Shown here: in pieces, positions 1 through 64,000 of the stretch
Layout: each line of letters opens with the position of its first letter
Position numbering within the stretch: position 1 is the first letter of the stretch
Assembly (NCBI RefSeq): GCF_030065675.1
Contig: NZ_JASJDK010000010.1
Span: 1 to 64,000, forward strand
Length of the DNA stretch: 64,000 nucleotides
From: Mastigocoleus sp. MO_188.B34
GTDB taxonomy: Bacteria; Cyanobacteriota; Cyanobacteriia; Cyanobacteriales; Nostocaceae
Reading direction: 5' to 3'
Notes under the pieces: model-generated
Told to the model about the DNA's origin: nothing
Databases searched by the model: none
What the model saw: only the letters and a program-made list of their open reading frames with translations
Position numbers and translations under genes: made by a program

Positions 1-93
1 AAGGAAATAAAAATTCTTTGGAAACAACTCAAAGAAAGCAAAAAACTATTACAGGTTGGGGAGCATCCATTTCAAAATGACGAAGATAAATAA
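1..93 (+). CDS. possible C-terminal end of a gene entering from the left
   Basis: Frame 1 is open from the first base to a TAA at 91-93 and encodes 30 residues (KEIKILWKQLKESK... ending in HPFQNDEDK). The composition is charged and helix-like, as in many protein C-termini, but no family can be recognised from so little. It could equally be a chance open frame. Nothing convincing follows before the minus-strand receiver gene. Confidence 0.3.
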   Translation, partial: KEIKILWKQLKESKKLLQVGEHPFQNDEDK

Positions 94-311
94 CTGAAGG
101 ATTGCATAAAGAACGCGGATTATTCTGAGTATAAAACATCAAACATCAATAACCAAAAGTCAAAAAGCCAGACTTAAAAACCTAATATGAGTCGTTATCA
201 GTGCTCTTATTCTAGCAGAATTATTGTGTTCCCATAAATAAATTGACTTAAAACATTAATTTTGGTTGATTTATTAAATATTCGTTTGTAAAAAAGAGTT
301 AATTAAATTTA

Positions 312-689
312 TTAATTCCAATTAAGAGCTTTCGCTATTTGACTTGGTAACTCCAAGGGCTCAAATGGTTTAGGAATAGTAGCCTTAATACCTATTTCAG
401 CCAATTCTTGGTCTTGAGTAACTTCTGCTTTTGCTGTCAGCAAAACAATAGGTATGTCTTTGGTTAATTCACTTAGCTGCAATTTTTTGAAAGTCATTAT
501 ACCATCCATTTCAGGCATCATAACATCAAGCAGAATAGCGTCAGGCTGTTCTTTCTCTGCTAACTCAATACCGGAAATACCTGAATTAGCAGTGATAACT
601 TCCCACCCTGCTACAGTTTCTAAACAAATTTGAATGACTTCCCGAACATATTCTTCATCATCAATTACTAGTATACGTTTATTTTCCAT
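312..689 (-). CDS. single-domain response regulator (CheY-like receiver)
   Basis: A 125-residue protein consisting only of a receiver domain. The acidic pair D10/D11, phospho-acceptor D55 (in AILLDVMMPEMDG), T85 and K107 (in the IPKPFEP loop) are all present, so it should accept phosphate from a histidine kinase. It has no DNA-binding or enzymatic output and probably works as a diffusible relay or by protein contact. It lies about 155 bases downstream of, and on the same strand as, the GAF-PAS histidine kinase at 846-2969, its most likely partner. The ATG start has only a weak purine-rich upstream signal. Family assignment is secure; target unknown. Confidence 0.93.
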   Translation of the reverse strand: MENKRILVIDDEEYVREVIQICLETVAGWEVITANSGISGIELAEKEQPDAILLDVMMPEMDGIMTFKKLQLSELTKDIPIVLLTAKAEVTQDQELAEIGIKATIPKPFEPLELPSQIAKALNWN

Positions 690-845
690 CTTTAATTATA
701 AGAGTGAATGTTTATAGTATTTAAATACTATTTAATATTCTAATATTGATATTCTTACAGAACTTTACTCAAGAAGCACTTTTAACTAGAATTAATTTAC
801 GTTTTTTATAATAACTGTTGAGGTATTTTGATATTCATCTATATA

Positions 846-2969
846 TTACTCCTCATATAAATGTAGGGGCAAAATTAAATAGAAAGTACTACCTCGATCT
901 AATTTACTTTCAACCCATATTTTCCCTAGGTGTTGTTGCACAATATACTGACAGATAGTCAATCCCAAGCCACTACCCTCTTTTTTTCGAGTGTCAGAAG
1001 TATCAACCTGATGAAATTTATCAAATATATTACCTATTTTATCGTTGGGAATACCACATCCTTCATCTTTTACTTGAAAGCTAACATAAGCGCCAGTATA
1101 CTTGCGGGAGGAATATTCAGATAAATTCTTATATTCACCAATGCAAGTTTCTAAATCTTCACAAATAGAAGCACTTAAGTACACATTTCCTCCAGATGTG
1201 GAGAATTTGATCGCGTTGCTCAGTAAATTAGTTAGAGTTTGAACAATGCGATCGCCATCAGCCCAAATTTGAGCGGAAACAGTCGATATAGATAAGCTAA
1301 CTCCATAACGTTGCGCCATCGTTTGCATCTTATTTGCAGCATAAACAATAATTTCAGATACTTCACAAATTTGTTTATGCATCTTCATTTTGCCGTAAGT
1401 GATGCGTTCGATATCTAGAATATTGTTAACTAATTCTACTAAGCGTGCTGTACTGTCAGCTGCAATATGTACTAAGCGTTTTCCCTTAGTTGACTTCGCA
1501 TCTATTAACCCGCGATCCAAAATACCTAAAGACCCATGAATTGATGCAAGGGGGGTACGGAGTTCGTGACTGACAACGGAAATAAACTCATCTTTCATTC
1601 GCTCAATAATTTGGCGATCGCTAATATCTTTAAATGCAATGACCGCTCCGACAACTTTACCCTTATCTAAAATTGGATTTTGAATATATTCCACTGGAAA
1701 TACAGAACCATCTTTTCGTCGAAATATATCGTTGCTGACTTCCTGTGTTTTCAACTTTCTCACCACACATTCAATATCTGCGTCAGGGTTTTCCAAGCAT
1801 GGGTTATTTGCTAGCAGCATATCTATATTTTGACCGATTAACTCTTGTTTTTTGTACTTAAGTAAACTGATTGCTGCAGGGTTTACAAATGTGATTTTTC
1901 CTGATTTATCTAAACCAAACAAACCTTCTCCAATAGAATTCAGAATTAATTCATGTTTTTGAGAAAGTTCTAATAAAGCTTCCTTTGATTTTTTTTCTTC
2001 GCTAATGTTACGTAATATAGCCGTAAAAATAATATTTTTATCTAACTTTAGTTTAGAAATTGAAGCTTCTACTGGAAATTCTTCACCATTCTTTTTCCTG
2101 ACAAATATTTCTTGACGTTTACCCATTCTCCTAGCTCTGTCATTTGATTTTTCAAAATCAACAACATATTTTCTATGACTTTGATGGTATTTTGTTGGTA
2201 AAAGTATATCAAGGGGTTTTCCTATTACTTCTGCTGCTGTATAACCAAAAATTTTTTCTGCACCTTGATTGAACAAAAGAATATTTTGCTCTTTATCTAT
2301 AGAAATAATTGCGTCATCAGCGATATCAACAATACCAGAAAGATATTTATGAGATATTTGCAAAGCTTTTTCCATTTCTTGGCGTTGATTAACCTCTGAT
2401 TCCAATCTCTGATTGATTTCAATAAATTCTGCAGTTTGACTAAATCCCTGTTGTTGAATTTCTTCTGACTTCTGTTGAGCATTAATGGAATTTCGTCTGA
2501 GTTCCAAAATCATCATCACCTGTTTCCCAAGTGCTTTGAGAACTTCTATTTGCTTTAAACTTAAAAAACGTGGTGTATAGTCAAGTACGCATAAAGTTCC
2601 AACAGAATATCCAGCAGCATTTATTAAGGGAACACCTGCATAGAAACGAGCTAATTTCCCATCGATGGTGAAGGAGTTTTGCTCGAAGCGTTCATCTTCC
2701 AAACTATCTGTGACAATTAATAGATTAGGGTTGGAAATAGTAAAATTACAAAACGGTATTTCCTTTTTTACTCCTTCCCAACCAATACAAGATTTGAACC
2801 AGTGCTTTTCGGTATGAATCAAATTAATTACAGCTACAGGGGTTTCACAAATGTTTGCAGCTAAATAAACCAGATTATCAAATACTGGCTCTGCTTCGGA
2901 ATCTAAAATTTTATATTCATAAAGAGCCTCAATACGTTCTGTCTCATATTCAGAACTGGAACTGTTCAT
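846..2969 (-). CDS. sensor histidine kinase, GAF-PAS-PAS-HisKA-HATPase
   Basis: A 707-residue soluble kinase with no membrane segment. An N-terminal GAF domain (about 20-160, with VAVINLIHTEKHWFKS) is followed by a short coiled coil (165-205), PAS 1 (about 205-325), PAS 2 (about 335-452), a HisKA domain with the phosphorylatable H468 in VVSHELRTPLASIHGS, and a HATPase domain with N-box (NLLSNAIKF, about 581-589), G1 (DEGCGIPNDKIG) and G2 (GSGLGLT) motifs. The GAF shows no bilin-type Cys-His motif. No receiver is attached; the separate receiver gene just downstream is the natural acceptor. With the multi-domain regulator upstream on the same strand it forms a signalling block that could be a phosphorelay. 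The signal sensed is unknown. Confidence 0.93.
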   Translation of the reverse strand: MNSSSSEYETERIEALYEYKILDSEAEPVFDNLVYLAANICETPVAVINLIHTEKHWFKSCIGWEGVKKEIPFCNFTISNPNLLIVTDSLEDERFEQNSFTIDGKLARFYAGVPLINAAGYSVGTLCVLDYTPRFLSLKQIEVLKALGKQVMMILELRRNSINAQQKSEEIQQQGFSQTAEFIEINQRLESEVNQRQEMEKALQISHKYLSGIVDIADDAIISIDKEQNILLFNQGAEKIFGYTAAEVIGKPLDILLPTKYHQSHRKYVVDFEKSNDRARRMGKRQEIFVRKKNGEEFPVEASISKLKLDKNIIFTAILRNISEEKKSKEALLELSQKHELILNSIGEGLFGLDKSGKITFVNPAAISLLKYKKQELIGQNIDMLLANNPCLENPDADIECVVRKLKTQEVSNDIFRRKDGSVFPVEYIQNPILDKGKVVGAVIAFKDISDRQIIERMKDEFISVVSHELRTPLASIHGSLGILDRGLIDAKSTKGKRLVHIAADSTARLVELVNNILDIERITYGKMKMHKQICEVSEIIVYAANKMQTMAQRYGVSLSISTVSAQIWADGDRIVQTLTNLLSNAIKFSTSGGNVYLSASICEDLETCIGEYKNLSEYSSRKYTGAYVSFQVKDEGCGIPNDKIGNIFDKFHQVDTSDTRKKEGSGLGLTICQYIVQQHLGKIWVESKLDRGSTFYLILPLHLYEE

Positions 2970-3379
2970 TCTTTAATACTTTTTTGATTAATTGTTAAAT
3001 GACTAAATTTTCTACCAGAGAAAGAGTTAAATTTGCTAATATGGGAACTTTTTATAAAATTGAAAAGAAAACGGTATTCAAAGTTTTTAAATCAGGTTTT
3101 AAATCTAAAAATAGTTGCGAGCAGTTCAGCTAAATGTAAATTGTAAATCTGCTTTTATATTTCTGTAAAAACTGTACTGTGAACAGCTATACATAAATAT
3201 TGCCCCAAATTTTTTTGAAATTAATTCAATGCTTGTGAATGACCTTGCTAAAGCCATAATTTACCTGATTTGCTTCTTTTTAAAGAATAAAAGGGTATAA
3301 AAATGAGAAATTAATCCAATTATACTGGTTCGAGATCCTATGATTAACTCCAGATTTTTTATATTTCTATACATTTTTG
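2970..3379. other. intergenic region, no gene seen
   Basis: About 410 AT-rich bases between two minus-strand signalling genes. I see no convincing open frame, tRNA or strong terminator here; it presumably carries the promoter of the GAF-PAS kinase near its low-coordinate end. Confidence 0.5.
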
Positions 3380-5755
3380 CTAAACATGGGAACCTCTAGC
3401 CAACTTTGCATTGGACAAATCCCGAACTGCGGATACATATAATTTTTGTAATTCAGTACCATCTTCAGGATATAGTGCCAATCCCACGCAAGCATTTACT
3501 TTGAGCTTATTACCATCTGGAGCGAAAAACTCTTGCTGATTTAAGCTTTCTAAAATTTTTCCGATCTCCTTTCTTGCTCGATCGCGATTCACTCCATACA
3601 TACATATAATAAACTCCCCCCCTCCCCAACGGGCAACTACATCTTCCTGATTAAAAGATTTTCTTAAAGTTTGCCCTACTTCGCGCAATACAGAATCACC
3701 AATTGCGTAACCAAATGTATTATTAATATGTTTAAAGTTTTGCAAATCTAAAATTGTGAAACATAAAGGTTGACGACATCTTTGGCTGAGATGCAAAAAC
3801 TTTTCTATTTCCTGGGATGATTTATGACGATTGGCTAATTTTGTCACAGGGTCGGTTTCTGCAAGGGTACGAACTAGTTTTATTCTTTCTAAGCGATTAA
3901 TAATCCGAGCAACCAGTTCTGGACCAATAATTGGTTTGCTAACAAAATCATCAGCACCAACGTTAAATACTTGGTTTACGCTGTCAATATCCTTATAAGC
4001 AGTAAGAAACAAAATTGGTAAACCACCCCAACGAGCATCATTCCTCACGACTTGACATAATTCAATGCCACTCACATGAGGCATTTTAATATCTAAAATT
4101 AATAAATCTGGTTCCGTTTCTTCTAAGGTATCCCAAAATTTTTGTGGTTCGCTCAAAGTTACAATTTTTAGCCCCCAGGGCTGTAGTAAACTTTGCAGCA
4201 TTGCTAAGGTTTGTGGGTCGTCATCAACAGCTAGAATGACTGCTTCTGAAGTTTGGTCATTTTGTCTTAAAGCTCGATCAACTACTTCTAAAACTTCATT
4301 TGCAGGTAGGGGTTTATGTAGAAAAACTTTGCTTCCCTTGCGAGCAACTTCAACGCGATAATTTAAGCTATCTTCAGATGTGAATACAATAATCGGTATA
4401 GGTTGCTTAAAAACACTAATTTCATTTAAGAATTCCAAACCTTTTTCGATTGTTCCTGCAACAGCAGGATCGAACAGTATGAGGTGGGGGGTTTGATTGT
4501 ATATTTTTTTGAGTGCCGTTTGTATATTTGTTGCAACTTCCGCCCTAATTCCCCGCACATCAGCCTCAATAAACAGTTCGCTTATCAGTTGACGGTCTTT
4601 TTCAATTATTAATAAAAATGGTTTTTCATCAGAACTAATTGATGAGGTAGAAGTCGGGCTGGAAATGGATGTTTCAGTATTATTGTAGTTATTTACTTCT
4701 TGACGCAGGGCGATCGTCAACAGATTCAGCTGTTTGATTGCTTTTGGTTGTAAAGATAATTGTTGAGACTTCAAATTTTCTGGGTTGAGCAAACTTTCAA
4801 TTTTACGGGCTAAACCGGAAGCTTTACTTAAACCAAAAGTACCTAAAGAACCGCCTAAAGTATGAGCTTCCCGATGTGCTTGTGTGAGTAAATCTCGATC
4901 AATTCTGTTCTCTTCAATTGCAGTAGCAGCTTGTACTAATGTATCTATTTGTTGCTCAACTCTACCTTGAAATTGCCTCCAGACTCCTGCTAAAGCTGCT
5001 AAGGTTTGTTGTTGAGTTTGTTTACTAATTTCAGATAAGTCATTCTTGGCAGACTTTTTCGCAGTTTTTTTCCGTTTCTTGCTGTCGGAAATTTTGAGAC
5101 GATAACCGATTCCATAAACTGTTTCAATTGCATCGACCACACCAACAGCCTTTAACTTTTGTCGTAAACCCTTGATTTGGGTTCTTACAGCTTCTTCCCC
5201 TGGGGTACTATCAAAAGACCAAACCCGATCTAAGATGGCGCTACAACTAAAAACCCTACGGGGATTTCGCATGAAAAGTTCGAGCATGGCATACTCTTTG
5301 GGAGTAAAATGGATTATCTTCCCGTCACAGGTTACTTCACAACTTCTGGGGTCTAAACGTAAATTGTCCCACTCAAGCACTGGCATAGAAGTAGCATTGC
5401 TACGACGCAGTAAAGCCCTCACCCGTGCGACCAATTCTTCTGGATCGCAAGGTTTTACAAGATAGTCATCAGCACCTGCATCTAAACCTACAGCTTTCTC
5501 ATGACTACTGTTTTTACCTGTCAGCAATAGAATAGGCATTTGATACCCGTATTTACGCAATCGCTGACAAAGAGCTATACCATCTAACTTCGGTAAAATT
5601 ACATCCAACAAAATTAAATCGTAGTCAAAAGCTTGCACTAAATCCCAAGCTGATTCACCATCATGTGTCATTTCTACAACATAGTTCTGCACCTCAAGAA
5701 AAGAGGTAAGTGCTTGTGCAGTAAATTCATCATCATCTACTACCAGAATTTTCAT
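3380..5755 (-). CDS. multi-domain response regulator REC-wHTH-HPt-REC-REC-GGDEF(variant)
   Basis: A 791-residue cytoplasmic regulator. In order: receiver 1 (1-118; D7/D8, D51, K101), an OmpR/PhoB-type winged helix (about 125-222), a lysine-rich linker (226-237), an HPt domain with H298 in EAHTLGGSLGTFGL, receiver 2 (about 380-497; D429, T459, K481, but the first acidic pair is reduced to E-K-D), receiver 3 (about 506-628; D511-D513, D555, T585, K607) and a C-terminal GGDEF domain (about 635-788). The active-site motif reads GGGEF (711-715), so the catalytic/metal-binding Asp/Glu at the third position is missing, and the upstream RxxD inhibitory site is absent. The cyclase is therefore probably weak or inactive. 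Receiver, HPt and DNA-binding outputs in one chain suggest a relay hub linked to the neighbouring kinase and receiver. Confidence 0.92.
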   Translation of the reverse strand: MKILVVDDDEFTAQALTSFLEVQNYVVEMTHDGESAWDLVQAFDYDLILLDVILPKLDGIALCQRLRKYGYQMPILLLTGKNSSHEKAVGLDAGADDYLVKPCDPEELVARVRALLRRSNATSMPVLEWDNLRLDPRSCEVTCDGKIIHFTPKEYAMLELFMRNPRRVFSCSAILDRVWSFDSTPGEEAVRTQIKGLRQKLKAVGVVDAIETVYGIGYRLKISDSKKRKKTAKKSAKNDLSEISKQTQQQTLAALAGVWRQFQGRVEQQIDTLVQAATAIEENRIDRDLLTQAHREAHTLGGSLGTFGLSKASGLARKIESLLNPENLKSQQLSLQPKAIKQLNLLTIALRQEVNNYNNTETSISSPTSTSSISSDEKPFLLIIEKDRQLISELFIEADVRGIRAEVATNIQTALKKIYNQTPHLILFDPAVAGTIEKGLEFLNEISVFKQPIPIIVFTSEDSLNYRVEVARKGSKVFLHKPLPANEVLEVVDRALRQNDQTSEAVILAVDDDPQTLAMLQSLLQPWGLKIVTLSEPQKFWDTLEETEPDLLILDIKMPHVSGIELCQVVRNDARWGGLPILFLTAYKDIDSVNQVFNVGADDFVSKPIIGPELVARIINRLERIKLVRTLAETDPVTKLANRHKSSQEIEKFLHLSQRCRQPLCFTILDLQNFKHINNTFGYAIGDSVLREVGQTLRKSFNQEDVVARWGGGEFIICMYGVNRDRARKEIGKILESLNQQEFFAPDGNKLKVNACVGLALYPEDGTELQKLYVSAVRDLSNAKLARGSHV

Positions 5756-6191
5756 GCGAAAAAATAAGCCAAACTATTGCTGATTTTAAAGCAGCCCTTA
5801 TAAGTTTAAGCAGCAAGGCAAAATTAATTTAATATTTCGTGGCATCAGGAACCAAGAACAGAGCACAGTAAACAGATAATATAATTCAATAGTAATATAT
5901 AAATTTAGATAACAAAACCTGTATCCATAAGCACAGGAAATTTTCAATTTTGTAATATATAAAGTAAAAAATAGTCTTTATTTAATAAAATCTTACCCAA
6001 TTTCTATGAATTATGTGAGGAGCTTTTTGATAAAGTTCTAAATGACGGCGATTTAAACCTTTCACCAATACCCATCCTCACAAATTCCTCAAATTATCTT
6101 TGTATAACAGTGAATATCGAGCGAAGAGGATAAAAGAGCTTAAATCAGTACTTTCTTTTGTTGTGCAATACCTTTGATAGGAAGCTTTACT
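5756..6191. other. divergent intergenic region
   Basis: About 435 AT-rich bases between the minus-strand regulator and plus-strand ppsA, so it must hold both promoters. No open frame or repeat of note is visible. An AGGAAG ribosome-binding site ends this spacer a few bases before the ppsA ATG. Confidence 0.5.
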
Positions 6192-8642
6192 ATGTTAAAC
6201 AAAGTAATTGATACCCACCAACAATCTAAAGAAAAATGTCTAGTATTATCTTTCCATGAAGTAGGAATTGCAGATATTTCTCTAGTGGGTGGTAAAAATG
6301 CTTCTTTGGGGGAAATGATCCGCCTGCTCACACCTAAAGGTGTTAAAGTACCCACAGGATTTGCAACTACTGCTGAGGCTTATCGTTATTTTATTAAAGC
6401 CGGTGGATTAGAAACCCAATTAAGAGATATTTTTGCTTCGTTAGATGTAGAAAATATTGATAGTCTGCGAAAATGTGGTAGGAAAGCGAGGAATTTGATC
6501 CTACAAACCCCTTTCCCAGAGGAATTGCAAAAATCCATTGCAACAGCTTATAAAAATCTTTGCTCTGAGTATGGTCCTGATATTGATGTAGCAGTTCGCT
6601 CCAGTGCAACAGCGGAAGACTTACCCGATGCAAGCTTCGCTGGACAACAAGAAACTTATTTAAATGTTCACGGTCTATCGGCTGTTTTACAAGCTTGTCA
6701 TAAATGCTTTGCATCTATTTTTACAGACCGTGCAATTTCTTACCGACAACTTAAAGGCTTCGATCACTTTAATGTGGCTTTGTCAGTAGGCGTACAAAAA
6801 ATGGTACGTTCTGATTTAGCTGCTTCTGGTGTAATGTTTTCCATCGATACCGAAAGCGGTTTTAAAGATGCGGTATTAATTACAGCTGCCTATGGTTTAG
6901 GTGAAAATGTAGTCCAAGGGGCAGTAAATCCAGATGAGTACTTAGTATTTAAGCCTACATTAAAGCAAGGGTATCGCCCAATTTTAGATAAACGCCTCGG
7001 CACCAAAGAAATTAAAATGGTGTACGATTTAGGCGGTTCTAAATTAACTAAAAATATTCCTGTACCTCCAAGCCAGCGTCAGAAATTTGCTTTAGATAAT
7101 GATGAAATTTTACAATTAACGCACTGGGCTTGCATAATTGAAGAACACTATTCCCAAGTACGGGGTACTTATACTCCAATGGATATTGAATGGGCAAAAG
7201 ATGGTATTACTAATGAATTATTTATTGTCCAAGCTCGTCCAGAAACAGTCCAGTCGCAAAAGCTAAATAATATCCTCCGGACATACCGCCTCAAAAACGA
7301 TACAAACATATCCAGGGAAAAATCTTTATTGGTGACAGGTCGCAGTGTTGGCGAAATGATCGGTCAAGGTAAAGCCAAAATTATTCTCGACGTACATAAT
7401 CTTAACTTGTTCGAACCAGGAGAAGTGTTAGTAACTAACCGTACCGATCCTGACTGGGAACCAATAATGAAAAAAGCTGGTGCAATAGTAACAAATTCAG
7501 GAGGACGCACCTGTCACGCAGCAATTATTGCAAGAGAAATGGGAATTCCTGCAATAGTTGGTTGCGGTAATGCTACTACCGTTTTAAAAACTGGACAAGA
7601 CATTACCGTTTCTTGTGCAGAAGGAGAAACAGGTAAGGTTTATCAAGGATTATTACCTTACGAAGTCGAAGAAGTAAAGTTGGAGAAATTACCCCGTACT
7701 CAAACTAAAATCATGATGAATGTGGGTAATCCAGAAGAAGCTTTTGGTTTGAGTGCTATACCTAATGATGGGGTAGGACTTGCAAGGATGGAATTTATTA
7801 TCGCCAATCATATTAAAGCCCACCCATTAGCATTAATTAACTTTGATATATTAGAAGACAAACTCGCTAAATCCAAAATTGCAGAATTAACTAAACAATA
7901 CCAAGACAAACCTCAATTCTTTGTAGATAGATTAGCGCAGGGTATAGGTACTATTGCTGCAGCATTCTATCCCAAACCTGTCATAGTTCGTCTCAGTGAT
8001 TTTAAGAGTAACGAATATGCAAACCTTTTAGGTGGAAGGGAATTTGAACCCAAAGAAGAAAATCCAATGTTGGGATGGCGCGGTGCTTCTCGCTACTATG
8101 ACGAACGTTATCGTCAGGGCTTTGCTCTAGAATGTCAAGCCATGAAAAGAGTACGGGATGAAATGGGTTTAACCAATGTAATTTTGATGGTTCCATTTTG
8201 TCGTACTCCAGAAGAAGGTAATCGTGTTTTAGCAGAGATGGCGAAAAATGGCTTAGTTAAGGGTGAAAATAACCTACAAGTCTATGTAATGTGCGAGTTA
8301 CCATCTAATGTCCAATTAGCCGATGAATTTAGCCAAATTTTTGATGGATTTTCTATTGGTTCTAATGACTTGACTCAGTTAACACTTGGTTTGGATCGAG
8401 ATTCAGGATTAATTGCACATTTGTTTGACGAACGAAATGAAGCAGTGAAACGGACAATAGCCAAAGCTATAACTACTGTTAAACTACACGGACGTAAAAT
8501 TGGTATCTGCGGACAAGCACCCAGTGATTATCCAGAATTTGCTCGTTTCTTAGTCCAACAAGGTATTGACTCTATCAGTCTCAATCCTGACTCAGTATTG
8601 AAGACCTTGTTAAAAGTCGCTGCTGTCGAGCAGGAAAGTTAA
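6192..8642 (+). CDS. ppsA: phosphoenolpyruvate synthase
   Basis: Converts pyruvate + ATP + water to PEP + AMP + phosphate, feeding gluconeogenesis. The 816-residue protein has the N-terminal pyruvate/PEP dikinase ATP-binding domain (from ISLVGGKNASLGEM), the central phosphohistidine swivel domain with catalytic H442 in GGRTCHAAIIAREMG, and the C-terminal TIM barrel with the SIGSNDLTQLTLGLDRDSG and GICGQAPSDYPEF motifs. Length is normal for PpsA. I chose the ATG at 6192 because AGGAAG lies at 6179-6184; an in-frame TTG 18 bases upstream is less likely. It is transcribed away from the signalling block and followed by two universal stress genes, a neighbourhood that hints at energy-stress control; that link is inference. 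Confidence 0.95.
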   Translation: MLNKVIDTHQQSKEKCLVLSFHEVGIADISLVGGKNASLGEMIRLLTPKGVKVPTGFATTAEAYRYFIKAGGLETQLRDIFASLDVENIDSLRKCGRKARNLILQTPFPEELQKSIATAYKNLCSEYGPDIDVAVRSSATAEDLPDASFAGQQETYLNVHGLSAVLQACHKCFASIFTDRAISYRQLKGFDHFNVALSVGVQKMVRSDLAASGVMFSIDTESGFKDAVLITAAYGLGENVVQGAVNPDEYLVFKPTLKQGYRPILDKRLGTKEIKMVYDLGGSKLTKNIPVPPSQRQKFALDNDEILQLTHWACIIEEHYSQVRGTYTPMDIEWAKDGITNELFIVQARPETVQSQKLNNILRTYRLKNDTNISREKSLLVTGRSVGEMIGQGKAKIILDVHNLNLFEPGEVLVTNRTDPDWEPIMKKAGAIVTNSGGRTCHAAIIAREMGIPAIVGCGNATTVLKTGQDITVSCAEGETGKVYQGLLPYEVEEVKLEKLPRTQTKIMMNVGNPEEAFGLSAIPNDGVGLARMEFIIANHIKAHPLALINFDILEDKLAKSKIAELTKQYQDKPQFFVDRLAQGIGTIAAAFYPKPVIVRLSDFKSNEYANLLGGREFEPKEENPMLGWRGASRYYDERYRQGFALECQAMKRVRDEMGLTNVILMVPFCRTPEEGNRVLAEMAKNGLVKGENNLQVYVMCELPSNVQLADEFSQIFDGFSIGSNDLTQLTLGLDRDSGLIAHLFDERNEAVKRTIAKAITTVKLHGRKIGICGQAPSDYPEFARFLVQQGIDSISLNPDSVLKTLLKVAAVEQES

Positions 8643-8721
8643 AAATTATATTTACTTGGAAGGGAACAGGGAACGATAAAGCAAGAAACACAAGGTTAGA
8701 AATTCACATTTCCATTGACGC

Positions 8722-8772
8722 TCAAGTTCAAATTCAAATTCAAGTTCAAATTCAAGTTCAAATTCAAATTCA
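8722..8772. repeat. low-complexity TTCAA(A/G) tandem repeat
   Basis: About eight copies of a six-base unit TTCAAA/TTCAAG just downstream of ppsA. The minus strand reads as alternating Phe-Glu-Leu-Glu, which makes a spurious open frame; I do not regard it as a gene. Confidence 0.8.
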
Positions 8773-8789
8773 TCTCTAAATTCTTGATT

Positions 8790-8945
8790 AGCCCCGAACG
8801 CTCCGCGCATGCTCTTCGAGCTTATCGCTTTGCGCATGTCCTGAATCGCACCTGCAGTGTTTGTTGACGCGGCTTAGCCGTTTGTTGACGCGCTATGCGA
8901 ACGCCGGAAGGCGCGTACTAACACGGAGTGCGTCTAAACGGGCTT
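8790..8945. repeat. cluster of small GC-rich palindromic repeats
   Basis: A GC-rich island in AT-rich DNA made of short inverted repeats (e.g. GACGCGGCTTAGCCG, GCGAACGCCGGAAGGCGCG) and a duplicated TGTTTGTTGACGCG. It resembles the dispersed small palindromes found elsewhere in this window (14402-14441, 39500-39548, 53742-53865, 60520-60645). No convincing coding potential. Confidence 0.6.
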
Positions 8946-9021
8946 ATCGCTCCCTAATTCCCAAACTTCTTCTAATACTCCCAATACCTCCTAAACTTCC
9001 TAACATCCAAGGAGTTAACCC

Positions 9022-9591
9022 ATGTTTCACAAACTTCTTGTTGCGATCGATACTTCTGATATGAGCCAGTACGTTTTTGATGAAGCTGTATCTTTAGCAA
9101 AAACAAATAATGCACGCTTGCTGTTACTTCATGTCTTAAATCCCTTAGATGAACAATATATTGATGGTACAGTCATAGAACCAATTATTTTTTATTCAGA
9201 ATACCAAGGCGAAAATGATAAAACATATATTGATTGGCAAAAGCTCAAAGAAAAAAGATTGAAATGGCTCCAATCTCAGCGTGATCGGGCAAAAAAATTA
9301 GGTATGGTCGCTGAATCTAATCAACATATTGGCGAAGCAAGTCGAACAATTTGTAATGTTGCTCGTAGCTGGGGTGCAGATTTAATTGTGATCGGTCGTC
9401 GCGGTCGTAGTGGTTTGAGTGAATTTTTTCTTGGCAGCGTTAGTAATTATGTACTGCATCATGCATCTTGTTCGGTGTTAATTGTACAAGGTCCACTTAT
9501 TCAGACCAACGGTCGAAAAGTATCTCAAACAAAAACATTAGAAACTGAAACTGAAACTAAAACTGAAACTAAAGCTGAAAATAGTATTTGA
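9022..9591 (+). CDS. universal stress protein (UspA family), copy 1
   Basis: A 189-residue single-domain Usp protein starting MFHKLLVAIDTSDMSQYVF. The nucleotide-binding signature G-x2-G-x9-G-S is intact (GRRGRSGLSEFFLGS), so ATP binding is expected. Start is ATG with a strong AAGGAG at 9009-9014. The C-terminus carries a low-complexity Thr/Glu/Lys tail (LETETETKTETKAEN) after the fold. It is the first of two adjacent paralogues that are nearly identical over the N-terminal 50 residues and around the ATP motif, a clear tandem duplication. Such proteins typically act as cytoplasmic stress effectors; the exact stress cannot be told. Confidence 0.94.
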   Translation: MFHKLLVAIDTSDMSQYVFDEAVSLAKTNNARLLLLHVLNPLDEQYIDGTVIEPIIFYSEYQGENDKTYIDWQKLKEKRLKWLQSQRDRAKKLGMVAESNQHIGEASRTICNVARSWGADLIVIGRRGRSGLSEFFLGSVSNYVLHHASCSVLIVQGPLIQTNGRKVSQTKTLETETETKTETKAENSI

Positions 9592-9799
9592 AATGAAATC
9601 TATTCGCATCTTATGAGGAGAAAATCAAAAGTGAGAAATCAGAAATAACTAATTCAATCATTCATATCAAATCCGTTAGCATCGGAATTATATATTTTAT
9701 ATGAACAAAGGTTCAGAGTTTTTTCAATCACCTTTTAAATCATTCCAAAGTAAACGGAAAGAATATCACCCCTATTTTCCAATCTTTTAGGAGTAAAAT

Positions 9800-10351
9800 A
9801 TGTTTCAAAAAGTTCTAGTTGCGATAGATACTTCTGATATGAGTCAGCACGTTTTTGATGAAGCTGTATCTTTAGCAAAAACAAATGATGCGCGCTTGCT
9901 GTTGCTTCATGTCTTAAATCCATTGGACGAACAATATATCGATCCTGTATTTGTTCAACCAACAATTCTTTATCCAGAGTACCAAGCTCAAAGGAATGAG
10001 ATACATCTCAAAGATTGGACAAAGCTTAAGGAAGATAGGTTGAAATGGCTACATTGTCGGTGCGAAAAAGCGAAAAAAATAGGTATTGTAACTGAATGTA
10101 ACCAATATATTGGTGAAGCAGGTCGAACTATTTGTGATACAGCACTTAGCTGGGGTGCAGATGTAATTATTATGGGTCGTCGCGGTCGGCGCGGTTTAAG
10201 TGAATTTTTCCTGGGTAGTGTTAGCAATTATGTATTACATCATGCATCTTGTTCTGTACTAGTTGTACAAAGTCCGGTGAATGAAACTATTGATGAAAAA
10301 GTATCTCAAACAGAAAAAATAGCTGAGACAGAAAAAAGCTCAACTTCATAA
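9800..10351 (+). CDS. universal stress protein (UspA family), copy 2
   Basis: Second paralogue, 183 residues, starting MFQKVLVAIDTSDMSQHVF, with ATG preceded by TAGGAG (9788-9793). The ATP-binding motif is GRRGRRGLSEFFLGS. It differs from copy 1 mainly in the middle segment after LNPLDEQYID and in the tail, where the TETETK tract is replaced by SQTEKIAETEKSSTS. A good hairpin terminator follows at 10518, so the two usp genes may form one transcription unit across a 208-base spacer or be expressed separately. Confidence 0.94.
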   Translation: MFQKVLVAIDTSDMSQHVFDEAVSLAKTNDARLLLLHVLNPLDEQYIDPVFVQPTILYPEYQAQRNEIHLKDWTKLKEDRLKWLHCRCEKAKKIGIVTECNQYIGEAGRTICDTALSWGADVIIMGRRGRRGLSEFFLGSVSNYVLHHASCSVLVVQSPVNETIDEKVSQTEKIAETEKSSTS

Positions 10352-10517
10352 TTCTAGATTTTTAACATCCTAAATCTTATCAAGGGTTAATTTACAGAAA
10401 ATCGCACAATTGTTTTTGGTGAAAGTAGAAAAAATAGTATTATTACAGAGGTAAATTTTACTTTCCCGTTTATTCTGTAGGTACACAGACAAAGATAATC
10501 TGTAGAAATATATCATG

Positions 10518-10544
10518 GCACTTATGAATAAGTGCTTTTGTTTT
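10518..10544 (+). terminator. rho-independent terminator after the usp pair
   Basis: GCACTTAT (10518-10525) pairs with ATAAGTGC (10528-10535), followed by TTTTGTTTT. It sits about 165 bases after the second usp gene. The stem is only moderately GC-rich and the loop is very tight, so some of the inner pairs may open. Confidence 0.5.
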
Positions 10545-10734
10545 ATATGAATTGTTTAGGAATGAGAATTTAATAACCTGTAATTCTGAAATTTGGAATG
10601 GTGCGTTACGCGATGCTAACAGCACCCTAATTTTGTACTTTATTTAATCCACATTCCTTAAAAACAGCAAAAATACATTCTATTACAATCTCTATTTAAG
10701 ACTTGCTGAATATTACAAAATAAATGCACCAAGA

Positions 10735-11579
10735 CTTTGGTTATGGTCTCAGGACACAGGAGAATTAATTCGTACCCTGGAAGGACATTCTAATTGGGTA
10801 CAATCAGTGGCGATCGCCCCCGATGGAAAATTATCGCGAGTGCTAGCATTGATGGTACAATTAAGCTGTGGCAGCCAGATGGGAAATTACTCCTAAACTT
10901 GCAAAACCCTCGGGCGGTATATTCAATCGCTTGGAGTCCTGATGGGAAAACCCTTATTAGTGGGGATGGTAATGGTAAGCTTAAATTTTGGACTCGTGAA
11001 GGTAAGCTAAGCCGTTCCATAAATGCTCATACAGGTAACATTGTATCCATTGCCTTTACTCCTAATGGTAAGTTTATTGCTAGTAGGAGTTTCGGCGATC
11101 AAGAAATAAAGCTTTGGAATATTAAAACGAATAAATTAGTTCATCGTTTGACTGGTGGTTCCGTAGGTGGGGTAAATTCTCTGGTGATCGATCCTAATGG
11201 TAAGTTTCTTGCTGGTTATTTCCGTATGAAAGGAGATATTTACTCCAATGGAGCAGTGAGAATATGGGGGTTAGAGACCGGAGAAGTTTTTGATACTTTC
11301 GATGTGAAGATAAATAGACCCCATGCAATAGCTTTTAGTCCCGTTAGCGCAGCGTCCCCGCAGGGGATTGGGAAAACCCTTGCAGTTGGTGGGTTTGGTT
11401 CGGAAATTCAGATTTGGAGTATGTCTGCACCTAAGAGCAAGGGAAATTTCCAGGTCGCACCTAGTTTACCTTACACCGGTCATGTCTATTCTTTAACTTT
11501 CAGTTCAGATGGAAAAACCCTTGTAAGTAGTGGTGCAGATAACGGAGGTAGTGTTGCTATCTGGTCTATAGGTGAATAG
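10735..11579 (+). pseudogene. 5'-truncated, frameshifted WD40-repeat protein
   Basis: Translation shows WD40 repeats (LWSQDTGELIRTLEGH, then IIASASIDGTIKLWQPDGK, SIAWSPDGKTLISGDGNGKLKFW, and SLTFSSDGKTLVSSGADNGGSVAIW near the end). The first repeat is in another frame: at 10827-10832 one A appears lost from the DGK codons, and the remaining 261-residue frame begins only after that point. No start codon with a ribosome site lies upstream of the first repeat, so the 5' part (other blades of the propeller) seems deleted. A 24-base palindromic element is inserted in frame at about 11343-11369, giving FSPVSAASPQGIGKTL where FSPDGKTL is expected. An internal start could still produce a fragment, but a functional propeller is unlikely. 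Confidence 0.75.
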
Positions 11580-11923
11580 ATGTCACTATTGACACAATGA
11601 TTGATTATTTCCATCTTATTGTGTATTGCAAAAATTTTCACCCTTGAGTGAGAAATATAGAGCATTAGATTGTTTTTGATATTCTCAAAACCTGATTTTG
11701 TAAGGGAAATTTATATAAAATATTTCACACTTAATAAAATGAATTGGTAGTTATAATTAATTGCAACATTCGAGCAAATTTAATATTTGCACTCTGCCTA
11801 ATGCTGAAATAGGTTAGTTAGAATGGGTACTTATGAACCTCTTTATAACTTAACGACTAAATTAACGACAATTAGTGTCACCCGTCCTTAAAAACAAATT
11901 TCCTGAGTTTATCAAAAAAAATT
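11580..11923. other. intergenic region, no gene seen
   Basis: About 340 AT-rich bases between the WD40 remnant and the TPR gene. No repeat, hairpin terminator or credible open frame is visible; it presumably holds the promoter of the TPR gene. Confidence 0.45.
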
Positions 11924-13243
11924 ATGAGTCAAGAATATTACAATCAAGGCTTAGAAAAATTAAAGGAAAAAGACCACAAAGCAGCAATCGAACAATTTAC
12001 TCATGCTTTGCAGGTAAATCCTTACTTTGCCGATGCCTACCGCTATCGGGGGTTAGCATACTATGAATCAGGAGATATATATCAAGCAATTTCCGATTAT
12101 AGTGAGTGTTTAAAATTAAATCCTAGGAATGGAGAAGCTTATTATTGTCGCGCGCTGGCAAGATTAGAGTTAAAAAATTTACCTGGAAGTTTAGATGATG
12201 TCGAAAAAGCTATTAATATCAACATCAATCATGCCGCAGCCTATGATTTACGGGGAATAGTTCGGCGCAAACAAGGCTATACCACAGATGCGATCGCAGA
12301 CTTTAAAAAAGCAGCAGATTTATATCTGCGACAGAAAGATAAGGAAAATTGTCGGCTTTGTTTAGAAAAAATTAAACAGTTACAGCCAAAAGAATATCAA
12401 ACAACCACAGGACACCTTGCTCAAGAATCTAGAAATCAACAACCTAAAAATCAAACATCTAAAAATCAAAATTCACCAATAGTATCTGAAAGCGATTATT
12501 TGACCCAATTATTAGATAAAGCCGAACGCGGGGATACCCCAGAAGCATTAGAGGATTTGAACTGGTTACTTTTAACAGATCCTCAAGATGGTAAAGCTTA
12601 TTGTTGTCGAGGTATAGTCCGCTTCAAACAAGGTAAATATCAAGAAGCAATTTCAGATTTCAATCAAGCTTTAGGATTAGATTTTCGGGATGCAATTGTT
12701 TACCGGAGTCGTGGTAAAGTACGTTCTCATTTAGGGGATTTTCAAGGAGCAATTAAAGATTTCAATTCTGCAATTAGTATCGATCCAGAAAATACCTTAG
12801 TTTATGTCGGTAGAGGTAATGCTTACCGAGAAATGGGCAATTACATCGGAGCCATAGAGGATTATACCAGTGCCATTGAACATGATTCCAACAATGCCCA
12901 CGCTTACTACAATCGCGGTATTGCTTATACCTATATTGAAGAAGTACAACGTGCTGTAGATGACTGTCAACGCGCCATCAGCATATTTTGCGAAAAAGAA
13001 GACTGGGAAAATTATCAAACAGTTTTAAATCATATGAAGAGATTTAAATCTCCCAGTCCCGAAATTCAAAAAACAAACGATGAAATTCTCCGACAGCGTC
13101 TTTTAAGATTGGTAGGGGGACATTGGGCGATCGCACAAAGATTAATCGAACAAGCAAAACATTACTATCCAGGTATGTCTGAAGAATGGTATCTAGAAAC
13201 AGTAATTTATGATTTAGAGCGTGACAAAGATGATTCTAATTGA
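11924..13243 (+). CDS. tetratricopeptide-repeat protein
   Basis: A 439-residue soluble protein made of two TPR arrays. About four repeats lie in residues 4-140 (e.g. EYYNQGLEKLKEKDHKAAIE), then a Gln/Asn/Lys-rich linker (about 155-185), then about five repeats (190-365, e.g. GIVRFKQGKYQEAISDFNQA). A C-terminal helical segment (LRQRLLRLVGGHWAIAQRLIEQAK...) follows. No signal peptide or enzyme motif is present, so it is probably a scaffold for protein contacts. The ATG has no clear Shine-Dalgarno sequence. Specific partners cannot be inferred. Confidence 0.9.
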   Translation: MSQEYYNQGLEKLKEKDHKAAIEQFTHALQVNPYFADAYRYRGLAYYESGDIYQAISDYSECLKLNPRNGEAYYCRALARLELKNLPGSLDDVEKAINININHAAAYDLRGIVRRKQGYTTDAIADFKKAADLYLRQKDKENCRLCLEKIKQLQPKEYQTTTGHLAQESRNQQPKNQTSKNQNSPIVSESDYLTQLLDKAERGDTPEALEDLNWLLLTDPQDGKAYCCRGIVRFKQGKYQEAISDFNQALGLDFRDAIVYRSRGKVRSHLGDFQGAIKDFNSAISIDPENTLVYVGRGNAYREMGNYIGAIEDYTSAIEHDSNNAHAYYNRGIAYTYIEEVQRAVDDCQRAISIFCEKEDWENYQTVLNHMKRFKSPSPEIQKTNDEILRQRLLRLVGGHWAIAQRLIEQAKHYYPGMSEEWYLETVIYDLERDKDDSN

Positions 13244-13489
13244 GACTAAAAATAAATTAAATAAAATAAAATTAAATTTAATTAAATTAACTTAGACTAA
13301 CTTAAATATTGGCTAACTTTCTATTCCAGCAATTTTGTCTTGACAATCCCCAAGCTAAAGTTAATTTTTGATTAAACATGTAGATTTTTTAAGTTTGCCA
13401 ATAAATCATAATTTTAGTAGGGGGATTTTCTTTATCCTTTTTGTGATTAATATTTGATATTTGAATTTAATTTGATAATTTTGTTTAAC

Positions 13490-14053
13490 TCATACTTTTA
13501 TTTGGGTCATATCATTAATTTTTTTCTCACTGGAATTCCAGTACCATCCACCAAAAAACTTGACACCTATATATCCCAACAATCTACGCCATCTGCTTAC
13601 ACCTGCTTGTTGCATCATTAGAAGAAATAGATCGTCAACTTCTTTGCGAGAATAGTAAACCCCTTCAGTTTTGATACTACCCAATATTGGTTTTTGGTGT
13701 AAATACCCTCTGGTTCCTCCCCTACTCATATACATGAAATCATGAACTAATGGTGCTTCCAGTGAAAGCTCATGGGTTCCTATTATTATCCAAAATAGTC
13801 TGGGAATAGAAGAAAGGTCGAACTTGAAACCTTTATCTAAAAGAATTGTAGATTTTTTCATATCATCTTTGTAAGAATATTGTTCTTCCAAAGTCCATAT
13901 ATTATTCTGGGGGTCGTAAGATACTTTTGCTCTTGGAAATTTTGGTATTGCTTGTTTCTGAAAGATTTGCATCAATATACTTTTCCAAGTATTACGATCT
14001 ACTTTTGTTTGTGGGTATTCTGATATTATTTTTTGATTGAAAATTTGCATCAT
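13490..14053 (-). CDS. DUF1353 family protein with internal duplication
   Basis: Recognised from the DUF1353 signature: a hydrophobic FKFDLSSIPRLFWIIIG segment followed by LEAPLVHDFMYMSR (the family's D-L-[AS]-S-[VI]-P ... H-D pattern). The family is of unknown function and is often met in phage-related DNA, though no other phage gene is near. I prefer the ATG at 14053 (187 residues); an in-frame TTG at 14155 would add 34 residues. The N-terminus has a 26-residue near-duplicate: MQIFNQKIISEYPQTKV is followed 78 bases later by MQIFQKQAIPKFPRAKV. The gene is isolated between AT-rich spacers. Confidence 0.75.
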   Translation of the reverse strand: MMQIFNQKIISEYPQTKVDRNTWKSILMQIFQKQAIPKFPRAKVSYDPQNNIWTLEEQYSYKDDMKKSTILLDKGFKFDLSSIPRLFWIIIGTHELSLEAPLVHDFMYMSRGGTRGYLHQKPILGSIKTEGVYYSRKEVDDLFLLMMQQAGVSRWRRLLGYIGVKFFGGWYWNSSEKKINDMTQIKV

Positions 14054-14467
14054 TTGATTTTCTCTGGTCTGTGTAAAAGGTTTTTTGTGTTTTCTAACTA
14101 TTTCTTCAGACCAAAAGTCTTTATTTACGTATTTTTTAAGTAAAAATCGACACAAAATTTATCTTACAGAAAGCTGTAATGAATAAACATACAATTATTG
14201 ACTAGCAAAACAAGAATAACAAACAAGCTCAATTGTATGAGAACAAATGAGCTTATAAGTACTAAAAATATAGTTAAGTATTTAAACTAGTTATAATTCC
14301 TATAGCCGTGCAGAAAACTGAAGACTCTTTCTTATTCCGCATCCATTCCACTTTTCTTGGGGATTTAGTGGGAAATGATTAAGCAACGCCATATTGAATT
14401 TTTGTCGCCCTACGGGGATAGTCTGTTATGTCCTACGGACAGCTAATGATTTGTGTATAGGGCTGGG
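14054..14467. repeat. intergenic region with a dispersed palindromic repeat
   Basis: Mostly AT-rich spacer without a gene. At 14402-14441 lies a GC-rich palindromic element (CGCCCTACGGGG, then TTATGTCCTACGGACAG). The last 16 bases recur in inverted orientation at about 53838-53855 (GTCCGTAGGACATAA), showing it belongs to a dispersed repeat family. Confidence 0.55.
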
Positions 14468-15292
14468 CTACAAATGAGCTGGTAAAACACTAATTGCTGC
14501 TATAGCCACATAGATTAAGGCAAAACGGGTTTCAAATACAGCGACATATTGAAATCGAGCTTTACAATACCAACTACGAATCCCAATAACCACAGCAAAT
14601 TTAATTAAAGCAACAACGAATGCTAAAGCTGTAAAGATATTCAACCAACCTAGAAAATAAAACCCAGTGATTATCGTGGTTGCAATTGCGTGATATGTCA
14701 CCCCCAACATCAAAGAACTTGTCTTCTTACGTCGTAGTTTGATGGTGAAAATCGCACTACCAAAGAACAATGTATTTAATAACCAAACTGCTATTACTTC
14801 TACACAAAGGCTATGTGTAGTTGCTGCATAAGCCAAAGGAGTTGATAAACAAATCGCTGCAAATATCACCAGTTCATTGAGAATTGACTTATGTCTTTTC
14901 TGCAACACAGCAACAACATCAGCGATGAATGCTATCAAGGCTAAAACATAGATCCAGACTAAAATCGGAGACTGAAACCACAACCAAGTAGCGATCACAA
15001 TTGCGATCACCCCATAGATTCCACTCCAAATCAAAAATCTAGGTTTCCACGTACTTCTTTGTTTAATCTGAACCACCAAAGGATGCTCTGCTTGCAAAGC
15101 AAAAAACGCACAAACAAATGCTAATGTTGTGCAATAATTCCAGGCTTGAGCTAAAGCCGATCCGGTCACAACAGAACCGAACAAAACCAGCAAGACTCCA
15201 TGCTCTGGAGAAAAAGTCGGTCTCAACCAAGTTTTGAAATTAATTTGCAACTGTTGCTTTGAAACATCTGATGCTGTAGCAAATCCAATCAT
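14468..15292 (-). CDS. YwiC-like integral membrane protein
   Basis: A 274-residue polytopic membrane protein with about eight hydrophobic segments. The N-terminal WLRPTFSPEHGVLLVLFGS matches the EHG pattern of the YwiC-like family, whose function is unknown. Charged loops are short (QIKQRSTWKPR, KLRRKKTSS). I chose the ATG at 15292, with GGGAA about eight bases upstream; a TTG seven codons earlier is possible. It is flanked by long spacers and seems monocistronic. Confidence 0.75.
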   Translation of the reverse strand: MIGFATASDVSKQQLQINFKTWLRPTFSPEHGVLLVLFGSVVTGSALAQAWNYCTTLAFVCAFFALQAEHPLVVQIKQRSTWKPRFLIWSGIYGVIAIVIATWLWFQSPILVWIYVLALIAFIADVVAVLQKRHKSILNELVIFAAICLSTPLAYAATTHSLCVEVIAVWLLNTLFFGSAIFTIKLRRKKTSSLMLGVTYHAIATTIITGFYFLGWLNIFTALAFVVALIKFAVVIGIRSWYCKARFQYVAVFETRFALIYVAIAAISVLPAHL

Positions 15293-15754
15293 GCCGCTAT
15301 TCCCAATATGCAACCTTTACAGCAGAAAAAAACATCTGACAGCGTTATCCTATTCGCAATTAGATAAAATTAGTTTTAGTTAATTAATGCTTTGATTAGC
15401 GATACTTATAATTACATATTGATTTATTTGATATAAATTGTCAATAGTGAAAAAATAATTAATTTGTATTACAAATCACAATCCACGCTAAATGATTTGA
15501 AACCTGGGCGTCCTAAACAAGACCATGAAGTTATTCTGGGTAACTTTATAAGTAGCTGAAATGGGTTCTTGAAATACAGTAATTTGCGAGTAAATGAGGT
15601 ACAAAATTATATCCTCAAACTCGTTTTATTTGAGTGCTAATGTCTGTCCGAGTCTGATTCATCATCAAGTTGAAGTATGCTGTAAGTACTTGAGTGAAAT
15701 TGATTAAAAAATTTGTTAGAGAAGGGAGTAGAGAGTAAAAATAGCTGATGTGAC
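15293..15754. other. intergenic region, no gene seen
   Basis: About 460 AT-rich bases between two minus-strand genes. I found no repeat family member, strong hairpin or credible open frame. Confidence 0.45.
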
Positions 15755-16102
15755 CTATGAAAACCTTTTCACAAAAATACTACTAGCCATGTCTGCACCT
15801 AGCCCTAAACATTTATCATTTAAGTTGACAACTACAGAACCGGTTTTGGTCACACTAATGACCTGTAATTCAGCTCCAATCGTAAATCCCATATTCAATA
15901 AGTAATCAATGCAGTCTATGGGGTCAATTTCGACAATACAAACAACATCTCCCAGTTGAGTTTCAGATAGTGAAATCAAATTCGCACGAGAGTTCAAGTT
16001 GATTTTTCGAGATTGAGCGCCACAAAAAAACTGGAATCCAGCCCATCTTCCAGTCTCTGGCGAATTAAAGTTGCTATCTAAATTATCATTATTATTCAAC
16101 AC
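15755..16102 (-). CDS. FeoA-domain protein
   Basis: A 115-residue protein whose C-terminal 75 residues match the SH3-like FeoA fold: LISLSETQLGDVVCIVEID, then YLLNMGFTIGAELQVISVT and a closing GLGADMASSIFVKRF. FeoA is a small cytoplasmic partner of the ferrous iron transporter FeoB, but no feoB is in this window, so it could instead be a stand-alone FeoA-like protein. The first 35 residues (Asn-rich) are an extra N-terminal stretch. The start is unusual: GGAGGT lies immediately upstream, three bases before a GTG (16102) and six before the next codon TTG (16099); either may be used. Confidence 0.8.
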   Translation of the reverse strand: MLNNNDNLDSNFNSPETGRWAGFQFFCGAQSRKINLNSRANLISLSETQLGDVVCIVEIDPIDCIDYLLNMGFTIGAELQVISVTKTGSVVVNLNDKCLGLGADMASSIFVKRFS

Positions 16103-16571
16103 TGACCTCCGTTTTTGATGTTATTTACTTATTTGAGTTTTTAATTTATTTATAGAAATCTACTCTCGAAACCCAATTTTATAAGAATATATATTTAGTA
16201 ATCTATCGCTAAGTTTTATCAATAAAAAGATAAATTAGTTACTATTATAATTTTTATATTCGATCAGATTACTATTAAATTATGGAGAGTGAAGGATATG
16301 ACAATTACACCACAAAGATTCCATACTGTTAATATATTAACTCATCTATTGAGAAAAATAATCAATTAATATATTATTAATATCAGAATTTACATACCAA
16401 AATTTTCACGTTTTCTCTAATCAGAAAGTTCTTCTTGTTGTTGCTATCGGGTGTATTTTGGTTGATTTGATTTTAATTTTCTATTGATATGGTTTTTACT
16501 CTTCTATAGAAGTACAGGAGTGAAGTACAGAAGAGATGATACCCATTAAAATCAATGTCCCATATTAAGTT

Positions 16572-16695
16572 AGGACTTACGCAACCGGCACATTTTTCTT
16601 GTAGGGTGCGTGACACAAGCGAGTTAATCTGAACTTATTAATAAGGTTTTGAGTGTCACGCACCACCGGTGTATTGTGACAATTGCGTAAGTCCT
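16572..16695 (+). mobile_element. MITE-like element, copy 1
   Basis: A 124-base non-coding element with imperfect terminal inverted repeats AGGACTTACGCAA / TTGCGTAAGTCCT and an inner inverted pair GGGTGCGTGACAC / GTGTCACGCACC. It is nearly identical to the copy at 53486-53604 (opposite orientation) and similar to 57869-57995. It has no coding capacity, so any movement would depend on a transposase encoded elsewhere. The rest of the 760-base spacer (16103-16866) shows no gene. Confidence 0.85.
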
Positions 16696-16866
16696 GTAAG
16701 TGTTAATTCTTGTCGTTTGTCGGTTTTTTGTTAAACAAGCAACTAATCTTGTGGGTTTAGTTACATTGAATCTACAAGATTTTTTATTCTCACTTATTAA
16801 ATATTAGACATTCAGGTCAATCTGATTATTTTCCTGACTCCTCTTCTTTTTTCTATTGCTAAACTT

Positions 16867-17955
16867 TTAAAACCCTTGCATTTCGACAAGTTCTATACAC
16901 AGATCGTTAATTTTATCTAAATCAGGTTTATTTGGTAAATTAGAACCTTCGTAAATCTTATCCATCTCCACAACAACATCATCAGCCATTTTCATGACTT
17001 GTTCGTAGGTATATTCACCTCGGAGAATGGCTCTCAAATCTTCTGCATCACCAGCAACTCTGCGATCGACAATTAGTTCTCCGGTGCGTAATATTTCCAA
17101 TCCACTGCGAAGCAATCGAATGCAATGCATTCCATGCTTGAGGTCAAAACCGGACTTTCTCTCCATTTCAGCCCTCACAGGATTTCGATGTTCTTTCCAA
17201 GCTTGATAAGCTTTCCATTCTCGTAGAGTGACCTGATACCTTTGGCTTTTTTTGAGTAAGCGAATAAAATCCTTACGACTATTCGTCAAGTTTTGAGTGT
17301 ACTCTAAAGTTTCATCCGGTAAAACATACTGTTTCAGCAAACCTTTAAAATCAACTTCTGCAGTTAATAACTTGTATAACTGCTCGGCTTCTTCAAAAAA
17401 TTCAACCTTACCTCTAATTAATAGATAAAGATATTCCAAAAAAGTATTCAGTTCTTCTTTTGTCAGTAGTGGTTCGTCTTCAATCCCAAAATCAGTAGGA
17501 AGCGGCTTTTTTTGGGGAGGATTTAACAACCACTTACGATGGGTTTCCATCTTTTTGATTTGAGCAGACGCGTAGCCAGAATAGGTATGTTTAACCTTTT
17601 TACTTAAAAATAACTGACGATTCTCAATTAACAGCTCTCCCACCGATGTCAAAACAGGATATTCTGACAACCACAATAATTCTAAAACATTGGGATTTGC
17701 ACCAGATAATAACTGGATTAATTTTCTAATCTCATAAATAACCGTATCTGTCGCTCCATCTAAAAATGGAAATATTCCTTCCTCATTCCAACCAGAATCT
17801 TTTTGTTCTACTCGGTCAAAACCCAAATAATATCTTTTTGGTGCAATAAATGCTCCCCGGTAATCATAATCTGAATCTGGACGATTTAATCCATACCCAT
17901 GACTACCCGCTAAGCCAATAAAAATAGTTCTTTTTTCAACATCAATTCTTTTCAT
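16867..17955 (-). CDS. predicted nucleotidyltransferase (COG3541/PF10127-like)
   Basis: A 362-residue soluble protein. The N-terminus contains the polymerase-beta-type nucleotidyltransferase signature: FIGLAGSHGYGLNRPDSDYDYRG, i.e. Gly-Ser followed by the Asp-x-Asp metal pair, with a further conserved LLWLSEYPVLTS segment. This matches a family of predicted nucleotidyltransferases whose substrate is not established; some members have been linked to RNA repair. I start it at the ATG at 17955, three codons inside a possible TTG start. It is monocistronic and lies opposite rplU. Confidence 0.82.
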   Translation of the reverse strand: MKRIDVEKRTIFIGLAGSHGYGLNRPDSDYDYRGAFIAPKRYYLGFDRVEQKDSGWNEEGIFPFLDGATDTVIYEIRKLIQLLSGANPNVLELLWLSEYPVLTSVGELLIENRQLFLSKKVKHTYSGYASAQIKKMETHRKWLLNPPQKKPLPTDFGIEDEPLLTKEELNTFLEYLYLLIRGKVEFFEEAEQLYKLLTAEVDFKGLLKQYVLPDETLEYTQNLTNSRKDFIRLLKKSQRYQVTLREWKAYQAWKEHRNPVRAEMERKSGFDLKHGMHCIRLLRSGLEILRTGELIVDRRVAGDAEDLRAILRGEYTYEQVMKMADDVVVEMDKIYEGSNLPNKPDLDKINDLCIELVEMQGF

Positions 17956-18044
17956 GAAGCTCAAATAATTGTAAATGGTAATCAGTAATGTTTGGGATTT
18001 ACATTCAGAGATTAAGGTGCGAATGAAGTGATAGTTTATTTATT

Positions 18045-18106
18045 AATTTAAATGATTAATTAATTTAAATGATTGATTAATGTAAATGATTGATTAATGT
18101 AAATGA
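18045..18106. repeat. 17-bp tandem repeat
   Basis: Three full copies and one partial copy of an AATTTAAATGATTGATT-type unit with period 17 (18045, 18062, 18079, 18096) in the spacer between the nucleotidyltransferase and rplU. Very AT-rich; function unknown. Confidence 0.85.
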
Positions 18107-18186
18107 CCTATGGATTTGAATTCGCTGAGTATAACAACTGAAGCCATTGTAGTGCTAGCATTTCCAGTAGGTATTAGCAAATAACC

Positions 18187-18224
18187 GTTGATAAAAGCAG
18201 ATAAGGTTGATAAAAGCAGATAAG
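18187..18224. repeat. exact 19-bp tandem duplication
   Basis: GTTGATAAAAGCAGATAAG occurs twice head to tail (18187-18205 and 18206-18224), immediately before a minus-strand hairpin at 18236-18257. A recent slippage duplication is likely. Confidence 0.9.
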
Positions 18225-18226
18225 AA

Positions 18227-18330
18227 AGAAAAAATCTGGGCGGCTGATGCTACCCAGAAATTTTGGTGCTGTCCTGTGTTGTGTCCCTATTAACTACAGA
18301 GCCCTACTTATCATTTCGGAAACCAACATA
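18227..18330 (-). ncRNA. candidate minus-strand small RNA with terminator
   Basis: On the minus strand CTGGG and CCCAG (18253-18257 and 18236-18240) form a hairpin followed by ATTTTTTCTTTCTT, a good intrinsic terminator with no open frame upstream. A TATGTT box at 18325-18330 could start a transcript of roughly 90 nt, but no matching -35 is obvious. It may alternatively terminate some other antisense transcript. The 5' end shown is a guess. Confidence 0.3.
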
Positions 18331-18625
18331 ATTTTTTTTTGTGAGCAATTATCTATTTCAGGGGGAATACATAGAAGCACGAATAAATAGTACATAATTA
18401 CTTTGATGCTCTTAGCTTTATGCTTTTAAACCTTATTTTGTAAATCTGAGACTTTTGTAGATATGATTCAAATTAAGTTGGCTCAAAATAATATTGTCGC
18501 TCCGAAATTTTGTTAAAATACTAAACTGCTTACTGTGTAACTCCTGCTCGGATCAGGTAAACAGACGGCAAATGCTGGAAATTAAAATATCCCAGCTACC
18601 TGTACGGCAACTTTAAATAAAATCC

Positions 18626-19009
18626 ATGACCTACGCAATTATTGAAACTGGCGGCAAACAAATTAGAGTCGAAGCAGGTCGTTTTTACGACATCGAGCGA
18701 CTCTCTGTAGACGAAAATGAAAAAGTTACCATTGACTCAGTCTTACTCGTACAGCACAACGGTGAAGTAAACATAGGACAGCCATTGGTAAGTGGTGCGA
18801 CTGTAGAAGGTACGGTAATGCGACACTTCAGAGATCGCAAAGTGCTGGTCTACAAAATGAAGCCCAAAAAGAAAACTCGCAAAAAGCGCGGTCATCGTCA
18901 GGAAGTTACCAGATTGATGATTGACTCTATCAGTTTGAATGGCTCAACTTTGACAGAAGCAGCGACTGAAGAAAGCAGCGCAACACCTGCAGAAGCTAGT
19001 GCAGAATAG
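18626..19009 (+). CDS. rplU: 50S ribosomal protein L21
   Basis: A 127-residue large-subunit ribosomal protein binding 23S rRNA, recognised by [18 protein letters not shown] at the start and the basic [17 protein letters not shown] segment. It is about 20 residues longer than the usual form because of an acidic Ala/Glu/Ser tail ([18 protein letters not shown]). No Shine-Dalgarno sequence precedes the ATG. The 90 bases upstream contain GCTGG/CCAGC pairing (about 18573-18598) that could be part of a leader structure; this is only suggestive. The stop codon runs straight into a (GAGTAAT)n array, and rpmA follows after an unusually long 355-base gap. Confidence 0.97.
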
Positions 19010-19010
19010 T

Positions 19011-19258
19011 GAGTAATGAGTAATGAGTAATGAGTAATGAGTAATGAATAATGAATAAGACTTCTGCTTGAAGTCAGAAAAATCAACTATTGAATTGATT
19101 TTTGTGCCTTATTCATGAATAAGGATATTATCAATTTTGCTATTGCTTACAAAAATAATGTACGCACTCACGGCATAAGTTTAACAAAACTGTAAGTTGC
19201 TTGATGATAATAAGCTTTTGCTTTGTTACTTATTACTTATTACTTATTACTTATTACT
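19011..19258. repeat. repeat-filled rplU-rpmA spacer (STRR pair and palindromes)
   Basis: A left heptamer array (GAGTAAT)n occupies 19011-19058 and a right array (TTACTTA)n 19226-19258; the two are largely complementary and could pair in the transcript. Between them are the hairpin GACTTC...GAAGTC (19059-19075), an AAAATCAA...TTGATTTT inverted repeat, and a perfect 18-base palindrome CCTTATTCATGAATAAGG at 19107-19124. Confidence 0.8.
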
Positions 19259-19364
19259 CCGAAAGACTTGGTAAGGTAAGAATATTCACCAAGAAAAATT
19301 TGCCAACAGATAAGGTATGGTAAACCTTTATCCTTAATTTTAAAATCAAACACAGGAGAAAATC

Positions 19365-19634
19365 ATGGCTCATAAGAAAGGAACGGGTAGTACCCGTAAC
19401 GGTCGCGACTCAAATGCTCAAAGACTAGGTGTGAAGCGTTATGGCGGTCAAGCTGTTCGTGCAGGAAATATTATTGTGCGTCAGCGCGGTACCAAGTTTC
19501 ATCCTGGAAACAATGTTGGTATCGGCAAAGATGACACAATTTTTGCCCTCATCGATGGAGTGGTAGCCTTTGAAAGAAAAGGTAAAAGTCGTAAAAAAAT
19601 CAGTGTTTATGCAACGACTCCAGGGGCTAGTTAA
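19365..19634 (+). CDS. rpmA: 50S ribosomal protein L27
   Basis: An 89-residue ribosomal protein with the typical L27 start [19 protein letters not shown], whose N-terminus reaches toward the peptidyl-transferase centre, and the [17 protein letters not shown] core. The length is normal. ATG is preceded by a clear AGGAG (about 19353-19357). It follows rplU in the conserved L21-L27 order but at 355 bases rather than the usual few tens. A long inverted repeat with a T-run follows the gene. Confidence 0.98.
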
Positions 19635-19716
19635 GTAGGCATATTTTTTCTTTTTTGAACCGGACTAGTCCAGAAAATTTAGAAAAGAAAAATTAATTCA
19701 CTCTCAGACATAAATT

Positions 19717-19785
19717 ATCCCATCATTATTGTTTTGCTGGACATATAACAGTCAGGCTTCAACAAATGAATGATGGGATGTTTTT
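19717..19785 (+). terminator. terminator-like inverted repeat after rpmA
   Basis: ATCCCATCATT (19717-19727) pairs perfectly with AATGATGGGAT (19769-19779), followed by GTTTTT. The stem is long, but the 41-base loop is larger than usual for an intrinsic terminator. Confidence 0.6.
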
Positions 19786-19877
19786 AATTTTCAAGTTTCT
19801 TCGTAGAGATTTTAGTAAAAAAAACTAGTTATCAAAAGGTGTTAAGTATAGAGGTGTACAAAAATTACCCCCTCTAC

Positions 19878-19958
19878 TTTCAAAATTCCAACACTTCACA
19901 ACTTCAAAACTCCAAAACTCCAAAATTCCAACACTTCAAAACTTCAAAACTTCAAAAT
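19878..19958. repeat. degenerate CTTCAAAA/CTCCAAAA tandem repeat
   Basis: A run of units such as ACTTCAAAACTCCAAAATTCCAAC fills the space between rpmA and the 3' end of moaE. Low complexity, no gene. Confidence 0.75.
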
Positions 19959-19961
19959 TAA

Positions 19962-20450
19962 TTAGCAATTTTGCTCGCAAGCACCAATACTTACCCAAGT
20001 ACTAGAACCATCAGCCCAAAATTCTTTTTTCCAAATTGGAGCATTATGCTTGAGAGTATCGATCGCATAACGACAGGCTTCAAAGGCTTCAGAACGATGG
20101 GGACAGCCAATAGCAACTAGTACACTAATTTCACCTATTTGCAAACGTCCTATCCGGTGTTGAATAACTATTCGCTTAACATCAGTCCATTGTTGTCGGA
20201 TATGAGCAGCAATCTGATAAAAAATTTGTAACGCCATTGGTTCATAAGCCTGATACTCTAGCGCAATAACGGCTTTACCATCAGTCTGATTGCGAACCAT
20301 ACCACTCATCATGACTACAGCACCATTAGCATGGTCATCAGCTTTGATATAAGCTTCATCTGGTGACAATGGCGCAAAGCTAATACCGAAGCTATCTTCA
20401 GCATTTGGTTTAATAGAGGTACTTCCGGGATTTTTGAAAATTAGATCCAT
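19962..20450 (-). CDS. moaE: molybdopterin synthase catalytic subunit MoaE
   Basis: MoaE transfers sulfur from thiocarboxylated MoaD to cyclic pyranopterin monophosphate in molybdenum cofactor synthesis. The 162-residue protein has the conserved LEYQAYEPMA segment, IQHRIGRLQIGE and RYAIDTLKHNAPIWKKE with lysines K134 and K141 at the seven-residue spacing of the active-site lysines. No moaD or other moa gene is in the window. The ATG at 20450 has no strong Shine-Dalgarno sequence. Confidence 0.94.
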   Translation of the reverse strand: MDLIFKNPGSTSIKPNAEDSFGISFAPLSPDEAYIKADDHANGAVVMMSGMVRNQTDGKAVIALEYQAYEPMALQIFYQIAAHIRQQWTDVKRIVIQHRIGRLQIGEISVLVAIGCPHRSEAFEACRYAIDTLKHNAPIWKKEFWADGSSTWVSIGACEQNC

Positions 20451-21479
20451 TGGCTATGAAACTGTTATTCAAGGCATTTTAAATATTGTTACATTTTGTA
20501 TGGCAAAATCGCACTCAATGCATCAGACTTGGAATTAAAGGGGGTTCCTAAAAAGCAAAAACATTTATTAAATACTGTTGATTAATGCCTAGTGGTTAGT
20601 AATAACCCTACAGTAAACATATTTGACAAACTCAATTTTTCTTGTAAAGGCAGACTAGCAGCCCATACAAGAAATATATTTGATTGCTAGAATCTATTTT
20701 TTTGTGCAAACATTTTAAACAAGTTATTTAAAGAAATTAGTTTAGAGAAAATATTAAACGATTTTAAACATCGAATTTAAAGGTTAAAATTAGAAAAAAC
20801 AAATATTTTCTCTTTTATTTTTGCTTCATCATACAAAAAAAAGTTTAATATATTCTTCACACGCAACCTTTCGTATTGTATTCAACAGTCTCTTGTTTAC
20901 TTGCAAGGAATATTTATAATGGAAAGTCAAATTTATAACGAAATTTTCCAATATTGATTGCGAACATTTATTTTGAAATATAAACTTCAAAATGTTGTAA
21001 TTTTCAAATGTTGTGAATATAACTGTTTGGTAAAAACTTACTCTTGACAAAAACGCTAATAATTACGTAGCTTCTAATATGTATAACTAAGAACATGCAG
21101 ACAGATAAATCAGAATTAATGGTAATTTATAGGGCATATTACTATAATTAAGGTGATAAAAATAGCTGAACTTAATTAAAAACATTCAAAAATGATTCAA
21201 TAGAAACAAAACCTTGCGGTTATCGTTTTATTTCTAGAGCTTGAAGCCTAGTTTTAATTTTCTGCACAACAAAAATTATCTGCTCTGAAATACGCTAATT
21301 GCAAATGGTGTGAGAATCTTACTCAGTAAACAATAGGAATAAAGATGTCTTTTGCGGCTAAATACATAGTAGTTATAACCTTATAGGCTGTAACTAATAT
21401 TGATTTCCTGCTTTAGTAATGAAATATCTGCCAGCCAGTTTCAAGAAAATTATAATGACAGCAATAGTAGGAAAATTTG
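20451..21479. other. 1-kb AT-rich intergenic region
   Basis: No convincing gene, tRNA or array. A 73-codon minus-strand open frame (20829-21050) has no ribosome site, is Phe/Asn/Lys-rich as expected for translated AT-rich spacer, and matches nothing I know. The end of the region carries the promoter and AGGA-type ribosome site of the next kinase. Confidence 0.5.
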
Positions 21480-24400
21480 ATGAACTCTCTATTGTCTAAA
21501 AAAGAGTTAGCAAGGATTGAGGCATTGTATCAATATCGAATTCTTGATACTTCTCCAGAAGAAGAATTTGATGATTTGGCTTTTTTAGCGGCGCAAGTTT
21601 GCCAAACACCAATAGCACTGATTAATCTGATTGACATCAACCGCCAGTGGTTCAAAGCTAAAGTAGGTTTAGATGTGGAAGAAATGCCCCGAAGTATGGG
21701 ATTTTGTCCTTTGTGTATAGAACAAAATGATGTTCTAATTATCCCCGACACTTTAGCTGACGAGCGATTTGCGAATTCCCCTGTAGTTCAATCTTATCCT
21801 TTTGCTAGATTTTATGCTGGCGTACCTCTAATTACTTACCAGGGACATGACATTGGAACCTTGTGTGTTGTTGACACTGAGCCAAGAGAGATTAGCGAGA
21901 AACAAATCAAATCACTACAAGCTATCAGTCGTCAGGTGATTAAACAATTAGAAATTAAAAGAAATTTATCTGAACTAGTAGATATAAAAAAAGAATACCA
22001 ACAAGCGCAGGTAGCACTAAGAGATAGTCAAGGTATTATTAATAGCTTTTTTGAGAGTGCCCCAATGATGATGGGGATAATTGAAATTGTTGATGATGAT
22101 ATTTTGCATATTTCTGGTAATGCTGCTGCTGCAGAATTATTTGAGATGACCCCGGAAGAAATGGGGAATCGCTTACTTAGTGAAATGAACCTACCACAAC
22201 AATATTTACAAGTTTGGGTTCAAAGATATTTAGAAAGTAGTAATGAAAATTTACCCCTTACCTTTGAAGATTCCTATGATAAACCTACGGAAAAAATATG
22301 GCTCAAAATAACAGTTTCGCCAATTCCTTGCGATAATAAACGTCAAAGATTTGCTTATTTTGTTGAAGATATTACCGAGCCCAAACGGGTAGAATCAGAG
22401 CGGTTACAGTTATTAGTTAACGAACAAGCTGCACGAAATAGAATTACAAATATTTTTGAAAGTATTACCGATGGTTTTGTTGCATTAGACCGTCAATGGT
22501 GTTTTACCTATGTTAATCAACAAGCAGAATTACTTTTACAAAGAACAAGAAAACAACTTTTAGGAAAGAGTATCTGGGAGGAATTTCCCGAATCATTACT
22601 ATCTAGGTTTTACGAAGAATATCACCATGCACTATCAGCACAAGTCAGTGTTAAATTTGAGGAGTTCTATGCTCCACTAAATATATGGTTTTCCGTACAT
22701 GCTTATCCATCTAAAGAAGGATTATCAATTTATTTTCAAGATATTACTGAAAGGAAAAATTACGAAGAAAATTTACGCTGGAAAGAAGCTTTATTACGTT
22801 CGATGAACAGTGTGTCACCACTTGCTTTTTATGTGGTCGATCATACGACAGAAAATATTTTATTTGCAAATGAACGTTTCCGAGAACTTTGGGGGATTGA
22901 AGAACTCAAAGAAGTAATGGAAAGGAATATCTTAAAGCATGCAGATGTGATGGAAGCATGCCAAAAATCAATGGGAATTATTCCATTTGATACTTGTTTG
23001 CCAGAATCAACAGAAAAATGTATCTGTGAAGATGAAATATTGTTACCTGATGGTCGAACAATTCGACGTTTTTCTCGACAGATTTTAAATGATGGATTAG
23101 ATTTCGGGCGTTTGTATATTTTAGAAGATATTACAGCACGTAAACAGGTAGAACAAAAAATCAGAGAACAAGCTGCATTATTAGATTTAACTACAGATGC
23201 AATTGTTTTGAGAGATTTATATAACAATATTTTACTTTGGAATAAGAGTGCCGAAAAACTTTATGGGTGGAAAGAAGAAGAAGTTATTGGCAAAAATGCT
23301 AATCGATTATTAAAAACAGAATTTAAACATTCAGAAGAAATTTTAAATACCGTACTAGAAAAAGGGATTTGGCGGGGAGAATTAAAAAAAATTAGTAAAT
23401 TTGGTAAGGAAATTATTGTTGATAGTTGTTGGACATTGGTAAAAGATGAAAACTTCAAACCAAAGTCTATTATGGTGGTTGATACTGATATTACTCAGAA
23501 AAAACAACTAGAAACCCAATTTCTACGAGCTCAGCGAATGGAAAGTATTGGGACTTTAGCTAGTGGTATTGCTCACGATTTAAATAATGTACTTTCTCCA
23601 ATCTTGATGTCAGCACAGCTATTGAAGCTTAAATCTCAAGATGAAAGTATGACTGAAATGTTATCAATCGTTGAAAAAAATGCCAAGCGTGGTGCAAACT
23701 TAGTCAAACAGGTACTTTCCTATGCAAGAGGGATAGAAGGCGATCGCACATTATTGCAGATGAAGCATTTGATTTTGGAAATGCAGCAAATTATAGATCA
23801 GACTTTTCCCAAATCAATTCGGACAGAAATCGATATTCAGCCTGATTTATGGGATGTTTATGGGGACAATACCCAAATTCATCAGGTACTAATGAATTTA
23901 TGTCTCAATGCTCGCGATGCAATTTTAGAAGATGGAACCCTAAGGATATCAGTTGAGAATATTTTTATCGATGAAAATTACGCTCAAATGAACTTGGAAG
24001 CAAAGGTTGGTTCTTATGTGCTTCTCAAGGTTGAGGATACTGGGGTTGGTATTCCAAATGATTTATTAGGAAGAATTTTTGAACCATTTTTCACCACCAA
24101 AGAATTCGGTCAGGGTACCGGATTGGGACTTTCAACTGTGATGGGTATTATTAAAGGTCATGGTGGTTTCATCAGCGTTTCTAGTCGTGTAGGTCAAGAA
24201 ACAAGTTTTCATGTCTATTTACCAGCAAGTAATGTTTCCCTGGAACAATTGGTAGAAGATATTGCAGCTACTCCTTCGGGTTGTGGAGAATTGATTTTGG
24301 TAGTTGATGATGAACCAGCAATTAGAGAAATTACTAAAAATTCTTTGGAACATCATAATTATCAAGTTATTACTGCTAGTGATGGAATAGAAGCAGTTGC

Positions 24401-24653
24401 TATATATGCTCAGTATAAAAATAAAATCAGTGCTGCCATCATTGATATGATGATGCCAAATATGGATGGAGCAACAACTATTAGTACCCTAAGGAAAATG
24501 AATCCTCAGGTGCGAATTGTTGCGGTGAGTGGTTTAATGAATAGTGAAAATCTACCGGGTAAAAATACAGGCAATGCTGTAACTTTTCTTCAGAAACCTT
24601 ATACGACTCAAGCATTACTACAAAAACTTCATAAAGTTTTGCCTCAAAACTAA
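21480..24653 (+). CDS. hybrid sensor histidine kinase, GAF-PAS(x4)-HisKA-HATPase-REC
   Basis: A 1057-residue soluble kinase. A GAF domain (about 25-165; ALINLIDINRQWFKA, no bilin Cys-His) is followed by four PAS-like domains (about 185-305, 320-430, 435-555, 565-680), an NtrB-like HisKA with H699 in GIAHDLNNVLSPILM, a HATPase (N-box NLCLNARDAI, DTGVGIPNDLLG, GTGLGLSTVMG) and a C-terminal receiver (about 940-1055; VVDDEPAIRE, AAIIDMMMPNMDG, LQKPYT). The GAF is closely related to that of the kinase at 846-2969, so these are paralogues. ATG at 21480 follows a TTG codon and an AGGA. Phosphate probably moves intramolecularly to the attached receiver. Confidence 0.94.
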   Translation: MNSLLSKKELARIEALYQYRILDTSPEEEFDDLAFLAAQVCQTPIALINLIDINRQWFKAKVGLDVEEMPRSMGFCPLCIEQNDVLIIPDTLADERFANSPVVQSYPFARFYAGVPLITYQGHDIGTLCVVDTEPREISEKQIKSLQAISRQVIKQLEIKRNLSELVDIKKEYQQAQVALRDSQGIINSFFESAPMMMGIIEIVDDDILHISGNAAAAELFEMTPEEMGNRLLSEMNLPQQYLQVWVQRYLESSNENLPLTFEDSYDKPTEKIWLKITVSPIPCDNKRQRFAYFVEDITEPKRVESERLQLLVNEQAARNRITNIFESITDGFVALDRQWCFTYVNQQAELLLQRTRKQLLGKSIWEEFPESLLSRFYEEYHHALSAQVSVKFEEFYAPLNIWFSVHAYPSKEGLSIYFQDITERKNYEENLRWKEALLRSMNSVSPLAFYVVDHTTENILFANERFRELWGIEELKEVMERNILKHADVMEACQKSMGIIPFDTCLPESTEKCICEDEILLPDGRTIRRFSRQILNDGLDFGRLYILEDITARKQVEQKIREQAALLDLTTDAIVLRDLYNNILLWNKSAEKLYGWKEEEVIGKNANRLLKTEFKHSEEILNTVLEKGIWRGELKKISKFGKEIIVDSCWTLVKDENFKPKSIMVVDTDITQKKQLETQFLRAQRMESIGTLASGIAHDLNNVLSPILMSAQLLKLKSQDESMTEMLSIVEKNAKRGANLVKQVLSYARGIEGDRTLLQMKHLILEMQQIIDQTFPKSIRTEIDIQPDLWDVYGDNTQIHQVLMNLCLNARDAILEDGTLRISVENIFIDENYAQMNLEAKVGSYVLLKVEDTGVGIPNDLLGRIFEPFFTTKEFGQGTGLGLSTVMGIIKGHGGFISVSSRVGQETSFHVYLPASNVSLEQLVEDIAATPSGCGELILVVDDEPAIREITKNSLEHHNYQVITASDGIEAVAIYAQYKNKISAAIIDMMMPNMDGATTISTLRKMNPQVRIVAVSGLMNSENLPGKNTGNAVTFLQKPYTTQALLQKLHKVLPQN

Positions 24654-24693
24654 TCTAAGTATGTTAAGAAGAAAAATCATAACTAGTTTGGAA

Positions 24694-24717
24694 TAGCGCT
24701 TTAGCGCTAAAGCGCTA
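24694..24717. repeat. perfect 24-bp palindrome
   Basis: TAGCGCTTTAGCGCTAAAGCGCTA is a perfect palindrome just after the GAF-PAS4 kinase, followed by CTACGAGCC. Related sequence (GTGCTTTAGCGCATAAAA, CGTAGTAG...CTACTACG) recurs at 37402-37500, so it is probably a dispersed element. The rest of the spacer up to 25221 holds degenerate CTAAGTTTTTGAATC-like repeats. Confidence 0.75.
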
Positions 24718-25221
24718 CTACGAGCCAAATACAGATATTTTATATTTATTTATTACATAGGTTACTTTTTTCTCGCCTACTTGCTTAAGTTTGTAAATCC
24801 TAAGTTTTTTGAATCCTAAGTTCTTTATCTCTAAGTTTTTGATTTCCAAGCTGTTTAAATTTGGGTTATTGAATTTGAGTTACTGAATTTGAGGTTATGT
24901 CATTTGAAGGTATATGATTTTAAATATTTGAAACTCAAATGTTTAAGTCTCAAGCTGTTTCCTTCGCATCAGACCACATAAATTAGATTCAGAAATTATG
25001 TTGTAATTTTTACAAGGTAAAACTTAAAGAGAACATACTAATAAGGAGTTGGTATGTTTTATGCACCAAATATTTTCATTCAGAGAAACCACATGTTTGT
25101 CTTAATGAATAAGATGATATGTATAAATAATTATTAAAAAATATAAAAAAGTTAATATAAATAGAATGAGAGTATTTTGCTTAAGTTGTGTTTCTTATAT
25201 TTTGCTCCCAATTCTTTTTAT

Positions 25222-28137
25222 ATGAATAATTTAATTTTAGTTGCTGATGATGATGTTTTAACAAGAATACATCTACGCGAGCTACTAGAGTATGCAGGTT
25301 ATCAAGTAGTAGAAGCTAATGATGGTGAGCAAGCCTTAGTTATTTATAATCAATTAAAACCCGATCTAATTTTATTGGATGCGCTCATGCCAGTGATGGA
25401 TGGCTTAACTTGTTGTGAGCGACTACATAATCTTCCAGGGGGAGCAAATACCCCTATGCTAATTATAACAGCAATGTATGACGAAAAATCTGTAGAAAAA
25501 GCTTTTGCTGTTGGGGCTACAGATTATATTACCAAGCCAATTCACTGGTCAGTACTGCGTCAGCGAGTTCGCCGTTTATTAGATGCAAGTCTAATGATGC
25601 AAGAATTACGACAACAAACCCAGCAAGCTAAAGCGCGGGAAGTTAAGCTAAAAATGGCTTTATCTGCTGCATCTATGGGAACCTGGGATTGGGATATCCT
25701 CCGTAATAAGATTATCTGGTCAGGTCACAGAGAAGCTTTATCTGGTTTAGAACAAGGTACTTTTGATGGCTCTTACGAAACTTTTTTATGCTGTATTTAT
25801 CCTGAAGATCGCGAACGAGTCAACGGTGCAATTCGTCGAGCAATAGAAAAGGGTACCGATTACGATCTGGAATATCGTATGGTTTTGCCGGATGGTAATA
25901 TTCGTTGGGTATTCAGTAAAGGGGTAGTATTTCGCGATCGCTTGGGTGTAGCAGAACGAATGTCTGGGGTAGATGTAGATATTACCGTTCGCAAACAAGC
26001 TGAATCAGCTTTAGAAGCATATGCAAATCGACAAGCACTTTTGGCTGAGTTAAGTCAAATGGCGTTGGCTGGAGTAGAATTAGGTGCTCTCATGCAGCAA
26101 GCGACTAAAATAGTAGCTCAATGCTTGAATGTTAAGTATTGTCAAGTATTGGAATTGCTTGATGATAAAAGTGCTTTTATTTTACGAGCCGGTGTGGGTT
26201 GGGATAAAGGGGTTGTAGGTCACACAAGAATCAAAAATGAACAGGAATCTCAACCTGGGTATACTTTATCCAGTGAAGAAGTAGTAATTAGTGAAGACAT
26301 TAGTAGGGAAGTACGATTTACAATTCCACAATTGCTTGTTGAGCATCAAGTTACTAGTAGTATATGTGTGGCAATTAAAAGTAGGGGAATTCCCTTTGGT
26401 GTTTTAGGAACATATACATCGGAAAGCCGTAGCTTTAGCAAAGATGATATTTATTTCTTACAAGCAACTGCAAATTTATTAGCAACAGCAATAGAACGCA
26501 AAGGTACGGAAGAAAAATTGCGTCAAAGTGAAAGACGTTTTCAAATAATTGCTCGTGCGACTAATGATGCGGTTTGGGATTGGGATTTGCAGACCAATCA
26601 AATTTCTTGGAATGAAAGCGTACAAAAGATGTTTGGCTATTCACCCGAACAATTAGAAGGTGATGCTGACTTGTGGTATGCACATATCCACCCGGAAGAT
26701 AGAAACAAAATAATTCGCGATATTTATGCTTTTGTTGATAGCGAGCAACAGGATTGGTCAAATGAATATCGTTTTCGTCGCGCAGATGGTTCCTATGCTT
26801 ATATTTTTGATCGGGGTTATGTTGTTCGCGATCGCAACGGTGAACCTTTGCGTATGATTGGAGCCATGATGGACATTGGCGATCGCAAACTGATTCAAGA
26901 GGAATTACAGCGTCAAAATTTACGTTCAAAATTGTTTGCAAACGTCACTTTAAAAATTCGTCAGTCCTTACAAGTAGATGAAATTTTACAAACTACAGTA
27001 ACAGAGGTACAAAAATTACTTTATGCCGATAGAGTATTGATTTTACGTTTACTTAGCGATAATTCAATTTTGGTAGTCAAGGAAGCCGTAGTTCCTGGTT
27101 TACCGGTGGTATTAGATCAAGATATCAATGACCCCTGTTTTGGCGAAAAGTATATTGATAAATATAGTCAAGGGCGAATAAGTGCAATTGCAAATATAGA
27201 AAAATCAGATATCAAACCATGTCATGTCAAATTTTTGCAGCAGTTTGGTGTCAAAGCAAATTTAGTAGTACCAATACTTTTACCCGATGGAATTTGGGGT
27301 TTACTAATTGCTCATCAATGTGCAAATACTCGTGAATGGACTGACTGGGAAACAGAACTCCTACGTCAGCTTGCAGACCAAATCGGGATAGCTATTTCCC
27401 AGGCTAAATTACTCGAGCAAGAAACCCGACAACGTCAAGAACTCGCACGTTCAAACGAAGAATTACAGCAATTTGCTTTCATTGCTTCCCACGATTTGCA
27501 AGAACCACTCCGAAAAATCAAAGCTTTTGGCGATCGCTTGCAAGTAAGTTGTCGTGAATCCCTTTCTCCCCAAGGATTAGATTATTTACAAAGAATGCAA
27601 AATGCTGCTGGGAGAATGCAAAACTTAATCGAAGATTTGTTAGATCTATCGCGTATCACTACAAGAGCACAACCTTTTATTGCAGTAGATTTAACTCAAA
27701 TTGTTGAAGGAGTTTTATCGGATTTAGAAATTAGGATTCAACAGACCCAAGCAAAGATAGAGATTGGAAAATTAAGCACAATTAATGCAGATCCTTTACA
27801 AATTCGTCAATTACTACAAAATTTGATTGGTAATGCTTTAAAATTTCATCGTGATTCCGTTCCACCTTTAATCAATATATATTCCCAAGAGATAGAAACC
27901 GAAGAAGATTTACGTTGGTGTGAAATTGTTGTTAAAGATAATGGAATTGGTTTTAACGAAAAATATCTCGACCGAATTTTTAATGTGTTTCAACGTTTGC
28001 ACGGTCGCAGTGAATATGAAGGTACGGGAATGGGTTTAGCTATTTGTCGGAAAATCGTCGAACGCCATAAGGGTAAGATTACCGCCAAAAGCGAACTAGG
28101 AAAAGGAACGAGTTTTATTGTGACGTTACCGCTTTGA
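25222..28137 (+). CDS. hybrid kinase with DXCF-type cyanobacteriochrome GAF (REC-PAS-GAF-PAS-GAF-HisKA-HATPase)
   Basis: A 971-residue soluble kinase. An N-terminal receiver (about 4-120; VADDDVLTRIH, LILLDALMPVMDG, TKPIHW) precedes PAS 1 (about 145-260), GAF 1 (about 270-435), PAS 2 (about 450-560), GAF 2 (about 575-730), a phytochrome-type HisKA with H757 in ASHDLQEPLRKI, and a HATPase (NLIGNALKFH, GTGMGLAICRK). GAF 2 has cyanobacteriochrome features: DPCF with C639, and C667-H668 in IKPCHVKFLQQFGVKANLVV, plus IWGLLIAHQC. The two cysteines are 28 residues apart, as in DXCF photoreceptors. It should bind a bilin and photoswitch between a short- and a longer-wavelength state. GAF 1 lacks these cysteines. 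ATG at 25222 chosen over a TTG 15 codons upstream. Confidence 0.92.
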   Translation: MNNLILVADDDVLTRIHLRELLEYAGYQVVEANDGEQALVIYNQLKPDLILLDALMPVMDGLTCCERLHNLPGGANTPMLIITAMYDEKSVEKAFAVGATDYITKPIHWSVLRQRVRRLLDASLMMQELRQQTQQAKAREVKLKMALSAASMGTWDWDILRNKIIWSGHREALSGLEQGTFDGSYETFLCCIYPEDRERVNGAIRRAIEKGTDYDLEYRMVLPDGNIRWVFSKGVVFRDRLGVAERMSGVDVDITVRKQAESALEAYANRQALLAELSQMALAGVELGALMQQATKIVAQCLNVKYCQVLELLDDKSAFILRAGVGWDKGVVGHTRIKNEQESQPGYTLSSEEVVISEDISREVRFTIPQLLVEHQVTSSICVAIKSRGIPFGVLGTYTSESRSFSKDDIYFLQATANLLATAIERKGTEEKLRQSERRFQIIARATNDAVWDWDLQTNQISWNESVQKMFGYSPEQLEGDADLWYAHIHPEDRNKIIRDIYAFVDSEQQDWSNEYRFRRADGSYAYIFDRGYVVRDRNGEPLRMIGAMMDIGDRKLIQEELQRQNLRSKLFANVTLKIRQSLQVDEILQTTVTEVQKLLYADRVLILRLLSDNSILVVKEAVVPGLPVVLDQDINDPCFGEKYIDKYSQGRISAIANIEKSDIKPCHVKFLQQFGVKANLVVPILLPDGIWGLLIAHQCANTREWTDWETELLRQLADQIGIAISQAKLLEQETRQRQELARSNEELQQFAFIASHDLQEPLRKIKAFGDRLQVSCRESLSPQGLDYLQRMQNAAGRMQNLIEDLLDLSRITTRAQPFIAVDLTQIVEGVLSDLEIRIQQTQAKIEIGKLSTINADPLQIRQLLQNLIGNALKFHRDSVPPLINIYSQEIETEEDLRWCEIVVKDNGIGFNEKYLDRIFNVFQRLHGRSEYEGTGMGLAICRKIVERHKGKITAKSELGKGTSFIVTLPL

Positions 28138-28268
28138 TTGGTGATTGGGAAAGTGTGGGAAGTGTGGGAGGCTTGGAAAGTACTGTAAGTTTAGGAATTA
28201 GGTATTGAGAAATAACATAATGAGAAATAACTCCTGACTTCTGACTCCTTACTCCTTACTCCTTACCC

Positions 28269-28787
28269 ATGACCAATTCCCACTTCTACTATTTCGCTTA
28301 CGGTTCCTGCATGTGTCCTGTGGATCTAAAAAGGACAATGGGAGAAAAAATACATCCTTATGTGGTGGGTACGGGAATTCTGAAAAATTATAGATTGGGA
28401 TTTTACCGTTATTCTCCAACCCGTAAATGTGGTGTACTTGATGTAGTTCCAGATATAAACAGTACGGTTCATGGAGTACTTTACCATTTACCCCAAAGAT
28501 TGAGCGTTCGCTTGGATCGACGGGAAGGTTCTCCCCATGCTTATAAACAAGAATTTGTAGATATTTGCTTGTCAGAAAATACTTCAGAAAAACTCTACCG
28601 TCAGGTTCGTACTTACGTTGTAGTTAACAAATCACCAACGGAAGTTGCTCCTGATGATACCTATTTTAATGTTGTATTGCGTGGTGCTCTCACCTGTGGA
28701 TTACCAGAGGAATATTGCTGGAATTTGTTTACTCACATGCACCAATTGCAACGGTGTAATAAAAAGGGAACAGGGAACGGGGAATAG
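28269..28787 (+). CDS. gamma-glutamylcyclotransferase-fold protein
   Basis: A 172-residue protein with the GGCT/AIG2-like fold: YYFAYGSCMCPVDL near the start (the YGS phosphate-type loop), RLGFYRYSP, GVLYHLP, and DRREGSPHAYKQEFV, where the Glu of REG is in the expected catalytic acid position. Family members cyclise gamma-glutamyl amines or act on related peptides; the substrate here cannot be told. The ATG at 28269 has no Shine-Dalgarno sequence. A decayed copy of its 3' third lies directly downstream. Confidence 0.85.
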   Translation: MTNSHFYYFAYGSCMCPVDLKRTMGEKIHPYVVGTGILKNYRLGFYRYSPTRKCGVLDVVPDINSTVHGVLYHLPQRLSVRLDRREGSPHAYKQEFVDICLSENTSEKLYRQVRTYVVVNKSPTEVAPDDTYFNVVLRGALTCGLPEEYCWNLFTHMHQLQRCNKKGTGNGE

Positions 28788-28829
28788 GGAAAAGAAAATA
28801 AAAAATTTTTAATTCAAAAACTTAATGCA

Positions 28830-29002
28830 GTAGTTAACAAATTACTAACGCAAGTCACCCCCGATAAACGCCTAAGAGGCGTTCCGCGTATCGCACCTAT
28901 TTGTCCTATTGTTATTCTGTGCAGCGCGTTGCTCTCACCTGCGGTTTACCAAAGCAATATTGCTGTGACTTATTGAGTGAAATGTACAAATTCCAACAAT
29001 AT
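28830..29002 (+). pseudogene. decayed partial duplicate of the cyclotransferase gene
   Basis: Starting at GTAGTTAACAAAT, this stretch aligns with the 3' end of the preceding gene (28620-28752): CAAGTCACCCCCGAT matches GAAGTTGCTCCTGAT, and GCTCTCACCTGCGGTTTACC matches GCTCTCACCTGTGGATTACC. The reading frame is lost. A small palindromic insert (about 28864-28893, AACGCCTAAGAGGCGTT) interrupts the alignment. It is a remnant of a tandem duplication. Confidence 0.75.
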
Positions 29003-29181
29003 CAAAAAAAGCTTAAAAGTATAAATAACTGCAGGATTTGGTTGGGTAATATAAACCATAATTTTCTCAAAAAATTTTGAAAAATAATACTAACTCTTGA
29101 AATAAGAAATTAACCGTTCCCTGTCCCCCATTCCATTCAAAACAGAACATCAGAAAGACTTCCAGCTCTAAATTACGCAAA

Positions 29182-29210
29182 CAAAAAACCCCTGGTACCA
29201 CTACCAGGGG
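29182..29210 (-). terminator. strong terminator downstream of clpC
   Basis: On the minus strand CCCCTGGTAGTGGTACCAGGGG (29210-29189) folds into a nine-base-pair GC-rich stem followed by TTTTTT. It lies about 145 bases past the clpC stop. A second palindrome, TTTTCCCCTGGGGGAAAA at about 29270-29287, lies nearer to the gene. Confidence 0.85.
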
Positions 29211-29352
29211 CAAAATTAATTATTACCATTTCACCTGATGTTTGCCAAAGGACATTAAATCCTACAGATTTTTCCCCTGGGGGAAAAGTGTTTTGAGTAA
29301 CGATTGCATTCTAGCGCAAAAATGGTGATTTGGTATAAATATTAGCTAACTA

Positions 29353-31809
29353 TTAGCTAACTCCGGCTAAAAGTAATTCTGCTTTTTCTGACTTGTTGAT
29401 AACCACTTGACCGTCATCATCAACATCAACGATCGCTGTGTCACCGGCTCCAACTTCACCGCCGAGAATTGCTTCCGCTAACGAATCTTCTAACAGTCGC
29501 ATAATCGCCCGACGTAAAGGTCTTGCACCGTAACTAGGATCGTAGCCTTCTTGGACTACACGTTCCTTGAAGCGCTCGGTAACTTCCAGAGTAATTTCCT
29601 TCTCTGTGAGACGGTTAATTATATCCTTCAATAATATGTCAGCAATTTGCTTGACTTCGTCTTTATTGAGTTGAGTAAAGACGATAATTTCATCGAGTCT
29701 GTTGAGGAATTCTGGACGGAAGAAACTTTTAAGTTCCTCATTTACCAAAGTTTTAATCCGGTTGTAGCTAGCATCGACTTCTGAATCTAACTCAAAGCCC
29801 AAACCGCCACCACCTTTTTCGATTACTTTGGAACCAATATTGGAAGTCAAGATAATCAAAGTATTCTTGAAGTCCACTTTACGTCCTTTGGCGTCGGTAA
29901 GATGTCCGTCATCCAAAATCTGCAGCAGCATGTTAAATATATCGGGATGCGCTTTCTCGATCTCATCGAAGAGCAACACGGTATAAGGTTTGCGCCGTAC
30001 AGCTTCTGTCAATTGTCCGCCTTCATCGTATCCCACAAAACCAGGAGGGGAACCGATTAATTTGGAAACAGTATGACGTTCCATATACTCGGACATATCC
30101 AAGCGAATCATCGCATCTTCCGCACCGAAGAAGTAAGCAGCTAAAGATTTCGCCAGTTCGGTTTTACCAACACCCGTTGGACCAGAGAAAATAAAACTCG
30201 CAATGGGTCGATTGGGATTTTTTAAACCGACACGAGCGCGGCGAACTGCTCGAGAAACAGCCGTAACAGCCTGGTCTTGACCGATGAGTCGTTGGTGCAA
30301 TGTATCTTCGAGGTGGAGTAACATCTCCGACTCCGATTCCGTCAACTTGTTGACAGGTACCCCAGTCCATGAAGCTACGATTTGAGCAATATCTTCTTCA
30401 CTCACATTAGGAGTGCTAACAAACTGCTGATTTTCTGATTCCGATTGCAGTTTGGTTTCTAAATCTAATTCGCGATCGCGTAACTTACCAGCCTTATCAA
30501 AATCTTGGATTTGAACCGCTTCATTTTTGGATTTAGTTACAGTTCTCAGTTCGCGTTTTAATTCCCGATTAGTCGAATTCATGGAATTGCGCAATCTGAC
30601 CCGTGAACCAGCCTCATCAATCAAGTCGATTGCTTTATCGGGTAAGAAGCGATCGCTAATGTAACGATCTGATAATTCCGCAGCTGCAACCAAAGCATCA
30701 TCAGTGATAGTGACCTTATGATGTTGCTCGTAAGCACCGCGCAAACCTTGGAGAATTTCAATGGTATCTTGAACGGACGGTTCGCCAATCATAATTGGTT
30801 GGAAACGTCTTTCCAGGGCTGCATCCCCTTCGACGTGCTTCCGGTATTCATCAAGGGTAGTTGCTCCCAAACATTGGAGTTCTCCCCTAGCTAAAGCGGG
30901 CTTGAGAATATTTGCAGCATCCATGCTACCTTCTATTCCACCAGCACCAACCACAGTATGAATTTCGTCAATGACGAGAATGATATTCCCCTCAGAACGA
31001 ACTTCTTCCATGATTTTCTTCAGACGTTCCTCAAAGTCACCTCGAAAGCGGGTACCAGCCACCAATAACCCCATATCAAGGTTAAATACCTGTCTGTCAA
31101 ACAAAACTTCAGGAACGTCTTGATTGACAATCCGCTGCGCCAAACCTTCAGCGATCGCAGTTTTACCGACCCCTGGTTCGCCAATTAACACGGGGTTGTT
31201 TTTGGTGCGACGACCAAGAATTTGAATTGTACGTTGAATTTCTTTTTGGCGACCAACAACCGGGTCGAGCTTACCTTCTCGAGCAAGCTTGGTAAGATTT
31301 CGACCAAAATCTTCTAAAGTCAGCTTTTTATTTCGTCTCGATCCCCCACTACCAGGAGTAACCGATACTGGTGTTTCTTCACCCAAATAACGAATTACAG
31401 CAGTGCGAATATCTTGAAGGTCTACGCCTAGGTTTTGTAAAACCTTTGCAGCGACACCTTCCCCTGCTTCAGTTAAACCTAAAAGTAAATGTTCTGTACT
31501 AATGTAATTATGTCCCAGAGTTCGAGCTTCCTTAAATGATTGCTCGAATAAACTCTTGACTTTAGGAGTAAAAGGAATTTCTGGCGGAATAAAACCAGAA
31601 CCCCGACCAATGATTTTTTCTACCTCCAGTCGGGAATCTTTGAGGGTTACCCCCAAGTCGGTCAGCACTTTTGCAGCAACCCCATTTCCTTCTCCCATCA
31701 AACCCAGGAGAATTTGTTCTGTTCCAACGAAGTTGTGTCCCAGTCGACGTGCTTCTTCCTGGGCGAGCATAACTACTTTAATAGCTTCGGAAGTGAAATG
31801 TTCAAACAT
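29353..31809 (-). CDS. clpC: Clp protease ATP-binding subunit ClpC
   Basis: An 818-residue HSP100 AAA+ unfoldase that feeds substrates to the ClpP/ClpR proteolytic core. Two N-terminal Clp repeats ([20 protein letters not shown]..., then [18 protein letters not shown]), AAA module 1 with Walker A GEPGVGKT (210-217), a UVR-like middle region ([16 protein letters not shown]), the WTGVPVNKL segment, AAA module 2 with GPTGVGKT, and the C-terminal D2-small domain. The MFEHF start is the family norm; 18 extra codons from an upstream GTG are unlikely to be translated. Length is normal for cyanobacterial ClpC. A strong terminator follows. Confidence 0.97.
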
Positions 31810-32070
31810 ATTGGGTTCTTGCTCCCTTGCTGAACGAGCTGGATGAGAGACATTGACCCTCACCTTGAATATTTGTGTTTATGTATTTTCTTAAGGACAA
31901 TGTAACTTTATTGAAAGTAAGCTGACAGTGGGGAGAGCCGTAAGCACCCAGGTGTGGTAGCCGTCTTTTGGGCAAAAATCGCCCTTGGTTCGCTACTTTG
32001 CAGCTTAGAATCAATAAATTAACTACGTATCCCCAACAGTAAATTCTAAGTATACAATCCAAAATTAAAT

Positions 32071-32361
32071 ATGAGTCAAACTAATAAAGACCAGCAACAT
32101 CCACTTTATAATCGCGAACGTCCCTTGGTTGATAGTTTACTCAATCAAGAGGCAACCGACTACAATTTAGCAGAGTTGGCAAGATTAAGAATTCGTTATT
32201 GTGGTTTTCCTGGCGCGAGGGATGTTCAAGAACAATTAGATGGGATCATGAAACAGTGGGGGTTAACAGAAGAGGAGCTTTTTGAAAAAACTCGTATTAT
32301 TCATCAAAAAGCCGGAATATATGAACTTCGTGGAAAAAAGAAAGAACAGGATTGGAATTAG
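32071..32361 (+). CDS. DUF3288 family protein
   Basis: A 96-residue soluble protein, MSQTNKDQQHPLYNRERPLV followed by a conserved arginine-containing segment (ELARLRIRYCGFPGARDVQEQ) and a helical C-terminus. This matches the DUF3288 family, which I know only from cyanobacteria and plastid-lineage genomes; its function is unknown. It is transcribed divergently from clpC across a 260-base spacer. The ATG has no strong Shine-Dalgarno sequence. Confidence 0.8.
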   Translation: MSQTNKDQQHPLYNRERPLVDSLLNQEATDYNLAELARLRIRYCGFPGARDVQEQLDGIMKQWGLTEEELFEKTRIIHQKAGIYELRGKKKEQDWN

Positions 32362-32435
32362 GAGTAAGGAATAATGAGTAAGAATTTAGTTTTTTCTTCC
32401 CAATTCCCAATGTAATTTCCTATTGACCCTATGAT

Positions 32436-33944
32436 TTACTTCTCTTTTGTGACACCTGTTTCCCGATAATTTTTGAGTTTCTGCCTTAAATTTTCTGATT
32501 TTTCCGATTTTTCTGATTTTAAGGAAGATGAAGAAATTTCTGGTGTGGAATTTTTATCTTTACTACTTGTTTGGGGCTTGATTGTTTTAGTACGAATTTT
32601 TGACTTTGACGGGGCTGATAGCTCCTTATTTTGCTCTAATGCAATTTTAGAAACAGTACTTTGAGAATTTTCTAAGGTTGTTTTCACTGATTCCAATTGT
32701 GAAGCCACTTGAACCTGTTTCTCTATTGTTTGTGTGGAGGACACCAAGCCACTTAAACCACCAACGAGTTCCTTGAGATTTTGTCGAAATTTTGGATCGC
32801 CCGTCAATTCATCCAAATCAGAAGTAATTTTCTGAGTATTTTCAAATGTAACTCTTGCTGAATCTAAGGTTTGTTGTAAAACTAACAGATTATTTGGCTC
32901 GTTAAGTGTTTTAGTAACATCACGTAAATTTGCCGATGCTTGGCTAGCATTAGCTGAAAGAGTTTCTAAATTTTGCACCAATTCCCCTTGAGTTAAGCGG
33001 TTAATAGTTGGTGAAAGACTCTCGACTGTTTGACGTAGCTGCTGACTGGTTTGGGTTACATTATCTAACGCTGTTACTAAAGAAGAACGATTATTCGTCA
33101 CTAGATCGTCTACATTAGCCAACAAAGTATTAACCTGTTTTGTTGTCAAACTAATATCTTTAGCGGTGTTACTAAATTCTCTTGCAACAGCACCAATTTC
33201 GTTAGCCGTAGACCCAAATTGCTTGATTGCTTCGTTGGTTGATGCAGTAACCTGTTTGGAAGCAGTTGCAACCGAACTTGCAGCAGAGGAAAAGGTATTT
33301 AGATCTTTTTGGCTTTCTCTAACTAATTTAGAAACATCTTTACTGAGTAATGTTAATTGTTCTGCAGCTTTAGAAGTATTTTGTAACGCATCATTGACGT
33401 TAGCATAAACACCTGGTTGGGAATAAAGTTTTGTGAACGCGCTACTAGAACGAATTAGTTCGTCAATATTAACGCCAATCTCACCCTTTAAACGGGAACC
33501 ATTACAAACGATAAGTGTTTTATTACAACTTTTCTCCGAAGGTTTGGCAAACTTTTGATTTTCGGGTAATGATGCGTTAGGTGTTATGTCTATAATGCTT
33601 TCGCTAATTAACCCCGACTGATTGGCTTCTATCTTAGAATTTTTGGGGATGATTAAGTTTGGATCGTTAATTTCAATTTCCACTTCAACATTATTTGGTC
33701 CGGGGCGTACTTGAGCAATATTACCAACCTTGACACCTCGATAACGAACTACAGCTCCTTTTTGCATTCCACCAGCATTTTTAAATTCCACAATCGCCTT
33801 GTAAGAATTACCAGCAGCAGTTAACCTGTTCAACCATAAGATAACTATCCCAAACACACCTAGCCCTAGTAGGAGTAGTAAACCTACAGAACCTTCTCGA
33901 AATGCTCGCGTAGAAGCGAAGCTGTTAATTGAACTACCTCGCAT
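32436..33944 (-). CDS. MCE/MlaD-family lipid-binding protein (TGD2-like)
   Basis: A 502-residue protein with one N-terminal membrane anchor (GLLLLLGLGVFGIVILWL, about 22-39), an MCE domain (about 45-120; YKAIVEFKNAGGMQKGAVV, VRYRGVKVGNIAQV), and a long Ser/Thr/Gln-rich helical C-terminus (about 160-440) that likely forms a needle or coiled coil. It is the substrate-binding part of an MCE-type ABC system that moves lipids between membranes, akin to chloroplast TGD2 and bacterial MlaD. ATG at 33944 is preceded by GGGGAGG. The ATPase gene lies upstream on the same strand; the permease (MlaE/TGD1-like) is not in the window. The extreme C-terminus is basic (KSEKSEKSENLRQKLK). Confidence 0.9.
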   Translation of the reverse strand: MRGSSINSFASTRAFREGSVGLLLLLGLGVFGIVILWLNRLTAAGNSYKAIVEFKNAGGMQKGAVVRYRGVKVGNIAQVRPGPNNVEVEIEINDPNLIIPKNSKIEANQSGLISESIIDITPNASLPENQKFAKPSEKSCNKTLIVCNGSRLKGEIGVNIDELIRSSSAFTKLYSQPGVYANVNDALQNTSKAAEQLTLLSKDVSKLVRESQKDLNTFSSAASSVATASKQVTASTNEAIKQFGSTANEIGAVAREFSNTAKDISLTTKQVNTLLANVDDLVTNNRSSLVTALDNVTQTSQQLRQTVESLSPTINRLTQGELVQNLETLSANASQASANLRDVTKTLNEPNNLLVLQQTLDSARVTFENTQKITSDLDELTGDPKFRQNLKELVGGLSGLVSSTQTIEKQVQVASQLESVKTTLENSQSTVSKIALEQNKELSAPSKSKIRTKTIKPQTSSKDKNSTPEISSSSLKSEKSEKSENLRQKLKNYRETGVTKEK

Positions 33945-34085
33945 TTTTCCTCCCCTCAAGATCTGGGATTTTAGATTTCAGACTCTAAAGTCCTAGGATT
34001 TACACATAATTAAAATTGATTTATAAAAAGAGATGATTAATAAAAGGAGATGATTTATGAAAATAAATATCAGTTAGGTTTGATT

Positions 34086-34295
34086 TCTTCAATCCTAAAC
34101 CTAAATCCAAATATAAAATTTTCAAATCTAGAATTTCTAAGTCTAAAACTTCTAAATCTATAAGTATTAAATCTACAGGTTTTAGATATAAAAGTTTGAA
34201 ATTTAGAATTTTTAAATCAAAAGGTTGTCAATCTGAAAGTTCTAAATCTGAAAGTTCTAAACCTGAAAGTTCTAAACCTGAAATTTTTCAATTTT
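34086..34295. repeat. degenerate tandem repeat (TCTAAATCTGAAAGT-like)
   Basis: About 13 degenerate copies of a 15-16-base unit (TTCTAAATCTGAAAG, TTCTAAACCTGAAAG) fill most of the spacer between the ATPase and MCE genes, separating what is usually a compact transport operon. Copies near 34230-34290 are the most regular. Confidence 0.7.
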
Positions 34296-34311
34296 TATCC
34301 AAAATTGTTAG

Positions 34312-35097
34312 TTATCCCACAACTTGAATTGGACCATCAATATTTCCACTCATAAACTGTCTCATATAAGGATGATCCGTTGTGTCGATCTCACTAACCG
34401 AACCTTGCCACTGTACTTTACCCTGATATAGAAATATAATTCTATCGGCTGTCCGACGAATAGTACTTTCTTGGTGGGTCACAATAGCATAAGTACTGCA
34501 AACCCCCTGCATAGATTGTAGATCCCGAATTAAATCTTCTATCACTGTTGAAGCAATTGGGTCAAGTCCAGCTGTCGGCTCATCGTAGAGCAAAACTTCC
34601 GCTCCTTCTTGGGGAGTATCTGGATTAGACATAATGGCGCGAGCAAAACTAACTCGTTTTCGCATTCCACCAGACAGTTCTGCTGGATAAAGGTTACCAA
34701 TTCCAGGTAAACCAACCATTTCTAGTTTTTTGTTTACCAACTGACGAATACGTTCGGGTGATAACTGAGAATGCTGGTATAGCAAAAAACCAATATTTTC
34801 TTCCACGGTTAAGGAATCAAATAACGCTGCTTGTTGAAAGACCATCCCGATACCAACTGGATCATCTTTTGTATCTTCTATCAGCCCTTGGCGTCGAACG
34901 CCTTGAACATAGATCTCACCTTCATCTACATTTGTGAGTCCAGCAATCAATCTCAATATAGTAGATTTACCAGTACCACTAGGACCGATAATTCCTAGCG
35001 CTTCTCCTCGGTAGATTTTTAAGTCCAAACGGTCTAAAACTTTATTGCTACCAAAGGATTTAGAAACACCTTTTAATTCAATTAGCGGTTCGTTCAT
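34312..35097 (-). CDS. MlaF/TGD3-like ABC transporter ATP-binding protein
   Basis: A 261-residue ABC ATPase. Walker A GPSGTGKST (about 38-46), Q-loop VFQQAAL, signature LSGGMRKRVSFARAI, Walker B LLYDEPTAGLDPI and the H-loop ATHQEST are all present. The sequence around ELKGVSKSFGSNKVLDRLDL and LSGGMRKR is typical of the MlaF subfamily that energises MCE lipid transporters. It is followed on the same strand, after a repeat-rich 367-base spacer, by the MCE protein. A membrane permease partner must be elsewhere. Start ATG at 35097. Confidence 0.94.
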   Translation of the reverse strand: MNEPLIELKGVSKSFGSNKVLDRLDLKIYRGEALGIIGPSGTGKSTILRLIAGLTNVDEGEIYVQGVRRQGLIEDTKDDPVGIGMVFQQAALFDSLTVEENIGFLLYQHSQLSPERIRQLVNKKLEMVGLPGIGNLYPAELSGGMRKRVSFARAIMSNPDTPQEGAEVLLYDEPTAGLDPIASTVIEDLIRDLQSMQGVCSTYAIVTHQESTIRRTADRIIFLYQGKVQWQGSVSEIDTTDHPYMRQFMSGNIDGPIQVVG

Positions 35098-35443
35098 CGG
35101 TTAGTAGTTAATGGCGGTTAGCATTTATTTATTCAACAGTAAATTTTCTACGGAAAGTCGGATCGATGGCAAATCTGACTCAGTTTACTTCTACGTGATT
35201 GAAGTAGCATTTTCCGTATACTGGTTTAGCTGCGAACGAGCAGGCTTCTGCGAATAATACTGCAAAAATGACTTCAAGATACAAAAACGATTAATTCCCC
35301 CTGCTTTCTAAGTGTTTTTGGATTTTTAGCACTACATAATTAAAGTTAGGAAATCGGTAAATCCCAAAAGCTAGATTTGTAAGCTTTTAACCTTTGTTAG
35401 GCTGATTAATTGCGCGTAGCGCCATAAAATGGTTTTTTTAAGC

Positions 35444-35716
35444 AATTACCCATTACCCATTACTCATTACCCATTACCCATTACCCATTACCCATTACCC
35501 ATTACTCATTACTCATTACTCATTACTCATCACTCATTACTCATTACCCATCACTCATTACTCATTACTCATTACTCATTACTCATCACTCATTACTCAT
35601 TACCCATCACTCATTACTCATTACTCATTACTCATTACTCATTACCCATCACTCATTACCCATCACTCATTACCCATTACCCATTACCCATTACCCATTA
35701 CCCATTACTCATTACT
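35444..35716. repeat. large heptamer tandem array (STRR), about 39 units
   Basis: Roughly 273 bases of CATTACC/CATTACT units (period 7) in the divergent spacer between the lipid-transport ATPase and the oxidoreductase. A few units read CATCACT. The translated frame (ITHYPLPITHYSLL...) is an artefact. Short tandem heptamers of this kind are typical of heterocystous cyanobacteria. Confidence 0.93.
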
Positions 35717-35877
35717 TATAACCTTCATATATTGGATTGAATCCAAAATTGGCAATTAAGATCGAAGATTGAGAAAATAAATTTTGTTGGTACCGGTATA
35801 TGTAACTTATGGTAACTATTCAAACCATAATTAACAGTGAAAAGCTAATAACTGACTAGAGAATAAAAAGGTAAAAA

Positions 35878-37392
35878 ATGCAAAACTTCGATGTCATAGT
35901 TATTGGCAGTGGAATTGGTGGTTTATGTGCTGGATCTCTATTAGCTAGATATGGCAAAAAAACAATAGTGTGTGAAAGCCATAGTATTGCTGGTGGAGCA
36001 GCCCATTGTTTTGGACGAAAAGGATTTAAATTTGATTCCGGACCTTCATTCTATTGTGGTTTAACTACCGCCAAAAGTTTGAACCCCGTAAAACAAATAC
36101 TTGATGTTTTAGGAGAATCATTTACTGCTATAAGTTACGATCCTTTGGGACATTATCACCTAGGCGATCGCACTTTTCCTGTATACAGCGATTCAGATAT
36201 TTATCTTGAAGAAGTTGCTAAAATTACTACTTCAGGAGCAAAAGAATTAAAGTACTTTCAACAGCGTCTTTTACCTTTATATGATGCGATGAAAGGAATT
36301 CCAGCCCTAGCATTACGCTCAGATTGGCAGTCATTTGTAATTCTGTTCGGGCGTTATCCAGAATACATGTTTAAGATGCTGCCCTATCTATCTTTAGTTA
36401 GAGCCTCTGTGGGTAATGTAATGGATGGGACAATCAAAGACCCATGGGTCAGAACACTAATTGATTTAGAGTGTTTTTTGTTATCTGGTTTAAAAGCTCG
36501 CGGAACTATTGCTCCAGAGGTCGCATTTATGCTAGGAGAACGTTCCCGTGTTGGGGTGGAGTACCCTGTTGGTGGAAGTGAGGCAATTATAAATGCTTTG
36601 GTACGAGGTTTGGAACGTTGGGGCGGTCAGTTACGTTTGGGAAGCCATGTGGAACAAATTTTAGTGGAAAATGGTAAAGCCTCAGGAGTACGCTTGAAAA
36701 ATGGTGAAACTCTCTTAGCACCGATAGTAATTTCCAATGCCAGTATTTGGGATACCTACACTAAGTTATTAAACCCTGAAGACTTACCTAATTCTTTCCG
36801 AAAAACTGCTTTAGCAACACCAGCAGTTGAAAGCTTTATGCATTTGCATTTGGGTATCCGCGCCCAAGGCTTAGAAAACTTAACTGGACATCATGTAGTA
36901 GTCCACGATCCCAATCGAGATATAAGTACGCCGGGAAATACCTGTATGATATCAATTCCCAGCGTTTGGGATGGCGATCTAGCGCCAGAAGGACATCACG
37001 TCGTCCATGCATATACTTTGGAATCCTACACCGATTGGAAACGCGATCGAGATTATCAAGCCCGAAAACAAGAAAAAGCTCAAACTCTTTATCGCGCACT
37101 CGAACGAGTAATTCCCGATATCCGCGATCGCGTAGTTTTAGAATTAATTGGTACCCCTTTGACCCACGCCCATTACTTAAGAAGATATCAAGGAACCTAT
37201 GGACCGGCGATTTCTGCAGAAAAAGGAACATTTCCTGGAAATCAAACCCCCATTCAAGGTTTATATCGAGTCGGTGACAGTACAATGCCAGGTATTGGAG
37301 TTCCAGCCGTCGCCGCTTCGGGAATTATGTGTGCCAATACCCTAGTAAAGCCTCAGCAGACACTGGATATATTAAAAAGTGTGAATTATTAG
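35878..37392 (+). CDS. FAD-dependent oxidoreductase, carotene isomerase/desaturase (CrtISO-like) family
   Basis: A 504-residue flavoprotein. The N-terminus is a Rossmann dinucleotide site (DVIVIGSGIGGLCAGSLLARYGKKTIVCE, with G-x-G-x2-G) followed by the family motif GGAAHCFGRKGFKFDSGPSF, and the C-terminus has the second FAD motif GLYRVGDSTMPGIGVPAVAASG. This architecture belongs to the phytoene desaturase/prolycopene isomerase/retinol saturase superfamily. It differs from typical CrtH in the N-terminal motif, so the substrate is uncertain; a carotenoid or another polyprenoid is a guess. It stands alone, downstream of the heptamer array. The ATG at 35878 is preceded by AAAAGG. Confidence 0.85.
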   Translation: MQNFDVIVIGSGIGGLCAGSLLARYGKKTIVCESHSIAGGAAHCFGRKGFKFDSGPSFYCGLTTAKSLNPVKQILDVLGESFTAISYDPLGHYHLGDRTFPVYSDSDIYLEEVAKITTSGAKELKYFQQRLLPLYDAMKGIPALALRSDWQSFVILFGRYPEYMFKMLPYLSLVRASVGNVMDGTIKDPWVRTLIDLECFLLSGLKARGTIAPEVAFMLGERSRVGVEYPVGGSEAIINALVRGLERWGGQLRLGSHVEQILVENGKASGVRLKNGETLLAPIVISNASIWDTYTKLLNPEDLPNSFRKTALATPAVESFMHLHLGIRAQGLENLTGHHVVVHDPNRDISTPGNTCMISIPSVWDGDLAPEGHHVVHAYTLESYTDWKRDRDYQARKQEKAQTLYRALERVIPDIRDRVVLELIGTPLTHAHYLRRYQGTYGPAISAEKGTFPGNQTPIQGLYRVGDSTMPGIGVPAVAASGIMCANTLVKPQQTLDILKSVNY

Positions 37393-37401
37393 AAGTTCAT
37401 A

Positions 37402-37437
37402 CGTAGTAGCTTGAGTACAGATCTGAAGCCTACTACG
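37402..37437. repeat. inverted repeat CGTAGTAG...CTACTACG
   Basis: An eight-base perfect inverted repeat with a 20-base loop starting 10 bases after the oxidoreductase stop. It has no T-run and resembles the arms of the element near 24694-24730. The rest of the 630-base spacer to 38021 is AT-rich with no gene seen. Confidence 0.6.
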
Positions 37438-38021
37438 AACTTTGTTCGTCCATTAAAAATAATTAAACAGGTCTGTAATTGTGCTTTAGCGCATAAAACA
37501 TATATTAAACAGGGCTGAAGACCAACTACAGACCAAGAAATTACATGTCAAAATCTCGTGACGAACCACTAGTTTGCAATATACATAATAAATTATTAAT
37601 TTTTATTAACTTTAGTGTAATATTGTTTCATGAGCTTGAGCTTAAAAAACTCTGAAGTTCGATCGAAGCTTTTAATAACTCGGCTTGTGTAAAGTCTGCT
37701 TCTTTTTAGAAGCACTGGAAAGATATAAGTCTCCTAGCACTTTGGCAAATGCCCCAGCCTACGGTTACTTTTTGGCGTACTGATGCGATCTATATGTATT
37801 CCTTATGTTTGTGAGGTATGGAGGGAGGGTAAACTCTTTTTTGATTAAATTTGGGGAATTTCAAAGGTATTCGAGTTTGATTTATAACTTTCCAAGTATA
37901 TTCTAAGTAATTCAAGAAAAATATTTAACTTTAAGACGACTTTTCTGTAAGTGAAAATACAAAATCACTGTCAGTAAATGTCGCAGCAGATGATTATTTA
38001 ACCAACAAAAGTATTTTCCCC

Positions 38022-39329
38022 ATGACAAATCAAAAAGTTTGTGATGTAGGGCTAAGTCAGAAGTTAGAAGTTTTGCAAAGGATTAGGAGTCATCTGTTAA
38101 CCATCATTGGTCACGAGTTTTGGACTCCCTTATCAACTAGCCAAGTATGTTTGGAAAGTTTGGCTGAAGAGCAATTGATACCTTCTGATTGTAGACAGAT
38201 CATATTAGAAACTGCATTTAAGGATGTAGAGTGCTTACGTCATTTGATCCAAACAACTCTTTCCATTTCCGACTTAAATTCCGAACAGGATTCTGAGTTG
38301 GAGGAGTCCAAACAGGATTGTGAACTTGAACCAGATTCTGAATTTGAATCAAAATCAATCGAGCAACACGAGGAAACCAAAGATTTTGCAGATGCTTCCC
38401 CATGTTGGAAAACCATAGCACTAGCAGATATTCTAGATCGCACTCAACCAAGAGTATTACAGCAAAACCCATGCAAACTATTTTTAACCCTAGAACAAAA
38501 TATCGATTTATACTGCGCCTTAAGTAAGGATAAATCGTCTGGTGAGCTCCAAAATTCCAATTCCTGCGATGATTTAGAAATTTTAGAGCATACTCGAAAA
38601 AATCTGATTGCAATTGTCGGTCATGAATTGCGTACTCCTTTATGTACTATTCAAATTTGTTTGGAAAGTTTGATTAGAGAACCGACTATGGCTCCAGAGT
38701 ATCAGCAAGTAATGCTGGAAATTGCACTTGGAGATATAGAACGCTTAAGACAGTTAATTCAAGATTTTTTTCTTCTTCTACGATTAGAAAATGGACAACT
38801 TTACCATCGTCCAGATTTTATTGAATTTCAAGAAGTTATAGATATAGCTTTAAGTAGCTTGAGAGCAAATGCAAAAGAGTGTCATTTACCTCAAGTGACA
38901 GCAGAAATTCCACCCAACTTACCAAAAATTCAAGTTGATGGAGATCGAATCGTTGAAGCGTTGATTAAATTGATCGATAATGCCTATAAATTTACAGATA
39001 TCGATGGAATTATCAATATTCAAGTCAAAATAAATCAAGCAAAAGTTGATGATAGTGAATCCGTTACAGGTAATTCCAAAACTATGTTGGAAGTAATTGT
39101 AGCTGACACTGGTAGAGGAATTGCACCCGATAATTTAGAAGCTGTATTTAATCACTTTTACCAAGAAGAAGATTCTTTAAGGCGTAGTGTTGGTGGTACT
39201 GGTATTGGTTTAGCAATTTGTCGCTACATAGTACACAGTTTGGGAGGAGAGATTTGGGCTTCTTCCGAAGGAAAGCATAAAGGAACTCAAATTCACTTTA
39301 CTGTTCCACTGGAGACAACCCTAGATTAA
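38022..39329 (+). CDS. sensor histidine kinase with duplicated HisKA domain
   Basis: A 435-residue soluble protein. A first HisKA-like segment (about 12-85) has H31 in IIGHEFWTPLSTSQVCLESL; a second (about 185-258) has H201 in IVGHELRTPLCTIQICLESL. They are clearly internal duplicates. Between them is an acidic, low-complexity stretch (DSELEESKQDCELEPDSEFE) and a short segment with LADILDRTQPRVLQQNP. A HATPase domain follows (DNAYKF N-box, DTGRGIAPDNL, GGTGIGLAICR). The first H-box departs from the consensus (HEFWTP for HELRTP), so the second is probably the phosphorylated one. No sensor domain or receiver is present. The start is an ATG with no clear Shine-Dalgarno sequence. Confidence 0.9.
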   Translation: MTNQKVCDVGLSQKLEVLQRIRSHLLTIIGHEFWTPLSTSQVCLESLAEEQLIPSDCRQIILETAFKDVECLRHLIQTTLSISDLNSEQDSELEESKQDCELEPDSEFESKSIEQHEETKDFADASPCWKTIALADILDRTQPRVLQQNPCKLFLTLEQNIDLYCALSKDKSSGELQNSNSCDDLEILEHTRKNLIAIVGHELRTPLCTIQICLESLIREPTMAPEYQQVMLEIALGDIERLRQLIQDFFLLLRLENGQLYHRPDFIEFQEVIDIALSSLRANAKECHLPQVTAEIPPNLPKIQVDGDRIVEALIKLIDNAYKFTDIDGIINIQVKINQAKVDDSESVTGNSKTMLEVIVADTGRGIAPDNLEAVFNHFYQEEDSLRRSVGGTGIGLAICRYIVHSLGGEIWASSEGKHKGTQIHFTVPLETTLD

Positions 39330-39371
39330 TAATGATTTTTCTTTTTCGTTTTGACTCCTGTTTCAAGGAGG

Positions 39372-39615
39372 TGTGGGAAGTGTGGGAAGTGTGGGAAGTA
39401 TGGGAATAAATTACAACACTTTTAAGGAAAAGAAATTGAATTGTGTTACCAAAGTCATATACTGACTTCTAACTCTTGACTTCTGACTCCTGACTCCTGC
39501 TGTGCTGACGCCCCACTGCGTTAACGCTCGTTAGAGCGCGGTCTGTCCTGACTCCTAACTCCTGACTTCTAACTCTTGACTTCTAACTCCTGACTTCTGA
39601 CTCCTGACTCCTGAA
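39372..39615. repeat. low-complexity spacer: TGTGGGAAG and CTGACTTCT repeats plus GC palindrome
   Basis: Four copies of a nine-base TGTGGGAAG unit (39372-39407) are followed by arrays of ACTCCTGACTTCTGACT-like units (39463-39493 and 39547-39615). These flank a GC-rich palindromic insert (39500-39548, GCGTTAACGCTCGTTAGAGCGC). No gene. Confidence 0.75.
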
Positions 39616-39618
39616 AAC

Positions 39619-40941
39619 TTAACACCAAGTTCGCATCACCTTTCCTTTCAAGTTTTTTCCGAGCCAAGGGGTATTCTTAGAAAGAGTATAAAGATTGGGA
39701 GTGTCTACTTGCCAAATTTTTTCTGGATTAAATAAGGTTAATTCAGCTTTTTGACCGGGAAATATTGCTGAATAATCTTGGTTTAAGCATTCTGCAGGAC
39801 CCTTAGAAAGTGCTTTCCACAATTCCAAGGCTGTGAATTTATTAGTTTCTACTAAATTTTCCCAGAGTAAAGCCAATGCTAATTCCAAACCAATAGCTCC
39901 TGGAGGCGCTTCGGAAAATGACACAGTTTTCTCCTCGTAACTGTAAGGGCTATGGTCGATCGCAATTCCATCAATGATACCTGTTCTTACTCCTTGTCTT
40001 AAAGCTATTAAATCCTCCGGGTTCCCTAAAGGTGGCTCTAAATGTAAGTTTTGATTATAACTTTCAATAGATGATGTATCGAGCAAAAGATGCATCCAAG
40101 TTGTACTAGCAGTAACAGGTAAGCCTTTTTGCTTCGCTGCAGCTATTAATTCAACACTTCGGGCTGTTGATATACGCATTAAATGTACCGGAGTTCCCGT
40201 TGTAGCAACTAATTCCAATAAAGCTGCTAAAGCAGTAGTTTCTGAAATGGCTGGATTTCCTGGTAAACCAAAGCGAATAGAATATTTTCCTTCCCGCATT
40301 ACCCCGCTAGATGCTAAATTGCGATCGCAGGGCCAAATTGCGATCGGTTTGCTCATAGGCTTGAGGTATTCTAGGATTCTTCGTAGTAAACCTAAATTTT
40401 CTAAGGGTTTACCATCGGCAAAACCTACCACCCCGATAGCAGCTAAATCTGCAACTTCTACCATTTGCTTACCCGCAACATCTAAAGTTAAAGCACCCCA
40501 AATATTCAGACGAGGAAATGAGGTCATAGTAAGCAGGGAAGAAGCAACAAATCTGTTTTCCAATTGATTCCTACTTAGGGGGCTGTTCAAATCGTTACTT
40601 TTTTGCAGTAGTTGACCCACCAAAGCAGAATTATCAATGGGAGGAGATGTATCCGGTAGAATGCTAACTCTGGTAAAACCCCCAGCAGCAGCAGCCAGTA
40701 AAAGTGAATTTAGGGTATCTCTTTGTTCTCGCCCGGGTTCCCCAGAATGGCTATATAAATCTACCAAACCCGTACCAAGCACTAATCCGCGAGCATCATG
40801 TATTTTCGTATCAATTGCAATATCTGAAATTCTGTCAGAAACATGTTCAATATAACCATCCACGATCGATACATCTGCAACTCGATCAGTTTGAGAAACA
40901 GGATCGATAATCCTTACTTGTTGAAGTAATTCTGTTGTCAT
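39619..40941 (-). CDS. dihydroorotase-like amidohydrolase lacking metal ligands
   Basis: A 440-residue amidohydrolase-superfamily protein aligning over its whole length with PyrC/dihydroorotase, the third step of pyrimidine synthesis. However, the metal-binding H-x-H reads Y63-S-H65 (GLVDLYSHSGEPG for DLHVH-REPG), the later His in the H(V/I)ST motif is Arg (HLMRISTARSVE), and the usual VTPHHLLL segment reads TTWMHLLLD. Only the late DH(A/S)P motif is kept (IDHSPY). Catalysis of the normal zinc-dependent kind is therefore doubtful; it may be a structural partner of aspartate transcarbamoylase like known inactive dihydroorotase homologues, or use different residues. ATG start at 40941. Confidence 0.85.
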   Translation of the reverse strand: MTTELLQQVRIIDPVSQTDRVADVSIVDGYIEHVSDRISDIAIDTKIHDARGLVLGTGLVDLYSHSGEPGREQRDTLNSLLLAAAAGGFTRVSILPDTSPPIDNSALVGQLLQKSNDLNSPLSRNQLENRFVASSLLTMTSFPRLNIWGALTLDVAGKQMVEVADLAAIGVVGFADGKPLENLGLLRRILEYLKPMSKPIAIWPCDRNLASSGVMREGKYSIRFGLPGNPAISETTALAALLELVATTGTPVHLMRISTARSVELIAAAKQKGLPVTASTTWMHLLLDTSSIESYNQNLHLEPPLGNPEDLIALRQGVRTGIIDGIAIDHSPYSYEEKTVSFSEAPPGAIGLELALALLWENLVETNKFTALELWKALSKGPAECLNQDYSAIFPGQKAELTLFNPEKIWQVDTPNLYTLSKNTPWLGKNLKGKVMRTWC

Positions 40942-41131
40942 TTTGGCTATCAGCAGTTCAGAGTTCGGCTTTTGTGTAAGTAATTGTACTTTTTTCTGGG
41001 TTGCAGGATGATTGGCAAATTATTGTCAGATGATTCAAGGCTCGAGTCTGAATGCTGCGTAGCCATCTTTGATGCTGCAATTTTTGGTATTGTAAGCGAT
41101 CGCAACCACAAAAAATATGTAGTTTTTATAA

Positions 41132-42460
41132 CTAGATTTCTTCAACTAAATGAGCGTTAATATTCATGGCTTGCAATACCGGCAATCCATTCAATCCACG
41201 AGGGTAATCTATAACACTCAAAGCAGCATTGTCATTTTTGATAGACCAAAATTTCTCCGGTAATAATCCTAGAATATGACAAATTAAGGCTTGATTGATA
41301 TCACCGTGGGCAAATACAATTCCATTCGCATATTGTTTGTCCAATGCTGTTTCTACGACTGAGAGCCAGCAGTTATGACTGCGCTGCCATAATTGTTGCA
41401 GATTCTCTCCCTGTGGCATTTGTACTTCTGCTGGAACTTTTCGCCAGCGTTGTAACTCTCCTGGATATTCTCTATCTATTTCTACTTCAGTTTTTCCTTG
41501 CCACAAACCATGATTAATCTCTTTTAAATCTTGAAGTAATTCCAATTCTACATTTTGGTGGTGTTGCAAAATAATTTCTGCGGTTTCCCTTGCTCTTTCC
41601 ATGGAACTGCTACAGGCAAAATCAATATTTTCTGTTTGTAAAAATGTTGCTGTTTTATTAGCCTGCGATTTTCCCAGATCATTTAAAGGTACATCAATTT
41701 GTCCCTGAAATTTGTTGAGATTATTCCATTGGGTTTCCCCATGACGCACTAAAAATAACCTCACACCTTGATGATTAGGTCGTAAGGAAGGACAAACTTC
41801 TCCCAAGTGCTGAGTTTGATTTAAAGATTCTAGTTCCACAGAGTCTTCTAAATCCCCAGTAAAATTAAGTACGCTAAAACCACAGTTTGATTGTTGAATG
41901 GAGTGGTAACGTTCTGGAGAAATTCCCACAGCCGTGCTTATCAAAGCGCGATTGATTCCATTGTGAGCAACTATCATTAAGTTGCGATCGCCCCGATACA
42001 ATGGGAGAATATCCTGCCAAAATTGTTTTGCTTGCTCGTATAAAGCCAAAACAGGAAAATATTCTTCTTCTTTTCCTGCTTTTTGAATCCGCATTGACAG
42101 CTCATGAGGATATTCTTTCCAGATGCGATATTCTTCGGCAAAAATTTCCCTTACTTCACTATTAAGCATCCCCTCCCAAAGAGGTAAATGAACCTCAATT
42201 AATTTTTCATAACTACAAATTTTATTGGGTTCTTTATTCGCTGCAACCAATTGAGATTTAATAATCTCCGCTGTCTGTGTAGCTCTTGTCAGAGGGCTAT
42301 GGTAAATCGCATCAAAATAAATATTACTTAGAGCCTTACCAACTTTGGCAGCATCATTACAGCCCTTTTCTGTTAGTTCGGATGCATCAGTACATCCTTG
42401 AATTCGTCTAACAATGTTATAAGTGCTTTGACCGTGACGAACAATGATGACACGAGTCAT
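41132..42460 (-). CDS. tandem two-domain histidine phosphatase (phosphoglycerate-mutase-like)
   Basis: A 442-residue protein with two complete histidine phosphatase domains. Domain 1 (about 1-200) has the catalytic RHGQ (H9) and VAHNG (H166); domain 2 (about 232-442) has RHGE (H240) and FAHGDINQA (about H395). Both keep the phosphate-pocket Arg/His and an acidic residue (LWEG, LWQG), so both may be active. Such proteins in cyanobacteria are variously annotated as phosphoglycerate mutase or phosphoserine phosphatase; the substrate is not certain. ATG at 42460 overlaps no neighbour. A candidate sRNA lies upstream on the same strand. Confidence 0.9.
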   Translation of the reverse strand: MTRVIIVRHGQSTYNIVRRIQGCTDASELTEKGCNDAAKVGKALSNIYFDAIYHSPLTRATQTAEIIKSQLVAANKEPNKICSYEKLIEVHLPLWEGMLNSEVREIFAEEYRIWKEYPHELSMRIQKAGKEEEYFPVLALYEQAKQFWQDILPLYRGDRNLMIVAHNGINRALISTAVGISPERYHSIQQSNCGFSVLNFTGDLEDSVELESLNQTQHLGEVCPSLRPNHQGVRLFLVRHGETQWNNLNKFQGQIDVPLNDLGKSQANKTATFLQTENIDFACSSSMERARETAEIILQHHQNVELELLQDLKEINHGLWQGKTEVEIDREYPGELQRWRKVPAEVQMPQGENLQQLWQRSHNCWLSVVETALDKQYANGIVFAHGDINQALICHILGLLPEKFWSIKNDNAALSVIDYPRGLNGLPVLQAMNINAHLVEEI

Positions 42461-42714
42461 CGACAGTTATCTCCTACTATCTAAAATCCAGACGGATGCT
42501 GACCAGCAAGCCCAGAGGGTAAGAATGCGCAAGTCATAACATCAGCCCTGGTTAATAATTTAACTGGTGACGAGCACAGATTGAACTTCTAGTGTACACT
42601 TTTTATGCTGTTTACTAGTATTTCTACCTTTGAGAATATCACCATCGCAGCTGTAGTGTTGATTTTACGGTGATATTTCTTATGAACTAGTACAGATTTT
42701 ACACGTACCCACTG

Positions 42715-42775
42715 AAAAGAAAAAAATGGAGAGCCGCTTGGGGCAACTCTCCAGATCATCAGGGTGCATCTACTA
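42715..42775 (-). ncRNA. candidate small RNA (about 60 nt) with own promoter and terminator
   Basis: On the minus strand a sigma-70-type promoter (TTGCCC, 16-base spacer, TATACT) is followed by about 25 bases of probably single-stranded RNA (AGATGCACCCTGATGATC), a hairpin with GGAGAG...CTCTCC arms (42752-42728), then ATTTTTTTCTTTT. No open frame fits this layout. It sits between gatB and the double phosphatase, on their strand. The size and plan resemble short trans-acting cyanobacterial regulators, and hfq lies about 8 kb away, but I cannot match it to a named family. Confidence 0.55.
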
Positions 42776-42780
42776 AGCAC

Positions 42781-42808
42781 AGTATAGCACTTTTGGGATG
42801 AGGGGCAA
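42781..42808 (-). promoter_or_regulatory. sigma-70-type promoter of the candidate sRNA
   Basis: Minus-strand -35 TTGCCC (42808-42803) and -10 TATACT (42786-42781), separated by 16 bases, placing the start at about 42775. Upstream DNA is very AT-rich. Confidence 0.5.
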
Positions 42809-42928
42809 CACCCCTTAATAAATTATTTTTTATAAATGTATTATTAATAACTTTAAGTAAATATACTTATTGCTTAAATTTTGCTAGCTTAAACTCAGGG
42901 ATTGCGCGTAGTTACAGGAAAAAGTCGG

Positions 42929-43000
42929 CTTCTTTATTGTTCGTAACTTGAAAGTTTTAGCTTTAAATAAATAGCCTTAAAAATATAAACAATAAAGAAG
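42929..43000. repeat. long-range inverted repeat downstream of gatB
   Basis: CTTCTTTATTGTT (42929-42941) is perfectly complementary to AACAATAAAGAAG (42988-43000), with flanking near-matches (GTCGG/TCGAG) extending the arms. It lies just past the gatB stop and could protect the 3' end of its transcript; there is no T-run. Confidence 0.6.
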
Positions 43001-43043
43001 TCGAGTAGTTTAAATTACACTTTATTTGTAACAATGTGTAATA

Positions 43044-44519
43044 TTATCCATTTAGTTTTTCAGTGACTAGTTTATTGGTCAATTTGGGGTCAGCACGCCC
43101 TCCGGTTTGTTTTAAAACTTGACCGACAAAAAAGCCCAATAATTTGGTTTTACCGCTACGATATTTTTCTAATTCTTTGGGGTTATTGGCGATCGCTTGT
43201 TCGACTAGTGGTATCAATACAGCCGGATCGGAAATTTGCTCCTGTCCTTTAAATACATCATCGGGAGATTTACCCGCTAATAAATCTGTCAACTTATCTT
43301 TAACTTTTTTACCGCTAATAGTTCCTTTCTCGATCAGAGAAATTGTTTTGGCAAGATTTTTTGGGGTCAGAGCAATTTCATCAATACTAAGTTTTTGTTT
43401 GTTCAGGTAAGCTGCAATATCACCCATAATCCAATTAGCAGCACCTTTAGCACTTGCACCAGCAGCGATGGTCGCTTCAAAGTACTTAGAAGTGGGGACT
43501 TCTTCTGTTAAGACGCGAGCATCATAAGCAGAAAGACTTAATGTTTCTTCATAACGGTGACGCTTATCTGCGGGAAGTTCGGGAAGTTCGCTACGCCAAG
43601 AACTTAATTGTTCTTCAGAAACCTCAATTGGTCCTAAATCTGGTTCGGGGAAATAACGGTAGTCGCTAGAACCTTCCTTAACCCGCATGCTAAATGTTTT
43701 TTGAGAACCCTCTTCCCATAAACGAGTTTCTTGGATAATTTTTTCGCCAGCTTCAACCGCAGCGATTTGTCGTTCGATTTCGTATTCAATTGCTTTTTGA
43801 ATTGCACTAAAGGAATTCATATTTTTGATTTCGACTTTAGTCCCAAATTCCTTTTGTCCTACGGGACGAACAGAAATATTGACGTCACAACGGAGGGAAC
43901 CTTCTTGCATGTTCCCATCACTTACACCCAAATAACGCATAATTCGGCGTAATTCTTGAGCGTATTCGGCTGCTTCTTGTCCCGAACGTAAATCTGGTTC
44001 GGAAACAATTTCCACTAGTGGTACGCCTGCGCGGTTGTAATCTACTAGAGAATAGGTAGAACCCGATAGGCGGTCGCTCCCTGCGTGAACCAATTTACCT
44101 GCATCTTCTTCCATATGCAGGCGAGTAATACCAATTTTTTTGCGAACGGGGTTACCATCTCCGTCAATTAACTCAATTTCTAGCCAGCCATGTTCAGCTA
44201 TAGGCAGATCGAACTGAGATATTTGATAATTTTTTGGTAGGTCGGGATAAAAGTATTGCTTGCGATCGAACTTACTATATTTAGCAATAGAGCAATTCAG
44301 AGCTAAACCCGCTTTAACAGCATATTCCAATACTTTTTCATTTAATACTGGTAGTACACCGGGTAAACCCATACAAACTGGATCGATGTTGGTATTGGGG
44401 TCAGCACCAAATTTGGTCGAGCTATCAGAGAAAATTTTGGTTTGGGTACTCAATTGACAGTGAGTTTCTAAACCAATAATTGCTTCATATTCTGTTTTGG
44501 CTGGAGCAGCAGAAGTCAT
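43044..44519 (-). CDS. gatB: aspartyl/glutamyl-tRNA(Asn/Gln) amidotransferase subunit B
   Basis: GatB, a 491-residue kinase-like subunit of the GatCAB complex that converts Glu-tRNA(Gln) to Gln-tRNA(Gln). Recognised by [62 protein letters not shown] and [21 protein letters not shown], plus the C-terminal YqeY-like helical tail. Length is typical. ATG at 44519. Other gat genes are not in the window, which is normal for cyanobacteria. It is followed by the candidate sRNA on the same strand. Confidence 0.97.
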
Positions 44520-44824
44520 AACATTAAAAATTATCGCTAATTAATTCTTTATCTAGATACTTGGTTTCCTATTTTAGAACTGTATTGGTTCTAATCAACT
44601 ACGGATTTTTCGATGGGGAAACCCTCATAACCTTACCAATTGCAAATCTCCTACTAACCTTTCGTAGAAATAAACCTCCCCGAGAATAAATCCTCTACTA
44701 AGCTTCCGGGAAAATAAACTCCTTCCTAACCTCCCCCGTTAGCGGAAGCGTTAACGTAGTGTTTGTATCCGCATGCTCGACGTAGGTCTTTGCGTCAGCA
44801 TTGGGAAGAATGGGAAGTGCCTAA

Positions 44825-45316
44825 CTATTTGCCTTTAACATGAATTAAATTATTAAAATTATTCGGATCTACTTCGTAAGCTGCACCAAAGCCAACGACA
44901 AATCTGCCCGATTTGGGTTTGAGTTGAAATATCCGGAAGTCTGGTAACTGTTCAAGCATTTCAATGATGTTACCAAAACGAGTTTTAAATTGAGAAACCA
45001 TTTGCAACCATAAATGAGTATCTCGTTCTATCAATTGTGCATCACAATCGAAACTGAGACGACGACGGGCAAATATTTGCTGGGTTTTACTCTCATCTTC
45101 GACAAATAATATGCTGGCTTTAGGTAATGCGTGCAAATTTTGCGTGTGACTGGAAAGCCCACTGACGTATATATAAATATTTTTCTCCTTGTCCATCACG
45201 AAAGGAGTATAACTTGCATTAGGCATACCATCTTTATCAACGGTACAAATGACTAAGCTTTGGAATTCTTCAGGAAATTTTTGGTATGCAGCCAGAATTG
45301 TTTCAAATTGAGACAT
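44825..45316 (-). CDS. HugZ-like split-barrel FMN/heme-binding protein
   Basis: A 163-residue protein of the pyridoxamine-phosphate-oxidase-like split barrel. The segments ASYTPFVMDKEKNIYIYVS, GLSSHTQNL, ASILFVEDESKTQQIFARRR and FVVGFGAAYEVDP match the HugZ family linked to heme utilisation or degradation. It may bind heme or flavin; the activity is not proven. It is transcribed in the same direction as the HxlR regulator about 105 bases upstream, so the two may be co-transcribed. The preceding 305-base spacer (44520-44824) holds degenerate repeats and a GC-rich palindromic stretch, with no gene. Confidence 0.8.
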   Translation of the reverse strand: MSQFETILAAYQKFPEEFQSLVICTVDKDGMPNASYTPFVMDKEKNIYIYVSGLSSHTQNLHALPKASILFVEDESKTQQIFARRRLSFDCDAQLIERDTHLWLQMVSQFKTRFGNIIEMLEQLPDFRIFQLKPKSGRFVVGFGAAYEVDPNNFNNLIHVKGK

Positions 45317-45421
45317 ATAATCTACGAGTTGGGATTTTGCCCAGGATGATGTGGCTTGAAAAGAAACTACATCTTGATTTTAGTACTAGTACCGCTTCAC
45401 GGAAATCAAAAGATGATTGCA

Positions 45422-45775
45422 CTACTGGTACGTCACATCATCGTCAGGAATTTTTGTGTCAGGAATATACTTTAATCCCCAAGCAATCATTGCTTTTAGT
45501 ACAGGTCGAAGACTTTTCCCTTGTTCTGTTAATTGATAGTTCATACGCCGAGAATGATTGCTGTATGGTAGTTTTTCAACTAAATTCATCTCCTCAAGAG
45601 ACTTAAGACGATTAGCCAGAATATTAGTTGAAATCCCTTCAGCAGATTCTAAGAATTCTTCAAAACGTTGTTTTTTGAAAAACATCATGTCCCGAATAAT
45701 CAGAAGTGTCCAACGATCGCCAATTAAATCAAGGGAACAGGTGATTGGACAGTGTGAACGGTGAGATTTGCTCAT
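45422..45775 (-). CDS. HxlR-family transcriptional regulator
   Basis: A 117-residue winged-helix regulator recognised by CPITCSLDLIGDRWTLLIIRDMM and GISTNILANRLKSLEEMNLVEK followed by the wing (NYQLTEQGKSLRPVL). An N-terminal Cys (C9, with C13 nearby) lies just before the IGDRW helix, the position used for redox or electrophile sensing in HxlR/YodB-type repressors. It diverges from a cupin gene across a 94-base spacer containing repeated ACTTGCA motifs, a plausible binding site. The C-terminus ends IPDDDVTYQ. ATG at 45775. Confidence 0.92.
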   Translation of the reverse strand: MSKSHRSHCPITCSLDLIGDRWTLLIIRDMMFFKKQRFEEFLESAEGISTNILANRLKSLEEMNLVEKLPYSNHSRRMNYQLTEQGKSLRPVLKAMIAWGLKYIPDTKIPDDDVTYQ

Positions 45776-45798
45776 TACTAGAACTAAATTTAGAAGTT

Positions 45799-45846
45799 AC
45801 TTGCATTTTACAAGTCATGCAGACTAAACTAACTTGCAGTTTGCAA
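45799..45846. promoter_or_regulatory. possible HxlR operator
   Basis: ACTTG (45799-45803) and CAAGT (45811-45815) form an inverted repeat, and ACTTGCA recurs about 30 bases on (AACTTGCAGTTTGCAA). The motifs lie in the divergent hxlR-cupin spacer, where an autoregulator would bind. This is inferred from position only. Confidence 0.35.
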
Positions 45847-45869
45847 TTTAATATTTGAACAACATCAAA

Positions 45870-46346
45870 ATGAATCAAATTACGCCAACTGCTAGAACCG
45901 GGGAAAATTTTGCAGTTACTGATTTAGGGTTATTTTCTGAACTGCAACAGTTCACCTTTGAAACTCCAGAAGCTCCGATGAAAGTACAAGGTAAGGTATT
46001 TCTCAAACAGATTTTGAATCTCTCAAGCGCCGAAATTTCGTTTAACAACCTTCCCCCGAAGAAATCTGTACCTTTTTATCACAAACATCGTTTGAACGAG
46101 GAAATTTATATCTTTGTTGGTGGTGAAGGTGAGTTTCAGGTGGATGGTTGCATATTTCCTGTAGCTGAAGGAACGGTCGTGCGAGTAGACCCTGAGGGGG
46201 AACGCTGTATGAGAAACACCTCAAATAATAAGGATTTGTGCTGGATTGTGGTTCAGTCACGAGTATCTTCCCATCCAGACCATATGATTCAAGATGGTTT
46301 TGGTGTTCAAAAGCGAGTAAGTTGGGTTGGTAAGCAGCAGATTTAA
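45870..46346 (+). CDS. cupin-domain protein
   Basis: A 158-residue single-domain cupin. Motif 1 is FYHKHRLNEEIYIFVGGEGEF, with H71, H73 and a following Glu as likely metal ligands. Motif 2 (GTVVRVDPEGERCMRN) has Arg in place of the usual His, so metal binding may be incomplete. The function (dioxygenase, isomerase or binding protein) cannot be told. I start at the ATG at 45870; a TTG five codons upstream is in frame. Its divergence from an HxlR gene suggests control by that regulator. Confidence 0.85.
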   Translation: MNQITPTARTGENFAVTDLGLFSELQQFTFETPEAPMKVQGKVFLKQILNLSSAEISFNNLPPKKSVPFYHKHRLNEEIYIFVGGEGEFQVDGCIFPVAEGTVVRVDPEGERCMRNTSNNKDLCWIVVQSRVSSHPDHMIQDGFGVQKRVSWVGKQQI

Positions 46347-46396
46347 TCTGAAGCAAGCATAGTTGAAGTCATTTGCGACTCAGTATATCCTCGACT

Positions 46397-47269
46397 CTAA
46401 CCCCTGCGATAACTACCAGGGGTGACTCCCGTTAGCTCTCGAAAAGACTTCCCAAGATGACTTTGACTGTTAAAACCACACTGAAGTGCGATTTCGGCGA
46501 TCGCTAATTTAGAATTTTTCAATAAATTTTTTGCTCTTTCTACCCGCTCTTTAAGCAAATACTTGTGGGGTGAAATTCCCATGGATTGTTTAAAAAGGCG
46601 ACTAAAGTGAAATTGACTAACTCCTGCGACGGATGCAAGATCGGCTAATTTAATATCTCGATCTAAGTGTGCGTTGATGTACTCTGAAACTTGTACAAGC
46701 TTGCGATCGTCTAGTCCCCCTTTATAGACTGATACGCGAGTTTTAGTTTCAGAATAATCTCGTAGCAAATGCACAACCATTGCATTCGCCAAGGATTCTA
46801 TATAAAGCTGTCCAAATCCATCTCCACCTTGATGTAACTCAGTTCGTAACATCATTGCAAGTTGTTCAATTTGGGGATTGCGACAGCGAAATTCTGTAGT
46901 TAGTTTGAGGTCGGGGTCAGAATCGACCGTTTCTGTAACAACTTTCCTGACAAACTGCGGGGGAATTCTTATTTGTAAGTAATGGTCATTATTATAAGCT
47001 CTATACGAACAAGGAAGTTCGGCTGGCGTAATAGAAATATCGCCTTTCCTATAAAGTCCCACATAAGAGTGATCGCCTATAGTTTGCCAAAGACGATTAG
47101 GGCGAGTTGCCAAACTTAAACAAATAGCATGCTCTTTCCAAAAGCAAGATTCTTCTGCCCCTGGAGGTTGCTGAAATTCTTCAACAATAATAGATTCCCA
47201 TCCCAGATCCTGACTAGAAATAATCGATGATGGGATTTCGACAAGTGGTTTATGGGGCAAACTTACCAT
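46397..47269 (-). CDS. AraC-family transcriptional regulator
   Basis: A 290-residue regulator. The C-terminal 100 residues hold two helix-turn-helix motifs (IKLADLASVAGVSQFHFSRLF and LAIAEIALQCGFNSQSHLGKSF) and end in the usual FRELTGVTPGSYRR. The N-terminal half is a cupin-like effector domain with no obvious small-molecule signature. ATG at 47269 preferred; a TTG 11 codons upstream also exists. It diverges from azoR across about 155 bases containing an ATTTTG...CAAAAT inverted repeat (47304-47324) that could be a regulator site. It and the cupin gene upstream converge tail to tail. Confidence 0.92.
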   Translation of the reverse strand: MVSLPHKPLVEIPSSIISSQDLGWESIIVEEFQQPPGAEESCFWKEHAICLSLATRPNRLWQTIGDHSYVGLYRKGDISITPAELPCSYRAYNNDHYLQIRIPPQFVRKVVTETVDSDPDLKLTTEFRCRNPQIEQLAMMLRTELHQGGDGFGQLYIESLANAMVVHLLRDYSETKTRVSVYKGGLDDRKLVQVSEYINAHLDRDIKLADLASVAGVSQFHFSRLFKQSMGISPHKYLLKERVERAKNLLKNSKLAIAEIALQCGFNSQSHLGKSFRELTGVTPGSYRRG

Positions 47270-47425
47270 AGACGCTTTACTTATTTTAAGAACTCGCAGC
47301 AAGATTTTGACAATTGCGCAAAATTTAAATAGCTCTTCAGATTTGAGTTACTTATTCTGTAATTGTAACGATTTACTGAACAAAACTTAATAAGTGCAAA
47401 GGTTTCTTGAATTATTTCTTAAATT

Positions 47426-48079
47426 ATGGCTAATTTGCTACATATAGACACTAGTCCAAGGGGAGAGCGCTCCCAATCTCGCGCCTTGAGCAAATATTTC
47501 GTTGAAGCATGGAAAGATTCTCATCTAGAAGACAGCATTACCTATCGAGATGTAGGACGTAATTCTATTCCTCATGTTGATGAACCTTGGATCGCAGCCT
47601 GTTTCACATCACCAGAAAAACGAACATCGGATATGTGGGAAGCTATTGCATTGAGCGAACAATTGGTAGATGAATTGATGGCTGCAAATGTCTATGTCAT
47701 CGGTGTTCCTATGTATAACTTTAATGTTCCCAGCGGATTCAAAGCTTATATCGATCAAATTGTCAGAGTTGGGCGAACCTATGCTTTTGAACCCGAGGAT
47801 AAGGAATCACCCTACAAACCACTGGTACATGGGAAGAAGATGTTCATTATTACAGCACATGGGGCTGGAGGATTTGCTCCAGGTGGTCGCTTGGAAAAGT
47901 TAAATCATCAAGCTCCTTACTTAAAAACAGCGTTTGGTTTTATTGGAATTACAGATATCACCTTTATTAGCGTAGAAAATGATGAATTGGGCGGTCAAAA
48001 GCTTGCTGATTCTATCGCTGCAGCTCGCGCTCAAATTAATAAGCTAGTGAATGTACCAGCCATAAATCAAAATAAATGA
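47426..48079 (+). CDS. azoR: FMN-dependent NADH:quinone/azo oxidoreductase AzoR
   Basis: A 217-residue flavodoxin-fold protein. The FMN phosphate loop is at the N-terminus (LLHIDTSPRGERSQSRALS), followed by PMYNFNVPSGFKAYIDQIVRVGRTYAF and TAHGAGGFAPGG. The family reduces azo dyes and quinones by two electrons and protects against electrophile stress. The start is an ATG without a strong Shine-Dalgarno sequence. It is probably controlled by the divergent AraC regulator and heads a run of short plus-strand genes. Confidence 0.93.
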   Translation: MANLLHIDTSPRGERSQSRALSKYFVEAWKDSHLEDSITYRDVGRNSIPHVDEPWIAACFTSPEKRTSDMWEAIALSEQLVDELMAANVYVIGVPMYNFNVPSGFKAYIDQIVRVGRTYAFEPEDKESPYKPLVHGKKMFIITAHGAGGFAPGGRLEKLNHQAPYLKTAFGFIGITDITFISVENDELGGQKLADSIAAARAQINKLVNVPAINQNK

Positions 48080-48149
48080 CCCAAAGGTTCTAGGAAATGT
48101 GGGAATCGCGTTAGGGATTTTATTGAAGTCAAATTTTAGGAGATGTCAC

Positions 48150-48506
48150 ATGCTGACAGAAAAACAGATTGCGATTGAAACTCACAAGCAAAAAAGTAAA
48201 TTTGTTACGGTTATTCATCCAGAGAAGTTAACTACAACACAAACTACAGAAGAAAATAACGACAACACTTTCCTCATTAGTTGGTTATTTCTAATTGGCT
48301 CATTAATATTTCTGTTGGATGGATTTATCGAACTTAGTGAGGATTTTTCTATCCATGTGTTACTTCACATTACTGCTAGTACTGTGTTTACTATTGCTTC
48401 GGGTCAATCCATTGAAATCGAAGGTCGTCAAACAGATCTATGGGAAAAGCACAGTGGGAAATGGGCGATCGTCCACGAACATACTTCTGCTCCGGTATCT
48501 CTTTAA
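48150..48506 (+). CDS. small membrane protein that looks like a gene fusion
   Basis: 118 residues from an ATG with a good AGGAG (48138-48143). Residues about 40-85 form two hydrophobic helices (LISWLFLIGSLIFLLDGFIE and HVLLHITASTVFTIAS) like those of the next gene (YrhK-like). The last 35 residues then switch to GRQTDLWEKHSGKWAIVHEHTSAPV, which is the typical C-terminal strand pair of SnoaL/NTF2-like proteins. The expected end of the membrane domain (as in SILFVVGSIFLIPES of the neighbour) is missing. A deletion that joined two adjacent genes would explain this. It may be non-functional or still insert in the membrane. Confidence 0.7.
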   Translation: MLTEKQIAIETHKQKSKFVTVIHPEKLTTTQTTEENNDNTFLISWLFLIGSLIFLLDGFIELSEDFSIHVLLHITASTVFTIASGQSIEIEGRQTDLWEKHSGKWAIVHEHTSAPVSL

Positions 48507-48534
48507 ACTTTAGTTATCGACACAGGAGAAACTA

Positions 48535-48738
48535 TTGAAAAAGCATGTATCGATAACAAGTTGGTCATTTATCATTGGCTCAGCCTTCTTCGCACTCGAT
48601 GGAATTTTCCAAGTTGTCAATGAGTTTTCAATTACGTCTTTACTGTATTTATCGGGAAGCATTTTATTTGTGGTGGGTTCAATCTTTCTGATACCGGAAT
48701 CCTCAAGAAACTCGTCACAGGATAAAAACAGGTTTTAA
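48535..48738 (+). CDS. small two-helix membrane protein (YrhK-like)
   Basis: A 67-residue protein beginning at a TTG with AGGAG six bases upstream; no in-frame ATG fits. It has two predicted membrane helices (SWSFIIGSAFFALDGIFQVV and LYLSGSILFVVGSIFLIPES) and a polar tail. It resembles the small YrhK-like membrane domain and is a paralogue of the N-terminal part of the preceding gene. Only 28 bases separate them, so they are probably co-transcribed from azoR onward. Function unknown. Confidence 0.65.
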   Translation: MKKHVSITSWSFIIGSAFFALDGIFQVVNEFSITSLLYLSGSILFVVGSIFLIPESSRNSSQDKNRF

Positions 48739-48756
48739 ACCTCAATAGATTTAATA

Positions 48757-49146
48757 ATGAATAACAATATCGAAGTCATTCAAGAACTATATCGAGCATT
48801 CCGCGAAAAGGATTATGAAGCATTTCTGAAAATTTGCACCGAGGATATTGAATGGGTTCAAAATCAAGGTTTTCCCGGTGGTACGACATATCAAGGTGCA
48901 TCAGAAGTGATTAAGGGAGTTTTCAAAGCTAATGACAACAATTGGGAAAACTTTGCTTATCATATTGAAGAGTTTTTAGACGCAGGTCACTCAATAGTTG
49001 TCATTGGGAAATATAGTGGACGCTATCGCGTTACTGGAAAATCTATGAGCGCTGCTGCTACACATATTTACGACCTACGTGATGGAAAAGTTTGTCGCTT
49101 TCGGATGTTTGCAGATACTAAAACTATTTGGGATGCGATTCTTTAA
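48757..49146 (+). CDS. SnoaL-like/NTF2-fold protein
   Basis: A 129-residue protein of the nuclear transport factor 2-like fold, with the usual N-terminal helix (VIQELYRAFREKDYEAFLKI), CTEDIEWVQ, YSGRYRVTGKSMSAAATHIYDLRDGKV and a closing FRMFADT. Family members are small-molecule isomerases, cyclases or binding proteins; the substrate is unknown. It starts 18 bases after the preceding stop, in the same direction, and closes the run of genes begun by azoR. Confidence 0.85.
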   Translation: MNNNIEVIQELYRAFREKDYEAFLKICTEDIEWVQNQGFPGGTTYQGASEVIKGVFKANDNNWENFAYHIEEFLDAGHSIVVIGKYSGRYRVTGKSMSAAATHIYDLRDGKVCRFRMFADTKTIWDAIL

Positions 49147-49364
49147 CTATGCAAGGGGAAAATTATTACATCTTCTTATAAAATTTCTAAAAATTATTTG
49201 CCTGTATTAAGAGCAAACTACAACTGAAATCGTGTCCCGTTGAACACTTGTCATTACGTTAGCGTAGCGTTATTAATCTAACCTAAATAAAGTAGAAGAA
49301 AAATGGAGAATATTCCTCAATAATTCTCTCTATTCATAATAATAAAAATCTGAAATACAGTTTT

Positions 49365-49480
49365 TGTAGAGACTTACCAGAGTATTTATATCTGCTAGTG
49401 ACATAGTCAGAGACTGTGACTGACATCAGTTCGAAGATTCGCAGTCATAAGCTTTATATAACCTCTAGTAGGTCTCTACA
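49365..49480. repeat. large inverted-repeat element (TGTAGAGAC...GTCTCTACA)
   Basis: A 116-base element with nine-base terminal inverted repeats TGTAGAGAC / GTCTCTACA and further arm matches (CAGAG/CTCTAG), and a nested hairpin around AGTCAGAGACTGTGACTGAC. It lies between the convergent SnoaL-like and dapF genes and could act as a bidirectional terminator or be a non-autonomous mobile repeat. Confidence 0.65.
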
Positions 49481-49505
49481 TTGAACTTCAGGTAGCAAAA
49501 AATCC

Positions 49506-50342
49506 TTAGATATTCCCAGCAAACACCTTTTGCGCAGGTCCAGTCATATAAACTTTTTGGTCCACCTCCGACCACTCAATTTGCAAACATCCTCCTGGGA
49601 GTTCTACCGTCGCTTTACGTCCGCACTTTCCTGCTAAAACTCCAGCGACTAATGTGGCACAAGCTCCAGTACCGCAGGCTAAAGTAATACCTGCACCTCG
49701 TTCCCATACTCGCATTTTTACGTAGTCAGAACTTACCACCTGAATAAATTCCGTATTGGTTTTCTGGGGAAAAGCTGAGTGAGTTTCAAATTGAGGTCCA
49801 ATTTTTTCTAACTCAATCGCCGCAACATCATCAACAAAAGTAATACAGTGGGGATTACCCATACTCACACAGGTAACATCCCAAGATTTTCCTGCTACTT
49901 CCAAAGGTCGATTTACAACTTTCTCATCTTTGAGAGCCAGAGTTGTGGGAATTTCACCCGCAAGTAATCGAGGGAAACCCATATCTACTTTGATTTGACC
50001 ATCCGGCATAATTTCAGGAATAATTTCCCCAGCTAAGGTATTAATGTGATATTTACTTTTGCTATTACCCCCTTCCAAATCCACTAGAAAAGCAGCCAGA
50101 CAGCGAATACCATTACCACACATTTCCGGTTCCGAACCATCGGAATTAAAAATCCGCATCGTGTAATCACTACCATTTTCACCCGGGAGAGCAAAAATTA
50201 CACCGTCAGCACCAATGCCAAAATGGCGATCGCACATCTTGACTGCTTGCTCTGGAGTTACTACAGGTTCTGGATTTAAACGGTTATCAACCAGAATAAA
50301 GTCGTTACCTAGTCCTTGATACTTAGTAAATTTGATTGCCAT
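49506..50342 (-). CDS. dapF: diaminopimelate epimerase
   Basis: A 278-residue cofactor-independent epimerase converting LL- to meso-diaminopimelate for lysine and peptidoglycan synthesis. The two catalytic cysteines are C75 ([12 protein letters not shown]) and C223 ([11 protein letters not shown]). The N-terminus [20 protein letters not shown] is characteristic, and the length is normal. The ATG at 50342 is divergent from hfq, an arrangement often seen in cyanobacteria. Confidence 0.97.
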
Positions 50343-50486
50343 TTATCGTTTTAATGAATTATCACAGTAGTGAAATTGTTAGTTGTTGATTTTTAGTCAC
50401 TGATTGTTAACCGTTAATTATTAGTCGATTAACAACCCCAAACCACTAACCACATAAACCAACCACATACATATATCATTACCAAT

Positions 50487-50699
50487 ATGCTTACTGAATT
50501 AGATACTTCATTACCGAGCGTTAAGCAACTCCAGAATTCTATCAAAGAAGCAAAACCGGTAGAGTTAAAGCTAGTGACAGGAGATTTACTAGCCGGAAAA
50601 ATATTATGGCAAGATCAATATTGTGTTTTCCTCACAAGCGAAAATACACAAAAAACTATGATTTGGAAACAGTCAATTGTTTATATGAAGGAAGGTTAG
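50487..50699 (+). CDS. hfq: cyanobacterial Hfq-like RNA-binding protein
   Basis: A 70-residue Sm-like protein (SVKQLQNSIKEAKPVELKLVTGDLLAGKILWQDQYCVFL...). The Sm1 region with VELKLVTGD and the ILWQD strand fit cyanobacterial Hfq, which is shorter and more divergent than the enterobacterial protein. In cyanobacteria Hfq is known to act with the type IV pilus ATPase in motility, and its role in sRNA pairing is less clear. Position beside dapF supports the assignment. The ATG has no strong Shine-Dalgarno sequence. Confidence 0.88.
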   Translation: MLTELDTSLPSVKQLQNSIKEAKPVELKLVTGDLLAGKILWQDQYCVFLTSENTQKTMIWKQSIVYMKEG

Positions 50700-50700
50700 G

Positions 50701-50812
50701 CGATTGGATTGGGGATTGGGGATTGGAGATTGGGAATTTGGAGGTTAGAAGCAGCGATCAAAAAAATATTACGATTACCAATTACCAATTACCAATTACC
50801 GATTACCAATTA
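50701..50812. repeat. GGGGATTGG and ATTACCAA tandem repeats
   Basis: Short GATTGGGGATTGGAGATTGG-like units (50701-50745) and an ATTACCAA array (about 50771-50812) fill the convergent gap between hfq and the antiporter. The second array reaches the end of the antiporter gene. Confidence 0.7.
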
Positions 50813-53149
50813 TTCCCGCAAATCATCCAAAGGTAAATAATCCCGCAATGCTTCAGCTTCCCCCGCTTGGACTATTGGTATAGATACCAACTCCGGTTGA
50901 CTGGTAGGAGAAAGTAACTCTTCCAACTGACTCAGACTTGATAAATTACCACACAGTAATACTTGGTCATTTTCTTTTAACTTGGTATTGCTGTGGGGAA
51001 AGCGAATAAATTTACTTCCACGACGTATGGCTTGTATTTCCACACTATATCGATTGCGCAGATCTAAATGATTTAAAGTTTTTTCTGTCACGGGACAATT
51101 CTCACTGACAATCACCCACTGACAAGCACTATTTTCTCCTGGAATAATCGCCTGACCTTTTGCAAATTCATTAAAACCTGCAATTTCTCGGGAAGAACCC
51201 ACCACCAATAGTTTGTCACCTTCTTGTAATCTGGTTTGTGGTATAGGGAAATCTATTTCCTCCCCTCCTTTACGCCGAATAGCCATGATACTGACTCCGG
51301 TGACATAGCGCATATCTGCTTGTTCTAAGCTCATACCAATTAGAGGTGAACCCGCAGGTAGGGGATACCATTTTGAGTTCATTTCTCTGGTTGCTTGTCG
51401 TAACTCCCGAGAAACCTCAGATGGAGATTGTTCCGGTCGCAAATCTAAATAATGACGATTGCGAATTTGCTTAATTTCCCGTTGCACTAGATTAGGCGAT
51501 ATACCTACATCATCTAACAGGTAAGTTACCATTTCCAAACTTGCTTCAAATTCCGGTTGTACTACCTCCCGCGCTCCTAATTGGTAGAAAATTTCAATAT
51601 TTTTGTTGTTATTAGATCGTACTACCACATTTAAATCCGGATCCAATTCCAAAGCACGCTTCAGACTAAGACGGGTACTCATCGGATCGGGAAGTGCGAT
51701 CGCCATTCCTTTTGCATTGGTAATTCCTGCTGCTTCCAAAACGTGGAAACTGACACAATTACCGTATATGTAGGGTATTCCCGCGTCTCTTAATTGTTGA
51801 ATTCGGCTTTCGGACTGATCGATTACAACCAGAGGTAAATCATGAGCGAGTAACAATTTAACTAAATTTTTACCAACTCGCCCATAACCACAAACCACCA
51901 CATGATCTTTCATTGGTAGTTCTTCGGACATTTCCTGTGGCATTCCATCCCCGTCAAAATAGGGTTTGAGCCACGGCATTGATTCAATGATGTTAAATAA
52001 GAATGGTATTAAACGCAGTACAAAGGGCGTTACCACCAATGTTACTGCTGTTGTTCCTAAAATCAGTAAATATACTCGGCGCGAAACTAACCCTAAAACT
52101 TGTCCTTCACTCGCAAGAACAAAGGAAAATTCCCCAATTTGAGCTAACCCTAAACCAACTATTAAGGAAGTTTTTAACGGATAACGAAATACTTTTACTA
52201 GTGGGGTAACAATCAAGAACTTACCAACGAGTACTAATGCTACTAACCCCAAAATTAATTCAAGATTTTGCCACAGAAATAACGGGTCGATCAGCATCCC
52301 GATCGCAGCAAAAAACAAACTCGCAAAAATATCTCGCAATGGTTCTACATAGGTCAGGGTTTGATCTGCATATTCCACCTCGGAAATCATCAAACCGGCG
52401 ACAAAAGCCCCCATTTCAATCGAAAGTCCTAATCTCTCGGTGAGTAGCGCAATTCCCAAACACAGCGCCACAACTCCCAACAAAAATAACTCTCGACTTT
52501 CCGTCCGGGCTAATAACCGCAACAAAGGTGGTATCAACCAAATTCCTGCAGCAACTGCACCTGCAGCAAATAAACCTATTCGCAACAGCGCATACAACAC
52601 CGCGATCCAAATAGTTTCCGCTGGTTGGTTCAGAGCAGGTAACACTGCTAGCATCAATCCCAATGCTAAATCCTGTACCACCAAAATCCCCAACATCACC
52701 TGTCCGTGGGGAGTTTCCGTCTCATTGCGTTCCATCAAACATTTGAGGACAACCGCAGTTGAAGACAAAGACAAAATTGAACCCAAAAACACACCTTGGG
52801 CTGGGGATTCAACCCATCCCACCGCAACGGAAATCAGGGTCGTAACTAGGATAGTTAAAACTATTTGTAGTCCACCACCACCCAAACTAATTGTTTTCAC
52901 CTTTTTCAATTCTGCCAGGGAAAATTCTACTCCCAAAGCAAATAATAAAAAAGCAACACCAAACTGTGCTAATGTCTCTACTTGAATTACTTCTTTAATT
53001 AATCCCAAGCCGGATGGACCCACAATCATCCCGCCAATGAGATATCCGAGCAACACTGGTTGTTTTAACAATGATGCTAAAAGTCCGCCACTAGCCGCCA
53101 CAGCTAGCACCGAGACTAGATCGACTATTAATCTAAAATCTTCCTGCAC
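50810..53149 (-). CDS. KefB-type monovalent cation:proton antiporter with RCK domains
   Basis: A 779-residue CPA2 transporter. About 12 membrane helices span residues 8-380 (VLLGYLIGGMIVGPSGLGL, AIGMLIDPLFLWQNL), followed by an RCK N-domain (about 415-530, HVVVCGYGRVGKNLVKLLL with G-x-G-x2-G) and two TrkA-C-like domains (about 575-655 and 665-745). It exchanges K+ or Na+ for protons and should be gated by a nucleotide bound to the RCK. The start is a GTG at 53149. It is convergent with hfq. Confidence 0.92.
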   Translation of the reverse strand: MQEDFRLIVDLVSVLAVAASGGLLASLLKQPVLLGYLIGGMIVGPSGLGLIKEVIQVETLAQFGVAFLLFALGVEFSLAELKKVKTISLGGGGLQIVLTILVTTLISVAVGWVESPAQGVFLGSILSLSSTAVVLKCLMERNETETPHGQVMLGILVVQDLALGLMLAVLPALNQPAETIWIAVLYALLRIGLFAAGAVAAGIWLIPPLLRLLARTESRELFLLGVVALCLGIALLTERLGLSIEMGAFVAGLMISEVEYADQTLTYVEPLRDIFASLFFAAIGMLIDPLFLWQNLELILGLVALVLVGKFLIVTPLVKVFRYPLKTSLIVGLGLAQIGEFSFVLASEGQVLGLVSRRVYLLILGTTAVTLVVTPFVLRLIPFLFNIIESMPWLKPYFDGDGMPQEMSEELPMKDHVVVCGYGRVGKNLVKLLLAHDLPLVVIDQSESRIQQLRDAGIPYIYGNCVSFHVLEAAGITNAKGMAIALPDPMSTRLSLKRALELDPDLNVVVRSNNNKNIEIFYQLGAREVVQPEFEASLEMVTYLLDDVGISPNLVQREIKQIRNRHYLDLRPEQSPSEVSRELRQATREMNSKWYPLPAGSPLIGMSLEQADMRYVTGVSIMAIRRKGGEEIDFPIPQTRLQEGDKLLVVGSSREIAGFNEFAKGQAIIPGENSACQWVIVSENCPVTEKTLNHLDLRNRYSVEIQAIRRGSKFIRFPHSNTKLKENDQVLLCGNLSSLSQLEELLSPTSQPELVSIPIVQAGEAEALRDYLPLDDLRE

Positions 53150-53485
53150 AAGACAATTTTAATTAAGAACTGTTAAGAGGTATTAACCTTACTCTACAAA
53201 CTTTTATGTACTCCTGTGTAGAATTCGGAGAAATTGATACCAGATAGCAAATTTTTCAGCCACCTGAAATATAGGTTAATATACCTTGGAAGGTGGATGC
53301 TAGGGAATAGGGATGAGATATTAAGGATGGGCATCAGGAAACAAATTTTACAAGTACATAATTATATTTAAATTTGTTGTTTATATTAAAGTTTGTTTTG
53401 TTATACAAAATAATATTTTTCCTATGTATTTAATACTATGAGATAATTCAGGCTTGATTCTGATATAATTAGTTTTTTTATTTAC

Positions 53486-53604
53486 AGGAATTACGCAATT
53501 GTCACAATACACCGGTGGTGCGTGACACTCAAAACCTTATTAATACGTTCAACTCGCTTTTGTCACGCACCCTACAAGAAAAATGTGCCGGTTGCGTAAG
53601 TCCT
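53486..53604 (-). mobile_element. MITE-like element, copy 2
   Basis: A 119-base copy in the opposite orientation to copy 1 and nearly identical to it, differing mainly by a few missing bases in the middle (AGCGAGTTGAACGTATTAAT) and one change in the outer end (AGGAATTACG). The surrounding spacer (53150-53485) shows no gene. Confidence 0.85.
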
Positions 53605-53741
53605 AATTTAGTCTGGGTTAAATTATGGCAATTTACTATGGAATTGAATTGTCGAGGTCGGTAAATTTTTATCTACAAAATTATACTTAATCAAACAATT
53701 TTTTTATTTGACAGATGCTAATATTTTTCCTGGTCTGAATG

Positions 53742-53865
53742 CTATGGCGCTACGCGCAAGTAAAAAGTAAAAAGTCAGCCTAAGGCTATCGCCAAGACTT
53801 ACGTCTCACTTCGTTAACGCTCCGCTAACGTAGCGTGTCCGTAGGACATAAGCCTAATACGTATG
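53742..53865. repeat. GC-rich palindromic repeats
   Basis: A chain of short inverted repeats (TGGCGCTACGCGCAAG, CGTTAACGCTCCGCTAACG, GTCCGTAGGACATAA) in AT-rich spacer. The last unit is shared with 14429-14445 in inverse orientation. Confidence 0.65.
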
Positions 53866-53911
53866 GCTTTTAGGATTAATATATGTCCTAACGTAACTTC
53901 GTAGTGCTATA

Positions 53912-54058
53912 TCAGGAATTAAAGTAGATATTAAACCAAAAAATACAGATGGATGGAAAACTTATGAACACCATCTACCACCAGGGAAGAGACAAGTAAG
54001 TAAATTAAAAATGCAGACAATTGAACGCAAACATCTAATTTTACGAACAAGGATTAAA
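53912..54058 (+). pseudogene. remnant of an IS1-family transposase
   Basis: In one frame this stretch reads DGWKTYEHHLPPGKRQVSK then QTIERKHLILRTRIK, matching the C-terminal catalytic region of IS1-type transposases (around the E of the DDE triad, the IERKHLTLRTRIKR segment). The frame starts without an ATG, is interrupted upstream by a stop, and similarity ends after RTRIK, so both ends are lost. No terminal inverted repeats were recognised. It is a dead fragment. Confidence 0.7.
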
Positions 54059-54088
54059 CTAACTAACCTCCATAACATTACCAAGATG

Positions 54089-55084
54089 TTAACTAACGAG
54101 ATACTCCCGCAAAGTTAAGGAATGTTTTCTCCGAAGATGAGCAAGTGCTCGAACTTCTATTTGACGAACCCGCTCGCGGCTGAGATTTAATCTTTTTGCA
54201 ATCTTAGCTAAAGACAGTTCTTTGCCATCTTTTAAACCAAAGTGTAGTTTAAGAACTTCACGTTCTTTGGGGTTAAGTTCCTGTAGCATCTCCAGCACAT
54301 CCTGCCTCATTAACTCGTGGGTTGCGTAATCTTCTGGCAAAGCCCGATCATCTTGAATCATCTCACACAGTTCTGTATCTTGATTTTCACCGATGGGTAG
54401 ATCTAGAGACAGAAGACGACGAGCGATGCGCAAATACTCGCCAATAGTATTAGATTCAAAACCCAACTCCTTAGCAATTTCACTTGTAGTGGGACGGCGA
54501 CCTAACTTTTGAGTAAGTTGTTGCTGGGTTTTTTTGATTTTATTGAGCTTTTCAGTGATGTGAACGGGTAAGCGAATTGTCCGTGATTGTTGACCAATGG
54601 CTCTGGTAATCCCTTGGCGAATCCACCAATAGGCATAGGTGGAAAAGCGATATCCTTTGCTGGGGTCGAACTTTTCTACTGCTCTTTCTAAGCCTAGGCT
54701 TCCTTCTTGAATCAGATCAAGGAATTCCATATTCCGCTTAAGATATTTCTTGGCAATGGCAACGACTAAGCGCAAGTTTGCTTCAATCATTTTGTCTTTG
54801 GCTTGTTGTCCTTGCTCCAGAATCTGGTTAAGTTGGTCTTCACTCAAGCCAACGGCGTCAGCCCACTCTAACTGATTGACAAAGGATCCACACTGTTGCT
54901 CTAGCTTTTCTTTCTCTGTTAACAGAGACATCATGTGTTGGACTTTTTTACTATAAATAATTTCTTCGTAATGGCTCAGCAGGGGTACTTTACCGATATC
55001 GTGTAGATAAGCACGTACCATATCGGTGTAACCCCTCGATAATAAGGATTGATTATTTTTTTCGTTGAGTTTTGTTTTACTCAT
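54089..55084 (-). CDS. group 2 RNA polymerase sigma-70 family factor
   Basis: A 331-residue sigma factor. Region 1.2 (DMVRAYLHDIGKVPLLSHYEE), region 2 (ANLRLVVAIAKKYLKRNMEFLDLIQEG and RFSTYAYWWIRQGITRAI), region 3, and region 4 with the helix-turn-helix (LSLAKIAKRLNLSRERVRQIE) are complete. The lack of a long acidic N-terminus and the length fit the alternative, non-essential group 2 factors of cyanobacteria (SigB-E type), which adjust transcription in stress or changed carbon and nitrogen supply. Which member it is cannot be decided. ATG at 55084. Confidence 0.95.
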   Translation of the reverse strand: MSKTKLNEKNNQSLLSRGYTDMVRAYLHDIGKVPLLSHYEEIIYSKKVQHMMSLLTEKEKLEQQCGSFVNQLEWADAVGLSEDQLNQILEQGQQAKDKMIEANLRLVVAIAKKYLKRNMEFLDLIQEGSLGLERAVEKFDPSKGYRFSTYAYWWIRQGITRAIGQQSRTIRLPVHITEKLNKIKKTQQQLTQKLGRRPTTSEIAKELGFESNTIGEYLRIARRLLSLDLPIGENQDTELCEMIQDDRALPEDYATHELMRQDVLEMLQELNPKEREVLKLHFGLKDGKELSLAKIAKRLNLSRERVRQIEVRALAHLRRKHSLTLREYLVS

Positions 55085-55495
55085 ATTGTCTGTCTAGTTT
55101 TTACTTGACTGACAAGCAATAAACTAACGCTTTGAACCAAGCGCGTTTCTTACCCTTATCTAAAGTGTAGAAAAAGAAATTGAGGAACTTGTGACTAGAA
55201 AAGTCGTGTACATCTTAGTTATGATTTAAGCCGGTTCTAGAAACCCTTGATATTACAAGGTTGAATTTAATTCACATTAGCCATAATTTGGAGATTTATT
55301 ATTTTCCTCTGCCTGGAGTAATGAAAGAGCAATGATAGATATCAATTTTAAGTAGATACAGCCGATTTCATTTAAGTGAGGTACACATATCTTTAATAAT
55401 GCAGGGAATAGGGAACAGGAAACAGGGAAAATGTACCTCATCTACTTGCAAAGTGCTGTATATAGCTATTTCAACTCATCTACAACATCAGCAAG
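55085..55495. other. intergenic region, no gene seen
   Basis: About 410 bases between the sigma factor and the amylase-family gene, both on the minus strand. It contains a short GGGAACAGGAAACAGGG-type tract (about 55406-55430) that also occurs near 8660 and 28770. No other feature recognised. Confidence 0.45.
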
Positions 55496-57430
55496 TCAAG
55501 AATCAGAGACAAAAATCTTGCCGTAATAACTGGGTACGTCAATCTTAACGACGCTATCTGAGCTTAAATCGAAGCTTTCAGGTGTCTGCGAGGGTTCAAG
55601 ACTATTAATCTGTTCAGTCCAACGACCTGCCAGAAAGGGAATCTCCAAGTTCGCACTCCCGTCGGCACCAAAATTTATCAGTACCATTACTTTTGAGCCA
55701 AAACCATCGGGATCGCGTCGGTATGCAACTAAACCTCGTTCCAGTCTCGATTCCCTTTCGTAAAAAATGTGTTTTCGGCTTCTCAATGCTGGATAAGCGT
55801 GACGAAGTGAGGCTAGGGTTCGGTATAAACGTACTAAGGCTCGCCCACCTGGCTCGTAAAATAAATCCCAATGTAAGGGTCGAGGTGCCAAAACCCGTAA
55901 ATTACCGCTGTCTGGCAGACCATAATATTCCCCAAATTCTTGCCCTTGCCAAATTAAAGGTACACCTTCGCCGGTCATCAGAGCGATCGCCAAGGGCTGT
56001 AACTTAAACCACCGCTGTTGCCATTCATCGAATCGGTCAGCGATCTCGTTGCGATCGTCATCACTCAATAAATCCAAACCTCCCTCTCGCCATTGCTCAG
56101 ACTGTCCAAATCGACCAATGCTCCGGAAAAAAGCTGTCGTCATCCGATACATCAAACGACTGCGATCATGAGATTCGATAAATTGTAATGGTGCTGTGGG
56201 AAATTGCTCCTCGGGGTTATCACTGGGATGTTTTTCCAGCCAATTCAGTCCACTGCTATCAATCAACAAAATATCATTAATAAATCCTTGAGAAACAGAG
56301 GGGTTGTCAAGATTCTGCACCATATCTTCAGCCTTGAGCATTAACCACCAGCGTTTACTAGAACTGGAGAAAGTCTCTCTCAACACTTCTCTCGGCTTAT
56401 CCAAATATTCTGCTGCCTGGATAATCCGGCTAATCGAACCATCAAAAAATCTCGGAATAGCTTTACTCTTGTTATAGGTATCATATACTAGTTTGGCGTA
56501 TCCTTTGCCGGTTGCCCCATCGTAAAATCCAGGTACATAATCGTAGCGAAAACCATCAATATGCAGTTCGTTAATAAAATAATCGTTAACCTGGGCAAAG
56601 TACTCTCGCGCAAACTCCTTATTATAATCTGGACCGACCCCAAACATATCTTCCGCGAAGGGACCCATCATTGGATTGGGCTCCCCAGATAATTTATAGA
56701 CTTTGTTATAAGGAAAATCCCAACTTGCATGGGCATACACCGCATCATGGATCACAGCTATCCCTGATCGATGGCAGGTATCGATCAAAAGTTTGAGTTT
56801 CTCTACTCCTCCATAACGCTCTTCAATGGCAAAGTAACTCATCGGCATATATCCCCACCGAAAAGGTTCGCGGATATTCGTTACCGGCATTAGTTCGATA
56901 CAGTTAATTCCCAGTCCTTGAAGATAGGGAAGATATTCCATAACCCCATCAAAATCTCGATTAAATTCATCTACCATCAACTCATAAACAATCAAATCCT
57001 TAAGCAGTGGAACTTTAAAATCACCATCTTGCCATGAAAATGCTGGGAGGGGTGGGTAATGAAATGCCGAAAGTGTCCCTTGGGCACTGTATCGACCAAA
57101 GGGATCGCTAAACCAGGGAACAACTACTTCACCTTGTCGTGAGAGTTGATACCGATAGCAATATTTTCCTGTTTGCCCCATATGTCCCATGGCAGGCAAA
57201 GAACTCAGACGACCCTCATACTGCCACAGACCGTATAGACCACCAATAAAAGTCAGGGACACCTCATTGGCTGGTATTGAAGGATCAAACTGGTCCTTTT
57301 CATGGATAATTTGAGCTTTTAACTCATAGCCTTTACCATTTGTAATATTGGGTAAATAAATTCCTAGTTGTAAGTTATCATCAGAACCTATTCCCACTCG
57401 AGCACCAACTTCTTCTAGATTGATATTCAC
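55496..57430 (-). CDS. GH13 alpha-amylase family enzyme
   Basis: A 644-residue glycoside hydrolase. A beta-rich N-terminal domain (about 1-140) precedes the TIM barrel. Catalytic motifs: region I IAVIHDAVYAHAS (D229), region II GFRYDYVPG with nucleophile D297, region III around E341 (AAEYLDK), and region IV IESHDRSR with H421-D422. The N-terminal fold and the barrel resemble branching-enzyme or trehalose-hydrolase relatives, but the exact specificity is open. Start is a GTG with AAGGAAG upstream. It may take part in glycogen metabolism. Confidence 0.88.
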   Translation of the reverse strand: MNINLEEVGARVGIGSDDNLQLGIYLPNITNGKGYELKAQIIHEKDQFDPSIPANEVSLTFIGGLYGLWQYEGRLSSLPAMGHMGQTGKYCYRYQLSRQGEVVVPWFSDPFGRYSAQGTLSAFHYPPLPAFSWQDGDFKVPLLKDLIVYELMVDEFNRDFDGVMEYLPYLQGLGINCIELMPVTNIREPFRWGYMPMSYFAIEERYGGVEKLKLLIDTCHRSGIAVIHDAVYAHASWDFPYNKVYKLSGEPNPMMGPFAEDMFGVGPDYNKEFAREYFAQVNDYFINELHIDGFRYDYVPGFYDGATGKGYAKLVYDTYNKSKAIPRFFDGSISRIIQAAEYLDKPREVLRETFSSSSKRWWLMLKAEDMVQNLDNPSVSQGFINDILLIDSSGLNWLEKHPSDNPEEQFPTAPLQFIESHDRSRLMYRMTTAFFRSIGRFGQSEQWREGGLDLLSDDDRNEIADRFDEWQQRWFKLQPLAIALMTGEGVPLIWQGQEFGEYYGLPDSGNLRVLAPRPLHWDLFYEPGGRALVRLYRTLASLRHAYPALRSRKHIFYERESRLERGLVAYRRDPDGFGSKVMVLINFGADGSANLEIPFLAGRWTEQINSLEPSQTPESFDLSSDSVVKIDVPSYYGKIFVSDS

Positions 57431-57659
57431 CTTTTCTTCCTTTCTAATTGCTTGACAAAAGTATTATTGGAACGTAGCTCATAAACTTGCAATACGCTCT
57501 ATATCAAATAGATTTAGTTCAAAAAAGATATAAATCTTCTTTCTGTATATTTCATAGATGTAATTGAAATTAACTTATAGATATTTGTAACTGTCCGTTC
57601 GCTTATTTTGAGAAAGCAAAAGGAATTAATACTTTGAGGAACAAGGAATAAGTTTCAGT

Positions 57660-57720
57660 CCTGCGCGTTGCATTTTTTACACGCAGAGCGAACAGGCATG
57701 TCAGCGTGGCTTCGCAAAGA
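57660..57720. repeat. GC-rich palindromic repeat
   Basis: CTGCGCGTTGCATTTTTTACACGCAGAGCG can form a CTGCGCG/CGCAG hairpin, followed by GTCAGCGTGGCTTCGC. One more member of the dispersed small repeats; no gene in the 57431-57868 spacer. Confidence 0.5.
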
Positions 57721-57868
57721 ATTGTAGCCTTACCAGGGAAGTGTTTCCGGATTTAAATCAATTTCATTCACGGGCATTATATTACATTTTATTTCCCACT
57801 GGAGTTGCAGAGCGCAAGGCTGACAATAGCTATCACCCATTTTGTGTGTGTTAAATTTCAATATGAAT

Positions 57869-57995
57869 AGGACTTACGCAGCTGGCACATTCTTAATATA
57901 CAAGGGTGTGTGACACAAGCAAGTTAATTTGAGCCTATTAATAAGGCTGTGAGTGTCATGCAGCACCCGTGTATTATGACAATTGCCTAAGTCCT
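57869..57995 (+). mobile_element. MITE-like element, copy 3
   Basis: A 127-base, more diverged copy of the same element (AGGACTTACGCAGCTGGCACA ... AATTGCCTAAGTCCT), in the same orientation as copy 1. It sits between the GH13 and S8-like genes, about 35 bases from the stop of the S8-like gene. Confidence 0.8.
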
Positions 57996-58029
57996 ATACC
58001 TAAATCCTGGAAGAGCCAAGAATAAATTA

Positions 58030-60135
58030 TCAGCTTGAAACAGTCATCATATCTGTAGGTAACAAAATCTCATCATCTTGTGAAACTACTTTAAAATCAT
58101 CCATCAACAAACCCGACTCAAAAGCTCCATCTCCAGCATCCACAATCCCAATTCCCACCTTATAGGTACCAGCTTCGGTAAACTCATAAGTAAAAGTATC
58201 GTAGCCAGTTTCTAACTCAAATCTTGTCGGAGATACAACCAAGTTGCTACTGATGTCTGCAATTTGAAAATTATTGCTACTAGATTCAAGATTCGTATTT
58301 GGGATGACAGAAACAAAAGCAAAATCATTAAATGTACCGGAGTCAATTCCAGACACAGTTTCATTTGTCAATAGATTAAAATCAAAACTTAAAATATCTC
58401 CAGCTTCAACCACCACTTGTTTTTGTAAAGCAGAACCTTCCGTTGCATCTCCATTACTGATTAAATCAATTTCTCCAAGATTTAAACCCAAAAAAGCTTC
58501 GATTTCAGTATCATTGACAATACCCAAAGCAGTAGTTATTAAAGCTTGAAAATCCCCTTCAGTAGGAGTAACCTCAAATTCTGCCGTTTGGATACTAGCA
58601 TTACCAATAGCTTTCCAACTATTAAAATCACCATTCTCAAATCCCCCGTTCCTTACCTCTCCACTTCCTAATAATTCAGCGATCGCTAAATCTGCTTGAA
58701 TAAAGCCAAATCCACTCCCATTATCAAAACCAGAATCAAACCCAGGAGTAAATGGATCGTCCATATCCAAAGCAGTACTTTCCAAAGCCTGGTAAATTTC
58801 TGCAGGAGTTGCATCGGGAACTGCATCCAACATCAGAGCCGCAACCCCAGCTGCATGGGGAGCACCGGCTGATGTTCCAAAGAAATTAGGTAAGCCATCA
58901 CCATCAGTATCATTACCAAAAAAAGTATTATTAGTTCCGTGGGGAGCAATAATTTCCGGTTTCTGACGCAGTTCAAAAGTCCGCGTTCCATCGGTTTCAA
59001 ACAAAATCGGGGTTGGACCAGCAGAAGAAAAAGATTGTAAATTTGGTGGTACGACTCCAAACTCTGGGGTTTCTTCATATAATGCTACCCCCACAGCTTC
59101 TGCTCCCGCAGCATTAGCATGTCCATATACCGTGCTGCTATTTGTATCAAACTCATCAATGGTCACGCCCCCAAACAGGACATATTTCATTAATTCGGGA
59201 TTGGGACCCTCTGATTTGGTAATAGCAAGATTGAATTGATTCGTACCAAAACTACCATCATTGGTAAAGCTAAATACTTCTACAGGATCGCCACCAACAT
59301 TACTATCTGTACTTGAAGCTAATATATTGGTACCGGTGCTGTCATAGAGAAAAATATCCAAGTCATTGGGAGAGCCAGATCCACCACTTACTGAGAAAAA
59401 CGGTGAATCCCATTGAAAGGAAATACGAATTGTTTGACCTTCCAATACACTAATGCTTTGGAAAGTATCTACTACTGCTCCGGACTGGAAATCATGAAAT
59501 TCACCACCCGATGTTGCTTCAAACTGACCACTGGGGTTAAAAGCACTTTCATAGGAACCGCGACCAGTGCTTCCCGCTGCTGCAAAATACGCTACTCCAT
59601 CAGCCACTACTTCATCTACGGCTTGAGCAATTACTCCATCTTGGAACATCGGTTCGCGTAAATAAAGAATGTCATCAACTATAATATCTGCTCCGGCTTC
59701 TGCTAATTCAGTAACTGCATCGGCGAAATCAGCTTGCTCGAGGAAAACTCCTGTATGAAAAATAAAATCAGCACCAGGAGCGACATCATGAATTAACTGA
59801 ATCATCGCTCGTCCTTCATCAGAAGCAGCAAACGATAATTCCTCAAGTACATTTACTGGAGTCGTATTACCTAAAGGATTACCAACACCGGGAAGATCGC
59901 CACTAGCGATATCATCATTAGCTCCACCTAAGGTATTAAAACTATCGGACAATACTCCTATGGTTACACCACTACCATCTACATCAAATGTATTTCGTGC
60001 TTCATCCGCACGCATTGCGAGATCCCCTTGTCCTGTAACTGATCCCACATTTGTTATCAAAATGTCTTGATTTTCTTGCAGGACAAATGAAACAGAAGAA
60101 TTTTCTGCCACCAAATCTCTATTATTTGAACTCAT
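58030..60135 (-). CDS. S8 subtilase-like protein with atypical catalytic residues
   Basis: A 701-residue protein. A subtilase-type domain spans about 50-450: the Asp region reads VTIGVLSDSF (D64), the nucleophile region is GTSAGAPHAAGVAALML (S422), but where the HGT-type catalytic His is expected I read SDEGRAMIQLIHDVAPGA (D106-E107), and the oxyanion Asn of AAGN is Ser (AAAGSTGR). A Ser-Glu-Asp mechanism, as in sedolisins, or loss of activity are both possible. The C-terminal part (about 480-700) looks like a beta-sandwich beginning GGFENGDFNSWK. No clear signal peptide. ATG at 60135 with AAGAAGG upstream. Confidence 0.8.
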   Translation of the reverse strand: MSSNNRDLVAENSSVSFVLQENQDILITNVGSVTGQGDLAMRADEARNTFDVDGSGVTIGVLSDSFNTLGGANDDIASGDLPGVGNPLGNTTPVNVLEELSFAASDEGRAMIQLIHDVAPGADFIFHTGVFLEQADFADAVTELAEAGADIIVDDILYLREPMFQDGVIAQAVDEVVADGVAYFAAAGSTGRGSYESAFNPSGQFEATSGGEFHDFQSGAVVDTFQSISVLEGQTIRISFQWDSPFFSVSGGSGSPNDLDIFLYDSTGTNILASSTDSNVGGDPVEVFSFTNDGSFGTNQFNLAITKSEGPNPELMKYVLFGGVTIDEFDTNSSTVYGHANAAGAEAVGVALYEETPEFGVVPPNLQSFSSAGPTPILFETDGTRTFELRQKPEIIAPHGTNNTFFGNDTDGDGLPNFFGTSAGAPHAAGVAALMLDAVPDATPAEIYQALESTALDMDDPFTPGFDSGFDNGSGFGFIQADLAIAELLGSGEVRNGGFENGDFNSWKAIGNASIQTAEFEVTPTEGDFQALITTALGIVNDTEIEAFLGLNLGEIDLISNGDATEGSALQKQVVVEAGDILSFDFNLLTNETVSGIDSGTFNDFAFVSVIPNTNLESSSNNFQIADISSNLVVSPTRFELETGYDTFTYEFTEAGTYKVGIGIVDAGDGAFESGLLMDDFKVVSQDDEILLPTDMMTVSS

Positions 60136-60280
60136 CAGCCTTCTTTCCACCCCGGTTACTGTTACCCAAGCAATAGGAACACTCCACACACCGAGTCAAC
60201 ACAATATCTTGCGATCGTTAATAATTAATTTATTTTTAGTGTTGAAAAAATATCATGCTGCTAACAGTATCCCATGATTG

Positions 60281-60374
60281 ATGAGTAACAAGTAATGAGT
60301 AATGAGTAATGAGTAATGAGTAATGAGTAATGAGTAATGAGTAACAAGTAATGAGTAATGAGTAATTGAGTAAT
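60281..60374. repeat. heptamer tandem array (GAGTAAT)n
   Basis: About 13 units of GAGTAAT with a few ACAAGTAAT variants in the promoter-side spacer of the S8-like gene. A second, oppositely oriented array lies at 60651-60682. Confidence 0.9.
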
Positions 60375-60519
60375 ACTGTTAATTAACCTCTGTCCGAAGT
60401 TAGAGGATTTATTAATTGAACTGATTTTTTATGTTTTAATCATAGGTGAGCATGTGGTACATTTACACCGTTCACAGATAATGTTGATGGGATTTTACTC
60501 ATTACTTACTGTGCGCAAT

Positions 60520-60682
60520 ACTTACAGTACGCTTACGCTAGGTTGCGCCCCGCAATACCTAGAGCCTACGGCGACGGCAAAGCCTCTGGCTGCGCTTACG
60601 TCGTCAGACGCGTGCAATCCGGTATGCTGACACTGGCTGTGCTAAGATTGCTCATTACTTATTACTTATTACTCATTACTTA
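60520..60682. repeat. GC-rich palindromic stretch and inverted heptamer array
   Basis: 60520-60645 contains GC-rich repeats (CTACGGCGACGGCAAAGCC, GCTTACGTCGTCAGACGCG). 60651-60682 holds CATTACTTATTACTTATTACT units complementary to the array at 60281, and this array overlaps the end of the TetR gene. Confidence 0.65.
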
Positions 60683-61284
60683 ATAATAAGGTGCATTAAA
60701 GCATCAACAATACGTTCTTTTTCCATGGGAATAATGTCCTTTGCGTGCATCATCTCTTGGGTCATTACATAGTGCACGAGGGTACCGATCATAATTCTTG
60801 CTGTTGCTTCCGGATCGGGAATATCCAATTCGGGGTGGGAAGCCAAGTATTTTGTCAGTGTCTCAAGTACCGGTTTCACCATACAATCAACACAAACCTT
60901 GGCTAGCTCTGGAAAGCGACCAGACTCTCCAATCAACAATCGCTTAAAATCCCGATACTTCTTGTCAGATGTCATTTCTTCTAATGCTTTGGTCGTAAGC
61001 TGACGTAAGACAAGTTTTGGCTCCCCTTCTAAAGGTTCTGTACCAAACACCGATACAAACTTTTCTTGCGTCATTTTTTCTATTAAAGCTTTAAATAAAC
61101 CTTCTTTTCCTTGAAAGTGGCTATATACCGTCGCCTTTGAAACACCAGCAGAAGAAGCAATCCGATCCATGCTCGCACCAGTATAACCATGGGCTAAAAA
61201 TTCTTGCATCGCCCCTTGAAGAATTTTTACAGACTTGTTACTTAAGCCTATTGTTTCAACATCTCGAACTCGAATATGTGCCAT
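60676..61284 (-). CDS. TetR/AcrR-family transcriptional regulator
   Basis: A 202-residue repressor-type regulator. The N-terminal helix-turn-helix is complete (ILQGAMQEFLAHGYTGASMDRIASSAGVSKATVYSHFQGKEGLFKALIEK), and the remainder is a helical ligand-binding domain. It diverges from devB, and the shared spacer has an ACTAAACCGTTTAGT palindrome, so it probably represses the adjacent export genes and perhaps itself. The ligand is unknown. Its last codons run into a heptamer repeat. ATG at 61284. Confidence 0.93.
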   Translation of the reverse strand: MAHIRVRDVETIGLSNKSVKILQGAMQEFLAHGYTGASMDRIASSAGVSKATVYSHFQGKEGLFKALIEKMTQEKFVSVFGTEPLEGEPKLVLRQLTTKALEEMTSDKKYRDFKRLLIGESGRFPELAKVCVDCMVKPVLETLTKYLASHPELDIPDPEATARIMIGTLVHYVMTQEMMHAKDIIPMEKERIVDALMHLIIK

Positions 61285-61529
61285 TATTTTTATTTAACTT
61301 TCTTCTTAAAGCATATTAAAGACAACTGGACTCCGAACAACTTAATTTTGTTCTAAATACTTTTCCAACAAAAGCTTAAGATGCAGTACAACTAAATTTA
61401 CCCTAATGGTTTTTGTATAAATTAATCATTCCAAGTACTGATACCTGTCAAGGAAAATGGGGACACCCCATAAGCGCCCCAAAGTCTTTACACAAATTGA
61501 AACTGCTAAGAGCAAATTTGAACTAGTCA

Positions 61530-61571
61530 GTTTAGTTTAGTTATATTATATATAAAACTAAACCGTTTAGT
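61530..61571. promoter_or_regulatory. candidate TetR operator in the devB promoter
   Basis: ACTAAACCGTTTAGT (61557-61571) is a palindrome around a central C, and GTTTAGTTTAGTT about 20 bases upstream repeats the half-site in inverted order. They flank a TATATTATATATAAAA stretch that could be the -10 region of devB. Position between the regulator and its likely target supports the call; binding is not proven. Confidence 0.5.
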
Positions 61572-61590
61572 TGGAAGGGTGGAATAATTA

Positions 61591-62895
61591 ATGTTGCAAA
61601 ACTCAAATGTCGAAAGTTCTTCAGCTAGAAAGGTATTAAATATACCCATACTCGCGAGCATCATAGCTGTTTTAATTGCAGGTGGGGTAAGCATATATGG
61701 GATTGCGCGTTTTCGTGCTTCTAGCACATCTATATCTTCGGAAACTGTCCCAACTCAAGTCGAAATTAAAACAGTTAATGCTTTAGGAAGGTTAGAACCA
61801 AAGGGAGAAGCAATTAAGCTTTCTGCACCTGCATCGTTTGAAGGAAATCGGGTTGAGCAATTGTTGGTTAAACGGGGCGATCGCATCAAAGCAGGACAGG
61901 TAGTTGCGATTTTGGATAGTCGAGACCAACTTGCAGCAACAGTAGAAGAAGCCAAGCATCAGGTGGTGATCGCCCAAGCAAACCTGGAAAAAGTAAAGCT
62001 TGGTGCAAAAAAAGGGGAAATTCAAGCCCAACAAGCAACTATTAATCGACTCCAAGCTGAAAGAGAAACAGAAATTCAAGCCCAACAAGCAACTATTAAT
62101 CGACTTCAAGCCGAAAGAGAAACAGAAATTCAAGCCCAACAAGCAACTATTGAGAGATTAGAAGCACAATTAGCTAACGCGAAAACAGAATATCAACGCA
62201 ATCAATACCTTTACCAACAGGGAGCATTATCAGCATCTTCCCGCGACAGCAAACGTTTAGAATATGCAACCGTCCAAAAGCAAGTAACTGAAGCCAAAGC
62301 CAACTTGAGACGAATCGAGTCATCAAAACAGCAGCAACTCACCGAAGCCCAAGCCAACTTAAAACGCATTCAAACATCACGCAAACAACAAGTTATAGAA
62401 AGTCGGGCAACTTTAGATAGAATTGCGGAAGTTCGTCCAGTGGATGTAGCTGCAGCCCAAGCAGAACTCAACCGTGTAAAAGCTTCTTTAGTCAGGGCAA
62501 AAGCTAATTTAAGGCAATCATATGTCCGTTCTCCCCAAGATGGTCAAGTATTTGAAATTTATACCCGTCCTGGAGAAATTGTGTCAAACAACGGAATTAT
62601 TGAAATTGGGCAAAACAGTCAAATGTATGCTGTAGCAGAAATATATCAAAGTGATATTAGAAAAATTCGCCCAGGACAAAAAGTAAAAATTTTTAGTGAC
62701 TCCCTCAATGGTGAATTGGCTGGAACTGTCGAACTAGTTGGCTTGCAGGTTAAACGCCAGGATGTAATTAACGCCGACCCCTCCAGCAATATTGATTCCA
62801 GAATAGTAGAAACTCGAGTCAAACTCGATGAAGAATCCAGTAAGAAAGCCGCTAACTTTACTAATCTACAAGTCAGAGTGGAGATTCAGCTATGA
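61591..62895 (+). CDS. devB: DevB-like membrane fusion protein of an ABC exporter
   Basis: A 434-residue periplasmic adaptor with one N-terminal membrane helix (ILASIIAVLIAGGVSIYGI, about 21-39), a lipoyl-like half-domain (GNRVEQLLVKRGDRIKAGQVVAILD), a long alpha-hairpin (about 115-300) and the second half of the barrel (SYVRSPQDGQVFEIYTRPGE). This is the DevB family, which with DevC, DevA and a TolC-type outer channel exports heterocyst glycolipids in some strains; other paralogues export other substrates, so the cargo is not certain. The hairpin contains an 18-residue repeat (EIQAQQATINRLQAERET) coded by a 54-base direct repeat. The stop overlaps the next start as ATGA. ATG with a GGTGG upstream. 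Confidence 0.93.
   Translation: MLQNSNVESSSARKVLNIPILASIIAVLIAGGVSIYGIARFRASSTSISSETVPTQVEIKTVNALGRLEPKGEAIKLSAPASFEGNRVEQLLVKRGDRIKAGQVVAILDSRDQLAATVEEAKHQVVIAQANLEKVKLGAKKGEIQAQQATINRLQAERETEIQAQQATINRLQAERETEIQAQQATIERLEAQLANAKTEYQRNQYLYQQGALSASSRDSKRLEYATVQKQVTEAKANLRRIESSKQQQLTEAQANLKRIQTSRKQQVIESRATLDRIAEVRPVDVAAAQAELNRVKASLVRAKANLRQSYVRSPQDGQVFEIYTRPGEIVSNNGIIEIGQNSQMYAVAEIYQSDIRKIRPGQKVKIFSDSLNGELAGTVELVGLQVKRQDVINADPSSNIDSRIVETRVKLDEESSKKAANFTNLQVRVEIQL
62017..62160 (+). repeat. 54-bp direct repeat inside devB
   Basis: Two almost exact 54-base copies (62017-62070, 62071-62124) and a third diverging copy from 62125 encode the coiled-coil unit EIQAQQATINRLQAERET. Confidence 0.9.
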
Positions 62896-64000
62896 TTGGA
62901 TTTATTGGAAAAATTCGACGACGAATGCCTTTGGGATGGCTACAATTATCTCGTCATAAAGGTCGTTTTTTGGTCGCAATATCTGGCGTTGCTTTTGCAG
63001 ACTTACTTATGTTTATGCAATTGGGTTTTCAAAGTGCTTTGTTCAACAGCGCCACACGTCTGCATAAGTCATTACAGGGTGATATAGTAATTTTTAGCAC
63101 CCAAGCCCGAAACTTAACAGATATGTCTACTTTTACTCGACGGCGGCTTTACCAGGCAATGAATGTGCCGGGAGTAAAATCTGTAGACGCTATTTATACT
63201 AATACAATCAAGTGGAAAAATCCACTGACAAGGAATCGAAATAATTTGTTAATTGTTGGTTTTGATCCAGATCAACAAGTATTTAATATTCCCGAAATTA
63301 ACACTCAACTGCAGAAAACTAAATTACCAGATACTCTCTTGCTTGATACTAAAACTAGAGGTGAATACACAGAGGTAATTTCTCAAATTCAACAAGGAAA
63401 AACTGTCACTACTGAAGTAGAAAGACGAACTGTTACTATCAGTGGTTTATTTACCGTTGGGTCTTCCTTTGGGTCGGACGGTCATTTGATGACTAGCGAC
63501 CAGAATTTTCTCCGATTATTCCCCAGAAGAGAAGCCGCCAGCATTAGTCTGGGTTTAATTAACCTCAAGCCTGGACATGATCTTGAGGTTGTAACGAATG
63601 CACTTAAAAATCATCTACCACAAGATGATATCAACATCTTAACCAAAGAAGAATTTATAGCTTTCGAGAAAGGTTATTGGCAAAAAGCTTCACCCATTGG
63701 CTTTGTTTTCGGCTTGGGTACAGCAATGGGATTTACAGTTGGTGTAATTATCGTTTATCAAGTTCTTTCTACCGATGTTAATGCTCATATTAAAGAATAC
63801 GCTACATTCAAAGCCATGGGTTACCGAAATATCTACTTGCTAGGAATAGTGTTTGAAGAAGCCTTTATTTTGGTTATATCTGGCTTTATACCTGGTGCTG
63901 GTATATCTATTGGGCTTTATGCTTTGACTCGCCAAGCAACCAATCTACCTCTGTTCATGACTGGTTTACGAGCGATACAAGTATTAATCTTAACTTTTAT
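62892..64000 (+). CDS. devC: DevC-like ABC exporter permease, cut by the window end
   Basis: The frame is open from an ATG that overlaps the devB stop to the end of the window (over 369 residues). It begins MIGFIGKIRRRMPLGWLQLS, has an N-terminal membrane helix (LVAISGVAFADLLMFMQLGF), a large periplasmic domain (DIVIFSTQARNLTDM..., IVGFDPDQQVFNIPEI) and then FtsX-like transmembrane helices (FGLGTAMGFTVGVIIVYQVL, YLLGIVFEEAFILVISGFI). This fits DevC, the permease of the DevBCA exporter; devA (ATPase) would follow outside the window. Translational coupling to devB is implied by the ATGA overlap. Confidence 0.93.
   Translation, partial: MIGFIGKIRRRMPLGWLQLSRHKGRFLVAISGVAFADLLMFMQLGFQSALFNSATRLHKSLQGDIVIFSTQARNLTDMSTFTRRRLYQAMNVPGVKSVDAIYTNTIKWKNPLTRNRNNLLIVGFDPDQQVFNIPEINTQLQKTKLPDTLLLDTKTRGEYTEVISQIQQGKTVTTEVERRTVTISGLFTVGSSFGSDGHLMTSDQNFLRLFPRREAASISLGLINLKPGHDLEVVTNALKNHLPQDDINILTKEEFIAFEKGYWQKASPIGFVFGLGTAMGFTVGVIIVYQVLSTDVNAHIKEYATFKAMGYRNIYLLGIVFEEAFILVISGFIPGAGISIGLYALTRQATNLPLFMTGLRAIQVLILTF

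Follow-up and report, generated by a model that had tools for sequence, protein, structure and literature searches.

A Mastigocoleus sensor kinase with a predicted two-cysteine, blue-light-sensing cyanobacteriochrome domain, and the sensor states of its orthologues

The kinase gene and its surroundings

The window analysed here is a stretch of 64,000 nucleotides from Mastigocoleus sp. MO_188.B34 (RefSeq assembly GCF_030065675.1, contig NZ_JASJDK010000010.1, positions 1 to 64,000). An open reading frame at 25222-28137 on the forward strand encodes a protein of 971 amino acids counted from its ATG; an alternative in-frame TTG at 25177 would lengthen it. Pfam bears out the REC-PAS-GAF-PAS-GAF kinase layout of the original prediction, which had been made from the sequence and its reading frames. 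The features discussed below are as follows.

19962-20450, reverse strand: moaE (Pfam), found beside the cluster at 33 of the 53 named relatives' loci
21480-24653, forward strand: hybrid kinase A, with GAF and PAS domains, HisKA, HATPase and a C-terminal REC (Pfam)
25222-28137, forward strand: REC-PAS-GAF-PAS-GAF-HisKA-HATPase sensor kinase, 971 amino acids (reading frame and Pfam)
25234-25572, forward strand: N-terminal REC, residues 5-117, with D9, D10, D53, T83 and K105 present (Pfam)
25651-26022, forward strand: PAS 1, residues 144-267 (phmmer stretch matching the FixL PAS; PAS_3)
26083-26496, forward strand: GAF1, residues 288-425, lacking bilin cysteines at the expected places (Pfam, motif check)
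26599-26865, forward strand: PAS 2, residues 460-548 (Pfam PAS_3)
26974-27396, forward strand: GAF2, residues 585-725, assigned as a DXCF cyanobacteriochrome domain (Pfam, phmmer, Foldseek, VIA-align)
27130-27141, forward strand: DPCF motif, residues 637-640, with the second cysteine C639 (alignment to TePixJ)
27220-27225, forward strand: Cys-His pair C667-H668, the canonical bilin-binding position (alignment to TePixJ)
27259-27261, forward strand: N680, where RcaE and nine RcaE-like cores have Lys (alignment)
27463-27663, forward strand: HisKA, residues 748-814, with phospho-acceptor H757 (Pfam)
27790-28134, forward strand: HATPase_c, residues 857-971 (Pfam)

The catalytic parts of the protein are those of a histidine kinase, with H757 as acceptor and N871 and DNGIGF in the HATPase boxes. 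Across the 80 orthologue cores described below, the acceptor His and the HATPase Asn are present in every one, and the five receiver residues D9, D10, D53, T83 and K105 are retained in 66-67 of the 69 cores that have a REC. The PAS_3 model is called in two stretches, the better being residues 460-548. The Pfam scan finds no PHY domain, and HisKA follows directly after GAF2. The original prediction called the protein a hybrid kinase, a term that applies to it only loosely: a receiver is indeed present, but the Pfam scan places it at the N-terminus alone, and the HATPase domain runs to the last residue (971 of 971), leaving no receiver at the C-terminus. A true hybrid kinase, hybrid kinase A, adjoins the gene upstream and is a frequent neighbour in relatives. 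Between 24500 and 28500, neither promoter-like signals (12, against a mean of 13.9 and s.d. of 3.9 in shuffled sequence) nor terminator-like signals (4, against 2.5 and s.d. 1.4) stand clearly above the shuffles.

GAF2 as a probable two-cysteine sensor

Two cysteines in GAF2 are central to the reading of this kinase as a photoreceptor. The DPCF motif at residues 637-640 includes C639, the C667-H668 pair follows with C667 28 residues further on, and the conserved segments VKANLVVP and IWGLLIAHQC are both found, all as originally described. Equally, GAF1 carries neither motif; its cysteines (C301, C307 and C382) lie in other contexts. A phmmer alignment of GAF2 to the TePixJ structure 3vv4 sets DPCF on DPCF and CH on CH, ungapped from one motif to the other, so that C639 occupies the DXCF position and C667 that of the canonical cysteine, and it returns for TePixJ the same spacing of 28 that the prediction had attributed to it. 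Among orthologue cores with both cysteines, 64 of 64 keep a spacing of exactly 28, which is beyond chance since the class was defined by the cysteines and not by the distance between them.

We used AlphaFold2, with 55 sequences from the window and the orthologous loci, to model GAF2 (mean pLDDT 87.0, pTM 0.84). The best solved Foldseek matches of the model are the cyanobacteriochromes PPHK, RcaE, AnPixJ and TePixJ, and VIA-align superposes it on PPHK 6oaq with Z 26.9 (rmsd 1.5 over 172 residues) and on TePixJ 4glq with Z 22.8 (rmsd 2.1 over 149). Phytochrome GAF domains come almost as high in the same list, with Z of about 22-23. The fold by itself is therefore insufficient for a DXCF assignment, and it is the aligned cysteines that decide.

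To place GAF2 among its relatives, we compared it with solved proteins and built trees. In phmmer searches RcaE is the best match (169 bits), followed by PPHK (150) and TePixJ (108). When 135 GAF domains were placed in one tree, GAF2 fell within a 94-row clade (SH-aLRT 100) that includes RcaE but not TePixJ, whilst the window genome's other GAF domains in the tree lie outside it. This tree was made by a quick method with a midpoint root and has TePixJ on a long branch; nine name patterns, covering sequences almost identical to the query as well as divergent GAFs, were omitted beforehand, and a domain was kept only if it spanned most of the model, a filter that left out the genome's GAFs on contigs C154 and C127. 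In a 50-row tree from which seven motif columns had been removed, GAF2 and RcaE again share a clade, of 47 rows with support 100/99. Its earliest branches all have a cysteine at the DXCF place (DPCF, DNCF and one DTCL), and its inner forks are weak. TePixJ as the closest kin of GAF2 is ruled out by phmmer score and tree alike; judged by its sequence, GAF2 belongs, as a DXCF member, to the RcaE-containing lineage rather than to that of TePixJ.

That kinship raises the question of whether GAF2 might itself be a protochromic green/red sensor of the RcaE kind, RcaE being the top characterised domain by sequence and a member of the same clade. The residues argue strongly against this. The protochromic triad of RcaE, which we take to be Glu, Leu and Lys, falls on P638, H668 and N680 of GAF2, so that none of the three is kept, and C639 is present in addition; that the RcaE Lys might survive in the VKAN stretch is ruled out, as it maps to the Asn at 680. 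Furthermore, a separate RcaE-like protein with EEVF, ECLVEF and KAKL is encoded on contig C154 of the window genome. For Mastigocoleus testarum BC008, RcaE together with RfpA is reported (PMC9415938), so green/red sensing would be covered elsewhere in Mastigocoleus. A green/red GAF2 seems most improbable.

Bilin reductases number three in the genome: two stand in tandem on contig C40, and a PcyA homologue lies on contig C9 (13628-14290; 425 bits to the solved PcyA 2g18). With PcyA encoded, the genome has the means for making phycocyanobilin (PCB). Together with the motif alignment to TePixJ, the GAF model and the intact receiver and kinase domains, this supports the light-sensor reading put forward originally, and we regard the kinase as very probably a blue-light-sensing, two-cysteine DXCF cyanobacteriochrome kinase. 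In DXCF domains PCB is bound through the canonical Cys and the second Cys adds to C10, shifting absorption to the blue (PMC5578081, PMC11284453).

For the window kinase we infer a cycle of this kind, from bilin attachment and colours through to partners and the direction of control. Apo-GAF2 would take PCB from the PcyA pathway and bond it covalently via C667. C639 would be bonded to C10 of the bilin in the 15Z dark state, giving a blue-absorbing form; blue light would isomerise the 15,16 bond and release C639, yielding a form that absorbs at longer wavelength, orange if PCB is retained and green if it has been isomerised to phycoviolobilin (PVB). The change in GAF2 would pass to the adjoining HisKA and alter phosphorylation of H757, with a single-domain response regulator of the Rcp type as the probable phosphate target. 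The N-terminal REC, which keeps the residues needed for phosphorylation, would let a second kinase modulate the output, and the likeliest source of its phosphate would be the hybrid kinase encoded just upstream.

Within this reading the choice of pigment is finely balanced. A GAF2 that binds bilin through two cysteines but works with PVB, switching between blue and green as TePixJ does, is seriously possible, if somewhat short of probable. The DPCF and Cys-His motifs are arranged as in TePixJ, and isomerisation of PCB to PVB is described as usual in DXCF domains (PMC5578081, PMC11284453); one of these sources supposes further residues, not identified, to lie behind it (PMC11284453). GAF2 clusters with RcaE, however, apart from TePixJ, so that PVB in GAF2 is not assured, and a two-cysteine blue/orange sensor is described in the form of Oscil6304_2705 (PMC10296107). 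Because of its grouping with RcaE we lean slightly towards PCB and an orange-absorbing lit form, a preference founded on kinship and, like the whole choice, on weak grounds. The two pigments differ once the bilin is acid-denatured, absorbing at 662 nm for the Z form of PCB and at 592 nm for PVB (PMC11284453).

Orthologous loci and their sensor states

Named relatives were sought and the best 80 of 229 loci kept. The top 53 of these best 80 (L041-L093) come from relatives among the cyanobacteria, 51-96% identical in the best segment and headed by M. testarum BC008 at 96%; the other 27 are distant, chiefly non-cyanobacterial kinases. The genera of the 53 are mostly Nostocales. In most of the 53 loci the usual order is the sensor kinase, then a small receiver protein, then a second kinase (kinase B) of REC-PAS-HK-REC architecture, and hybrid kinase A often lies upstream of the sensor kinase.

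For comparison of sensor motifs, 104 candidates were merged into 80 distinct cores, each matching the query at no less than 45% identity in GAF and 55% in the kinase. This selection left out the split L093 and also L090 (Microcoleus FACHB-1515), which has NEVF, CL and AK and is followed downstream by genes for a small receiver protein and for kinase B. The cores fall into three states: 64 have both C639 and C667, nine have C667 only and seven have neither, whilst none of the 80 has C639 without C667. All sets were picked by likeness to the query, the named loci being the best 80 of 229, so these class counts are no census. The nine cores with C667 only match RcaE or come near it: position 680 is Lys in every one, 639 is either V or Y, 668 is L, M or F, and 638 is E in six, D in two and G in one. 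Of the 64 two-cysteine cores, 63 carry Asn at 680; at 668 the 64 divide into 40 with His and 24 with Tyr.

We then asked which genes accompany each state, counting neighbours of the 80 distinct cores on the same strand within 3.5 kb and requiring a right flank of at least 1,400 bp. The regulator lies downstream of 50 of 57 two-cysteine, 7 of 7 cysteine-free and 5 of 9 RcaE-like cores, and a tblastn recount gave the same figures. Kinase B lies downstream of 52 of 57 two-cysteine cores, or 51 in the tblastn recount, and of 7 of 7 cysteine-free and 5 of 9 RcaE-like ones; the one-locus discrepancy is a partial match at a locus end. A kinase-A-type gene is found upstream, where the left flank is at least 3,000 bp, in 30 of 42 two-cysteine, 1 of 4 cysteine-free and 0 of 5 RcaE-like cores. 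At three loci (L053, L058 and L064) neither regulator nor kinase B is nearby, the flank of L064 being only 2,304 bp. Solved matches of the Calothrix copy of the regulator (L043) include RcpA 1k68 (125 bits), Rcp1 1jlk (121) and RcpB (115), all phytochrome response regulators; its best solved match is 5te9, an unnamed receiver protein (143 bits). An Rcp-type regulator beside most of the checkable orthologues lends further backing to the light-sensor reading of the window kinase.

Downstream of the sensor kinase in the window, as in M. testarum, neither the regulator nor kinase B was found, and a gamma-glutamylcyclotransferase-like gene stands there instead. The window genome has both together on another contig, C183, each 72% identical to its Calothrix copy. 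The separation of the sensor kinase from its presumed output genes in this genome counts against the blue-light kinase as set out above.

The seven cores without both cysteines keep the REC, the kinase His, the regulator and kinase B. Since 7 of 80 cores thus retain the kinase, light sensing appears dispensable to the family, and the window kinase might likewise have ceased to sense light and be a redox or ligand sensor with a leftover bilin-like pocket. We think this very unlikely, as the window protein keeps D637, C639, F640, C667 and H668 with the spacing of 28, and so does its 96% relative in M. testarum. The window kinase, read as a blue-light sensor, is by itself unremarkable within a large and familiar cyanobacterial family; the retuned and cysteine-free orthologues are the more unusual part, and the interesting one.

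Three RcaE-like cores can be argued to be orthologous because their neighbourhoods match. L170 and L189 lie between moaE and kinase B, as do the two-cysteine L181 and L185, and L088 (Coleofasciculus) has an N-terminal receiver of the query type with kinase B downstream. In L189 one gene separates moaE from the sensor; L189 and L181 belong to a common GTDB family (f15). On the other hand, no partner gene lies near L171 or L188, and just one of the two accompanies L172 and L173, each of which counts as two copies; these neighbourhoods count against a simple story of retuning. In the GAF tree the cysteine-free cores form one group of L017/L018 and another of L034/L083/L084/L085/L092. The forks that separate the two groups are weak, however, and a single cysteine loss across both is possible.

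Taken together, these comparisons suggest that a conserved locus, in which the sensor kinase is followed by an Rcp-type regulator and then by hybrid kinase B, often with moaE near, may have been retuned in place, from DXCF to protochromic green/red one to three times and to loss of both cysteines at least once, with the signalling partners kept, a proposal that we judge could equally well be right or wrong. The supposed green/red signature is mostly E/D at 638, V/Y at 639, L/M/F at 668 and K at 680; the colours of the retuned and 'blind' orthologues are predictions from sequence. Trees of 36 of the 80 cores, with 14 further GAFs in the GAF tree, require a minimum of two state changes on the GAF tree and three on the kinase tree. 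A single green/red clade is compatible with both trees (p-AU 0.209 and 0.216, respectively), and we have dropped several green/red origins as an established result. The outgroups of the kinase tree sit on very long branches and were not used for rooting; the two-cysteine state may have come first, a direction that depends on rooting with TePixJ and PPHK. In place of retuning, the GAF domain may have been swapped between kinases.

We found no prior report of this in print, and one paper that mentions Mastigocoleus together with cyanobacteriochrome, a weak indication given that the search ran outside most subscription journals. If the proposal is true, one kinase chassis would yield both natural colour classes along with bilin-free controls. 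This would allow a clean comparison in which kinase, regulator and partner kinase stay constant and the sensor is two-cysteine, RcaE-like or cysteine-free. The natural proteins would make testable which few residues convert a two-cysteine domain to a protochromic green/red one and what job a photoreceptor kinase does once blind.

Comparison with known systems

Known cyanobacteriochromes help to place the window kinase. The TePixJ GAF (3vv4, 4glq) is like GAF2 in motifs, spacing and fold, but the PDB labels TePixJ a methyl-accepting chemotaxis protein whereas the window protein is a kinase, and the two domains belong to different clades. The RcaE GAF (8k9o, 7ckv) is the best match in sequence and shares a well-supported clade with GAF2, but it lacks the DXCF cysteine and differs at all three triad positions. 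PPHK, a dual sensor kinase from Leptolyngbya JSC-1 (6oap, 6oaq, 6ob8), combines an N-terminal REC with a cyanobacteriochrome GAF, as does the window kinase, and is the top structural match of the GAF2 model; 6oap and 6oaq thus set a precedent for the two in a single kinase. It has DQYF in place of DPCF, however, and its REC comes right before the GAF, whereas PAS-GAF-PAS intervenes in the window kinase. A search of the literature for 'all1280' co-mentioned with 'cyanobacteriochrome' found nothing in the texts searched.

The remaining likenesses are by description. Oscil6304_2705, the two-cysteine blue/orange sensor mentioned above, has a blue-absorbing dark state and frees its cysteine on photoconversion (PMC10296107), much as we propose for GAF2. 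DpxA of Fremyella diplosiphon is a cyanobacteriochrome kinase that switches between yellow (568 nm) and teal (494 nm) and acts beside RcaE (PMC4937213). By analogy, the window kinase possibly has a role in colour acclimation beside the RcaE-like protein of its own genome, as DpxA does beside RcaE in Fremyella.

GAF2-like domains in the genome

A search of the whole genome with GAF2, the DXCF cyanobacteriochrome domain of the sensor kinase, returned 64 matches at E ≤ 0.001, the query itself included. Among these matches are several long frames, on contigs C26, C67, C133, C106 and C135, that each carry at least three cyanobacteriochrome-like GAF domains. A tandem array lies on contig C140:

L121:170-5632 (contig C140), minus strand: open frame of 1821 aa with eight tandem GAF domains

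Each of the eight has both DPCF and Cys-Tyr, and by these motifs the frame encodes an eight-sensor cyanobacteriochrome of the DXCF type. A 181-aa frame on contig C127 (locus L133), barely larger than a single GAF, carries DECF and Cys-His. Contig C154 (locus L132) encodes an RcaE-like protein with the motifs EEVF, ECLVEF and KAKL, its GAF domain interrupted by a repetitive Lys/Asp/Ser-rich insert.

Arrangement of the conserved cluster

The conserved cluster is split in this genome, with two of its members on contig C183, apart from the sensor kinase:

C183:23019-25386: Rcp-type regulator and hybrid kinase B

In Mastigocoleus testarum BC008, the sensor-kinase locus is found on two contigs (L041 and L042). 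Because a same-genus genome entry (G001) measures 12.7 Mb with 38% contamination, these two copies may represent two strains within one assembly.
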